DNA of 39,321 nucleotides from a virus. Shown one piece after another: positions 1 through 39,321 of the stretch. The stretch's first letter is position 1. Each line of letters starts with the position of its first letter. The notes under the pieces were generated by a model that worked only from the letters and a program-made list of their open reading frames with translations, was not told the origin of the DNA and did not search any database. Location of the stretch: positions 1 to 39,321 of IMG/VR virus record IMGVR_UViG_3300043411_000430; one strand, written 5' to 3'. The position numbers and the translations under genes are program-made.

Positions 1-141
1 CAGTTTAAGTCGTGTTCATCGTCTGCCTGTGGTGATTTTAAGCAGACACAGAGCAGCCAACGACGTGAGGTAACGCTTGCACGGGAATTGGACGAAATGA
101 CCCACACAGCGATTGACAGCAAGGGAGAGCAAACAAAATGA
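1..141 (+). CDS. Hypothetical protein, C-terminal part (5' end outside window)
   Basis: Reading frame 1 is open from the first base to a TGA at 139-141 (46 residues visible). The stop overlaps the ATG of the next gene as ATGA, the junction style seen between most plus-strand genes here. The visible part is polar, rich in Ser, Gln and Arg, with two Cys near its start. I recognise no family. Frame 2 is also open, to a TAA at 71-73, so the coding frame before base 73 is not certain; the ATGA overlap favours frame 1. Confidence 0.5.
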   Translation, partial: QFKSCSSSACGDFKQTQSSQRREVTLARELDEMTHTAIDSKGEQTK

Positions 142-1220
142 CTGAAAAATCCATCACGGGCGGGGAGGTTGACATGACCGAGTTGAAGCAGAAAATGATT
201 GATTTTGTATTTGATTACGAAGGTAAGTCATTGGCTTGTGACATTGTTGACTACCTCGCCAGCAAAGGCCACCTGAAAACCACGGGGGAGGATACCGATG
301 TCTATCTCACCGAGGATGAATGGGAGGACATGGTCCACCAGCAAGAATGTGCGCAGGCTGAAATCGACGATTTACGCCAAGAGATTGCTGACTTGAAGGC
401 AGCAGCACAGGCTGCGCCGGAATTACCGCCCAGACCGCAAGCTATCGACAACGGAGGCTGTAAGATCGACGTGTATGATCTACCGCGTTATGGCCTAAGC
501 TGGAACGGTCCCGATACGCCCGTATCAACGCCGATGCCTAACGGTTACTGGACGCCCTTTCATCTTGCCGTGGAATGCTGTGAAAGGGCTGCGCCGCCGA
601 TTGAGGGGCTAGAAGCTGCAATCAATAACAGCATCACGTACCCTATGGTTAATGACGTTGGGTTTCAAAGTGAGCACGACAGGAGAGTGGTCATGCAAGC
701 GGCGCGCAGGTATTTAGCCCTCACCGCTGACAATGCCAAGCGGGGGGATAACACCGCAGCCGATACGAAGATGGGGGATGCAGTAAAAGCACTGGCTGCG
801 ATAGAAAACGGCACCCTAGTTCTTGACGTAATGCATACCTACGAATGCGGTTCCCGACATAATGGGGGGTGTATTTGTAAGGCCAAAGATAATGAAAAAC
901 ACATTGAGACGATACGCGATGCATTGGATGCCTGCGATAAACTGCAAAGCGGAAAACTATCTATAGGTGGATGGGAAACCATACGTTCCGCGCTAAGTGA
1001 CCACCTCGCCTCAACCGGGCGGATTAGGGGTGAGTGGCGGGAGATTACAGAGGACACGATGCCCGACCATGAGGAGGATTATTTACTCGGTTACTGGAAG
1101 GGCAAGCAATGGATTATTGAGATAGGGCCGTACACGTACGGAAAGCCCGGTGCGCGTTCAATGAATAGCTGGGCCACCCACTTCATGCCATTGCCAGCGG
1201 CGCCGGGAGAGAAGGAATGA
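138..1220 (+). CDS. Hypothetical phage protein with C-terminal DUF551-like domain
   Basis: A 360-residue protein with three parts. Residues about 55-92 are Glu/Gln/Ala-rich and probably a coiled coil. The middle (about 100-290) is unrecognised. The last 65 residues read W-R-E-I ... Y-W-K ... T-H-F-M-P-L-P, the layout of DUF551, a domain of unknown role common at the ends of phage accessory proteins. ATG 138 overlaps the previous stop and has GGGAG upstream; ATG 174 also has a good GGGGAGG site and could be the main start. The gene ends in an ATGA overlap with the next. It is probably a non-essential early or accessory gene; no catalytic motif is seen. Confidence 0.8.
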   Translation: MTEKSITGGEVDMTELKQKMIDFVFDYEGKSLACDIVDYLASKGHLKTTGEDTDVYLTEDEWEDMVHQQECAQAEIDDLRQEIADLKAAAQAAPELPPRPQAIDNGGCKIDVYDLPRYGLSWNGPDTPVSTPMPNGYWTPFHLAVECCERAAPPIEGLEAAINNSITYPMVNDVGFQSEHDRRVVMQAARRYLALTADNAKRGDNTAADTKMGDAVKALAAIENGTLVLDVMHTYECGSRHNGGCICKAKDNEKHIETIRDALDACDKLQSGKLSIGGWETIRSALSDHLASTGRIRGEWREITEDTMPDHEEDYLLGYWKGKQWIIEIGPYTYGKPGARSMNSWATHFMPLPAAPGEKE

Positions 1221-1390
1221 CCAACACAGAACACGCAATCCAGTTACTATACGAAGCCCTCGACAAAATCGACAAAGACCTTGACCCGTCTTACCAGATA
1301 CAAGAGGCGATTAAATTCTGCAAAGCTGCGGAGGATGATGTAAAAATGTGGAAGAATAAATATTTGATGGAAGTGAGTAAGCCGAGATGA
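1217..1390 (+). CDS. Small hypothetical protein (57 aa)
   Basis: A short ORF starting at the ATGA overlap with the preceding gene and ending in an ATGA overlap with the next (1387-1390). GAAGGA just upstream of the ATG can act as the ribosome site. The product is charged and helical in character, with Leu/Ala/Ile spacing that could make a helical hairpin. No family recognised. The two-sided overlaps are the main reason to believe it is coding. Confidence 0.6.
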   Translation: MTNTEHAIQLLYEALDKIDKDLDPSYQIQEAIKFCKAAEDDVKMWKNKYLMEVSKPR

Positions 1391-1572
1391 ACGACATAGC
1401 CATGTGCGTTAGAATGGATTGCCCTGTTCGTGATCAATGCAAGCGGCATCGTGACAGTGGGACAAAGGCGGGCGACAGGCAGGCTTACTGTGACTATCGC
1501 CATGAGATACCCGGCAAGAATTGTACGGGGTTCATACAAGTTAATCCTGTTGGGGAGGTGAATTATGAATAG
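1387..1572 (+). CDS. Small Cys-rich hypothetical protein (61 aa)
   Basis: Five Cys (residues 7, 12, 18, 35, 46) plus several His in 61 residues suggest metal binding. The N-terminal block has the pattern C-x4-C-x5-C and is followed by K-R-H. It overlaps the previous gene by ATGA and the next by 8 bases. Similar short Cys-rich proteins are frequent in phage accessory operons, usually without known function. No known zinc-finger family can be assigned from the spacing. Confidence 0.6.
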   Translation: MNDIAMCVRMDCPVRDQCKRHRDSGTKAGDRQAYCDYRHEIPGKNCTGFIQVNPVGEVNYE

Positions 1573-1834
1573 AGATATACTGGTACAATGGTTACGAGAT
1601 AGGCGAGATAATTGCGTTAGATTATCAAAAGAAAAATTTGGTGCAGATCGTGAAGCCTGGATCGAGGATGCTCAATTTTTTAACTGGGCATTGCAGGTAG
1701 CGCAAAATATGGCCGTTCCGGCGATGCCTAAAGAATTACCTGATGATCCACAGCGCGATGCATACGATGTTGGATTTACACAAGGTTGGAATAGTGCCAT
1801 TCATGAGGCTAAGAAGCTATGTCAAAAGAACTAA
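1565..1834 (+). CDS. Hypothetical protein (89 aa)
   Basis: Starts inside the end of the preceding gene, after a GGGGAGG ribosome site with 5-6 bases spacing, and overlaps the next gene by 16 bases. The middle has a K-E-K-F-G-A-D-R-E-A-W segment followed by a helical stretch; the end has a G-F-x-x-G-W-N-x-A motif typical of short phage proteins that carry a G-W-N-x-A/C pair, mostly of unknown role. Soluble, no signal or membrane segment. Confidence 0.65.
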   Translation: MNRDILVQWLRDRRDNCVRLSKEKFGADREAWIEDAQFFNWALQVAQNMAVPAMPKELPDDPQRDAYDVGFTQGWNSAIHEAKKLCQKN

Positions 1835-2022
1835 ACTTTAACAATATCTGTTCTCCGGATAGGAAAATTCATACTGAAATATGGAAGGCTGTATCTGGTT
1901 CATGGTATGCTCGTATTTGGTGCGAACTGAATGATGACGAAGTTAAATACATGGCTCATGCATCTACACCACAAGAAGCCGTAGACTTGGCAATTAAGTA
2001 TATGGTGGCAGATTATGATTGA
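1819..2022 (+). CDS. Hypothetical protein (67 aa)
   Basis: Starts within the last 16 bases of its upstream neighbour (A-A-G-A-A-G before the ATG) and overlaps the next gene by 8 bases. The chain is a small alpha/beta type: a strand-like W-Y-A-R-I-W-C segment, then an acidic turn, then a helix with A-x-T-P-Q-E-A-V-D-L-A. That helix resembles the helix of small phage domains carrying T-P-x-E-A, as also seen in the gene at 36301. Function unknown. Confidence 0.6.
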   Translation: MSKELNFNNICSPDRKIHTEIWKAVSGSWYARIWCELNDDEVKYMAHASTPQEAVDLAIKYMVADYD

Positions 2023-2602
2023 CCTTCTCATACCGCCAGCAATGGCCCTGATGAACAGATTTAGAGGACACGCTAGCAAGTATAAGCGTTACTTCCCGCG
2101 TCCATTGCCACAAGCAGCACTTGCCATACCGTTTACCGTACAAGGTGATACGGTTACAGACATGGCAATCATCTTTGTTCTGACATGGGCCATGTTCCTG
2201 ACTGGCTGGGGCAACGGTCACGACATGGGAACTAGGCCACGGGGCAAGCCCGAGACAGTTGAATGGCCGCTTTATCTAACGCTGTACAGGAAAATATCGG
2301 AGTACTGGTACGACTTCATATTCATGGCTTGGCGGGGGATGCTGATAACAGCACCTTGTGGGCTGGTTACTGGCAATTATCTGCTCTTGATGGCAGGATC
2401 GTCCATGGCGCTTGCATATGCTATCGGCCATGCAGTTATGGATTATGCGGTTGATAAAGACAAAATGGAACCGCGCATGAATTACAAGGGTGAAGCGTAT
2501 CTGGCAATCTCGTTTATGCCCAGACACTTAGACGTTGCCACGGATATAGGGGAATTATTAACGGGGTTGTTTTTGGGTATAGCCCTAGTCACCCTTATAT
2601 AA
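2015..2602 (+). CDS. Predicted integral membrane protein (195 aa)
   Basis: Four hydrophobic stretches are likely membrane spans: about residues 48-65, 103-121, 123-142 and 178-195. Short polar loops and one longer charged loop (66-98) lie between them. No signal peptide. It overlaps the gene before it by 8 bases and is followed by about 50 bases holding a small hairpin (AATACT at 2607 pairing with AGTATT at 2621). No transporter, holin or superinfection-exclusion family is recognised. It could alter the inner membrane, for example in exclusion, but this is only a guess from topology and location. Confidence 0.7.
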   Translation: MIDLLIPPAMALMNRFRGHASKYKRYFPRPLPQAALAIPFTVQGDTVTDMAIIFVLTWAMFLTGWGNGHDMGTRPRGKPETVEWPLYLTLYRKISEYWYDFIFMAWRGMLITAPCGLVTGNYLLLMAGSSMALAYAIGHAVMDYAVDKDKMEPRMNYKGEAYLAISFMPRHLDVATDIGELLTGLFLGIALVTLI

Positions 2603-2654
2603 TTCCAATACTAACCGTATAGTATTAACTTTATTTTAATGCTATCATCCATGT

Positions 2655-2840
2655 ATGAAATGGATGATGGTATTCCTATTAAGCCTACCATCCGGCGATA
2701 AAATCTTTGTCGCACCGCAAATCACATTCCAATCACAGACCGCCTGCCGAATAGCTATTGTCGATATGGAGTTATACCTATCGCAATTCCCTGACTATTC
2801 CATAACGTGTATCCGAGTACCTGAGGAAAAAGATGCCTGA
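2655..2840 (+). CDS. Small protein with hydrophobic N-terminus (61 aa)
   Basis: The first 12 residues are hydrophobic (M-M-V-F-L-L-S-L-P), perhaps a weak signal or anchor. Two Cys (residues 31 and 51) could form a disulfide outside the cytoplasm. It overlaps the phosphoesterase gene by 8 bases. There is no strong ribosome site before ATG 2655; ATG 2664 and 2667 are alternatives. The coupling to the downstream gene supports it. Confidence 0.5.
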   Translation: MKWMMVFLLSLPSGDKIFVAPQITFQSQTACRIAIVDMELYLSQFPDYSITCIRVPEEKDA

Positions 2841-3777
2841 TATCAGCAATGAAGAACTACAGAAAACCGCTAATATATATTGGGCCAGCGGAAAGCACCT
2901 TAGAAAATCAGCGGAAATCCTTGGTATATCATCCTCGACAATGCACAACAGATTAGACCTCATACACAAGCGCGGGATTAAACCCCGCGTTCGTGCTTCT
3001 GCGGGTAAGGAAACAAAGGAAGTCAAGCCGGAAGTTATTAAAGTCCTGTGGTTTACCGATGCCCATAACCAGCCTGATATGCCGTTGGATCGGTTCTTGT
3101 GGCTGGCCGCGTTCGTGAACGATACCAAGCCCGATGTCTTGATTGATGGCGGTGATTTTGACGATTTAAACAGCCTTTGCGGGTACGAGAGAAACGAGAC
3201 ATGGCAGGGCAGATTTAAGCCTGCATTCATGGATGATCTAGCCGCAAGTCAGGAAGCGCGGGAATTGCTGGATACAAAGATAAACCACGCTTGCAAGAAA
3301 CATTTCATTCTGGGCAACCATGAGGATCGGCTCTGGTCTTTTGAAAACCGCAATCCAGAGGTCTACGGCATGATGCAACATGCTTATCTGGAAATACATA
3401 AGAACTGGCAGATTACACCATATAAAGGCTATCTCGATATCGGCGGGGTTGATTTTACCCATGTCCTCATGAACGGCATGAATAAGCCTTATGGCGGGGC
3501 AAGGGCTGCGGTAAACGTGGCGGCGAAGTCAGTCAGGGATATCTGCTTTGGGCACACCCATACGTATGGGTATTGGGAGGAAAGCAAGCTCGGGCCGAAC
3601 AGGTCAACCACGGCAATCTGTGGTGGTTGCTTCATGCCAGATAAGTACGTACCAAAATACGCGCAAGGATCGGCTAAGGGGTATTGGTACGGTGCTCATA
3701 TCGTGACGATATCCGAAGGGCGGATTATCGGCCATACGCCTGTGACAATGCGGGAACTGAAAGAGCGGTATTCTTAA
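2833..3777 (+). CDS. Calcineurin-like metallophosphoesterase with N-terminal HTH
   Basis: A 314-residue protein. Residues about 5-48 form a helix-turn-helix (K-S-A-E-I-L-G-I-S-S-S-T-M-H-N-R). Residues about 68-290 carry the metal-binding motifs of the calcineurin-like phosphoesterase fold in order: D-x-H (D76, H78), G-D (D108), G-N-H-E (161-164), an F-T-H (H210) and G-H-T-H (240-243). The family cleaves phosphodiesters, including nucleic acid ends, with two metal ions. The HTH suggests recruitment to DNA, though some phage homologues use such domains only structurally. It is the last gene of the left plus-strand cluster and ends at a hairpin shared with the opposing lysis genes. Confidence 0.9.
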   Translation: MPDISNEELQKTANIYWASGKHLRKSAEILGISSSTMHNRLDLIHKRGIKPRVRASAGKETKEVKPEVIKVLWFTDAHNQPDMPLDRFLWLAAFVNDTKPDVLIDGGDFDDLNSLCGYERNETWQGRFKPAFMDDLAASQEARELLDTKINHACKKHFILGNHEDRLWSFENRNPEVYGMMQHAYLEIHKNWQITPYKGYLDIGGVDFTHVLMNGMNKPYGGARAAVNVAAKSVRDICFGHTHTYGYWEESKLGPNRSTTAICGGCFMPDKYVPKYAQGSAKGYWYGAHIVTISEGRIIGHTPVTMRELKERYS

Positions 3778-3807
3778 CCTTCGCGTATTTGTATAACGCT
3801 TAGGTTA
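3775..3807. terminator. Convergent hairpin between left cluster and lysis cassette
   Basis: TAACCT (3775-3780) pairs with AGGTTA (3802-3807) and GCGT (3783-3786) with ACGC (3796-3799), with a two-base mismatch between the stems and a 9-base loop. The stop codons of the two facing genes are the closing bases of the two arms. There is no run of T on either side, so termination may be weak or need Rho; the hairpin may instead protect both 3' ends. Confidence 0.45.
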
Positions 3808-3987
3808 TATAGAGCACGCATTATATACCCGGCATACCTCTACCGCAGCCGGATTACCACTGTCGCACAGGCCAGAAGCAAACGCATCGGCATTACCGCT
3901 TGTTTCGATTTTTGCGCTCTGCACGCTCGCGCAGCTTGTCAGCAATAGCGGTATCAGACAAAGCAGCATCTTTGCGTAGTTCATCAT
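3805..3987 (-). CDS. Outer-membrane spanin lipoprotein (Rz1-like, o-spanin)
   Basis: A 60-residue lipoprotein: K6, a hydrophobic run, then the lipobox L-T-S-C with the acylated Cys at residue 19. The remaining 41 residues are the periplasmic part with two further Cys near the end. In the spanin model the o-spanin sits in the outer membrane and binds the inner-membrane subunit to fuse the two membranes at the end of lysis. Its start lies inside the i-spanin gene in another frame, the classic Rz/Rz1 arrangement. The frame is open upstream, but the ATG pair at 3987/3984 puts the signal peptide at the N-terminus. The ribosome site (GGA) is weak, so translation probably depends on the overlap. Confidence 0.75.
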   Translation of the reverse strand: MMNYAKMLLCLIPLLLTSCASVQSAKIETSGNADAFASGLCDSGNPAAVEVCRVYNACSI

Positions 3988-4108
3988 TTTGTTTTTCCAA
4001 TTCTTCAGCCTGTACGTCCTTAACCCCGGCACGATAGGCTAAAAAGATGGGGACCATCTTAACAAGCCAGCCCCCTAGTTGTCCAAGCATAGTCAGGAGG
4101 AAATTCAT
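3893..4108 (-). CDS. Small inner-membrane spanin (Rz-like, i-spanin)
   Basis: A 71-residue protein: an N-terminal hydrophobic anchor (about residues 3-26), then a highly charged helix rich in Glu, Lys and Arg, predicted coiled coil, ending in a basic tail. This matches the layout of an i-spanin but is shorter than lambda Rz (153 residues). Small versions of about 70-100 residues are common in podoviruses. The start overlaps the holin-like gene by ATGA, and the o-spanin gene begins inside it. The topology could also fit a minor holin; the embedded lipoprotein gene makes i-spanin the better call. Confidence 0.65.
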   Translation of the reverse strand: MNFLLTMLGQLGGWLVKMVPIFLAYRAGVKDVQAEELEKQNDELRKDAALSDTAIADKLRERAERKNRNKR

Positions 4109-4275
4109 TTCGTGCGCTTGTTAAAGATTGAGAACTTCTCAACCAGCAACATGATCTTACCCAGAACTTCATCGTCTTTTGTCGATGGTGTCAGGGCGAT
4201 AATGGCCGAGGCGGCAGTAACAACCGCGCCAATAGCGGCCAGAATTTCGTTATAGTGTGCGGCGATCCATTCCAT
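4105..4275 (-). CDS. Small holin-like membrane protein (56 aa)
   Basis: Starts at ATG 4275, placed 6 bases after AGGAG; the earlier in-frame ATG at 4281 abuts that site and is unlikely. The product begins M-E-W-I-A-A, then has one Ala/Ile-rich membrane span (about residues 12-29) ending in T-P, an acidic turn and a basic C-terminus. This is the shape of small single-span phage holins or antiholins, which control the timing of endolysin release. It sits directly after the endolysin gene and overlaps the i-spanin start, so the role is supported mainly by location. Confidence 0.65.
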   Translation of the reverse strand: MEWIAAHYNEILAAIGAVVTAASAIIALTPSTKDDEVLGKIMLLVEKFSIFNKRTK

Positions 4276-4284
4276 ATTCATCTC

Positions 4285-4665
4285 CTAATAAGTCCAGATT
4301 GAAGGCGGGAAGCCTAAGCCCCTGTCACCCATATCAAGGTGCATAAAACGGTTTGCACCCTTTTGTTGTAGTCCTATTCTTCTTATACCATATCCGTAAG
4401 CAATAACCAATAAGTCCATGCAGTCTTCACCTCGCACTGCAATATCGCAGGCAACGCCGTATGAGTGCGTTCCTGATACGCTTTTTTCTGCTTCTGCTGG
4501 GTGTGATGGGTCACGATAGCCGGACGTAATAATCATCGGCTTGTTGTACGTTTTACGGATTTGCAGAAGAATGTCTACAAATTCCGGACGCATGAGGTTT
4601 TTGCCTGTGTGTTTACAGTCAAATTCTTTCTTGCTGAAATAAGGCGCGTATTTATCCCAGTCCAT
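4285..4665 (-). CDS. Endolysin, M15-family D-Ala-D-Ala peptidase
   Basis: A 126-residue single-domain peptidase. The zinc-binding pattern of the M15 (DD-carboxypeptidase/VanY) group is complete: S-G-x-H-S-Y-G-x-A-x-D (H67, D74) and M-H-L-D (H109). The preceding S-G-Y-R-D segment (48-52) is also typical. It cuts peptide links in peptidoglycan. There is no signal peptide or anchor, so release needs a holin. GAGGA lies 5 bases before the ATG. It is flanked by two holin-type proteins and followed by the spanin pair, making a compact lysis cassette. Confidence 0.9.
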   Translation of the reverse strand: MDWDKYAPYFSKKEFDCKHTGKNLMRPEFVDILLQIRKTYNKPMIITSGYRDPSHPAEAEKSVSGTHSYGVACDIAVRGEDCMDLLVIAYGYGIRRIGLQQKGANRFMHLDMGDRGLGFPPSIWTY

Positions 4666-4674
4666 TGCCGTCCT

Positions 4675-4953
4675 CTAATCGTCATCATACAGATCGGCTT
4701 GCCAATCGTCCAGAGCGTCTATGATAGAATGCCGCAATTCTAACGCCGCAACCTCAAAATCGTCCTGATCGTCTTCATCCGTGGATATGTGCTGGTGATA
4801 GATAAACGGCTTCTCACCTTCGGTAAGGCAAGCGCATATCCCTATTGACGTAACATTATGGTTCTGGACAAGCTCAAGAATGGATCGGGCAAAATCGACG
4901 ATATCGGGGCAGGATAGAAAAGGCACTGTTTTTATGACCTTTATTTCTGCCAT
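4675..4953 (-). CDS. Hypothetical protein in lysis cassette (92 aa)
   Basis: The start at 4953 follows GGGAG with 5 bases spacing; the frame is open further upstream but that part overlaps the neighbour. The protein has a mixed alpha/beta N-terminal part with three Cys (one near residue 14, two close together near 42-44) and a very acidic C-terminal third ending in D-D-D. No membrane segment. Its place between the XhlA-like gene and the endolysin suggests a late function, but I recognise no family. Confidence 0.65.
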   Translation of the reverse strand: MAEIKVIKTVPFLSCPDIVDFARSILELVQNHNVTSIGICACLTEGEKPFIYHQHISTDEDDQDDFEVAALELRHSIIDALDDWQADLYDDD

Positions 4954-4954
4954 G

Positions 4955-5191
4955 CTAACTCCCGAATGTTTTTGCAATTGCCTTTCCGATTCCGCCGAAA
5001 ATGGAGCCAAATATCGCGCTTATTGTCAGGGCGGCCCCAATCAAGATGTTTCTATCTTTGCGGTAGGATTCAATGGCGGGTTTGATTGACTGAGAGATAT
5101 CCGTTTTAAGCTCGGCAATATCATCGCGCATGGCGTTCTGTGATGCCAATATATGACCTAATTTTTCATATATGTCATTCTGACTAGTCAT
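4955..5191 (-). CDS. XhlA-like lysis accessory / holin-type protein (78 aa)
   Basis: The N-terminal half (residues 1-45) is a predicted coiled coil, D-I-Y-E-K-L-G ... D-D-I-A-E-L-K-T-D-I, followed by one membrane span (about 48-72) rich in Ile, Ala and Gly, and a short Lys tail. This order matches XhlA-type haemolysin/holin accessory proteins, which act with a holin to export an endolysin in some phages. It is adjacent to the lysis genes. It could be the main holin, with the 56-residue protein as antiholin, or the reverse. Confidence 0.6.
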   Translation of the reverse strand: MTSQNDIYEKLGHILASQNAMRDDIAELKTDISQSIKPAIESYRKDRNILIGAALTISAIFGSIFGGIGKAIAKTFGS

Positions 5192-5219
5192 ACGCTACCC
5201 CTGTTTAGTCCAATATACC

Positions 5220-5348
5220 CTATCTTCTGCGCCTGCGGAAGGTGATTACGTAGTCAATCACGCCAACCACGACAGAGATAATTCCGCCGCCATTTGCCGT
5301 AAAATGCTCTGCGCCAAAGTGACGGGCTGAGAAGTGATTAAGCGCCAT
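5220..5348 (-). CDS. Small protein with HF-x-A-R-HF repeats (42 aa)
   Basis: The ATG (5346-5348) lies inside the last codons of the preceding gene, so it is likely translated by coupling. The N-terminus repeats a short pattern: N-H-F-S-A-R, H-F-G-A-E, H-F-T-A-N. Then come three Gly, one hydrophobic stretch (about residues 23-37) and a C-terminal run of five Arg. I remember similar His-Phe-x-Ala-Arg repeats in small proteins next to tail genes of other phages, but no function is known to me. Too short for a family call. Confidence 0.5.
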   Translation of the reverse strand: MALNHFSARHFGAEHFTANGGGIISVVVGVIDYVITFRRRRR

Positions 5349-5841
5349 CTAATGTTACCGCCGTTCTGTTGCCTGAGCTATCGACTGTAGAAACAATCCG
5401 GTCTTTACTGTCTGCCGTGTCGCGGAATGTCTCTGTGCCTGTGCCTGCGCCCGACACCTTGCCAGCAAGGGCGGAAAGCATGACCCGCTGGGCGGCATCG
5501 CGTGAGAGGCTTCCTTCAAGAGTTCCTAATCCATCCGGCAGGAATAACTCAATCTCTCTCGTCACCGCCTGCATACCTGTTGCCGTGATATGGAACACCA
5601 TGGCTTGCGTATAGTCTCCGCTATCAATCGTCATGTCTTCATCGAGAAGCAATTCATAAACGCCCGGCATATTGGCGGAGGAAGTTTCATTGATTGTCGG
5701 GGTAGTGAAAGCCGTTGCTGCACCTCCATTGCGGGAACGATAGACAGTGAAGCTGGATAGACCAGTCAGGCGTGATCCGTCAGTAGAGGACAGGGCCACA
5801 AAATAGATATACTGGTCGATTACACCGCTGGCTATTCTCAT
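5338..5841 (-). CDS. Putative tail-associated structural protein (167 aa)
   Basis: A beta-rich protein with the feel of phage tail or baseplate accessory domains: V-Y-R-S-R-N-G-G, then a strand-rich domain, then Ala-rich D-A-A-Q-R-V-M-L-S-A-L and a C-terminal hairpin that ends in V-T-L-D-G-A. It overlaps the upstream gene by ATGA and follows the tail-fibre genes in the same transcription unit. This implies a virion role, perhaps at the fibre tip or as a fibre chaperone; the sequence alone does not decide. Confidence 0.6.
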   Translation of the reverse strand: MRIASGVIDQYIYFVALSSTDGSRLTGLSSFTVYRSRNGGAATAFTTPTINETSSANMPGVYELLLDEDMTIDSGDYTQAMVFHITATGMQAVTREIELFLPDGLGTLEGSLSRDAAQRVMLSALAGKVSGAGTGTETFRDTADSKDRIVSTVDSSGNRTAVTLDGA

Positions 5842-6905
5842 GTGCTTATTCCTTGTTCAATGGGGTGTAGGCCAGACCGATTAATTCCATCGTCAATAGC
5901 ATTGATAATTATACCCATGGGGGCGGATTTAGTCGATTCATCAGTCCATGATCCAGTTCCGCTAGGGTCTTTTGCGGTAGAGTAAATCACGCTGCTATCG
6001 ACATACATTTTTTTTGTATTAGCATCGTAGAAATCCATAGAATATGTAGACAATGAAGTCCCAGAAGATGGCTCTATCCCTAGATAGTAGGATGTACCAG
6101 CTTTTAATGATATATCCGATCCGAATGTACCTATTATCTTTGTAGGGTTTGCTGTTCCTCCACCAGTTGTAGCATCAAATGATGCAGACCCCAGAACACT
6201 GACACCATCGCTGTCATATAGCTTCATAACTCCTGCGCCATCAAAATCAATATGCGCCCAAAATCCGCTAACAGTACACGCAAATGAAGGAGTTATTTTG
6301 TTTCCGACTACATCAGGTGTGCTGGTGTTATTAAACGTGATAGATGTAAAAGAATTTACAGGAAGAAGGCCATCATGGAAAACATATCCTGCGTTTTGAT
6401 AATAAATATAAATAACTGGTGCATTTGCTATGGCTGCTGGCGTTCCGCTATTATTCCTTATACAAGTAGGAAACCCCTGACCCTTATTAAATCCTGCAAA
6501 CGAACCTAAACCGCCTGAAAATGTGGCGTTCATTGCCACCTTTACAGCCAAAATATCACCTCTATTTACGTTTGCTGCCGCAGTAAGTGTTACTTCAAAC
6601 CACGTATTGTCATCAGAAGACAATACAGATTGCACGAAGTTTGTATTTGTTCCCCACAGTGTACCAGACGGGAAGCCTGTAGCCGCATCAACAGTTTCGA
6701 TACGCACGTCATAGCTTCCTGCGCTTGTATTCCCCGTTCTAAACCCAATTTTGGTAATGCTATCTGTTACAGGGGAAGAAAAAATATATGAATTGTAATA
6801 ACCAGACGTGGAAAGCGATATACTCCCAACAGATGGGAAGCTAGCATTATTAAACCAGTCACTGGACGGGTAATGCATCGGAGTTGGAAGACGAACAAGC
6901 GCCAT
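5838..6905 (-). CDS. Putative tail fibre / receptor-binding protein (355 aa)
   Basis: A Ser/Thr/Gly/Asn-rich, strand-rich protein without enzyme motifs. It seems to hold two similar jelly-roll-like domains: residues about 30-165 and 180-320, each with W-F-E-V-T-L or Y-Y-L-G-I-E type strands that recall carbohydrate-binding modules. It sits directly after the T7-type fibre gene, so it is a good candidate for a fibre tip or host-recognition subunit. Its ATG abuts the stop of a 15-codon ORF that has a much stronger ribosome site, suggesting coupled translation. Confidence 0.6.
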   Translation of the reverse strand: MALVRLPTPMHYPSSDWFNNASFPSVGSISLSTSGYYNSYIFSSPVTDSITKIGFRTGNTSAGSYDVRIETVDAATGFPSGTLWGTNTNFVQSVLSSDDNTWFEVTLTAAANVNRGDILAVKVAMNATFSGGLGSFAGFNKGQGFPTCIRNNSGTPAAIANAPVIYIYYQNAGYVFHDGLLPVNSFTSITFNNTSTPDVVGNKITPSFACTVSGFWAHIDFDGAGVMKLYDSDGVSVLGSASFDATTGGGTANPTKIIGTFGSDISLKAGTSYYLGIEPSSGTSLSTYSMDFYDANTKKMYVDSSVIYSTAKDPSGTGSWTDESTKSAPMGIIINAIDDGINRSGLHPIEQGIST

Positions 6906-6953
6906 CTACTTCCCCAATGCTGTCATATACGTGTCGTGTGCGATAAGAACCAT
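6906..6953 (-). CDS. 15-codon leader ORF upstream of the fibre-like gene
   Basis: ATG at 6951-6953 has a near-perfect AAGGAG (6960-6965) six bases upstream. It encodes 15 residues (M-V-L-I-A-H-D-T-Y ...) and its TAG touches the ATG of the 355-residue gene (TAGATG). Ribosomes stopping here could restart on the next ATG, whose own site (GGGGAAG) is only moderate. It may be a leader peptide, or the remnant of a longer gene. Confidence 0.35.
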   Translation of the reverse strand: MVLIAHDTYMTALGK

Positions 6954-6964
6954 TTTAGTCTCCT

Positions 6965-8413
6965 TTAAATTCTAGGGTCCATCCAACCCTGTGTAATGAT
7001 GCCAATTCGATCCAGTGCGCCGGACGTGCCAATACGACTTCTCACCTGCGCAGAGGTGTTTGTCCAAACGTCAACCGGGTTGAAATTCCAAGACGTTCCG
7101 GTGTCACATCCGTGAAAGTTTGCTTGTCCGGTTAGTGACGCGGTGTTGAATACCTGTGGCGCAAGATCGGTTTGGTCAAGGCTAGATACATATCCGGCTA
7201 CAGAGCCTGTCGTGCCTGAATAAATGCCGCAGTTCACACGCGCCCGAAGCTTTACACCTGTTGGCAGCGTCAGAGTACGAGTAACGGCAGACGTGCCGGG
7301 GTTTTGCGCGGCAACGTCAACAACCGGAGCCGTCCATTCAAAGTAGTTACCGTATTGCGTGAACGCTTTAATTGCTCCGCCAGTTCTTACGATCGAGCCA
7401 ATACACTTCTTCTTCGTATACGCTGCGTTCAGAGTTGGATCTGACGCGGAGGTGCTAAACGTTACGTCTGATACATCGGTGTCAGGTCGTTTAATTGCCC
7501 ATACGTGGTATGTGGTATTCGCAATCGCGCCTGTATCCAATCCGCCTTGGTTTGTACCAACAGCCCATGCGGCATCAAGACGCTTGGTGATAGCAGACAA
7601 GCTGATAACTGTCGTGCCGTCATCAGACACACACGCACCCGCAGCGATATCGATATCGTTCGTTGCATCAGATACGTGGTTTGAAAGCGTCAGGCCGTAT
7701 AGAACGCGGTCTGAGTTAAATGATGCTGCGATATTATTATAAGCCCCAGCAGCACTAGATGCCCCTGTGCCGCCGTCTGCAAGAGCAAGGTCTGTTATCC
7801 CAGATATTGCCCCGCCTGTAATAGCTACAGAACTAGCAGTCTGAGTCGCCATCGTGCCAAGCTCAAGAACGGAGCGTGCGAGGGCTGGCGTTGCTGTTGC
7901 GGCCAAGTCTTCGCCAGTTGCTCCAAATGTTGTGCCGGTTGACGTAGCCCCAGCAGAAGCAGTTGGGTTTCCAAGAGAGTCAAAAGCAAGGAACATGTTT
8001 GCTCGATCTGCGACCAAGGGAAGCTCAATCGATGTCGTTGGGTCATCCTCGCGCAGCTTGAGACTTCTCACGCTTTCATCAGCAAGCTGCTGAGTCTGCA
8101 TAGCAAGCAAATCAAATTGCTTTTCTGTAACGTCCGAAGGATTACCGTCAAAGTTCTCAAAGTCAGTGTCCTGTGTGTACCCAACAACACGCCTGATCAG
8201 GATTGAAACATCAGCAGAAGGTGCAGGGGTAAACGTGACGGTGCCTCCGCTTTCTGACCCCGCCCCAGTAACAACATAACCAGAAGACTGCAACACACCA
8301 TCAAAATAGACTTTTATATGGTCTTCATCATAGAAGATGTAGGGAAAGGCAAAAGCAGTTGTGACGCCATTACCAGTATAATTCACCCTGTTTGTTGCTG
8401 ATGGGACAGTCAT
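6965..8413 (-). CDS. Tail fibre protein with T7 gp17-type N-terminal domain
   Basis: A 482-residue fibre. The first ~130 residues match the phage T7 tail-fibre N-terminal domain, which fixes fibres to the tail: N-Y-T-G-N-G-V-T-T-A-F-A-F-P-Y, F-D-G-V-L-Q, then R-R-V-V-G-Y-T-Q and a helical E-K-Q-F-D-L-L-A-M-Q. The middle is Ala/Gly/Thr-rich, suiting a trimeric shaft, and the C-terminal ~200 residues are a strand-rich tip. Its ATG overlaps the stop of the 114-residue gene (TAATG). The tip probably joins receptor recognition with the 355-residue protein downstream. Confidence 0.85.
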   Translation of the reverse strand: MTVPSATNRVNYTGNGVTTAFAFPYIFYDEDHIKVYFDGVLQSSGYVVTGAGSESGGTVTFTPAPSADVSILIRRVVGYTQDTDFENFDGNPSDVTEKQFDLLAMQTQQLADESVRSLKLREDDPTTSIELPLVADRANMFLAFDSLGNPTASAGATSTGTTFGATGEDLAATATPALARSVLELGTMATQTASSVAITGGAISGITDLALADGGTGASSAAGAYNNIAASFNSDRVLYGLTLSNHVSDATNDIDIAAGACVSDDGTTVISLSAITKRLDAAWAVGTNQGGLDTGAIANTTYHVWAIKRPDTDVSDVTFSTSASDPTLNAAYTKKKCIGSIVRTGGAIKAFTQYGNYFEWTAPVVDVAAQNPGTSAVTRTLTLPTGVKLRARVNCGIYSGTTGSVAGYVSSLDQTDLAPQVFNTASLTGQANFHGCDTGTSWNFNPVDVWTNTSAQVRSRIGTSGALDRIGIITQGWMDPRI

Positions 8414-8757
8414 TATCTATCACCATTACCGTATTGAACAACGAACGTGGCAGCACCCGCGAGAGAGTCAACGGCGAACGTGGTATGTGCCTTCTCTTTA
8501 CGCAGGAATCTTGTTGTGCCAGCCGCTATAATTGTGGTAGCAAGGGCTGTATCGTTTGACGCTGGATGCCCAACAGTTACACCAGCAATACCGGTCTTGA
8601 ACGCAATGCTGTCAGTGGCATGAAGATTGGTAAACGCCACCATTTCATACTCATCAAAGTCGGGCAACTTAGCCACATCAATAGCAGTGCCGCCTGTTGT
8701 CGTGTTTGCTGTCCCATAATATGTAAATGAATTAGCGTTGAATACTTGGTCTGACAT
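8413..8757 (-). CDS. Putative small virion protein (114 aa)
   Basis: A compact beta-rich protein with a Thr/Ala/Val bias typical of phage surface or fibre-linked proteins. F-Y-type strands and A-V-D-S-L-A-G-A-A-T-F-V-V-Q-Y near the end suggest an immunoglobulin- or jelly-roll-like fold. It lies between the large internal virion protein and the fibre gene and is coupled to the latter by TAATG. No enzymatic motifs; family not recognised. A fibre adaptor or decoration protein is possible. Confidence 0.6.
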   Translation of the reverse strand: MSDQVFNANSFTYYGTANTTTGGTAIDVAKLPDFDEYEMVAFTNLHATDSIAFKTGIAGVTVGHPASNDTALATTIIAAGTTRFLRKEKAHTTFAVDSLAGAATFVVQYGNGDR

Positions 8758-8794
8758 AGCCTTCTCCTGTGGTTAGAATTTTAACATACACGAC

Positions 8795-11329
8795 CTACTT
8801 GAACAACATTGTTTCACTAGGCCGTAAGAACATATACTCCTGCCCTTTCTCGTCACGAAGCCGCTGCTCAGAACGAGAAAGCATACCGGGCGATATCGCC
8901 TCTTGCATTTGGTTTAGGATCAAATAATCTAGTCCGGCTTTTAGCGGAGGAATATTAGCGAATGGGATATTGCTCATACCGGCTCGCGCAAGGATATCCC
9001 CGCCCTTCTCATAATCGCCCATCATTAGATACCCAACACCCTTTGAAACCGACTCAACATCTCCGTATGTCGGCCCCATGAACTTCCCAATCGGAGAGTT
9101 TCCATATTTATCTTGAAGCATATTGTATAGGAAATCGCCGTAAACACCACCACCACCACCACGGAAGAAACTTTCCATGACAATAGCCCGATCTCTTTGT
9201 GGGTCGCCGGTGAAAACTCTAGGCTCTCGGCCCTTCCTTAAGTCCGTTACTGTCAACTGAACGTATCCGGCAAACAATGAAACCATCATGAACGCGCTTA
9301 AGTTCATGACCTTTGCATGGAATGGTGACTTTGAATAAATCTCCCTACCATAGACCCTCTGTATCAGGGCCATGGGGAATTGCTTAAACTGCCAGAATGA
9401 CTTCCTTATAGCCCCCATAGTGGTCCCGGCCTGATCCCCTCCAAACATCATTGCCCTCAACCTTGCATCAGCCGCAAAGACTGAGTAACCCTGCTGGTCT
9501 TGAAACATGCTTCTCGTCCGATCAATTAGCTCCTGCAATGCTCGCTGTCTGTTGTAGGGATTGTCCTTTATACCCTTAGACGACATGTAACCGGCAATGA
9601 CTTTTTCCGGTAGGTCTGAAATACCTTCGATGTCGATAACGTCAATATCGTTATATTTCTTTAATGACTGTCGCATAATATCCCAATCAACAGCATCAAT
9701 ACCGTGAGTGTTGAAAAGGGTTTTGTAGGTGCTCTTTAAATCATCAAAAGACTTGCTAGAGTTTTTACCTATCCTTGTGGCCAAGCCCAATGCTGCCGTT
9801 GCCCTTGCACGAGTATCAACAAAGTACTGGCCGTTCCAAAAGAAGAATTGGTTTTCAATATTTTGAATGCTTCTTTGTGCTTTTGTAATGGATGCTGTTT
9901 CAGTTCCAAACCTATGAGGAAGCGTCCCGATTAAGAAGTCGTTTGTAACCGCCATATCAGCAAGAAGCTCTTGGACCTCTGGGTCATTAAGGTTCCTGAA
10001 CAGACCGGATGTATATTCACCATACCCCTCAAACAACCCCCATATACTTTTATTCATCCGCATAACATTGTATGCGTGCATAGAACTGTCGCCGATAACA
10101 GATGTCATAGCTGACGGCCCAAGAGATGATGTTCTTTGAACAGACAGTAGCAGGCTTTCAAGTGTCGCCGCTGTATGATTCCCCGGTATCTGTGTACGAC
10201 CCGTAAGAACAGGAATTACGTTTTTCTTTATGCTCTTAACAGCTTGTGTGAACTTCTCTGTTGTAGCGTCGTTTACAGAAAGGCCCGACTTGTTCCTGTC
10301 GTTCGTATATCTCTCGACAACTTTATCCAGATTCATCTCTGGATTGGGGCCTAGTCGCTTCATCATTCCAATGCTACGTCCACGAGATTCAGCGGATGAG
10401 ATGATAGAACGCAGAAGATTCTGTTCTCCCCACTTTACCCCATAGTCAAACTCGTCAGCAGCAGACTTGAAATGAAACACCCTGTTCTTTGACATGCGCT
10501 TGGCAACTGATGAATACCCCTTAAACCCCTTACCCGGCCCTTCTGATATATCCATCGTAATATGAGCGCCGGACGCAAACTCATTAGCCTGCTTCTCTAG
10601 CAACTTAATCTTGTCAGCGTCATTAATGCCGGGGAATGATCTATCCCAATCGACACGCTGCATCATCCAGTCAACCCAGCCCTTTTTATCCTGCCTGACT
10701 TTAAACATGTCATGATGGCGAGATACAACAAAGCCATCGAGTTCACCTATTACTGCCCCTGCTTTGTTTGCGTCTGATCTAATCATTTTGTTGACATCAT
10801 CGTAGGCACGCGCAAGGGCAATGGATGTGTTTGAGAAACCAGATATGTCCTTGCCATTATGCAAGGCATCCATAACCTCGAATACCTCTCTATCAAACTT
10901 ACCGGACTTAGCTTCTTGCATTAAATCTAATGCTGTAAGCTTTGATCTAAGTACGTTTTTGTACCTGTTCTGCTGGACCTCAATGGAAACAGCGACACTT
11001 CTCCTAGCCCCAATTTCCTCTCTCTGGCTTCCAACTAGATATGAATACAATCCTTCTGCTGGGTTGTCTGCCCAATTCGTACTGATGTAATCATACATCT
11101 CATATTGTGCGGACCTATTCAGATAAGCATTGCGCTTCTCGATCTTAGCGGCGACTTCAACCATCTTTTGGTAGTCATCCAGAGCGACCATAACAGCCTC
11201 GTTCACGTCGCTAATATCGGAGTTCAACTGGGCCTTACGAATAAGGCGGTCGATATCCTTCTTGACTTGCTCTTTCTCACCGGCAGTCAGCTTACCTAGA
11301 TTAACTTCGCAGAAACCTTCACTAGCCAT
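8795..11329 (-). CDS. Large internal virion protein, gp16-like position (844 aa)
   Basis: A long helical protein at the position of the last T7-type internal virion (ejection) protein. The chosen ATG at 11329 has GAGG 5 bases upstream; the frame can begin at a TTG six codons earlier. Features: an N-terminal coiled-coil region (about 1-120), a long helical middle, and a C-terminal part with a hydrophobic L-S-A-F-M-M-V-S-L-F-A-G-Y segment near residue 700. I see no clear transglycosylase motif. In T7 such proteins leave the capsid with the DNA and form a channel across the envelope. It starts two bases after the stop of the 551-residue gene. Confidence 0.75.
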   Translation of the reverse strand: MASEGFCEVNLGKLTAGEKEQVKKDIDRLIRKAQLNSDISDVNEAVMVALDDYQKMVEVAAKIEKRNAYLNRSAQYEMYDYISTNWADNPAEGLYSYLVGSQREEIGARRSVAVSIEVQQNRYKNVLRSKLTALDLMQEAKSGKFDREVFEVMDALHNGKDISGFSNTSIALARAYDDVNKMIRSDANKAGAVIGELDGFVVSRHHDMFKVRQDKKGWVDWMMQRVDWDRSFPGINDADKIKLLEKQANEFASGAHITMDISEGPGKGFKGYSSVAKRMSKNRVFHFKSAADEFDYGVKWGEQNLLRSIISSAESRGRSIGMMKRLGPNPEMNLDKVVERYTNDRNKSGLSVNDATTEKFTQAVKSIKKNVIPVLTGRTQIPGNHTAATLESLLLSVQRTSSLGPSAMTSVIGDSSMHAYNVMRMNKSIWGLFEGYGEYTSGLFRNLNDPEVQELLADMAVTNDFLIGTLPHRFGTETASITKAQRSIQNIENQFFFWNGQYFVDTRARATAALGLATRIGKNSSKSFDDLKSTYKTLFNTHGIDAVDWDIMRQSLKKYNDIDVIDIEGISDLPEKVIAGYMSSKGIKDNPYNRQRALQELIDRTRSMFQDQQGYSVFAADARLRAMMFGGDQAGTTMGAIRKSFWQFKQFPMALIQRVYGREIYSKSPFHAKVMNLSAFMMVSLFAGYVQLTVTDLRKGREPRVFTGDPQRDRAIVMESFFRGGGGGVYGDFLYNMLQDKYGNSPIGKFMGPTYGDVESVSKGVGYLMMGDYEKGGDILARAGMSNIPFANIPPLKAGLDYLILNQMQEAISPGMLSRSEQRLRDEKGQEYMFLRPSETMLFK

Positions 11330-11331
11330 AA

Positions 11332-12987
11332 CTACCTCAACAAACAACGGGCATAATTTTTAGCCGAGTCCACTATACCAGACATATCAAATTCAGCGTC
11401 ATCAATATCACCAAAGTCAACGTCTTTTAGTAACTCCTCATATTCCTTATTTGCTTCTTTAAGGAAAGCGATTTCCTCATCCAGCTCAGCAGAACGGGAG
11501 TCGATATTATCCGGCTTGATTTCAGCTAACTGACGATCTATTTCAGCAGCAGCATTAGATGCTTTTACGATCTCGCTTGTATCTCTGCCGCGAGAGAACT
11601 CGTCTGATGCCTTGATATAATTCAACGCTTCTTCGTTCTTTGCTGCAACTGTGCGGCGCATCACAGCATCATTCACGCCTGCTCTTAGTGTATCCAATTC
11701 CGCTTGAGCAGCCGCAGGGTCGAACGCATCACGCTGCTCATACGCCTTCTGCAAACGACCATCGTACTTGGCGTTTAACTCATCAGCTTGCTTTTGCAGC
11801 TTCTTAACACCACGCGCATTAGTCTTTACTGATAATTCTTCTTGTAGTTTTGTATAGGCTACATAATCGTTCGCTTCATCTAGGAACTCTTTACCCCATC
11901 TTTTACCAATATAGCCAAGACGTTTTTCTTTTACAGCCTGATCTGCTTCGTTCTCAACCTTCATGAACTGAGCATCGTTATAATCATTTAAGGCGTGCTC
12001 ATAGGCGTTCAGCTTTTTGCCTTTTGCAAGGTCTGCCTCTAGTTGACTTATTTTCACGTTGCTGTTTTCTATAACAGATTGAATGTCATCCAGAGCCTTG
12101 CGTGTTGGCAATGTGAAGGCACGCCCTGAACTGGCAGCGGCCCTCAATTCAGGTATTGTATTAATCTGGTTAATGTCATAGAGAAGATGTTTCCGAGTTG
12201 CTGCGTTGATAATGTCTGTTGCGTCAACCATTCCATCACGGGCGAGGCGTTGAGAAACTGCTTGCAGTACTTGAGCTTTTGTTTCCATCGGCAGGCTCTT
12301 TATAGCAAAAGCGTCCATTCCAAACTTATCAGCTATCGCGCCGACCCCGGATGATATTGAGCCGCCAAAGCCTGCCCCAAACGCAATGTTCATAAATGAG
12401 TTATAAGCGCCGTAATCGTCACCAAGAGACTGCGCTGCTATATAATTAAGAGGCTCTATGATTGCCGCACCAAATGCGCCCTCAGCAGCCCCAACTCCGG
12501 CACGAACCCCTGCGCGTCCTAATGGAGAGGCCGCAGCCTTAACCATATTCGCGTATCTTGTCGGTCCAACGACTGGAATAAATGCGGTCGCGGCGTTGAT
12601 AGGATCAACCACCTGCACAGCCAAACTACTCCCAACCCCAAGGACAGAAGAAACAGCGCCATCAGGTTTGCGTTCAGCAACCTGCTGATATTCTGCTCTC
12701 TGCTTTTGACGGAACAGGTTGTAATAAAAGGCGTCAGCATCAATCCCATCGTCAGGAACCTTTACTAAAACACCCTCTTTCTCGGATATTTCATCAGCCT
12801 CTTGCTTCGTGAATTTCAATCCACCGTCACTAGGCTTGTATATACTTTCAATCCCGAACGTCAGCGGAGAGTCCATCCCGCTGATTTTCATCATAGAGTC
12901 AACATACGCACCAGTCGTTGCTGGCGTGTCATAAATTGTAGAGTAATTATCCTGAGATGGAGCGCCAAAGATTGTGAGGTTTGGCAT
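11332..12987 (-). CDS. Internal virion / ejection protein (551 aa)
   Basis: The N-terminal half has Ala/Gly-rich amphipathic stretches (about residues 115-225, for example A-G-V-G-A-A-E-G-A-F-G-A-A) typical of membrane-active phage ejection proteins. The C-terminal half (about 290-540) is a long charged coiled coil. The start overlaps the upstream gene stop (TAATG). With the 844-residue protein immediately after it, the pair totals about 1,395 residues, close to T7 gp16 (1,318), so the two may be a split version of a single ejection protein. That is inference from size and order. Confidence 0.7.
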   Translation of the reverse strand: MPNLTIFGAPSQDNYSTIYDTPATTGAYVDSMMKISGMDSPLTFGIESIYKPSDGGLKFTKQEADEISEKEGVLVKVPDDGIDADAFYYNLFRQKQRAEYQQVAERKPDGAVSSVLGVGSSLAVQVVDPINAATAFIPVVGPTRYANMVKAAASPLGRAGVRAGVGAAEGAFGAAIIEPLNYIAAQSLGDDYGAYNSFMNIAFGAGFGGSISSGVGAIADKFGMDAFAIKSLPMETKAQVLQAVSQRLARDGMVDATDIINAATRKHLLYDINQINTIPELRAAASSGRAFTLPTRKALDDIQSVIENSNVKISQLEADLAKGKKLNAYEHALNDYNDAQFMKVENEADQAVKEKRLGYIGKRWGKEFLDEANDYVAYTKLQEELSVKTNARGVKKLQKQADELNAKYDGRLQKAYEQRDAFDPAAAQAELDTLRAGVNDAVMRRTVAAKNEEALNYIKASDEFSRGRDTSEIVKASNAAAEIDRQLAEIKPDNIDSRSAELDEEIAFLKEANKEYEELLKDVDFGDIDDAEFDMSGIVDSAKNYARCLLR

Positions 12988-15071
12988 TACTGCCTCTCTT
13001 TCGCTTCTTCATTAAACGACTTAAACCCAGTCGATGGTCTGCTTTCAACAATAGGATTCTCGGCCAAATCAATGTCGTATTGCATATATTTATATTGAAG
13101 GCGATTGCCGAATTTATCGTACACGGGGTTGCCGTTACTACCGGACCACACCGCTTGGATGCCAGACCCATCAGGCATATTGCGCCATTCAATAACAGCA
13201 GCAGGGTTAGACAATATATCTTGTTTAGAGAATTGATTTGTAAGTTCTGGCATCTCTATCAGGTCTTTTGATATGAAGTCTGATGCGGATTGGTTTGCTC
13301 TATTAACGATGTCTGACACAGATTTGTATGCGGCAGGAACAATAATCGACCCGTCTGATTTCATGTCACTATAGACAACATCGGCAGCAGCCTTTTCGGG
13401 TTTTCTTACATTGTTTCTTTTATAGTATTTGTAAAGAGCTTCGTAAGATTCTCTACGCTCCTGATTCTCTTGCACCATATCTTGTGACGTCATTGCGCTA
13501 ATAACGTCTGAATATCCTTGCGGGGGTGGAATGTCCTTGTCCTTAAGGTCGTATGGTTTGGGATCGGTATTAATAGCGCTTACGGCTTTTATAATATCGA
13601 GAGCCTTATTCCTGTCTCCGCCGTTCATCGCTATTCTAGCAACCATTGTCGCAGGCATGACATTCTTATCAACGGCCACAAGTTGTTGCATAACCGGGCC
13701 TATGCGCTTGCCATATGTTTGGGTCATTTGAGCAATTTGCTGCTCTACTTCCTTGACGCCGTTTTCTTTAAGAATCGACTTTTTTAAGTTACCAACAATG
13801 TTGTTTGCTTCGTCAGCAGTTAGGTAATTAATTGGGCCTTTATATCCAACATCATAGAAATAATTGTCCATAGAGGCATAGTACTTCTCGCGGTTCTCGT
13901 CTGTCGGATTTGCGGAGTATGCTTCTGATGCGAGGATAACGCTATCACTGTTGTTGTTAGCAAAAAATGCAGGGTCTTTTGCCATCATCTCGTCGCGCTG
14001 TTTTCTGGCACTGACCAAGACAGCGATGTCTGTTGCGATCTGCTTTTGCTTGTCAGGAGAAGCTTCGTTTTTCAGTGAGAAATTTAATGCATCTACGGTT
14101 TTATTAAATGTCTCTTGGGATTGATTAACTGCCTTGCGCTGGATATTCAAAGACTGAATCTGCGCAATCTTTGTTGATATTTCTTGGCGCACTTTCTCAT
14201 CAGAGATGTTGGGAATGGCATCGAATGACTCTGTTAATGCCCCCGGATTAAGCATCCCCACTGAAGCCATCTCATAAGCCGCCGTCAGGTTCGTTTGGAC
14301 CGCTGATATAGCTTCCCTTTCAATCGTGTTCTTTTTATCAACATACATATTTCCGATTGTTAGAGCACCCTGATCCGTAGCAAACCCGCTATTCATATAC
14401 TCCTGATTGTACGCCTCAGCCTGCGATGGTGTTTCCGCCATCATAATCTTCTTTTGTACTGAAACCTGCTTTATCTTCTCAAGGCTTTCTTTTACTAATT
14501 CAGCATCAGGAATCGACGATATGGTTTGCGCCGCAAGATATTCTTGTGCCTCGACCTCCTCTGGGGTTGAAGCTGTGGCCATGCCGTTGAGGTATGTCGC
14601 TAGCATTCCGTCATAATTTTTCTTAATACCTTCCGCACGTTTACGCGCCTCAAAGTCCATTAAGCTTCCAATCATCGAGGTCTGGCGCTCTATAAGCCTG
14701 ATACGAGTTTCTTCTGACATGCGGCGGTTTGGTATCGTAGCCGCGAGTTCATCAGATGCTTTGCCGTAATCCTTCTGGAACATCTCTGTCATGCCGGACG
14801 CACTCATGCGCCCTTCCTCTACTGCCTGACGACGATTATTAATCTCTATAACCCACTGTTGATCAAACTCAGCCATCTTGCGTGCGATAACTAGTTTATC
14901 TTCAATCTCTTGTACTTGGGCTAAACGATCACCTTCTTGCTGGAACAACTTGCTGGATTCATCAGCGGCACGTGCAATATTCTCTAGGCCGCGTGTGTCT
15001 GCGAAGTCTTGGGCGTTTGACCTATTAACCGGCAACGGTCTTTGCGAGGAATAGTTTTCAATAACAGCCAT
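12987..15071 (-). CDS. Internal virion protein, gp15-like position (694 aa)
   Basis: A nearly all-helical, Gln/Glu/Ala/Met-rich protein with almost no Cys. It lies between a gp14-like protein and the gp16-like pair, the position of T7 gp15 (747 residues). N-terminal residues (A-V-I-E-N-Y-S-S-Q-R) form a short extended arm; coiled-coil segments run through about 30-180 and 280-360. In T7 the gp14-gp15-gp16 core forms the periplasmic ejection tunnel. AAGG lies 6 bases before the ATG; the stop overlaps the next start. Confidence 0.75.
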   Translation of the reverse strand: MAVIENYSSQRPLPVNRSNAQDFADTRGLENIARAADESSKLFQQEGDRLAQVQEIEDKLVIARKMAEFDQQWVIEINNRRQAVEEGRMSASGMTEMFQKDYGKASDELAATIPNRRMSEETRIRLIERQTSMIGSLMDFEARKRAEGIKKNYDGMLATYLNGMATASTPEEVEAQEYLAAQTISSIPDAELVKESLEKIKQVSVQKKIMMAETPSQAEAYNQEYMNSGFATDQGALTIGNMYVDKKNTIEREAISAVQTNLTAAYEMASVGMLNPGALTESFDAIPNISDEKVRQEISTKIAQIQSLNIQRKAVNQSQETFNKTVDALNFSLKNEASPDKQKQIATDIAVLVSARKQRDEMMAKDPAFFANNNSDSVILASEAYSANPTDENREKYYASMDNYFYDVGYKGPINYLTADEANNIVGNLKKSILKENGVKEVEQQIAQMTQTYGKRIGPVMQQLVAVDKNVMPATMVARIAMNGGDRNKALDIIKAVSAINTDPKPYDLKDKDIPPPQGYSDVISAMTSQDMVQENQERRESYEALYKYYKRNNVRKPEKAAADVVYSDMKSDGSIIVPAAYKSVSDIVNRANQSASDFISKDLIEMPELTNQFSKQDILSNPAAVIEWRNMPDGSGIQAVWSGSNGNPVYDKFGNRLQYKYMQYDIDLAENPIVESRPSTGFKSFNEEAKERQ

Positions 15072-15074
15072 GTC

Positions 15075-15623
15075 TTACCTTGTCCTGAATGGATCGCCGT
15101 TAGACCATCTTTCGGCACCTGACGAATATTGATTTATACCTTTAGTGACTGATCCTGCCAAGGTCGATACACCCGTTAATAGATTGGATGCCGTTGAAAG
15201 TTTGGCCGTTTTCTTAATTCCAGAAACCCTGCTTTTTGCTAGCTGACTATTCAACTCAGTGCCGGTGCGCAGCCCGAGAATATCAAGCTCTGATTGGTAG
15301 GCTGTATCTGCCATGATGTCCAATATGTTTCCGCCCTGCCCACGACCCTGCGCCCCACCAGCGGCCTTCTGCGCTCCGGCACGGAGATACTGTTCCCTTC
15401 GTGCTGCCGACTCCTGCTGTGCAGAGGACAGTCGCTCCACGGCACTATTGTACTTTGTTGACTCTATCTCGGCTGCGTACCCTTGCTGCTGTGCAGCGTT
15501 CTGGGTAAACGAGGACATCAGACTCATGGCTGTGCCGATACCGGAGACAATAGTACTAAGCGTTCCTGCTGTTGCCGCAGAAGCGCCCAAGCTTGTTAAG
15601 AGAGGAACTGCTACTTTTCCCAT
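15075..15623 (-). CDS. Internal virion protein, gp14-like position (182 aa)
   Basis: The start at ATG 15623 overlaps the TAA of the nozzle gene; longer versions of the frame would lie inside that gene. The N-terminus holds a Gly/Ala/Ser-rich hydrophobic segment (about residues 5-40), then a helical Gln/Ala/Arg-rich stretch (Q-N-A-A-Q-Q-Q-G-Y-A-A-E) and a Gly-rich G-A-Q-G-R-G-Q-G-G. This composition and gene order fit T7 gp14 (196 residues), which inserts in the outer membrane during DNA ejection. Confidence 0.75.
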   Translation of the reverse strand: MGKVAVPLLTSLGASAATAGTLSTIVSGIGTAMSLMSSFTQNAAQQQGYAAEIESTKYNSAVERLSSAQQESAARREQYLRAGAQKAAGGAQGRGQGGNILDIMADTAYQSELDILGLRTGTELNSQLAKSRVSGIKKTAKLSTASNLLTGVSTLAGSVTKGINQYSSGAERWSNGDPFRTR

Positions 15624-17668
15624 TACGGCTGCACCTTCACTGTTGGCATAATTGCTACAACACAAGCCGGGAAAACCGAGTCGCTCTCAAACCGCATCTG
15701 CCCGTCCCTTCCTGACCCACCCGGCCATACAATAGTATCCGTGTCCCCGCTGAATAACGGGGTAGCTTCATCATACACTTGTCCTTGCTCAAAGTCATGC
15801 TCGGTCAAGCTTGTTGAACTAGGTTCACCATATTTTAATCCAAGGGTGTTGAGTAGGCGAATAACAAAACTCGATATCCGCTTTTCCTTCCCCTGCGCCG
15901 TGTCGTATTGGTTGGTTGAGTTCTCGAAACGCTGAGTCACTATTTTCCAAGTATAAGCTAGCCCAATTTGGATAACGCTACCGGTGCGGGAGTTCGCAAG
16001 GGTGATCTCTCCACTCGTTACTGTCAGGTCCGGGTGCGACCTTCCATCAACCATCACTTTGACAGTCTGCCCCTCAAGATGGCTCAATCCTGTCACCGTA
16101 GCCGTTGCCACTCCATCATAGGTATAACGACTATCAACACAACCAGAATCCTCTACATCCTGATCGTCCTCATAATACTGCCGCATATATTCGATATACC
16201 GCTTCGTGCCGCCGTTGATCCTGCGGCGCACAATAAGCCACAACTCATCACGGCTTCCATCAGGGGCAGCTATGCAGGAGATAGCTTCAACCACAGCATT
16301 AGTACCGTCTGCATCAGATACACCACCAATAATATGACGGTGCCATGCATAAACATCCTGATCCGGGTAATGAGTCATACCAACCAATATGCCATCGCCA
16401 CGAACGCACCAGATCACATTCACTGGTTCTTGTTGGTAAGCCATTGAGGTTATCTGTGTGCGGGTAATATGCTCAGAGGCTAACGTCAGGTCTTTAGGAC
16501 TAAGGCTATCCTTCTCAAAAGAATAGACAATATCGAACAGTCTGCGGCGTGCTGTTTGGCAGAACGTCGTGCCATCAACGGTACGGACGGGCTGGATATA
16601 GGCACTGCCAGTACCAGAGAACAAGGAAGCTGTAGCATTACTCGGCGTAATAGCGTCACCTAATGAGTTACTTCTTACGACAAATTCCTCTTTAACTGTC
16701 ATGACCAGCAACCCACGCAAGTCAGAAGCCATACCTACAATCGGGTTGACTTGTCCAGATGGCACGCTGCCTGTGATAGCGTTGTCGTCTGCTACAGTCC
16801 CGGCTGCGTTGGTTGGCTGGAAAATAACGGCGGTACTAGAATAACCTGCTGTCTTGGTAAGGTCATAGCGGTCTGGGTTGGCAGTCGATCCAGCGTAAGC
16901 CAACCTATCTTGGAAGAACGTAATAGCTCGTGGATAGCCTGTCGTCGCGCTATACACACCTAGCCGCCAATTAACCGTCGCTGTACCAGCAGAAGCATTA
17001 GCACCACGTATCAAGGCAGTCACCACAGTCGCGCTGGTATAGGCTGTAATCTCAAGCCATGTCCAGTTGTTAGCCCCATCCTTCCAACGTATCAGGCGAC
17101 CTACATCAGTTGAAGCGAATAGGCTGGCTGAGGCTGTAACCGTAACAGAGCCGCTTGTACCAGACAGGGTAAGCGTTGTGGCCGTTGCGTTAATATCCAG
17201 ATAAGGCCCATCCTCGAAGTCAAGCTCAGAGAGTGTCCATGAAACATCAGATACGCGGGTCAATACACGCGGCGAATAGTCCTCATGGACAAGATAAAGA
17301 ACGTCGCCTGACTGCGCGAACTGGATACGGAAAAGACCGTTAGCGTCGAACAGGTCTGCCTGCACGTATGGCGTAGCAATCTCAACGGATAAATAAGCAT
17401 GGTCTTTATAGAACCTAAAATATTGGTCGCCTACCTCGATCTGGTACGACTGGTCATCGCTAAATTCAAAGCGAATAAGGTGTGTGCGGTTTGCACTGTT
17501 CTTTACTTCTTTTACAAAAACAGTGGGACCACGACGCATTGCCGGGCCTTGCTTTAATGCAATCATGTTCTGTAAAGTCTTAGTGGAGAAGGCGCGTTTC
17601 TGTAGATCGACCGCGCCATCCAGAAGGTCGCTAAACTCGCCAGCATTAAAAGCCGTTTGTATTGGCAT
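15623..17668 (-). CDS. Tail tube nozzle protein (T7 gp12-like, tail tubular protein B)
   Basis: A 681-residue, strand-rich protein. The N-terminus N-A-G-E-F-S-D-L-L-D-G-A-V-D-L ... L-Q-N-M-I-A-L-K-Q-G-P-A-M-R-R-G-P is the signature start of podoviral nozzle proteins, followed by repeated beta domains. T7 gp12 has 794 residues. In the virion it forms the distal tail tube beneath the adaptor and carries fibre attachment. The gene follows the adaptor with a TAATG overlap and precedes the internal virion genes. Confidence 0.85.
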   Translation of the reverse strand: MPIQTAFNAGEFSDLLDGAVDLQKRAFSTKTLQNMIALKQGPAMRRGPTVFVKEVKNSANRTHLIRFEFSDDQSYQIEVGDQYFRFYKDHAYLSVEIATPYVQADLFDANGLFRIQFAQSGDVLYLVHEDYSPRVLTRVSDVSWTLSELDFEDGPYLDINATATTLTLSGTSGSVTVTASASLFASTDVGRLIRWKDGANNWTWLEITAYTSATVVTALIRGANASAGTATVNWRLGVYSATTGYPRAITFFQDRLAYAGSTANPDRYDLTKTAGYSSTAVIFQPTNAAGTVADDNAITGSVPSGQVNPIVGMASDLRGLLVMTVKEEFVVRSNSLGDAITPSNATASLFSGTGSAYIQPVRTVDGTTFCQTARRRLFDIVYSFEKDSLSPKDLTLASEHITRTQITSMAYQQEPVNVIWCVRGDGILVGMTHYPDQDVYAWHRHIIGGVSDADGTNAVVEAISCIAAPDGSRDELWLIVRRRINGGTKRYIEYMRQYYEDDQDVEDSGCVDSRYTYDGVATATVTGLSHLEGQTVKVMVDGRSHPDLTVTSGEITLANSRTGSVIQIGLAYTWKIVTQRFENSTNQYDTAQGKEKRISSFVIRLLNTLGLKYGEPSSTSLTEHDFEQGQVYDEATPLFSGDTDTIVWPGGSGRDGQMRFESDSVFPACVVAIMPTVKVQP

Positions 17669-18228
17669 TATAACCTCGATAGCAGCCAGTCGTCATTATC
17701 CAACTCAACCGGTCTGTTTTCAATCGCATTTGTAGCCATTGCACGCTGCATAACCCCCGCCATTTGTGACATTAGGTTCGCCTTCAAATTATCATCATCG
17801 GCAATCCGATCACTCGCTTCAATAGCTAATTGCTGTGATAAAAACTCAACGAACACAGGTGGGAACAAAGATGTGTCTGTGATGTTCGCTACGTACTTGA
17901 TATACAAAACACTCTCGCCATCACACAGTATCTTACGCCCCTCAACCCTGAACTCAATATCGTCTTTAACTTCAAGAAGTTGCAGGCAGTCTGTTGGCAA
18001 GGTGAAGGCATAATCAAAGCCCCATGATGGAGCGTTTGCATCGGGGGCTAGGTCGGTGCGCTTAATAGAGAAATTCCACGGGTACGTCTGCAAACACGTT
18101 TGCAAGACGCTGTTATAAATTTGGTTAAGAGTAACCGCAGGAGCAGAAGAATCTGTCTCGATATTAGAAACACGAGGTTGGCCAAGTTTGATTAAAGCGC
18201 GGTTTGCTATCTCTGTTTTACTTGCCAT
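17668..18228 (-). CDS. Tail tube adaptor (T7 gp11-like, tail tubular protein A)
   Basis: A 186-residue protein beginning K-T-E-I-A-N-R-A-L-I-K-L-G, the usual start of gp11-like adaptors, with Q-I-Y-N-S-V-L-Q-T-C ... Y-P-W-N-F further in. These motifs mark the ring protein joining portal to nozzle. GAGGA sits 4 bases before the ATG. It is separated from the capsid genes by a strong hairpin, as T7 separates gene 10 from gene 11, and is coupled to the nozzle gene by TAATG. Confidence 0.9.
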   Translation of the reverse strand: MASKTEIANRALIKLGQPRVSNIETDSSAPAVTLNQIYNSVLQTCLQTYPWNFSIKRTDLAPDANAPSWGFDYAFTLPTDCLQLLEVKDDIEFRVEGRKILCDGESVLYIKYVANITDTSLFPPVFVEFLSQQLAIEASDRIADDDNLKANLMSQMAGVMQRAMATNAIENRPVELDNDDWLLSRL

Positions 18229-18248
18229 ATTATCCTCTAGTCAATGAA

Positions 18249-18274
18249 GGGGTGACAGCCTAAACCGTCACCCC
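18249..18274 (-). terminator. Intercistronic hairpin after the capsid genes
   Basis: GGGGTGAC (18249-18256) pairs perfectly with GTCACCCC (18267-18274) around a 10-base loop. It lies between the 165-residue capsid-region gene and the tail adaptor gene. There is no following T run, so it is more likely a partial terminator or RNA-processing/stability element that sets capsid above tail transcript levels than a full stop. Confidence 0.5.
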
Positions 18275-18281
18275 GGATTGA

Positions 18282-18779
18282 TTATTCAGTGTATTGAACT
18301 TCAACATAGACGGTGGCTGTCGCGCCGGTGCCAGTGTCGGTTGTCAGGCCAATATACAGATCGCCATAAGCAGGGCGTGCGCTGAGGTTGGAACGCTCCC
18401 AAAGAGGTTGCAGGGCATCAGCAATCAGCGTAGCACCAGCCTCATAGGTTACGTCTGTCAGAGCAACTGCACCAGAACCCAGAGCGATAGCACTTGCAAA
18501 GCAGTCGTCGTCAACTGCGGTGTAAGTACCGTCTGCGTTCTTTTTGTAGGTGCCAATGTCAACCGTACCGGATGTCAAATCGTCGCAGGCGAAGTACACG
18601 CGGTGTACTACTGCGTCGATTGGCAAGCGGAACAGGATAACATTGTCGCCGTTGTCTGTGTTGGGGATTTCGAAAGCGTCCTTAGCGATCTTGACAACGC
18701 CGCCATGAAGGCGAGCATTAACAACATCAGGTGGGGTGCTGTCGAAGTCAGTGATGTGAGTACCTTTATAAGTCGTCAT
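18282..18779 (-). CDS. Putative capsid decoration / head-associated protein (165 aa)
   Basis: A strand-rich protein immediately after the major capsid gene (15 bases between), with AAAGGA about 9 bases before the ATG. Motifs: F-R-L-P-I-D-A-V-V-H-R-V-Y, D-L-T-S-G-T-V-D-I-G-T-Y-K, and D-L-Y-I-G-L-T-T-D-T-G-T-G. The two strands with V-D-I-G and Y-I-G-L suggest a beta-sandwich. Its position suits a head decoration or completion protein made in amounts similar to the capsid. Family not certain. Confidence 0.65.
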   Translation of the reverse strand: MTTYKGTHITDFDSTPPDVVNARLHGGVVKIAKDAFEIPNTDNGDNVILFRLPIDAVVHRVYFACDDLTSGTVDIGTYKKNADGTYTAVDDDCFASAIALGSGAVALTDVTYEAGATLIADALQPLWERSNLSARPAYGDLYIGLTTDTGTGATATVYVEVQYTE

Positions 18780-18794
18780 GATTTAGATTCCTTT

Positions 18795-19679
18795 CTACTC
18801 AGCACACTTTATCTCCACACATTTGGCTTCTTCCAAACGTGTGAAACCAAGCATCATTGACGCTTCCACATAGGCGGGATTGCCTTGCAGATCAGGGCGG
18901 TTGCGGATGTTACCAGAAATTTCTTTCCAGCTACCACGGCCCATGCCCGACGGAACCCAGACCGGCAAACGACGGTAGGAGTTAGTATCGGTCGGAATAC
19001 GGTTTGAGATGATGAAGTTCATGCCCAAGAAGCGTTGAACCTTACCATCAACCAGAACCGGGCGGTCGTTGAAGTCCGTGCTGATAACCTGTGTCAGAGC
19101 CAGTAGATCATCATGCTGCTTCGGAGATACTGCGACATGGATCGACTCCATATCGAGGTCAACGTCAGCCTCAAGCAGAACTTTCTTAGCCGCACGCAGT
19201 TTTTCCACGTTCAGACCCGTTGCAGAACCAACGCCGGTTGTAACAGCGATCTGGTTGCCTGACAGGAACGAAGTGGTCGATCCACCTGTTTCGCCCGTGT
19301 TTGCTGTACCAAAAAACGCAGCATAGAACATATCGTCTTGCTTACGGTTCATAGCAGCAACAGCAGACTGAACATAAGCGCCTTGTGGTGCGATGTTAGT
19401 TTGCAGCAGGTCGATGTCGTCAACTACACGTCCCCAGTCGTACATCGTCGGATATACCCAGCGGCCAGTGTGTTCAACGTCGATATTGACGGCAGGCTGT
19501 GCGCGGGTTGTACGCTCACGAGCTTCTGTTTCGTCAATTTGGGAGAGCATACGAAAAGCCTTACTTCCCGCAGCGGTTTGTGAAAGTGCCAGATTGGCAA
19601 CCTTCGCCATTTTTTGTTGGGACAGAAGTTCGAGGTTTGTCGAATACTCCTGCACCCGTAGTGCATCAATGTCAGCCAT
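18795..19679 (-). CDS. Major capsid protein
   Basis: A 294-residue protein located between scaffold-region and tail-adaptor genes. It begins with a helical arm (I-D-A-L-R-V-Q-E-Y-S-T), then a helical region E-A-R-E-R-T-T-R, then alternating strands and helices that fit an HK97-type capsid: R-W-V-Y-P-T-M-Y-D-W-G, a Q-D-D-M-F-Y-A-A-F-F helix (spine-like) and a C-terminal G-F-T-R-L-E-E-A-K-C-V-E-I. Expression signals are strong: GGAGG 5 bases before the ATG, a leader hairpin and its own promoter-like site, as expected for the most abundant protein. Length is at the short end for HK97-fold capsids. Confidence 0.85.
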   Translation of the reverse strand: MADIDALRVQEYSTNLELLSQQKMAKVANLALSQTAAGSKAFRMLSQIDETEARERTTRAQPAVNIDVEHTGRWVYPTMYDWGRVVDDIDLLQTNIAPQGAYVQSAVAAMNRKQDDMFYAAFFGTANTGETGGSTTSFLSGNQIAVTTGVGSATGLNVEKLRAAKKVLLEADVDLDMESIHVAVSPKQHDDLLALTQVISTDFNDRPVLVDGKVQRFLGMNFIISNRIPTDTNSYRRLPVWVPSGMGRGSWKEISGNIRNRPDLQGNPAYVEASMMLGFTRLEEAKCVEIKCAE

Positions 19680-19687
19680 TATGGCCT

Positions 19688-19720
19688 CCGTTGTTAAGGT
19701 TGAGAAACATTAAACAACGG
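19688..19720 (-). promoter_or_regulatory. Leader hairpin abutting the capsid Shine-Dalgarno site
   Basis: In the minus-strand transcript CCGTTGTT is followed 17 bases later by its complement AACAACGG; the last two G of the stem are the first two of the GGAGG ribosome site for the capsid gene. It may tune initiation or shield the 5' end from nucleases. Other small hairpins (CTCA/TGAG near 19735; CGTGA/TCACG at 19762-19774) lie in the same leader. Confidence 0.5.
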
Positions 19721-19817
19721 ATTTGCTTATCTCAGTATTGAGGGCGCATCCTACGCATTAACGTGAGCGTCACGCTTTTTTATCGGGGAAGGTACGCCCA
19801 ACTTGTCCGATGCGATG

Positions 19818-19846
19818 ATTATATCAGCTATGCAAAAGCTAATCAA
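19818..19846 (-). promoter_or_regulatory. Sigma70-like promoter for the capsid gene
   Basis: On the minus strand: TTGATT (-35, 19846-19841), 17 bases, TATAAT (-10, 19823-19818), with TG one base before the -10 (extended -10). This is the best host-type promoter I found in the window. The -35 lies in the last codons of the coiled-coil gene. Transcription would start near 19811 and give a ~130-base structured leader before the capsid ATG. Confidence 0.65.
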
Positions 19847-20312
19847 CAGGGTTGCTGAAAATGCTCTTGACAACATCTTTGGCTTTTTCGATTTTCTTGT
19901 TCAGATCATCGAGTTCGGTTTGCCTTTTCCCTAACTCTAGCTTGGTCGCAGCCAAGTCGCTCTTAGCCTGAACATGCTCTTTAAGCACAGCATCGCGCAT
20001 GGATGTAGCGCCGACAACGATCTCAGTCGCTTTGTCCTTGGCTTTCTGTTCACGATCTAGTGCGTCCTTCCTAGCCTTAGCTTTAGCCTCCGCCGCCTCT
20101 TTCTTAGTCGCTTCTAACTCAGCCTTGGCATTAGCGATGTCGGAGGCCGTTTGCTCTTTCTCTTTTTTTAGCTTTAATAGGTAGCTTTTGTTCTCGGAAA
20201 TGGTTGTGGTTACAGCGTCAAACTCCTGCATAACCTCTGCAATGCGTTGCAATGGTTCAAACATCTTTTGCAACTTATTGATGTCATTCCTCAGATTGTC
20301 TGTGTTCATCAT
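19839..20312 (-). CDS. Coiled-coil protein between scaffold and capsid (157 aa)
   Basis: Almost the entire chain (about residues 5-150) is a charged Lys/Glu/Ala coiled coil, for example A-K-A-E-L-E-A-T-K-K-E-A-A-E-A-K. It ends I-F-S-N-P-V-D. The start M-M overlaps the stop of the previous gene; GAGGGG is upstream. Its position next to the capsid gene would suit an assembly factor or a minor head protein, but the protein at 20688 is the stronger scaffold candidate. The gene end carries the -35 of the capsid promoter. Confidence 0.6.
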   Translation of the reverse strand: MMNTDNLRNDINKLQKMFEPLQRIAEVMQEFDAVTTTISENKSYLLKLKKEKEQTASDIANAKAELEATKKEAAEAKAKARKDALDREQKAKDKATEIVVGATSMRDAVLKEHVQAKSDLAATKLELGKRQTELDDLNKKIEKAKDVVKSIFSNPVD

Positions 20313-20686
20313 CCCCTCTTACTTACCAACGCATAATTCACGCTAGTTGTTTCATCACCGCCAGAATTTCTAACCCTTACATAATATGCGTTCGGGTAGA
20401 GGACGGGAAGGTAGGTAGGGAACCCCGATGTGTACGAACATGAGTTGCCCTTATGATCGTCAACCACTTTCCACGCGGCGTTGTTTGGATCGGTTAAGGC
20501 TCGGTCATCGTGAGTGCCTTCTATAATAGCAGTTGCGCCACCGAGTGTACCCCATACATCAAGAGTTTTATCTGAATGATTGGGGATCGTGATGGGAAGC
20601 CCAACATCGTCTGCCGGGACTTCTAGCCACTTACTTGTCACCGCGCCATTTAAACCACTAGCGTTATGTTGACATTCAACTGGCAT
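20309..20686 (-). CDS. Putative head surface protein (125 aa)
   Basis: A beta-rich protein with L-D-V-W-G-T-L-G-G-A-T-A-I-I-E-G-T-H-D and Y-P-N-A-Y-Y-V-R-V-R-N-S-G-G. The last motif (x-R-x-R-x-S-G-G) resembles immunoglobulin-like or head-decoration proteins of phages that average a capsid-surface position. Four residues overlap with the coiled-coil gene at its end. No enzyme motif. Called from fold impression and its place between scaffold and capsid. Confidence 0.55.
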   Translation of the reverse strand: MPVECQHNASGLNGAVTSKWLEVPADDVGLPITIPNHSDKTLDVWGTLGGATAIIEGTHDDRALTDPNNAAWKVVDDHKGNSCSYTSGFPTYLPVLYPNAYYVRVRNSGGDETTSVNYALVSKRG

Positions 20687-20687
20687 A

Positions 20688-21515
20688 TTAGCCCTCCGCG
20701 ATCATCTTGTTAAGGCGCTGCATCTTGTCGTAGTCCGGCCCAACGCCTTTGTTGTAATTGGCAAGGCGGTTAGGATCGGCACGCAGCTCAGACATTAATC
20801 CGTTGCGGTCATGCGTGGCTTGCTCTTTGGTGTAACCAAACTTACGGTCATTCCCGCCGTTGTCCTCATGGAACGTGTCCTCAGCCATCTTATCGGCAAT
20901 ATTAGCAAACAGTTTAGCCGTGATACCTACACCAAGCGTTTGTTCCAGTGCCCCAGCAAGCTGCTCTTTATCAACGCCTTCTGGCAGGAACGAACGGAAA
21001 GCGCGGCGTGCTAACTCAACACGCTCATCAAATTTAGCGCCCCACTCTTTCTTGAGTGACGCCTCTTGCAATGCGCGTTCTTGAGATAGTGCGTTCTCTG
21101 ACTCGCCAACTGTACCAGCCATGTCCTCGAAATAAGCATTGAACAGGGTGTCACGTTGGCCTTTAGTCAGACCAGCCTTATGTGCCAACTGATCCCATTG
21201 CGACATCTTAGCGTCATCAAGGCCAATGCCATCAGGGATTTTAAGGCTGTCACGGCCATACTTATCGGGAGCTTCCGGGCGACCGAGGCGATTGAATAGT
21301 GTATCCCATGCGGCTGGATCGTCTTGCTTCGGCATCTTGATAATCTGATCTGCCGGAACGCCGTGGAACTTTTCTAAGTTGCGATATGCGTCGATTGCCT
21401 TTAGCGGAGAGTCCCATCCTTTATTCTGGATAAATCCTACGGTGTCTGCGTCTGCTCCCTTAAACCAGTCACCTTGTCCTGCGTCGACGCCGGGGGCTTG
21501 CTGTTCTTCACTCAT
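20688..21515 (-). CDS. Capsid assembly scaffolding protein
   Basis: A 275-residue acidic protein of mixed helical character. The N-terminal part has G-W-D-S-P-L-K-A-I-D-A-Y-R-N-L-E-K, common in scaffold proteins of podoviruses, then G-R-P-E-A-P-D-K-Y and long helices E-K-E-W-G-A-K-F-D-E-R-V. The C-terminus is short, helical and basic-acidic mixed, the region that usually touches the capsid lattice. The gene lies between portal and capsid, overlapping the 88-residue gene by 8 bases. Scaffolds are lost or cut away before DNA fills the head. Confidence 0.8.
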   Translation of the reverse strand: MSEEQQAPGVDAGQGDWFKGADADTVGFIQNKGWDSPLKAIDAYRNLEKFHGVPADQIIKMPKQDDPAAWDTLFNRLGRPEAPDKYGRDSLKIPDGIGLDDAKMSQWDQLAHKAGLTKGQRDTLFNAYFEDMAGTVGESENALSQERALQEASLKKEWGAKFDERVELARRAFRSFLPEGVDKEQLAGALEQTLGVGITAKLFANIADKMAEDTFHEDNGGNDRKFGYTKEQATHDRNGLMSELRADPNRLANYNKGVGPDYDKMQRLNKMIAEG

Positions 21516-21774
21516 CGACGATATCCTCCTCTAGTTCTAAGACTTTGCTATAATCATAATTAAGGAAGTTCATAACCCGCATGAATACTTCCCGCCTACC
21601 TTCCATGCGTGCCATCTGCATAGCATCCGCATCGAAATTACTTCTTGTACCATTGCAAAAAACACGAAGATCGGCAAGGGCAATCTTGGACGCCTCGTGC
21701 AGTTCTCCATTATCACCGCGCATAATATGACGCCATGCCCATTCTTTACTGCGTATCAGATCACGGAATCTCAT
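21508..21774 (-). CDS. Bbp19-like conserved phage protein (88 aa)
   Basis: The central part fits a small conserved family placed between portal and scaffold in many podoviruses: A-L-A-D-L-R-V-F-C-N-G-T-R-S-N-F-D-A-D ... R-M-E-G-R-R-E-V-F-M-R. I compare it to the Bordetella phage Bbp19 group from memory. Function is unknown; the gene order suggests head assembly. It overlaps its upstream (portal) and downstream (scaffold) neighbours by 4 and 8 bases. Confidence 0.65.
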   Translation of the reverse strand: MRFRDLIRSKEWAWRHIMRGDNGELHEASKIALADLRVFCNGTRSNFDADAMQMARMEGRREVFMRVMNFLNYDYSKVLELEEDIVDE

Positions 21775-23405
21775 TGTGTCAAAGCCTCTGCTTGCGCCAA
21801 GTCCTTAACCGAGCCAGCAACAGCCGGTAATGCTTGTGCCATCATCTCAGCTTCCTGCTGTTGCTTACGACCTTCTTCCATCGCGGCCAACTGCTCCTTA
21901 GAGCGCATAATACGAATGGGGGCACCAGTCGCCCGAGCAATAAGCTTGCCATACTCTTTGAAGTCAATGATGTCAAATACGGTTGGATCGATTTGAGCTA
22001 CTGGGATAAGCGCCTGAACTGTCTTCTCGGCACCAGCAGCTTCACCTGACATGCGGTAACGAGCCATTGGAGATGTGTATTTAACGCTGTAAGCACCACC
22101 GCGCTCACGAACAGAAGCTGGCATGGGGAATGGCCCATCGTCATCGAATTGACCGGCAGCAGCCATAGCATCAAGCTCACGTTCAACCAACTTGCCACAG
22201 AACTCATTCTCAAGACGTCCCCCAATCGGTGAAAGTAAATCACCCTTCTCTTGTTGTCTTGCCAGCACTTCAGTTGCGGTCATCTCAGGCGTTTCAATCA
22301 ATATCTGAAACAAGTTGACGAGGAAAATATCGTTTATCATCCTGCGGCTTTGGTCAATCATGTCATTAGACATGTCGATCCGAGTGCCGGTCTGATATGG
22401 CTTAACAAGAGGATTACCAGCCATATCAAGCGTTCCGTAGTTCATAGCGTTAGGCTTGAGGTTGAACTTACGGATGCTGGCCTCGTTCGCTGCCAAGTTA
22501 GGTGGGTCGATGGCGAGATGACGGGCTTTAATGTCCGTCTTGCGAATCTGGTTAAGCATCTTAATCTCAGCCAGAGCGGTCATCGCTGGGCTGCGACCCA
22601 TAACCTCGTTAGGGCTTGTCATGTATCGCGCAACAATGAACGGAAACTTGCGATACCCACCCGGCTTAGCAACCAGCATCTTATCTTCAACAGAGATATG
22701 ATAGCTGCTGAACGCTTTGCCTCGTGCATCAATAGCGCCGTACACACGCTCACCATTAGGAAAAACAACATGCAAGAATTTAAACTTACGATTAGGCTCC
22801 TTATCCACGCACTTCAACATGCGCTCTGACAAGCTTGCCTCTCCAAACTTCTGCACTGCCTGCCGCGCTGTCAACTCATACTCGCGGTAGTCGCTGTCGA
22901 TTATACCGTCACTGTTCTCTTGGAAATAGTGTTCTTTGATATGGCTAGACTTATATCGCAGCCATTGACCCGGACGATCCTCGGTGATCATAACACCGCA
23001 ACCGAACGCACCCATTGAACTGAATGTCTCATTGACTTGGGGGGCGAAGTTACTGGTCGTGCCGTAACGCAGCTTGAATAGATAATTGCGAACAGACTCA
23101 TACCAAAGCATTGCCTCATGGTCTTCAAGCAACTCTTCGTCTTCCGGCTCTAACCCATGCCAAAGCTGTCCACGAGGGACAACAAGCGACTCGACAATAG
23201 AGGCAAATCGATCAAGGGCTAAGGGGGCGGTAGAGTCGTATTGATATTGCGAACGCTTTTCTCCCGGTACACGGCGAGCATTAAAGAAGTCATCTAATCT
23301 TGGGACGACATATCGCGCCACTTCTTCGCAGTGAGCATGATAGGTTGCGAGATCAGCCTTAAGCCTCTCTTGCACGTCGATAAATTCTTGCGCGATGTTC
23401 GTCAT
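21771..23405 (-). CDS. Portal protein (head-to-tail connector, T7 gp8-like)
   Basis: A 544-residue protein with the collar/portal signature of T7-like phages: an N-terminal helix E-R-L-K-A-D-L-A-T-Y-H-A-H-C-E-E-V-A-R-Y-V, then a Y-D-S-T-A-P-L-A-L-D-R-F segment, G-A-F-G-C-G-V and the D-P-P-N-L-A-A type loop near residue 300, followed by a helical wing with T-A-T-E-V. The twelve-fold ring is the DNA entry gate and the base for scaffold, terminase and tail adaptor. ATG directly follows the stop of the previous gene (TAAATG). Confidence 0.9.
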   Translation of the reverse strand: MTNIAQEFIDVQERLKADLATYHAHCEEVARYVVPRLDDFFNARRVPGEKRSQYQYDSTAPLALDRFASIVESLVVPRGQLWHGLEPEDEELLEDHEAMLWYESVRNYLFKLRYGTTSNFAPQVNETFSSMGAFGCGVMITEDRPGQWLRYKSSHIKEHYFQENSDGIIDSDYREYELTARQAVQKFGEASLSERMLKCVDKEPNRKFKFLHVVFPNGERVYGAIDARGKAFSSYHISVEDKMLVAKPGGYRKFPFIVARYMTSPNEVMGRSPAMTALAEIKMLNQIRKTDIKARHLAIDPPNLAANEASIRKFNLKPNAMNYGTLDMAGNPLVKPYQTGTRIDMSNDMIDQSRRMINDIFLVNLFQILIETPEMTATEVLARQQEKGDLLSPIGGRLENEFCGKLVERELDAMAAAGQFDDDGPFPMPASVRERGGAYSVKYTSPMARYRMSGEAAGAEKTVQALIPVAQIDPTVFDIIDFKEYGKLIARATGAPIRIMRSKEQLAAMEEGRKQQQEAEMMAQALPAVAGSVKDLAQAEALTQ

Positions 23406-23795
23406 TTAGCCTAGAGTTCCTTTGGTTGTCCCACTAGTCATAAATGACGATCTTTTATCACGCCTAATTTCTATAGCCGATGATGAGCCAGCGGTCCCTT
23501 TAGAAAGATTGTTACTTCTAATATATAGTTTATTTTTTACTTTTCTCCCGCCTGATGTCGTCACTTCATAATCTTCGGTTGTATAATTACCTTCGCCCCA
23601 CTCCCTATTCGCACGCTGGTCAATAGTTTCTTTTAATGCGCCTGGAGTTCCTAAACCTTGTTGAGTCAGTCTCCCCCTTGTTGCCTGTCTAAGAACAGGA
23701 GTATCCATCATATAGTTGCCTTTGCCATACTTTTTATCAAGGTCGGCCAGTTGCTGTTGGGTTGGAGCGCCCAGTCCTCTTGCAATTTTACCCAT
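23406..23795 (-). CDS. Hypothetical protein next to portal (129 aa)
   Basis: A basic, Gly/Lys/Arg/Thr-rich protein with little hydrophobic core. Repeated short motifs such as K-Y-G-K-G-N-Y and R-E-W-G-E-G-N-Y-T suggest an extended or nucleic-acid-interacting chain. It occupies the slot between a small coiled-coil protein and the portal. The last codon abuts the portal ATG. No family recognised; a minor virion protein is possible. Confidence 0.55.
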   Translation of the reverse strand: MGKIARGLGAPTQQQLADLDKKYGKGNYMMDTPVLRQATRGRLTQQGLGTPGALKETIDQRANREWGEGNYTTEDYEVTTSGGRKVKNKLYIRSNNLSKGTAGSSSAIEIRRDKRSSFMTSGTTKGTLG

Positions 23796-23798
23796 AAC

Positions 23799-24002
23799 TC
23801 AACCCCCTAAAAGTGAACGATTCTTATCATCGTCTGATAAAATAGTTGACGCCTTACCGCGCTGTTTCTTGCGCCGATATTCCTCGTCCATCTTGGCCTG
23901 CAACTCATCAGCCTTAGCCTTAGCCTCAGCCTCATTAGCACGACGCTCGGCATCCAGCACTGCTTGCGATGTCTTCGGTTTCTTAGGTGAAAACTTGCCC
24001 AC
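23799..24002 (-). CDS. Small basic coiled-coil phage protein (67 aa)
   Basis: The start is GTG (24002) after GGGAG. The body is a charged helix (A-E-R-R-A-N-E-A-E-A-K-A-K-A-D-E-L-Q-A-K) ending in the conserved R-G-K-A-S-T-I-L motif. I know that motif, usually R-G-R-A-S-T-I-L, from small proteins placed before the portal in many podoviruses; function is unknown. Just downstream is the 129-residue gene, and upstream the acetyltransferase. Confidence 0.65.
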   Translation of the reverse strand: MGKFSPKKPKTSQAVLDAERRANEAEAKAKADELQAKMDEEYRRKKQRGKASTILSDDDKNRSLLGG

Positions 24003-24003
24003 A

Positions 24004-24474
24004 CTACATCTCCCTTATCAAGAAGCTGCTGTTTGGCATAATGGAGAACCCACAAGACTTAAACAGCATGTTATACGCACGCGCATTAACCCCGTTATCA
24101 TCGAAGCCTGCCGTGCTGGTTGAATACATCAACCTAGCCCCCGCATTGTAACACGCATCAATAGATGCCTGCAATAGCCCCTTTGACAAAGAGCGTCGTC
24201 TATACTCAGGGTGCATGTAGAACAGAACCTCAATGGCAATAGGCTCAGCAGTCCATGAGGCATCGAGCGCCCAGATAGCAAACCCAACGATCCTATCGTC
24301 CTCACGACAAACAAGGATGGTATAGTCAGGGCTGTCGAGCATAGCCGTCAATGTCATAACAATACGCTCCGGACAAAGCGTCATGCCCTTAGAGGCGAAA
24401 GGACTCTCCTCAAAAAAGGATATACCAATTATGCCTAGCTCAGTAATATCATCAAGTGTCGCACGATCGATCAC
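24004..24474 (-). CDS. GNAT-family acetyltransferase
   Basis: A 156-residue single-domain GNAT. Strand beta-4 (I-E-V-L-F-Y-M-H-P-E-Y) leads into the acetyl-CoA loop R-R-R-S-L-S-K-G-L-L (92-101), where the first Gly of the R-x-x-G-x-G/A motif is Ser97. The C-terminal A-Y-N-M-L-F-K-S-C-G-F is the usual GNAT end. The substrate cannot be told. GNATs embedded between terminase and portal recur in podoviruses and may modify a host or virion protein. The start is GTG with GGGGGA four bases upstream. Confidence 0.8.
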   Translation of the reverse strand: MIDRATLDDITELGIIGISFFEESPFASKGMTLCPERIVMTLTAMLDSPDYTILVCREDDRIVGFAIWALDASWTAEPIAIEVLFYMHPEYRRRSLSKGLLQASIDACYNAGARLMYSTSTAGFDDNGVNARAYNMLFKSCGFSIMPNSSFLIREM

Positions 24475-24483
24475 GCTATCCCC

Positions 24484-25995
24484 CTAAACATTGAACACAT
24501 CATAGTCAGCATCGGCAAAAGCTGACCTCTCACCAAAGTCAACAAACTCACCCATCCGACCCTCATAGCCATCAGCCATTGTCATAAGAGCGTCTGCCGT
24601 GTGAGAGCTTGCGTCGTGCCTTGGGTCTTGTGACCACTGGCCCAGCTTATCGTCCCACTCGCGTCGATAGTCCTCAAGGCGTTTAACAGCCCCACCACAC
24701 TTCTCCACATCAAAGTATGCGCGACTAATAATGGGTCGAACGCGCTCGATGCTAGCCTGTTTGTTCTTCGTCCTTGGCACGATCTTGATTGGTCTAATAC
24801 CGATCTCTTGTGCCATCTCCTTGAGCATCTTGCCCGTTGAAAGCTGCTTGAATGCGCCGTCATGAGGCCAATGATGTGTGCCGTAAATATAAGGCCGCTC
24901 GCGTAAGACACGCGCCCATGTTGGAAGGCCACCGACGTCAGACCCCTCCCAGTAGTCGATGAACCTGTACTCCATACCCACATGCTGGAAGAACCAGATA
25001 GCGCAGGGATCACGGTTGCCCAAGTCCCAGAACGTATGCACCGGCTTGGTAGGCTCCCACGGCACGCGACACACGCGGCCTTCAGTCCTCGCACGCATCA
25101 TCTCGGTGTAAAAGATGGCCCCTTCCATAGAGCCTTGGAATGACTCCTCTGGCGTAGAGGGGTACTCGCGGAACATACTGTCCCCTTGCTCCGCACGCTT
25201 CTTGATGTACCACGCCTTCTGCCCCGGTGTGAGTGTCACAGGCAGACTATCGAAGTACTTCGTGTCCTTCTCTGTCAACGACACATCAGCATCGAGCGTG
25301 TAACCCGGATGCTCGTACCAGGGGAAGAAGAAGAACTTAGGGTCCATGGGGGTGAGTGGCTGTCCTGCTAATGCACGCGCCCTTTGAACGATGTTATAGA
25401 ACTCTCCCGACTGACCCTCAGCCGTACTCTCGATGATGATCTGCTGCCCGACATGTACCGTGTTAAGCGCCCCGGTTTTAATCTCTAGCGCCTTCTCTGG
25501 CTCGCGTACAGAGGTCTTACCGTACTCAGACACTAGCAACTTCTGGAACGTACCAGAACGCAGCGACGTCCCCACCGATATCGATGACCCGTTCGCAAAC
25601 TCTAGAACCCTAGCCGTGTCCGATTTCGCTGGTATAAGCGCCCTCACCCATGGATCAAGCTCGTCATAGGCAAACCGTATCTTGTTCCTGAACAAGTCCT
25701 CCGCCGCCTCTCGTGCGTGCGCAATGATACCCGCGCTATGGTTCTCGTTCCACAAGCAGCTATCAAGGAAGTAAATCATGGTAAATGTGGTAAAACCAAG
25801 CTGGCGTGCCTTAAGCGTCACGTTGTAATAATGAAGGCCCCGGTATAACCTCTCCTGCGCCCAGTTCATTTTGAACCGTATCTTATTACCCTGAGCGTCT
25901 TTGATCTTATAAAGGTTATTAAGCCGCCAGTATGGATTAGAGAGGAGCGAGTCAAGCTCCTCTCTATCCGAAGTTATGGCGCTACCGCCACTCAA
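24484..25995 (-). CDS. terL: Terminase large subunit
   Basis: A 503-residue packaging motor. The N-terminal ATPase begins N-P-Y-W-R-L-N-N-L-Y and has the variant Walker A L-K-A-R-Q-L-G-F-T-T (61-70) and a Walker B-like K-L-L-V-S-E-Y-G-K. The nuclease half starts near W-D-L-G-N-R-D-P, the first metal-binding Asp of the RNase H-like fold, and has D-A-S-S-H-T-A-D-A-L near its end. No ATG fits the family N-terminus: the start is TTG 25995, two bases after the stop of the preceding gene. The first in-frame ATG (residue 43) would delete conserved sequence. Translation coupling is likely. Confidence 0.9.
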   Translation of the reverse strand: MSGGSAITSDREELDSLLSNPYWRLNNLYKIKDAQGNKIRFKMNWAQERLYRGLHYYNVTLKARQLGFTTFTMIYFLDSCLWNENHSAGIIAHAREAAEDLFRNKIRFAYDELDPWVRALIPAKSDTARVLEFANGSSISVGTSLRSGTFQKLLVSEYGKTSVREPEKALEIKTGALNTVHVGQQIIIESTAEGQSGEFYNIVQRARALAGQPLTPMDPKFFFFPWYEHPGYTLDADVSLTEKDTKYFDSLPVTLTPGQKAWYIKKRAEQGDSMFREYPSTPEESFQGSMEGAIFYTEMMRARTEGRVCRVPWEPTKPVHTFWDLGNRDPCAIWFFQHVGMEYRFIDYWEGSDVGGLPTWARVLRERPYIYGTHHWPHDGAFKQLSTGKMLKEMAQEIGIRPIKIVPRTKNKQASIERVRPIISRAYFDVEKCGGAVKRLEDYRREWDDKLGQWSQDPRHDASSHTADALMTMADGYEGRMGEFVDFGERSAFADADYDVFNV

Positions 25996-25997
25996 TA

Positions 25998-26561
25998 TTA
26001 CGCTACCGTGGCGGAGAATGGCGTCGCCAGATCGCCACTACCAGACAGGTATGCGCGTACATGGAAGCGGTTGGTCGCAACGTCCTCAACCTCGATGTAC
26101 TCGCCAATAGTGACTGAACCAGTCGTCGTCCTGTTGAGCGTGATCGTGTCGCTTGTACCAGCAACAGCAAAGAATGCCTCCGCGTTGTCCACCGTGTCCG
26201 TATCGCGCATGACAGCATAGCCCTCCATCGCATCAGATGCGTTGGCTACCTTAACGATGTGAGAGTTCGATGTCGCCAGTACCGATACACGGAAACGATA
26301 GATGTTGCCCGAGCCGGATGCTGCCGGAAGCGTTACCGTCGAACCAGCCGCCGTGTCCAGATTAATAACACGGCCAGCATGTGTATCCGCTGTCAAGGTC
26401 AAAGAAGACCCCGCAGCAACCGCCCCACCACCACTCAGGCGGCTCTCCCACCGACCAGCACTGGTGTCATACACAGGCGTGATGTCACGGCTTGTGTCCT
26501 CACCTGTGTATTGCGGTAACTCATTAACGTTCAAATAAGCCAAGTCATATTTATCAGCCAT
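25998..26561 (-). CDS. Putative virion protein encoded between terS and terL (187 aa)
   Basis: A strand-rich, Thr/Ala/Ser/Gly-rich protein: S-G-G-G-A-V-A-A-G-S-S-L-T-L-T, then N-L-D-T-A-A-G-S-T-V-T-L-P, patterns seen in phage head- and fibre-decoration proteins. A virion-surface gene between terminase subunits is an unusual position. GGAG is 9 bases before the ATG. No enzyme motif. The stop is two bases before the TTG start of terL. Confidence 0.55.
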   Translation of the reverse strand: MADKYDLAYLNVNELPQYTGEDTSRDITPVYDTSAGRWESRLSGGGAVAAGSSLTLTADTHAGRVINLDTAAGSTVTLPAASGSGNIYRFRVSVLATSNSHIVKVANASDAMEGYAVMRDTDTVDNAEAFFAVAGTSDTITLNRTTTGSVTIGEYIEVEDVATNRFHVRAYLSGSGDLATPFSATVA

Positions 26562-26588
26562 TACTATGCGCTCCTAAATAATACCCCA

Positions 26589-27020
26589 TCAGGGGCTGTT
26601 GTCGCTCTCTACCACCTCGGCATCAAGCACAGGTAGATTATGCCCGACATGCACCCCGTTGTCCACCTCATCAAACCACTCAGGTCTCGGCAACCCCGTA
26701 CTCGTCCCCTTCGCCTGAACACTCCGCACCACCGCCGCCAGATCAAGGCTGCCGCTATGCTCCACCTTATCCGCTACCTTCCCATCAACCCTCTCGTTCA
26801 ACATCCCCAGTAACCGCACCAGATCACCACTCCCCATCTCATCCGCCGCTACCTTCTCCATCACCCGACGCGCAACAGCCTTACGCATCGCCAGCGCCAT
26901 CTCCCGCGCATCCAACGCTAACTCAATCTCCGCAAACGGATCGGCCCCCGTGATCAACTCACCACGCGCCGCCTCCTCCCTCTTACGCCTCTCCTCCTCT
27001 AACTTATCCGCGTATGACAT
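26589..27020 (-). CDS. Putative terminase small subunit body
   Basis: Starting at ATG 27020 (AGGAGG five bases upstream) it encodes 143 residues; an in-frame ATG at 27041 with an identical upstream sequence would add 7. The N-terminus is a charged helix (D-K-L-E-E-E-R-R-K-R-E-E-A-A), followed by helices around D-A-R-E-M-A-L-A-M-R-K-A and a G-D-L-V-R-L-L-G-M-L-N-E-R-V-D-G segment that would suit an oligomerisation region. It is called TerS because it precedes terL and its upstream partner carries an HTH. No family match is certain, so the symbol is withheld. Confidence 0.5.
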   Translation of the reverse strand: MSYADKLEEERRKREEAARGELITGADPFAEIELALDAREMALAMRKAVARRVMEKVAADEMGSGDLVRLLGMLNERVDGKVADKVEHSGSLDLAAVVRSVQAKGTSTGLPRPEWFDEVDNGVHVGHNLPVLDAEVVESDNSP

Positions 27021-27196
27021 ACTGCCTCCTTGCGAGGACATACTGCCTCCTCACCACGACATGACGATACTATCCGCTGCACCATCCCAAGACTGATATG
27101 TAAACGCTTACATACCTCTCGATATGACAACCCGGCATCCACCAAGGACATCACCTCAGCAGCCTCATCATCACTCCATGTCCTCTTACGTCCCAT
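26999..27196 (-). CDS. Small HTH protein at head of the packaging operon (65 aa)
   Basis: Starts at ATG 27196 (M-G-R-K-R-T-W-S-D-D-E-A). Residues about 10-45 form a helix-turn-helix: A-G-L-S-Y-R-E-V-C-K-R-L-H-I-S-L-G-M-V-Q. The gene overlaps the next by 22-43 bases in another frame, so the two could act as DNA-binding and assembly parts of a split small terminase, or the HTH could be a regulator of the divergent region. No good ribosome site is present upstream. The frame extends further upstream but enters the G/C-tract hairpin. Confidence 0.5.
   Translation of the reverse strand: MGRKRTWSDDEAAEVMSLVDAGLSYREVCKRLHISLGMVQRIVSSCRGEEAVCPRKEAVCHTRIS
27016..27051 (-). repeat. Duplicated Shine-Dalgarno/start unit (2 x 15 bp, 21-bp period)
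   Basis: On the minus strand AGGAGGCAGTATGTC occurs at 27051-27037 and again, identical, at 27030-27016. The period is 21 bp, so both ATG are in the same frame. Each copy has AGGAGG five bases before its ATG. It gives the putative small terminase two equal starts seven codons apart. Confidence 0.85.
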
Positions 27197-27272
27197 AACA
27201 ATACAATACAATACGCCGTGATAAGAGTGTAGGGGGTGCATTTCGATACAGTTGCGAAAAATGGGAAAATTT

Positions 27273-27326
27273 GGGGGGAGGTGGGCTAAATAAGTCCCGC
27301 GTCGCCAATCCGCCCCCACCCCCCCC
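27273..27326. repeat. G/C-tract hairpin upstream of the packaging genes
   Basis: GGGGGGAGGTGGGC (27273-27286) can pair with GCCCCCACCCCCCCC (27312-27326): G6/C6, GG/CC, T-A and GGGC/GCCC, with a single A and a CC bulge, around a 25-base loop. In the minus-strand transcript it would be a very stable structure before the HTH gene. It could be a packaging recognition site or a transcription block; position is the only argument. Confidence 0.55.
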
Positions 27327-27397
27327 TGTTTGCGCATCGCCTAAAACGCATGGCAGGATTAAGGTAACGCGATACCTCACGCCTACACTTTCCACTG

Positions 27398-27426
27398 ATT
27401 ATATTAACCATGATGTGATATACCAT
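27398..27426 (-). promoter_or_regulatory. Possible promoter for the packaging operon
   Basis: Minus-strand TATAAT at 27403-27398 with ATGGTA 17 bases upstream (3 of 6 matches to the -35 consensus). Transcription would start near 27391 and run through the G/C-tract hairpin to the HTH gene. The -10 is perfect but the -35 weak, and the surrounding AT-rich DNA makes chance matches likely. Confidence 0.3.
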
Positions 27427-27453
27427 ATTACGACAATAGCGCATTCTATATAT

Positions 27454-27703
27454 ATCAATGGGTTAGGTTTCATCACGCCTCAAGCCATGCGGGAAACGCA
27501 TATCACCGGCATTATCACGGTATCCTATTACCGCGCATAGCTGCCATGCGTTTATTGCATAGCTCGCGCGTCCGATTTTCAACGCCGTTTTAACCTTTTC
27601 GCACGCAATTCACCACAGGCAGCGAATTGACTAACCTATTGATTTTTCTAGCGACTGGTCATAATTCTTTTACCGCGCCGTTGAATGGCTAACCTATTGA
27701 TTT
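27454..27703. repeat. Three copies of an ATCAATrGGTTAG element
   Basis: Copies: plus strand 27454-27466 (ATCAATGGGTTAG), and minus strand 27645-27631 and 27703-27689, the latter two identical over 15 bases (CTAACCTATTGATTT on the plus strand) and 58 bp apart. Twelve of 13 bases are shared by all three. Spaced copies of such a site between divergent operons suggest operator or origin-binding sites. Confidence 0.6.
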
Positions 27704-27958
27704 GATTGCTCTTATTATATTTTGTAATGTATTGTAAAGATATAATAGGACAATCTGGTAGTAACTTTTAAAAAAAACCAAGAATAGCAAAAAGGGGATG
27801 AATGCGTGCGAATGCTTGCATTTCAGACACTTAGCGGCCATTCCTCATATTAACCTTTATCCTATTTTCTGGACATAACATTGATATTTTGTTACCTGCG
27901 CCCTTAGTGACAGAATGGCACGTCATAGCTCATACGCACGACCATGCAATAAACGCAT
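27487..27958. repeat. Three ATGC-N7-GCAT dyad elements
   Basis: Copies at 27487-27501 (ATGCGGGAAACGCAT), 27546-27560 (ATGCGTTTATTGCAT) and 27944-27958 (ATGCAATAAACGCAT). The last two are exact reverse complements, a 15-bp perfect inverted pair 398 bp apart. In one orientation all three end in (A)AACGCAT or close to it. Each is itself a dyad, as expected for a site bound by a dimer. Confidence 0.6.
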
Positions 27959-27979
27959 ACCTGATATGCTGATATAACA

Positions 27980-28010
27980 TTGCGTGATAATCCGGACATG
28001 GTGCTATTCT
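27980..28010 (+). promoter_or_regulatory. Possible early rightward promoter
   Basis: TTGCGT (27980-27985) and, 19 bases on, TATTCT (28005-28010) preceded by TG at the extended -10 position. A start near 28017 would leave a 24-base leader with GAGAGG before ATG 28041. One ATGC-N7-GCAT element ends 22 bases upstream of the -35. The spacing is long, but the extended -10 can compensate. Confidence 0.4.
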
Positions 28011-28040
28011 GACACTATAAACATTAACAAGAGAGGCCAC

Positions 28041-28163
28041 ATGACCACAATTCTAACCATTCTATTCATCCCGTTTTTACCGCACACAATTAACCTGGTG
28101 GCTTGCGGGATATGGGCAACGCTGGCGGCATTGTGTGCCCTAGCATATATCGAGAGGACATAA
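28041..28163 (+). CDS. Small two-span membrane protein (40 aa)
   Basis: ATG 28041 follows GAGAGG at five bases. The 40 residues contain two hydrophobic stretches (about 3-13 and 18-36), joined by P-H-T-I-N, and end E-R-T. It is the first gene of the rightward early cluster. Its size and topology recall phage mini-proteins that act on membrane enzymes, but no family can be named. Confidence 0.55.
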   Translation: MTTILTILFIPFLPHTINLVACGIWATLAALCALAYIERT

Positions 28164-28166
28164 ACC

Positions 28167-28349
28167 ATGCTTATCCAGTTACCTAATGACGCTATAGCAA
28201 CGGGATATAAAGAGACCCGGCCCTTCCATCACGAACAAACCTTTAAATCTCCCTCATGTGATTTTGAGGGGACGGAAAGGGAGTTTGTAAAAGCTGGCCA
28301 TGCTTATGAGTATGTCCAGATTGATAAATATACCCGCATAACAATCTAA
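28167..28349 (+). CDS. Small hypothetical protein (60 aa)
   Basis: Begins four bases after the previous gene with GAGAGGA upstream (9 bases away). A soluble protein with several His and aromatic residues (R-P-F-H-H-E-Q-T-F) and an acidic centre. Short strand-like end Y-E-Y-V-Q-I-D. No family recognised; likely an early accessory protein. Confidence 0.6.
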   Translation: MLIQLPNDAIATGYKETRPFHHEQTFKSPSCDFEGTEREFVKAGHAYEYVQIDKYTRITI

Positions 28350-28371
28350 CCATAACCGAGGAGACTATATT

Positions 28372-28725
28372 ATGACATATATCTATACACGCGAGACAAC
28401 CAGCAGCATAGCGCACGCCCTGACAAACGACTCATATGCAAGCTGGCACGCTAACTATGCGGCGTGCGAGGCATTGGCGGAGTATCTGGAAGGGCTAGCC
28501 GAGGATATAGGGGAACCGATAGAGCTAGACACCGTGGCGATCCGTTGCGATTTTGCCATGTATCCCGAGGATGAATATGCAGACCTTGCGAGCGAGTATG
28601 ACCGCGCGCCACAAGCTGGAGACTATGAGGATGAGGATGAGTTTAAAGAAGCCCTGTTAGACTGGTTGCGCGACGAGACAACGGTCATCGAGTATGGCGG
28701 CGGTATCATCATCCAGTCATTATAA
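28372..28725 (+). CDS. Very acidic protein (117 aa), possible DNA mimic
   Basis: About 28 Asp/Glu against 5 Lys/Arg. The acidic residues cluster in helical stretches (about 33-52, 60-80 and 85-105) with aromatic residues between. Such charge patterns occur in DNA-mimic inhibitors of restriction enzymes or nucleoid proteins (Ocr and ArdA are known examples). No sequence motif ties it to those families, so the mimic role is an inference from charge and early position. GAGGAG lies 9 bases before the ATG; a hairpin follows the gene. Confidence 0.65.
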   Translation: MTYIYTRETTSSIAHALTNDSYASWHANYAACEALAEYLEGLAEDIGEPIELDTVAIRCDFAMYPEDEYADLASEYDRAPQAGDYEDEDEFKEALLDWLRDETTVIEYGGGIIIQSL

Positions 28726-28734
28726 GCCATACTT

Positions 28735-28763
28735 TAAGCCCCTGTCATACAGGCGGGGGCTTA
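28735..28763 (+). terminator. Intercistronic hairpin 1 of the early G/C hairpin family
   Basis: TAAGCCCC (28735-28742) pairs with GGGGCTTA (28756-28763); the loop can fold further as CCTGT/ACAGG. The sequence TGG follows. A second hairpin, GATACG/CGTATC, lies at about 28765-28781 just before the next ribosome site. No T run follows, so processing or stability is more likely than full termination. Confidence 0.5.
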
Positions 28764-28804
28764 TGGATACGGCTGTCGTATCGTAACAATCGAGGAGAAG
28801 AAAA

Positions 28805-29125
28805 ATGTCAGAATTTAGAGAATTAAGGTATCTCGATACATGCCTTTCGGGCTACTTCCAAGGTTTTTCAGGTCACGTGTATGCCGTGCCTGTATCCGCT
28901 GAGGATACATACAAGACCGTTCTTGAAGGTCTTATGCGTGCGGTACGCGACGAAGAGATTTACGGCTTTGAAGATAATTACGCGAAAATTGAGAACGATG
29001 TACGCGGATTTATACATCACGCGAGAGAAACCGGTAAACTTAATTCGCCATGGTCTAATTTTTTAGAGGATGGCGAAGAAAATTCTGAAACATGCTACGC
29101 ATATTTTGGCGTCGTAATGGCCTAG
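28805..29125 (+). CDS. Acidic hypothetical protein (106 aa)
   Basis: Starts after GAGGAG with ~8 bases spacing. An acidic protein with Tyr/Phe-rich segments: a strand-like N-terminal part (G-H-V-Y-A-V-P-V), a helix (T-V-L-E-G-L-M-R-A-V-R-D-E-E), and an acidic turn E-D-G-E-E-N-S before a C-terminal strand. It is flanked by hairpin elements on both sides. Early phage inhibitor proteins often look like this, but no family is recognised. Confidence 0.6.
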   Translation: MSEFRELRYLDTCLSGYFQGFSGHVYAVPVSAEDTYKTVLEGLMRAVRDEEIYGFEDNYAKIENDVRGFIHHARETGKLNSPWSNFLEDGEENSETCYAYFGVVMA

Positions 29126-29163
29126 TCCCCATATTCCAGCCCCCTTAACAGGGGGCTAGTCTT

Positions 29164-29203
29164 ATGGCGATTTTGCCATGCAACGGCCCGGAATGGGCAT
29201 AAC
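29164..29203 (+). repeat. 40-bp double-hairpin repeat, copy 1
   Basis: Differs from copy 2 at only two positions. It folds as ATGGC/GCCAT (6-base loop) then GCCC/GGGC (5-base loop). Read from its first ATG it encodes a 12-residue peptide (M-A-I-L-P-C-N-G-P-E-W-A) without a ribosome site. Confidence 0.6.
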
Positions 29204-29330
29204 CATACCAAGCCCCTTAGCAATAGGGGGCTTGTCTATGGCTAGGCAATTAAGCTGGTCATATAACCCATGGGGGATAGAATGTGCATTTACACACCCA
29301 TTGCCATCAACGGCAGTGACATTGAATATT

Positions 29331-29370
29331 ATGGCGATTGTGCCATGTAACGGCCCGGAATGGGCATAAC
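29331..29370 (+). repeat. 40-bp double-hairpin repeat, copy 2
   Basis: Same double hairpin as copy 1. The two differences (T to G, C to T) fall in the first loop and in the linker between stems, so both stems are intact. Copy 2 ends 14 bases before the ATG of the 77-residue gene and overlaps no ribosome site except the following GAGAGG. Confidence 0.6.
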
Positions 29371-29384
29371 TGAGAGGATGAACG

Positions 29385-29618
29385 ATGAACGAGGCATTTA
29401 AAGCCGGATACGATGGCCTAAATAATCCCTATATATGGTCTAGCGATAATTGGCTATTGCATGAGGCTGGGAAGTCTTTTGAGAATAGGGGATATCCATT
29501 GCCTAACAAAGCATGGAAATCCCGTGGATATGCCGTTAGGGCTGAATCAAACACCAGTTATTATAAAATCGTTTTTACAGGTGACAAATTGGAATTTGTG
29601 ACGGTGGAAAGAACATGA
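29385..29618 (+). CDS. Hypothetical protein (77 aa)
   Basis: Preceded by GAGAGG (8 bases). It begins N-E-A-F-K-A-G-Y-D-G-L-N-N-P-Y, then W-L-L-H-E-A-G-K-S-F-E-N-R-G-Y, a layout I know from small phage proteins with an A-F-x-x-G-x-x-A helix; function unknown. The C-terminus is strand-rich. Its stop overlaps the ATG of the HTH gene that follows (ATGA), so the two are probably co-translated. Confidence 0.6.
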   Translation: MNEAFKAGYDGLNNPYIWSSDNWLLHEAGKSFENRGYPLPNKAWKSRGYAVRAESNTSYYKIVFTGDKLEFVTVERT

Positions 29619-29794
29619 TCAAAGACTTTAGGCAGCGTTACCGCATAACGCAGGATAAGCTCGCCTCAATGCTTGGTGTTCATATACGAACAATCAAACG
29701 CTGGGAGCATGATGGCATACCGGAAGGAATGGCCATCATAATACCCCTAGCTCTATCCGCTATAGAGGCTGCTATAAATAAGCCTAACGCATAA
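29615..29794 (+). CDS. Small Cro/C1-type HTH regulator (59 aa)
   Basis: Most of the protein is one helix-turn-helix domain: R-I-T-Q-D-K-L-A-S-M-L-G-V-H-I-R-T-I-K-R-W-E (10-31), the XRE/Cro pattern. It lacks a dimerisation or peptidase domain, so it is Cro-sized. It is located just before a region with tandem hairpins and repeats upstream of the primase gene. It could repress that promoter or sites in the 27.2-28.0 kb divergent region. ATGA overlap with the preceding gene supports translation. Confidence 0.75.
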   Translation: MIKDFRQRYRITQDKLASMLGVHIRTIKRWEHDGIPEGMAIIIPLALSAIEAAINKPNA

Positions 29795-29805
29795 CACAAT
29801 ATTAT

Positions 29806-29837
29806 TATGTCATTCCCCGTAACAAGGGAGTGACATA
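29806..29837. terminator. Hairpin after the HTH gene
   Basis: TATGTCATTCCC (29806-29817) pairs with GGGAGTGACATA (29826-29837) over 12 bp with one G-T pair, around an 8-base loop. Strong and almost symmetrical, it separates the early genes from the primase leader. No T run on either side; may work as a terminator with Rho or as an RNA stabiliser. Confidence 0.45.
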
Positions 29838-29868
29838 CCATATATTGTGACCCTGACCGCATATAAGC

Positions 29869-29983
29869 ACTAAGGACTAGACCCGCGCACCGTGATCTGC
29901 ATTTTTATGCTCACGGTGCTAATGTCATGTCTTGACTAAGGACTAGACCTCGCACATCATAGTCTGGCTATGTGCGGGAGAAT
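29869..29983 (+). promoter_or_regulatory. Primase leader: two copies of ACTAAGGACTAGACC, each followed by a hairpin
   Basis: The 15-base sequence lies at 29869-29883 and 29935-29949. Copy 1 is followed by GCACCGTGA/TCACGGTGC with an inner GCAT/ATGC stem; copy 2 by CGCACAT/ATGTGCG, which ends beside the GGGAG ribosome site of the primase gene. TTGACT (29932-29937) and CATCAT 17 bases on form a fair promoter overlapping copy 2. GGACTAGACC recurs inside the gene at 30022-30031. Confidence 0.5.
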
Positions 29984-29988
29984 CAAGA

Positions 29989-32295
29989 ATGCAAGACCTA
30001 TATGATGCCATGTCGGCGTGGGGACTAGACCCCAAAAGCTGGGACGATATCAGGCCGTCACCAGAACAGCGTTTAATCAAAGACAGTCGCGGCGAGCAAA
30101 CAATCTATTATAGCCTGCTTATTGAGGGCGAGCGTGCCTATGCCACTTGGTATGATTGCCGCCGTGGTGAGGGTGATTATTGGTACACAGGCAAAGGGAC
30201 TAGACGCGTCGATGCGGAATGGCTTGTGCGTGTGAAGGCGTTAGAAGCAGAAGCGGCGCGGAGTAAGGAGCAAGAGGCAGAAGCGGCGGCGATATCATGC
30301 CGTGCTGAATACGCTGGCCTGACACCGTGTATCACTCACCCCTATCTTGAGCGCAAAGGCGTGTCTGTAGTGGCTGGCTTAAAAGAGGATGGCGACGCGC
30401 TTGTCATGCCTCTGTGCAGCGTTGACGGGCAGATACACACCCTGCAACGGCTATACGCGAACGGCGACAAGCTGCTGTCTCCGGGCGGAAAAAAGAAAGG
30501 GCACTTCTTTCCAATCGGCCTTTCTAAATCAGAGGCACATAAGTTTATTTACATAGTAGAGGGGCTTTCGACTGGTCTGTCCGTGCGAGAGGCAACCGGA
30601 TGCCCTGTTGTTGTGGCTGTTGATAAGGGGAACCTTGCACCTGTGTCAAAGGCGGTTAAGAAGCAATGGACAGGGTCAGAGATCGTGTTTGCTGCCGACA
30701 ATGACCAGCGCGGATCAGGCGAGATCACGCGAGATGATAATCCGGGTGTCTGGTCGGCACAACAGGCGGCGGTTGACATTGGTGCGTCATTCGTTCTCTG
30801 GCCTGAGATGGCTGGAGAGGACTGGAACGATGCGTGGTGCCGTGATCCTGAGTATGTTAAGAATAAACTAGACCCTAACAAGTTACTGGTGAAAGCCAGT
30901 ACGCCGGAGTTTGGTGGCGATCCCCTCCCCCGCCATAGCAAGCACGCTGCCGACTCCGGCGACATTATTTCCTATGGCGGCTATGATGCTGCCTATCAGT
31001 TTGAACCCTCACAACATGCTGTGGCGCTGAGGGCAGACGGTAATCCGAAATGGTTTGATGAGATGATATGGGTGAAGAAGCCGAACAAGGCGCTTCCAAG
31101 CCTGTTTGACATCGCGGATCACCATGACGGGAAGAGCCTTAATAACACAGTAACCTTCATTCGCAATGAGTATCGAGGCTTATTCGTACTCAATGAGTTT
31201 AGTGACGAGATCATCGTCAGAACATGCCCACCATGGCAGCGCGACCACGAGTTCAGAGTGCATCGCATCACTGACTATGACATCACGATGATGACGACAA
31301 CACTTGAGCATTATGGGTTCAAGCCATCGACCGAGCGAACAAGGACAGCAGTTGAGGCGGTCGCTGCTATCGACCGTATCCACCCTGTTCGCCAGTATTT
31401 CAACAGCCTTGAGTGGGATGGCGTTAAACGACTTGAGAAGTGGCTTACATACTACTGTGGTGCAGAGTCTCAGCCTGCCGAGTACCTGTCCCGTGTCGGG
31501 ACATGCTGGCTGGTTGCTGGTGTCAAGCGTGTGTTCGAGCCGGGGTGCGTGTTCCACAACATGCTGGTCCTTGAGGGTAAGCAGAACATCGGTAAAAGCA
31601 GGACGTTGCGTGAGTTGGCTACGTTTGGACGCGACATTGAGGAGGAGTATTACACTGATTCCATCCGTTTCGGCATGATCGACAAGCCCAGCGCCTTGCA
31701 GATATTGCAAGGTAAGCTCATCGTGGAGTTTGGCGAGCTTGCCGATATGGACAGTCACAGCGACGAGAGCTTGAAAGCATGGATCAGCCAGAACGCAGAC
31801 GAGATGGTTAAGAAATGGGAGAAGTACGCGACCAAATACCCAAGACAATTCATCCTCGCGGGAACAACGAACAATGATAGCTGGCTGAAAGACCCGACTG
31901 GTAACAGACGATATTGGCCGGTTCGTTGTGAGGCTTTTGATATCGAAGCACTTAAGGCCGATAAAGAGCAGTTATGGGCAGAGGCTGTCTATCTATACAA
32001 ACAGGGCTATCAGGTCACTATGCCCGATAGCGACCCGATATATAAGCTGGCAATCGCACAACAATCCATGCGCCTGATGTCTGACCCATGGGAGGATGTG
32101 CTTGAGTTTGGTACGAACAACAGGGAATGGGTTACATATGGCTTCCTGTACGATAACCTTGGCATACCGATCAAAGACCGCGATGTAGAGCGCGACAGAC
32201 GGATAAGGCGGATCATGACCGGCCTAGGCTGGGTCTATAAGGTTGAGTATGCTTTGAGTAAGACCAAGAGCAAGGTCTGGGTGAGGGTGAAATGA
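29989..32295 (+). CDS. Primase-helicase: toprim domain plus VapE/VirE-type ATPase
   Basis: A 768-residue replication protein. N-terminal ~100 residues are a DNA- or cofactor-binding region. Residues about 105-290 form a primase-like toprim module: H-P-Y-L-E-R-K-G-V, then V-E-G (E191) and the metal-binding D-N-D (237-239). A linker leads to a P-loop ATPase of the VapE/VirE group (about 455-690): Y-F-N-S-L-E-W-D-G, Walker A G-K-Q-N-I-G-K-S (530-537), L-I-V-E-F-G-E-L as Walker B, and a G-N-R-R-Y-W-P-V arginine-finger motif. It likely primes and unwinds DNA. GGGAG is 8 bases before the ATG. It is the first replication gene, after a structured leader. Confidence 0.9.
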   Translation: MQDLYDAMSAWGLDPKSWDDIRPSPEQRLIKDSRGEQTIYYSLLIEGERAYATWYDCRRGEGDYWYTGKGTRRVDAEWLVRVKALEAEAARSKEQEAEAAAISCRAEYAGLTPCITHPYLERKGVSVVAGLKEDGDALVMPLCSVDGQIHTLQRLYANGDKLLSPGGKKKGHFFPIGLSKSEAHKFIYIVEGLSTGLSVREATGCPVVVAVDKGNLAPVSKAVKKQWTGSEIVFAADNDQRGSGEITRDDNPGVWSAQQAAVDIGASFVLWPEMAGEDWNDAWCRDPEYVKNKLDPNKLLVKASTPEFGGDPLPRHSKHAADSGDIISYGGYDAAYQFEPSQHAVALRADGNPKWFDEMIWVKKPNKALPSLFDIADHHDGKSLNNTVTFIRNEYRGLFVLNEFSDEIIVRTCPPWQRDHEFRVHRITDYDITMMTTTLEHYGFKPSTERTRTAVEAVAAIDRIHPVRQYFNSLEWDGVKRLEKWLTYYCGAESQPAEYLSRVGTCWLVAGVKRVFEPGCVFHNMLVLEGKQNIGKSRTLRELATFGRDIEEEYYTDSIRFGMIDKPSALQILQGKLIVEFGELADMDSHSDESLKAWISQNADEMVKKWEKYATKYPRQFILAGTTNNDSWLKDPTGNRRYWPVRCEAFDIEALKADKEQLWAEAVYLYKQGYQVTMPDSDPIYKLAIAQQSMRLMSDPWEDVLEFGTNNREWVTYGFLYDNLGIPIKDRDVERDRRIRRIMTGLGWVYKVEYALSKTKSKVWVRVK

Positions 32296-32365
32296 AATCC
32301 CCGTATTCGCACCAATTCGCATTAGTATATCGCGCCATAATGGTGTATAACAAAGGGAGGGTGTT

Positions 32366-33739
32366 TTGACCACCCTCCGCCCATACCAACAAGACATGAT
32401 CGACAAGTCTCGTCAGTGCTTGGCCAGAGTACCTTCTGTGCTTATGGTTCTCCAAACAGGCGGTGGAAAAACTCAAATTGCCAGCTTTATGGCGAAAAGC
32501 GCAACGCTTAAAGGCAAGCGCGTCATGTTCGCGTGCCACCGTGACTTCCTTATTGAACAAACAAGCAGGACTTTCCTCGACCACGGCATTAGGCACACGT
32601 TTATAGCTGCTGGCGAGAAGTATCATCCACAAGAGGGCGCATGTATCGCTTCGATTGATACACTCAAGAACAGAATTGGCCAATATGACGCCCCTGACCT
32701 TTTTATCTGTGATGAGGCTATCCACGCCGCTGCAAACGGCTGGTCTAACGTGATTAATCATTTCAGAAACAATGGAAGCCGCATCATAGGGCTTGCTGCT
32801 TGCCCACACAGAGGGGACGGCGTGGGTCTTGGTCGGTGGTTTGACGATATGGTGGTTGGCCCTTCTATGAGAGAGCTTATAGATATGGGATATTTATCTG
32901 ACTATAAGATATACGCGCCAACAGGCATTAACCGGGGCGATCTCCATGTTAGAGCAGGGGAGTTCATTAAGACAGAGGCAGAGGGGATAATGAATAAGCC
33001 GCAGATCACTGGCTCTGCTATTGGAGAATATAAAAAGTTTGCGCTTGGTAAGCAAGGAATCGGCTTCTGTGTGTCTATAAAGCACTCGCAGGAGGTTGCC
33101 GAGGCATTTAGGGCTGACGGAATTAGCGCCGCCCACATAGGAAGCGACACTGATAAAGATGATCGTAGGCGCATGTTGTCTGAGTTCAGGCAGGGAAAGA
33201 TTAAATTCTTGACCAGCGTAGATATATTCTCAGAAGGATTTGACCTTCCGGTTGTTGAATATGCCGCGCTTTTAAGACCCACGAAATCACTGAACACTTA
33301 TAGACAGCAAATTGGTCGTATATTGCGTAAGGCAGATGGAAAAGACTTTGCTCGCATCGCAGACCACGCCTCTAACTTTGTGGAGCATGGCTTCCCTGAC
33401 GACCATATCGAATGGACCTTAAAAGACCGTGATAAGCGAGAGGCCGGGGATCGTGGCGAGGTGGAGAAGAAAGCTAGAACGTGTCCGGGGTGTCATTATA
33501 CTTCACGCCCAGTGCCAGTCTGCCCTAACTGCGGCTTCGTGCATCCGGTCGAGGCGCGAGAGGTCGAGGAGGTCGATGGGGAGTTGGTTGAGATTGAGAG
33601 ACAGCAGGCGAAGAAGGCTGCGCGTATAGAGGTGGGAATGGCTAAGACCATCGCAGACCTTAATAAAATAGCTGAGGAGCGCGGATATAAGAAGGCGTGG
33701 GTATATAAGCAGATGCAGATAAAGGGGATACGAGCATGA
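32366..33739 (+). CDS. Superfamily 2 DNA/RNA helicase with C-terminal zinc ribbon
   Basis: A 457-residue helicase starting at TTG 32366, five bases after GGGAGG. The ATG at codon 11 would remove the R-P-Y-Q-Q motif needed for ATP binding. Motifs: R-P-Y-Q-Q (Q-motif), Q-T-G-G-G-K-T (30-36), D-E-A-I (116-119, followed by H120) where DEAH is usual, A-A-C-P (144-147) in place of S/T-A-T, and Q-x-I-G-R-I-L-R (315-321). The C-terminus carries C-P-G-C and C-P-N-C (Cys 373-389), a zinc ribbon. It overlaps the next gene by ATGA. Likely acts in replication or recombination with the neighbours. Confidence 0.9.
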   Translation: MTTLRPYQQDMIDKSRQCLARVPSVLMVLQTGGGKTQIASFMAKSATLKGKRVMFACHRDFLIEQTSRTFLDHGIRHTFIAAGEKYHPQEGACIASIDTLKNRIGQYDAPDLFICDEAIHAAANGWSNVINHFRNNGSRIIGLAACPHRGDGVGLGRWFDDMVVGPSMRELIDMGYLSDYKIYAPTGINRGDLHVRAGEFIKTEAEGIMNKPQITGSAIGEYKKFALGKQGIGFCVSIKHSQEVAEAFRADGISAAHIGSDTDKDDRRRMLSEFRQGKIKFLTSVDIFSEGFDLPVVEYAALLRPTKSLNTYRQQIGRILRKADGKDFARIADHASNFVEHGFPDDHIEWTLKDRDKREAGDRGEVEKKARTCPGCHYTSRPVPVCPNCGFVHPVEAREVEEVDGELVEIERQQAKKAARIEVGMAKTIADLNKIAEERGYKKAWVYKQMQIKGIRA

Positions 33740-33924
33740 GTGGTAGACAAATAGCAGCCTACACGGGGCCGGACGGGGTTAATGTGATAAAGTCATGGCT
33801 ACAGGAGAACGACTATATCTCCGGTGAAGCAAGGATCAAACAGCGAGAGGACACAGTATGGGCAGAGGTGAGTTATGAGCAGGAAGCAGAGAGAAACAAA
33901 CGTCTGGAAAACATTGCAACTTGA
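33736..33924 (+). CDS. Small hypothetical protein (62 aa)
   Basis: Starts at the ATGA overlap with the helicase stop and overlaps the VRR-NUC gene by 50 bases in another frame. The product is soluble: V-I-K-S-W-L-Q-E-N-D-Y-I helix, then charged E-Q-E-A-E-R-N-K. The long overlap with a gene of known family is unusual, so translation here is plausible but unproven. Confidence 0.5.
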   Translation: MSGRQIAAYTGPDGVNVIKSWLQENDYISGEARIKQREDTVWAEVSYEQEAERNKRLENIAT

Positions 33925-34225
33925 GCTTTCTCCGCTTGGGTTCAGGCTTTTCCGCAACCAGAGATACAAAGGCAAGACTGATAAGGGTATATGGATCGAC
34001 TGTGGAGTTGGCGGAGACGGAGGTGCCGATCTTGTAGGTTATCGCATCCTTACTATAACGCCTGAGATGGTCGGCAGTATTGTCGCCCAATATGTAGAGC
34101 TAGAAGCTAAAACTGACACAGGGGTTGCCAGTAAAGAGCAGAAAATGAGGTCAGAGGTGCTGAATAAAAACGGTGCATTGGCGGTGATTGCAAAAAGTGT
34201 TGAAGATGTGAAAAAACGCTTGTAA
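33875..34225 (+). CDS. VRR-NUC domain nuclease (116 aa)
   Basis: A one-domain VRR-NUC (PD-(D/E)xK superfamily) protein. Residues: G-F-R-L-F-R-N-Q-R at the start, G-A-D-L-V-G-Y (D52) as the first metal ligand, Y-V-E-L-E-A-K-T (E77, K79) as the catalytic E-x-K, then S-K-E-Q (Q89) and N-G-A-L-A-V-I. Viral stand-alone VRR-NUC proteins are structure-specific endonucleases thought to resolve branched DNA. It lies between the helicase and the YqaJ-type exonuclease, as expected for a recombination set. A palindrome TGATAAATTATCA (34232-34244) follows. Confidence 0.85.
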   Translation: MSRKQRETNVWKTLQLELSPLGFRLFRNQRYKGKTDKGIWIDCGVGGDGGADLVGYRILTITPEMVGSIVAQYVELEAKTDTGVASKEQKMRSEVLNKNGALAVIAKSVEDVKKRL

Positions 34226-34270
34226 TGATCGTGATAAATTATCATACTGATAATAGCTATGGAGGCTAAC

Positions 34271-34948
34271 ATGACGATTAAATACCATAACGACCTTATT
34301 CAAGGGTCGGACGAATGGCTTTCTGCTCGTTGCGGTCTGCTCACTGCCAGCGAAATGAAGCTGATACTGACACCAACGCTCAAGGTTGCGAATAATGAGA
34401 AAACCAGAGCGCATGTATATGAGATTGCGGCGCAGCGTATTAATAAATATGTTGAGCCAGCTTATGTCAACGACGACATGCTGCGCGGGATGTCTGACGA
34501 GCCGGTTGCAAGGGCTTTGTACGAGCAACACTATGACCTTGTGGACACATGCGGGTTCATTACCAGCGACGATCATGGCTGCACGATAGGCTACTCACCT
34601 GATGGTCTTGTCGGAGATGATGGCCTGATCGAGATTAAATCTCGCAGACAGAAGGCTCAGTTGGAAACGATTGCGACTGATATAGTGCCGGATGAATATA
34701 TGATGCAGCTTCAAACGGGGCTGATTATCACCGGGCGCGAGTGGATCGACTTTATATCCTATTGCGGCGGGATGCCAATGTATGTGAAGCGCGTATATCC
34801 TGACGATGAGATACAGGCAGCTATTAAAGAAGCGGCGGAATCATTCGAGAGCAAGGTGCAGAAGGTTATAGGCCAGTATAGCAATGTGGTGGCTGGATTG
34901 AAAGTGAAAACAACCCAAAGAACAACACAAGAGGAGAGCTACTTATGA
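34271..34948 (+). CDS. YqaJ-type viral recombinase exonuclease
   Basis: A 225-residue exonuclease of the lambda-exonuclease fold. Key residues: G-S-D-E-W-L-S-A-R-C-G-L-L-T-A-S-E near the N-terminus, S-P-D-G (D111), and I-E-I-K (E121, K123), the metal-dependent core. It would resect double-strand ends to give 3' single strands. The start is ATG 34271, five bases after GGAGG; an earlier in-frame ATG (34259) lies before that site. It overlaps the 195-residue partner gene by ATGA. Confidence 0.9.
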   Translation: MTIKYHNDLIQGSDEWLSARCGLLTASEMKLILTPTLKVANNEKTRAHVYEIAAQRINKYVEPAYVNDDMLRGMSDEPVARALYEQHYDLVDTCGFITSDDHGCTIGYSPDGLVGDDGLIEIKSRRQKAQLETIATDIVPDEYMMQLQTGLIITGREWIDFISYCGGMPMYVKRVYPDDEIQAAIKEAAESFESKVQKVIGQYSNVVAGLKVKTTQRTTQEESYL

Positions 34949-35532
34949 TTGACGATATGGCCCCGGTGCTTGCCCCTAAAAGCGACCAATGGAACGCTGA
35001 TGATTTTCTTGTCGGTCCTCGGACCGTTACTATTCGTGATACTAAAATCACTGGCGAAAAAGGCTCAGAAAAGCTAGAGGTTTTTTTTCACGGCGACGAA
35101 GGCAAGCCGTGGAGAGCAAGCAAGAGTATGGCGAGACTTCTTTATGCAGTATGGGGTAGTAGAAACAATTACATTGGAAAGTCGTTGACTTTGTTTTGTG
35201 ACCCATCCGTAACATTTGGCAACGAAACCCCCGGAGGAATAAGGGTTTCTCACATGAGCGATATTGGTCAATCTAGGACGGTACAACTAACAAAGACACG
35301 GGGGAAAAAGAAGCCATACACAGTGCAACCCTTGACTGTTGCGGCGGAGCGTGGGCTTGACGACCTTAAATCTGGGGCCAATCAGGCTGCATCTAATGGA
35401 TCAGGCGCACTCACAGCATGGTGGGGAACACTGACGCCGAATGAGAAGAAAGTAATTAAGCCGCACATGGACGATTACAAAACCTTGGCGGCGACTAAAG
35501 ACCAACCAACTGAATCACTGATAGGAGAGTAG
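34945..35532 (+). CDS. Conserved phage protein paired with exonuclease (195 aa)
   Basis: Residues about 50-110 have W-R-A-S-K-S-M-A-R-L-L-Y-A-V-W-G followed by Y-I-G-K-S-L-T-L-F-C-D-P-S-V and G-G-I-R-V-S-H-M-S-D-I. I know this arrangement from many phages, where it lies next to the exonuclease, but its function is not established; a single-strand annealing or exonuclease-partner role fits the location. The C-terminal third is helical and acidic-basic mixed. ATGA overlap with the exonuclease gene means the two are made together. Confidence 0.75.
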   Translation: MIDDMAPVLAPKSDQWNADDFLVGPRTVTIRDTKITGEKGSEKLEVFFHGDEGKPWRASKSMARLLYAVWGSRNNYIGKSLTLFCDPSVTFGNETPGGIRVSHMSDIGQSRTVQLTKTRGKKKPYTVQPLTVAAERGLDDLKSGANQAASNGSGALTAWWGTLTPNEKKVIKPHMDDYKTLAATKDQPTESLIGE

Positions 35533-35533
35533 A

Positions 35534-35806
35534 ATGAAGAAGCTTAAAGACCTTGCTGTATCAACAGGAAGCTACACGAAGGATGGCGTAGAGAAAAAAC
35601 GCTGGCGAACAGTAGGCGCGTTAATGGATGATGGTAAGGGTGGTCAGTTCATATTCCTTGACCGCGCTTTTAATCCTGCTGGCGTACCAGCGAAGGATGG
35701 TAGCGAGTCAATCCTGATTAGTATGTTTGATCCCAAGGGGCAAGAACAACAGCAACAGCAGTCTGCGCCGGTGAACACCGCTCCAGTCGAAGATATTCCA
35801 TATTAA
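35534..35806 (+). CDS. Small protein with SSB-like acidic C-terminus (90 aa)
   Basis: GGAGAG lies five bases before the ATG. Residues 1-70 form a small strand-rich domain (V-S-T-G-S-Y-T-K-D-G-V-E-K-K-R-W-R, then Q-F-I-F-L-D-R-A-F) of OB-like character; residues 70-90 are a Gln-rich linker ending D-I-P-Y. This end resembles the D-I-P-F tail by which bacterial SSB recruits partners. A single-strand DNA-binding role is inferred from tail and neighbours; no OB-fold signature is proven. Confidence 0.7.
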   Translation: MKKLKDLAVSTGSYTKDGVEKKRWRTVGALMDDGKGGQFIFLDRAFNPAGVPAKDGSESILISMFDPKGQEQQQQQSAPVNTAPVEDIPY

Positions 35807-35816
35807 GGGGGAAGAG

Positions 35817-35987
35817 ATGAATTTCAAAAAATGGATAAACACTGAGTTTGAAGGCGATACGTTAAAAGAGAGGGCGGAGGCTGCATCCGCGTATCTCTGT
35901 TGCAGCATCGCCACGGTTTACCGCCTTTATTATGGTACGTGCAGCGGGAACCTTGAGGCTTATAAAATGCTGGCTAGGAAGAAATGA
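35817..35987 (+). CDS. Small HTH-like protein (56 aa)
   Basis: GGGGGAAG precedes ATG 35817. Residues about 15-45 (L-K-E-R-A-E-A-A-S-A-Y-L-C-C-S-I-A-T-V-Y-R-L) look like a short Cro/YdaS-type helix-turn-helix, with the second helix A-T-V-Y-R contacting DNA. It follows the replication genes and overlaps the next gene by ATGA. Could control the shift from replication to late genes; no direct evidence. Confidence 0.6.
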   Translation: MNFKKWINTEFEGDTLKERAEAASAYLCCSIATVYRLYYGTCSGNLEAYKMLARKK

Positions 35988-36157
35988 AACATAAAGTCCC
36001 CAACGCACACGATACTATATCAACCAAGCACTACCCTATTCGTGATGAGCTTCGTGATTTAGCAATCAAAGCGACCACCAAGCTAGGCGGGTACGCGATG
36101 ATCGATGATCGTTATGTGATTGTCGATACGACAAAATTCACCGTTACCCCAAAATAG
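35984..36157 (+). CDS. Small hypothetical protein (57 aa)
   Basis: Starts at an ATGA overlap. The chain is basic in its N-terminal third and ends in two strand-like stretches (A-M-I-D-D-R-Y-V-I-V-D-T). It is the last gene of the replication cluster; a control region with an operator-like site follows. No family recognised. Confidence 0.6.
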   Translation: MKHKVPNAHDTISTKHYPIRDELRDLAIKATTKLGGYAMIDDRYVIVDTTKFTVTPK

Positions 36158-36180
36158 CAATAATATTTCGTGCGAAGGGG

Positions 36181-36213
36181 TTGCGTTATGCCCTGATATG
36201 CCCTAGATTTAGG
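36181..36213 (+). promoter_or_regulatory. Promoter-like site overlapping an operator-like dyad
   Basis: TTGCGT (36181-36186) and TAGATT (36204-36209) are 17 bases apart. The -10 lies inside CCTAGATTTAGG, which is the reverse of the dyad at 38150-38161; the shared block is 17 bases (TATGCCCTAGATTTAGG at 36197-36213). Binding of a dimer here would block the promoter of the downstream cluster. A 10-bp hairpin follows at 36246-36279. Confidence 0.5.
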
Positions 36214-36245
36214 ACATAGACAACAGGTTCCCCACATGGGAAGGC

Positions 36246-36279
36246 GAGGGGTCGCGGTATGTCTGAACGGCGACCCCTC
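36246..36279 (+). promoter_or_regulatory. Leader hairpin before the 105-aa gene
   Basis: GAGGGGTCGC (36246-36255) pairs exactly with GCGACCCCTC (36270-36279), loop 14 bases. It contains an ATG (36259) in frame with the downstream gene but masked in the loop, so the open start at 36301 is the more likely. The hairpin may stabilise or attenuate the transcript of the LRR cluster. Confidence 0.5.
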
Positions 36280-36300
36280 AGTCCCAGCAAAGGATATGAA

Positions 36301-36618
36301 ATGACATTCATCGACAATTACATCATCGAAAAAGACCGCGAGGCTGCAATGGCAAAGGCGTTTTTTTGTATCGAGTACAAAGGCAAGTCGTATGACGAAA
36401 AGGGTAACACGCCAGAAGAGGCTGTTGAATGGTTTGAAGCCGATATGGATGACAGGCTGGCAGAAGACGGCGAGTATGGCCCGTGGTCTGCGGATATTAT
36501 CATCACAGGTATAAACGAAGACGGTAACGAGATTTACCGCCGTGAACATACGGCTAGAGGATACGTGGAGCGCGATGAATACGATCACGGGTTCTGGGAT
36601 TATTATACAAGCAGATAG
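36301..36618 (+). CDS. Hypothetical acidic protein (105 aa)
   Basis: The start ATG 36301 follows AAAGGA by six bases; an earlier in-frame ATG (36259) sits in a hairpin loop without a ribosome site. The protein is acidic: E-K-D-R-E-A-A-M-A-K helix, then I-E-Y-K-G-K-S-Y-D-E-K-G-N-T-P-E-E-A-V-E-W-F, then a C-terminal acidic and aromatic part. The T-P-E-E-A helix is a recurring small-domain motif in phages. First gene after the operator-like promoter; followed by the LRR-like gene with 9 bases between. Confidence 0.65.
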   Translation: MTFIDNYIIEKDREAAMAKAFFCIEYKGKSYDEKGNTPEEAVEWFEADMDDRLAEDGEYGPWSADIIITGINEDGNEIYRREHTARGYVERDEYDHGFWDYYTSR

Positions 36619-36627
36619 GAGAGAGAA

Positions 36628-37671
36628 ATGAAAATAGCGACAGATTTTAAAATCATAAAAGGCAAAATTCAGCTTTTTGATGAAGACGGAAACAAGATTC
36701 CGGGTAAGGGTACGAGATGGGAGGGCAACTTCTCCTGCTACAACAACAAGCTCACCAGCCTTGAGGGTGCGCCGGAGAGTGTCGGTGGCAACTTCTCCTG
36801 CTCCGACAACAAGCTCACCAGCCTTGAGGGTGCGCCGGAGAGTGTCGGTGGCAGCTTCTACTGCTCCGACAACAAGCTCACCAGCCTTGAGGGTGCGCCG
36901 GAGAGTGTCGGTGGCAGCTTCTACTGCTCCCACAACAAGCTCACCAGCCTTGAGGGTGCGCCGGAGAGTGTCGGTGGCAGCTTCTCCTGCTACAACAACA
37001 AGCTCACCAGCCTTGAGGGTGCGCCGGAGAGTGTCGGTGGCGACTTCTCCTGCTCCCACAACAAGCTCACCAGCCTTGAGGGTGCGCCGGAGAGTGTCGG
37101 TGGCAGCTTCTACTGCTCCCACAACAAGCTCACCAGCCTTGAGGGTGCGCCGGAGAGTGTCGGTGGCAACTTCTCCTGCTACAACAACAAGCTCACCAGC
37201 CTTGAGGGTGCGCCGAAAGAACGACAAGTTATGTTCTCGGTGTTTCTCAAAGCGGGGTTTATTTTTGCAGACGGTATTTTAACGCGCAAAAAATCGCAGC
37301 GTAAAATAAGCGCCGAAATCACGCTCTATAAAATAGAAAAGCTTGGTTATAAAAACAACGCGCCGATTGTTTACGTTATTAAATCTGGCGAATTATTCGC
37401 GCATGGCGATACACCGCAGCAAGCTCGTGAAGCGTTATTATTCAAAACCGCAGATCGTGATGTATCAGCATACCGGAACATGCCGATGAATACAGTTAAA
37501 ACGCCGATGGAATGGGCTGTCGTTTATCACATCGTATCCGGTGCATGTGAGGCCGGATGCAAGATGTTTATGTCACGCCAGACGCTGAAAGACAAATATA
37601 CGCTTGCCGAGATTATCGAAGCGACAAAAGGTCAGTATGGTCATGATAGATTTGTTGAGGTGGTGAGATGA
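36628..37671 (+). CDS. Leucine-rich-repeat-like protein with eight 21-residue repeats
   Basis: A 347-residue protein. After a 32-residue N-cap (I-K-G-K-I-Q-L-F-D-E-D-G-N) come eight repeats of 21 residues with the core G-x-F-x-C-x-x-N-K-L-T-S-L-E-G-A-P. F, C and L take the buried Leu positions of the LRR motif L-x-L-x-x-N-x-L; the four variable x lie on the exposed beta-strand face. A 150-residue C-terminal domain follows (A-G-F-I-F-A-D-G ... F-V-E-V-V-R). LRR-type folds usually bind proteins. GGAGAG precedes the ATG. The other frames and the opposite strand are also open over the array because the repeat is a multiple of 3; codon use and ribosome sites favour this frame. Confidence 0.85.
   Translation: MKIATDFKIIKGKIQLFDEDGNKIPGKGTRWEGNFSCYNNKLTSLEGAPESVGGNFSCSDNKLTSLEGAPESVGGSFYCSDNKLTSLEGAPESVGGSFYCSHNKLTSLEGAPESVGGSFSCYNNKLTSLEGAPESVGGDFSCSHNKLTSLEGAPESVGGSFYCSHNKLTSLEGAPESVGGNFSCYNNKLTSLEGAPKERQVMFSVFLKAGFIFADGILTRKKSQRKISAEITLYKIEKLGYKNNAPIVYVIKSGELFAHGDTPQQAREALLFKTADRDVSAYRNMPMNTVKTPMEWAVVYHIVSGACEAGCKMFMSRQTLKDKYTLAEIIEATKGQYGHDRFVEVVR
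36724..37215 (+). repeat. Tandem array of 63-bp repeats (7.8 copies)
   Basis: Eight units of 63 bp. They are identical except at five nucleotides within codons 2, 4, 6 and 7 of each unit, and all differences change the amino acid. Residues at those codons by repeat: N-S-Y-N, N-S-S-D, S-Y-S-D, S-Y-S-H, S-S-Y-N, D-S-S-H, S-Y-S-H, N-S-Y-N. Confidence 0.95.
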
Positions 37672-38018
37672 CAGCACTAACCGAGCTTAAAAAGCTGGCA
37701 GAGTTGCAGGGGAAGGCGACTGAGGGGCCTTGGATGGCCGGGGTATTCCAAGACACCGGATTTATAAACCAACGCAGCATAACTCCTGTCATCGGATGTG
37801 TTTACGGCGATGAAAGCGACACTGACGCTAACGCGGAATACATAGCCGCATCCCGCAACATCGACCTCCCCGCACTGGTGGCGTATGTGGAGGGGTTGGA
37901 ATGGTCGCTGCATTATCTAATCGAACGTGCAGACGACAGTAATGATGCAAGGTATGGCACTTTATCGGCTGGTTTTGTTCGTGATGTATGCAGTAAAGCA
38001 CTGGAGGGTACGGAATGA
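37668..38018 (+). CDS. Ead/Ea22-like protein (116 aa)
   Basis: The pattern A-T-E-G-P-W near residue 20 and D-A-N-A-E-Y-I-A-A-S-R-N ... L-P-A-L-V at about residues 53-70 match the Ead/Ea22 group, frequent in lambdoid and podoviral accessory regions. Such proteins have no proven function. ATGA overlaps on both sides (37668 and 38015) place it in the LRR operon. Confidence 0.7.
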   Translation: MTALTELKKLAELQGKATEGPWMAGVFQDTGFINQRSITPVIGCVYGDESDTDANAEYIAASRNIDLPALVAYVEGLEWSLHYLIERADDSNDARYGTLSAGFVRDVCSKALEGTE

Positions 38019-38167
38019 CCTACCATGACCTAACCCAGCCAACGCCTGAAGACCGCTTTGACGAATTGCAAGGGCATATTAATGAACTGACGGATTATAT
38101 CTATAATCTTGAAACAATCTTGTTATTTGCAATCCAGTATTTACAACAGCCTAAATCTAGGGCATAA
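38015..38167 (+). CDS. Small hypothetical protein (50 aa)
   Basis: Begins at the ATGA overlap with the Ead-like stop. One helix from about residue 17 to 45 (F-D-E-L-Q-G-H-I-N-E-L-T-D-Y-I-Y) with Leu/Ile heptads, likely a coiled coil. The end of the gene is the operator-like sequence CCTAAATCTAGGGCATA, so coding and regulatory information overlap here. Confidence 0.5.
   Translation: MTYHDLTQPTPEDRFDELQGHINELTDYIYNLETILLFAIQYLQQPKSRA
38150..38166 (+). promoter_or_regulatory. Operator-like dyad upstream of HTH gene
   Basis: CCTAAATCTAGGGCATA is the exact reverse complement of 36197-36213. A TTGCAA (38127-38132) lies 18 bases before CTAAAT, so a weak -10 could overlap the dyad. It ends 8 bases before the ATG of the HTH gene, which suggests autoregulation. 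Confidence 0.5.
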
Positions 38168-38174
38168 AGAGAAC

Positions 38175-38396
38175 ATGAAACTAACACCTAAAAAGCTAAA
38201 GCAAATTGCGACGATTATATACGGTGATGAATGGCAATCCCGGCTAGCCCGTGATGTCAGCGTTAATCCGCGTACAATGCGCCGATACGCTTCAGGCGAG
38301 ACAGAGTGCCAGTGGTTAATACCAGAACTGCAACGACTGGCGACATTTTACGGAAACAGAACACTAGATGTAGCTGAGGAGCTAAGCAAATGGTAG
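38175..38396 (+). CDS. HTH transcription regulator (73 aa)
   Basis: The start is ATG 38175 (K-L-T-P-K-K-L). Residues about 22-45 form a helix-turn-helix: S-R-L-A-R-D-V-S-V-N-P-R-T-M-R-R-Y-A-S-G. The fold and size match small phage regulators that bind dyads as dimers. An operator-like sequence lies directly upstream, with a matching one at 36197, so it probably controls its own operon and the LRR operon. The gene overlaps the following gene by 7 bases. Confidence 0.75.
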   Translation: MKLTPKKLKQIATIIYGDEWQSRLARDVSVNPRTMRRYASGETECQWLIPELQRLATFYGNRTLDVAEELSKW

Positions 38397-38614
38397 GAGA
38401 TGAGTTTAAAGTATGGCACCGCGCACCAGCGCCGTTTTATTGCCGTATCCGTACATACGTATATGTGGCAGGATTGCTGGCATCGTTTTACGCTGGATCG
38501 TATTACAACGCCTGGCGTCAGGTTGATAGCGTATTGCCGATGGATACGTCAGAGGTCAGAGATTTAGGTTATGTAGCGCCTGCGCAATACAGGCTGGAAG
38601 TGGGGATGCTGTGA
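38390..38614 (+). CDS. Small single-span membrane protein (74 aa)
   Basis: Overlaps the HTH gene end (ATGG-TAGG). One membrane span (Y-V-Y-V-A-G-L-L-A-S-F-Y-A, about residues 23-42) follows a basic segment R-A-P-A-P-F-Y-C-R-I-R, so the N-terminus is probably inside. The C-terminal 30 residues would be periplasmic. Coupled to the next gene by GTGA. No family recognised. Confidence 0.6.
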   Translation: MVGDEFKVWHRAPAPFYCRIRTYVYVAGLLASFYAGSYYNAWRQVDSVLPMDTSEVRDLGYVAPAQYRLEVGML

Positions 38615-38928
38615 CCCGCACCCTCTTTTTCATCGCCGTTGCTGGGGCCGCGATGCCTGTATGGGCCGGGGAACTACCAGCAGGTCATGACTGCAAGCGC
38701 GAATGGATACAGGCTTGCGTGGGTTCCGATCAGGATAAGTACCGCGATTGGAAGCCGCCGAAGATGTATACGATTGAACAGCAGATCGAGATCATGAAGC
38801 GGTCCCGGCATGTATGCGAGTTTGATAATCGTGGCGAATGCGCGGATTGGCCGAAGGAATTGAAGGCTGGATCGGTATATGACCGCCAGATGCATGACGG
38901 CGGCGATGGCACAGTGAATATGGAGTAG
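38611..38928 (+). CDS. Exported Cys-containing protein (105 aa)
   Basis: Start is GTG 38611, overlapping the TGA of the previous gene (GTGA). A signal peptide is clear: basic T-R, hydrophobic L-F-F-I-A-V-A-G-A-A and a likely cleavage after A-M-P-V-W-A (about residue 19). The mature part holds four Cys (28, 36, 69, 77) in pairs C-x7-C, good for disulfides, and an E-Q-Q-I-E-I-M-K helix. Probably periplasmic; family not recognised. Might act in superinfection exclusion, but that is conjecture. Confidence 0.65.
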   Translation: MTRTLFFIAVAGAAMPVWAGELPAGHDCKREWIQACVGSDQDKYRDWKPPKMYTIEQQIEIMKRSRHVCEFDNRGECADWPKELKAGSVYDRQMHDGGDGTVNME

Positions 38929-38931
38929 GTA

Positions 38932-39042
38932 ATGAAGACGTGTGACGTATGCAGGGGAACGAGTAATCTTGTCAGCTTTCTATATGGGTTGAAGTTTTAT
39001 GTTTGCCCCGCGTGTAAGGGGTTTGGCTGTCTGACTAAATAA
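38932..39042 (+). CDS. Zinc-ribbon mini-protein (36 aa)
   Basis: ATG 38932 follows GGAG-TAGGTA. Two C-x2-C pairs (C-D-V-C and C-P-A-C) with a following G-F-G-C give a DnaJ-like zinc knuckle. The protein is below the size usually annotated. It likely coordinates one zinc and could bind a nucleic acid or a partner protein. No other evidence. Confidence 0.55.
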   Translation: MKTCDVCRGTSNLVSFLYGLKFYVCPACKGFGCLTK

Positions 39043-39238
39043 GCCCCTCTTGTTCTGGCCTGTGTTGTGAGAGTTCGCAGGTCAGAACTGGAGTGGAATC
39101 AGTCACAACGTGACCTGACTCGGGGGATAGGGCAGCTATAGGAACAGCCTTATTTGATGACCGAAAAATACACGTGACAGGGCGGAGAGACGGCCAAATT
39201 AATCCGAGCCTGACGGTTTCAGGCAGAAGTGAGGAATG
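39043..39238 (+). other. Structured intergenic region (196 bp)
   Basis: No gene found. It contains a strong hairpin GTTCTGGCCTG (39052-39062)/CAGGTCAGAAC (39078-39088) with one G-T pair, and GTCAC/GTGAC at about 39102-39114. These may be a terminator (no T run) or a small RNA. The last 60 bases are featureless up to a ribosome site-like AGTGAGGA. Confidence 0.4.
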
Positions 39239-39321
39239 ATGAAGAAATTGATTAAAGAATGGGTTTTGCTGCCGATAATATTCGCAGTGGCGATGTTTCT
39301 ATACGCGACAATTGCAGGGCT
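39239..39321 (+). CDS. Small membrane protein, 5' part (cut by window end)
   Basis: ATG 39239 (or 39236) follows GAGGA. The visible 27 residues are a basic start K-K-L-I-K-E-W and one membrane span (L-L-P-I-I-F-A-V-A-M-F-L-Y-A). It continues beyond base 39321; joined head to tail with base 1 it would run on for 24 more codons to the TAA at 71-73. Confidence 0.5.
   Translation, partial: MKKLIKEWVLLPIIFAVAMFLYATIAG

What the first reader, a model, noticed from the sequence alone, without database searches (positions are those of the whole stretch)
36724..37215. LRR-like array varying only at predicted exposed positions
Eight 63-bp units are identical at 58 of 63 bases. The five variable bases lie in codons 2, 4, 6 and 7, always change the amino acid (N/S/D; S/Y; Y/S; N/D/H), and correspond to the x residues of the LRR motif x-L-x-L-x-x-N-x-L, the exposed concave face. 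There is not one synonymous difference. Such purely nonsynonymous variation on a binding face, in an array that could expand or shuffle by recombination, resembles how lamprey VLR receptors vary an LRR surface. A phage-encoded adjustable binding protein is a reasonable idea.
Basis: partly seen in the sequence, partly recalled or inferred. Interest (0 to 1): 0.75.

Follow-up and report, generated by a model that had tools for sequence, protein, structure and literature searches.

The report
Phage repeat protein with evolving face
A phage gene encodes a spring-like repeat protein whose units differ only on one exposed face, and the same unnamed tail-end domain, with four residues that never change, is joined to many different kinds of such repeats in other phages, which suggests a protein that phages keep re-tooling to grip new partners.

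Summary
ORF 36628-37671 (+, 347 aa) holds seven full 63-bp units and one partial one. Only five bases vary; all lie in codons 2, 4, 6 and 7 and all change the amino acid. The array models as a confident LRR, with these residues flanking the concave strand.

On its own the missing synonymous change is weak evidence (P about 0.2). Relatives make the case. Residues 197-347 form an unnamed domain (no Pfam, NCBIfam or PDB match) found in 125 distinct phage and MAG sequences. It nearly always follows a homogenised repeat array, of at least seven repeat types. In 40 LRR-like arrays the four x codons carry 159 nonsynonymous and 12 synonymous variable sites; the other codons carry 61 and 56. At the x codons N/S is 3.5-4.9 times neutral; elsewhere it is about half. 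Sister phages with 99% identical domains carry wholly different arrays. Asp, His, Lys and Cys are invariant in 116 of 116 domains.

Best reading: an early phage protein with a diversifying solenoid (recognition) and an invariant, perhaps catalytic, domain (action). The VLR analogy holds for how it varies, not for ancestry. Probably not a retroelement system or a tail protein. Target and activity are unknown.

The parts
36628..37671 (+). Gene for the 347-aa solenoid plus C-terminal-domain protein (P0001); start preceded by AGGAGAGAG at about 36617-36625
36628..36723 (+). N-terminal cap, residues 1-32, modelled with strands leading into the LRR
   Evidence: pLDDT 89 or more
36724..37215 (+). LRR array: 7 full 63-bp units and a 51-bp eighth; variable bases at unit positions 4, 5, 11, 17, 19
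37216..37668 (+). Conserved C-terminal domain, residues 197-347; no Pfam, NCBIfam or PDB-sequence match; confident model (pLDDT 93) without a Foldseek match in the PDB at E <= 0.001
37270..37272 (+). Invariant Asp215 (116 of 116 domains)
37402..37404 (+). Invariant His259 (FAHGDT motif)
37444..37446 (+). Invariant Lys273
37546..37548 (+). Invariant Cys307, at the start of a predicted helix (SGAC..G motif)
34259..34948 (+). YqaJ/RecE-like viral recombination exonuclease upstream in the same cluster; possible driver of array turnover
37668..38018 (+). Next gene, overlapping the stop of the LRR gene by ATGA; function unknown

Best explanation
This is a phage protein, probably expressed early, made of two parts. 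The LRR solenoid is a recognition surface. Its exposed concave residues, drawn mainly from Ser, Tyr, Asp, Asn and His, are under diversifying selection. The array is expanded, shrunk and re-sorted by recombination between near-identical units, probably helped by the phage's own recombination enzymes. The C-terminal domain is conserved and acts on whatever the solenoid holds; invariant Asp, His, Lys and Cys suggest an enzyme. The likeliest targets are varied host proteins such as defence factors, or factors of rival phages. Shown: array structure, selection pattern, array turnover among relatives, shared domain, invariant residues. Inferred: early expression, catalysis, target class, role of the recombinase.
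For: Domain found in 125 distinct sequences; 68 of 75 complete ORFs have at least two repeats in front and most of the rest 1 to 1.5 LRR units. In 40 LRR-like arrays the x codons have 0.99 nonsynonymous variable sites per codon against 0.095 elsewhere, with similar synonymous rates of 0.075 and 0.087. N/S is 3.5-4.9 times neutral at x codons and 0.44-0.54 elsewhere. Short-period arrays: 96 N to 6 S, 28.9 S expected. Alleles at variable x codons are mainly S, Y, D, R, G, N. L093 and L101: domain DNA 99% identical, 20 versus 12 units in different order and with different backbone codons. L097 and L103: 99.9% identical over 3152 bp up to the array, then 81.6%. L004-L006 differ in the units of one gene. 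Neighbours include RecT, RecE, helicases, primase and DNA methyltransferases. D215, H259, K273, C307 in 116 of 116.
Against: No target, binding or activity is shown. The invariant residues could be structural; the model's coordinates could not be measured. Loci were fetched with peptide patterns that include the HG and TGAC motifs, which inflates conservation there, though 81 of 81 domains lacking the exact second pattern still hold the Cys motif. No close relative of this phage was found (best terminase 55%), so turnover was seen in relatives, not in this phage itself. Arrays were counted as independent although some are related.
Confidence: 0.6

Rival explanations
1. Recent tandem amplification plus relaxed constraint: exposed positions tolerate any polar residue and drift neutrally, while the rest of the unit is conserved.
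For: Exposed positions of repeat proteins are generally tolerant (general knowledge); units are young and homogenised.
Against: Neutral drift at x codons predicts 36-46 synonymous sites among 171; 12 were seen, P 6e-7 to 3e-11. Amino-acid changes are mostly transversions (230 against 113 transitions) and use a narrow Ser/Tyr/Asp palette.
Confidence: 0.12
2. Targeted mutagenesis: a diversity-generating retroelement or similar system writes the variable codons.
For: All five variable sites of the window include an A allele, as adenine-directed mutagenesis would give.
Against: No reverse transcriptase in this record, and in only 3 of the 32 virus records tested. No template copy in the regions around those three genes or elsewhere in the window. 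In relatives the commonest allele pair is G/T, without A. Cys and Phe, expected from random change of TAC, are rare.
Confidence: 0.04
3. A virion receptor-binding or adhesin protein that varies to follow host surface changes.
For: Variable phage surfaces are classically on tail proteins (general knowledge).
Against: The gene lies on the + strand with primase, helicase, resolvase and exonuclease; tail, head and terminase genes lie elsewhere on the - strand. Relatives sit beside early genes too.
Confidence: 0.08
4. A nucleic-acid-reading solenoid with one unit per base, like TAL effectors, with the C-terminal domain acting on DNA or RNA.
For: Near-identical units with a few variable codons resemble TAL effector repeats; genes sit among DNA-metabolism genes.
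Against: The scaffold is swapped for unrelated repeat types of 4 to 23 residues, which a base-reading code would hardly allow; the LRR model matches protein-binding LRRs; the palette is rich in Tyr, Ser and Asp rather than Arg and Lys.
Confidence: 0.08

Closest known systems
Lamprey variable lymphocyte receptors (VLR), from general knowledge
   Same: LRR scaffold; variation concentrated on the concave beta-strand x positions; modules recombine.
   Different: No somatic assembly and no donor cassettes seen in the record; 21-residue bacterial-type LRR; fused to an unrelated C-terminal domain; other members use other repeat folds.
IpaH/SspH/YopM bacterial LRR effectors (best fold matches)
   Same: LRR fold (YopM Z 15.3); in IpaH/SspH a variable LRR is joined to a conserved C-terminal domain with a key cysteine (from general knowledge).
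   Different: The phage C-terminal domain has no sequence or fold match to the ligase domain in these searches; it is in a phage, beside replication and recombination genes.
TAL effector repeats, from general knowledge
   Same: Near-identical tandem units with variation at one or two codons that define specificity.
   Different: Different fold, several variable positions, interchangeable scaffolds; no nucleic-acid role shown.
Diversity-generating retroelements (PMC4891356, PMC5006420, found)
   Same: Phage-borne diversification of a binding surface.
   Different: No reverse transcriptase or template repeat here; base spectrum in relatives not adenine-directed.
Liberibacter prophage hyvI/hyvII genes with nearly identical tandem repeats (PMC3708911)
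   Same: Prophage-linked proteins with hypervariable near-identical tandem repeats.

Membership tests
Leucine-rich repeat proteins | Tandem 20-29-residue units with LxxLxLxxN-type motif forming a curved solenoid | tested here: met
   21-residue units; Pfam LRR_4 42.5 bits over cutoff 27; model matches YopM, internalin, IpaH LRRs at Z 13-15
Diversity-generating retroelement target | Reverse transcriptase and template repeat nearby | tested here: not met
   No RVT_1 match at E <= 10 in this record, which may be incomplete; no template copy in the window
Diversity-generating retroelement target | Adenine-directed substitution spectrum | tested here: not met
   Allele pairs over the family: G/T 100, A/C 83, A/G 67; in the window alone all five sites do include A
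IpaH/SspH novel E3 ligases | C-terminal NEL ligase domain | tested here: inconclusive
   No Pfam hit for the C-terminal domain and no PDB Foldseek match at E <= 0.001; absence from a list is not proof
Lamprey VLR | Assembly from genomic LRR cassettes by gene conversion | not testable with these tools
   No second copy of the unit exists in this record; assembly dynamics need population sequencing
Phage tail or receptor-binding protein | Encoded in the virion module or carrying a tail-attachment domain | tested here: not met
   Gene is in the replication/recombination cluster; no PHROGs tail family covers the C-terminal domain

The most novel reading that the evidence does not exclude
Phages carry a widespread, unnamed class of re-toolable enzymes: one invariant catalytic domain joined to any of at least seven kinds of solenoid, whose exposed residues are renewed by recombination and selection from a small Ser/Tyr/Asp palette like that of antibody loops. 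It would be a phage counterpart to a binder library, used inside the infected cell to catch and modify changing host or rival proteins.
Probability: 0.3. Interest if true: 0.93.

Novelty: new variant of a known kind. Interest (0 to 1): 0.8.

Why it matters
It points to a protein family, absent from the domain libraries searched, in which phages keep changing a recognition surface without a retroelement, and do so on several unrelated repeat scaffolds. If the C-terminal domain is an enzyme, this is a natural targeting system whose specificity could be read from the repeats. The pattern also makes a long-standing question directly testable: how phages match fast-changing intracellular host or rival proteins.

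Tried and rejected
Exact DNA search for the repeat core in viral contigs found nothing. A single-sequence scan of genome contigs for the C-terminal domain found nothing; the five-row profile worked. The 67-row profile was too diverged to search with. A retroelement was considered and rejected. A HicB-like fold for the C-terminal domain was my guess from the motif; fold searches gave no support (best Z 5.3, over a part only), which does not exclude it. PADLOC gave only scattered weak matches. No plasmid match. BFVD names such as 'Lamprin' and 'E3 ubiquitin-protein ligase' and the record name 'ribonuclease inhibitor' probably come from the repeats and were not used. Literature searches found no description of the family; only open-licence PMC papers are held.

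Full report
What is there. The window is a 39,321-base virus record with T7-like tail, adaptor and tail-fibre genes on the minus strand and a plus-strand cluster of primase, helicase, resolvase, YqaJ/RecE-like exonuclease and small genes. The finding lies in that cluster. ORF 36628-37671 encodes 347 residues: a short N-terminal cap, the LRR array, and a C-terminal domain of about 150 residues. The array has seven full 63-bp units and a 51-bp eighth; bases 4, 5, 11, 17 and 19 of the unit vary, all changing the amino acid.

Structure. A single-sequence AlphaFold2 model gives pLDDT of about 90 or more for most of residues 1-160, with short strands at the F-x pairs of each unit. Its best structural matches are LRR domains of YopM, internalin, IpaH and SspH (Z 13-15). 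The variable residues alternate with the inward Phe and Cys of the strand, so they should face out on the concave side; this follows from LRR geometry and strand alternation, as coordinates could not be measured. The C-terminal domain was uncertain alone but models at pLDDT 93 with a 67-row alignment. Foldseek finds no PDB match at E <= 0.001 and the second look gives at best Z 5.3 over part of it. Five BFVD viral proteins match, all unnamed or auto-named.

The family. The C-terminal domain has no match in Pfam, NCBIfam or PDB sequences, and in PHROGs only two members match one family without function. Profile searches brought in relatives from viral contigs and bacterial MAG contigs, giving 163 ORFs, 125 of them distinct. 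The domain follows repeats of very different kinds: LPDNLTVGG and PEGFNPTVGG LRRs, VGG-type repeats, BspA-type LRRs, SSGDYAKVA 9-mers, VARGNSHV and CTFDTGSY 8-mers, and GYGD 4-mers. On a tree of 116 domains the repeat kind changes at least 13 times where six would suffice, so modules have been exchanged, though kinds also cluster on the tree. Of 75 complete ORFs, 68 have two or more repeats and most of the others one to one and a half LRR units. Asp215, His259, Lys273, Gly305, Cys307 and Gly310 are invariant in 116 of 116 (that script's numbers are three higher). The patterns used to fetch loci include two of these motifs and, the one with Lys273, so this is partly biased; Asp215 was in no pattern, and the Cys motif stands in all 81 domains that lack the exact pattern.

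Selection. For the window alone, zero synonymous of five sites is unremarkable. Over 70 distinct arrays there are 376 nonsynonymous and 88 synonymous variable sites against 134.6 synonymous expected (P 5e-7); short-period arrays give 96 and 6 against 28.9 (P 1e-8). The sharper test splits LRR-like arrays by position: at the four x codons 159 N and 12 S over 160 codons, elsewhere 61 N and 56 S over 643 (odds ratio 12, P 9e-16); synonymous sites per codon are similar, 0.075 and 0.087. So the x codons do not mutate faster at silent sites; they keep amino-acid changes. Against neutral expectation N/S is 3.5-4.9 at x codons and 0.44-0.54 elsewhere for transition bias 1 to 4. Variable x alleles are Ser 65, Tyr 58, Asp 49, Arg 27, Gly 23, Asn 17; over all arrays Tyr makes 18% of variable alleles and 0.5% of invariant ones. 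These counts treat arrays as independent, and related arrays are not fully so. Paralogous arrays of the window's own LRR subtype without the domain show the same split (74% nonsynonymous and 6% synonymous codon pairs at x, 23% and 23% elsewhere).

Turnover. L093 and L101 have domains 99% identical in DNA yet arrays of 20 and 12 units with different order and different backbone codons; L104 differs again. L097 and L103 are 99.9% identical over 3152 bp up to the array, with about one and four units, then 81.6% identical beyond. L004, L005 and L006 differ in the units of one gene. The same palettes recur on backbones with different third bases (L088 and L093), which fits repeated regeneration under selection. 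In 50 of 125 distinct cases the ORF runs off the 5' end of the locus, as expected if assemblies break in the array, but repeats alone could do that.

How it probably works. A phage protein, probably early, uses the solenoid to hold a partner and the invariant domain to act on it. Recombination between near-identical units, perhaps through the YqaJ/RecE-like and RecT/ERF enzymes often nearby, supplies unit variants; selection keeps those with new surfaces. Catalysis, target and recombinase role are inference. A retroelement is disfavoured. A tail role is disfavoured by location.

Judgement. The family appears undescribed in the libraries searched here, but no search of UniProt or InterPro or of subscription literature was possible.

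Noticed in passing
L003 1046-8882; L004 2580-8070; L005 and L006 likewise: Head-to-tail clusters of seven or eight paralogous LRR genes of the window's LRR subtype, without the C-terminal domain, each with a shared N-terminal segment; sister contigs differ in units.
   Followed up: partly
L064, L066, L120, L123, L124, L127, L133: G[YSD]G[YSD] repeats in front of the same C-terminal domain; they form one clade on the domain tree.
   Followed up: partly
window 6965-8413 (-): T7-type tail-fibre N-terminal region on a protein of 482 residues; the rest has no family match and may be the true receptor-binding part.
   Followed up: no
L088, L093, L101 records (G003, G004, G005): Reverse-transcriptase genes in three phages that carry SSGDYAKVA arrays, several kb away and without a template copy of the array nearby.
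   Followed up: partly
L054 (PP511318.1): Dulem virus 31 is filed as Microviridae but its 35.8-kb record has 76 annotated features; the classification looks wrong.
   Followed up: no
window 34945-35532 (+): phrog_11517 protein directly after the exonuclease, no Pfam match; by position a candidate single-strand annealing protein.
   Followed up: no
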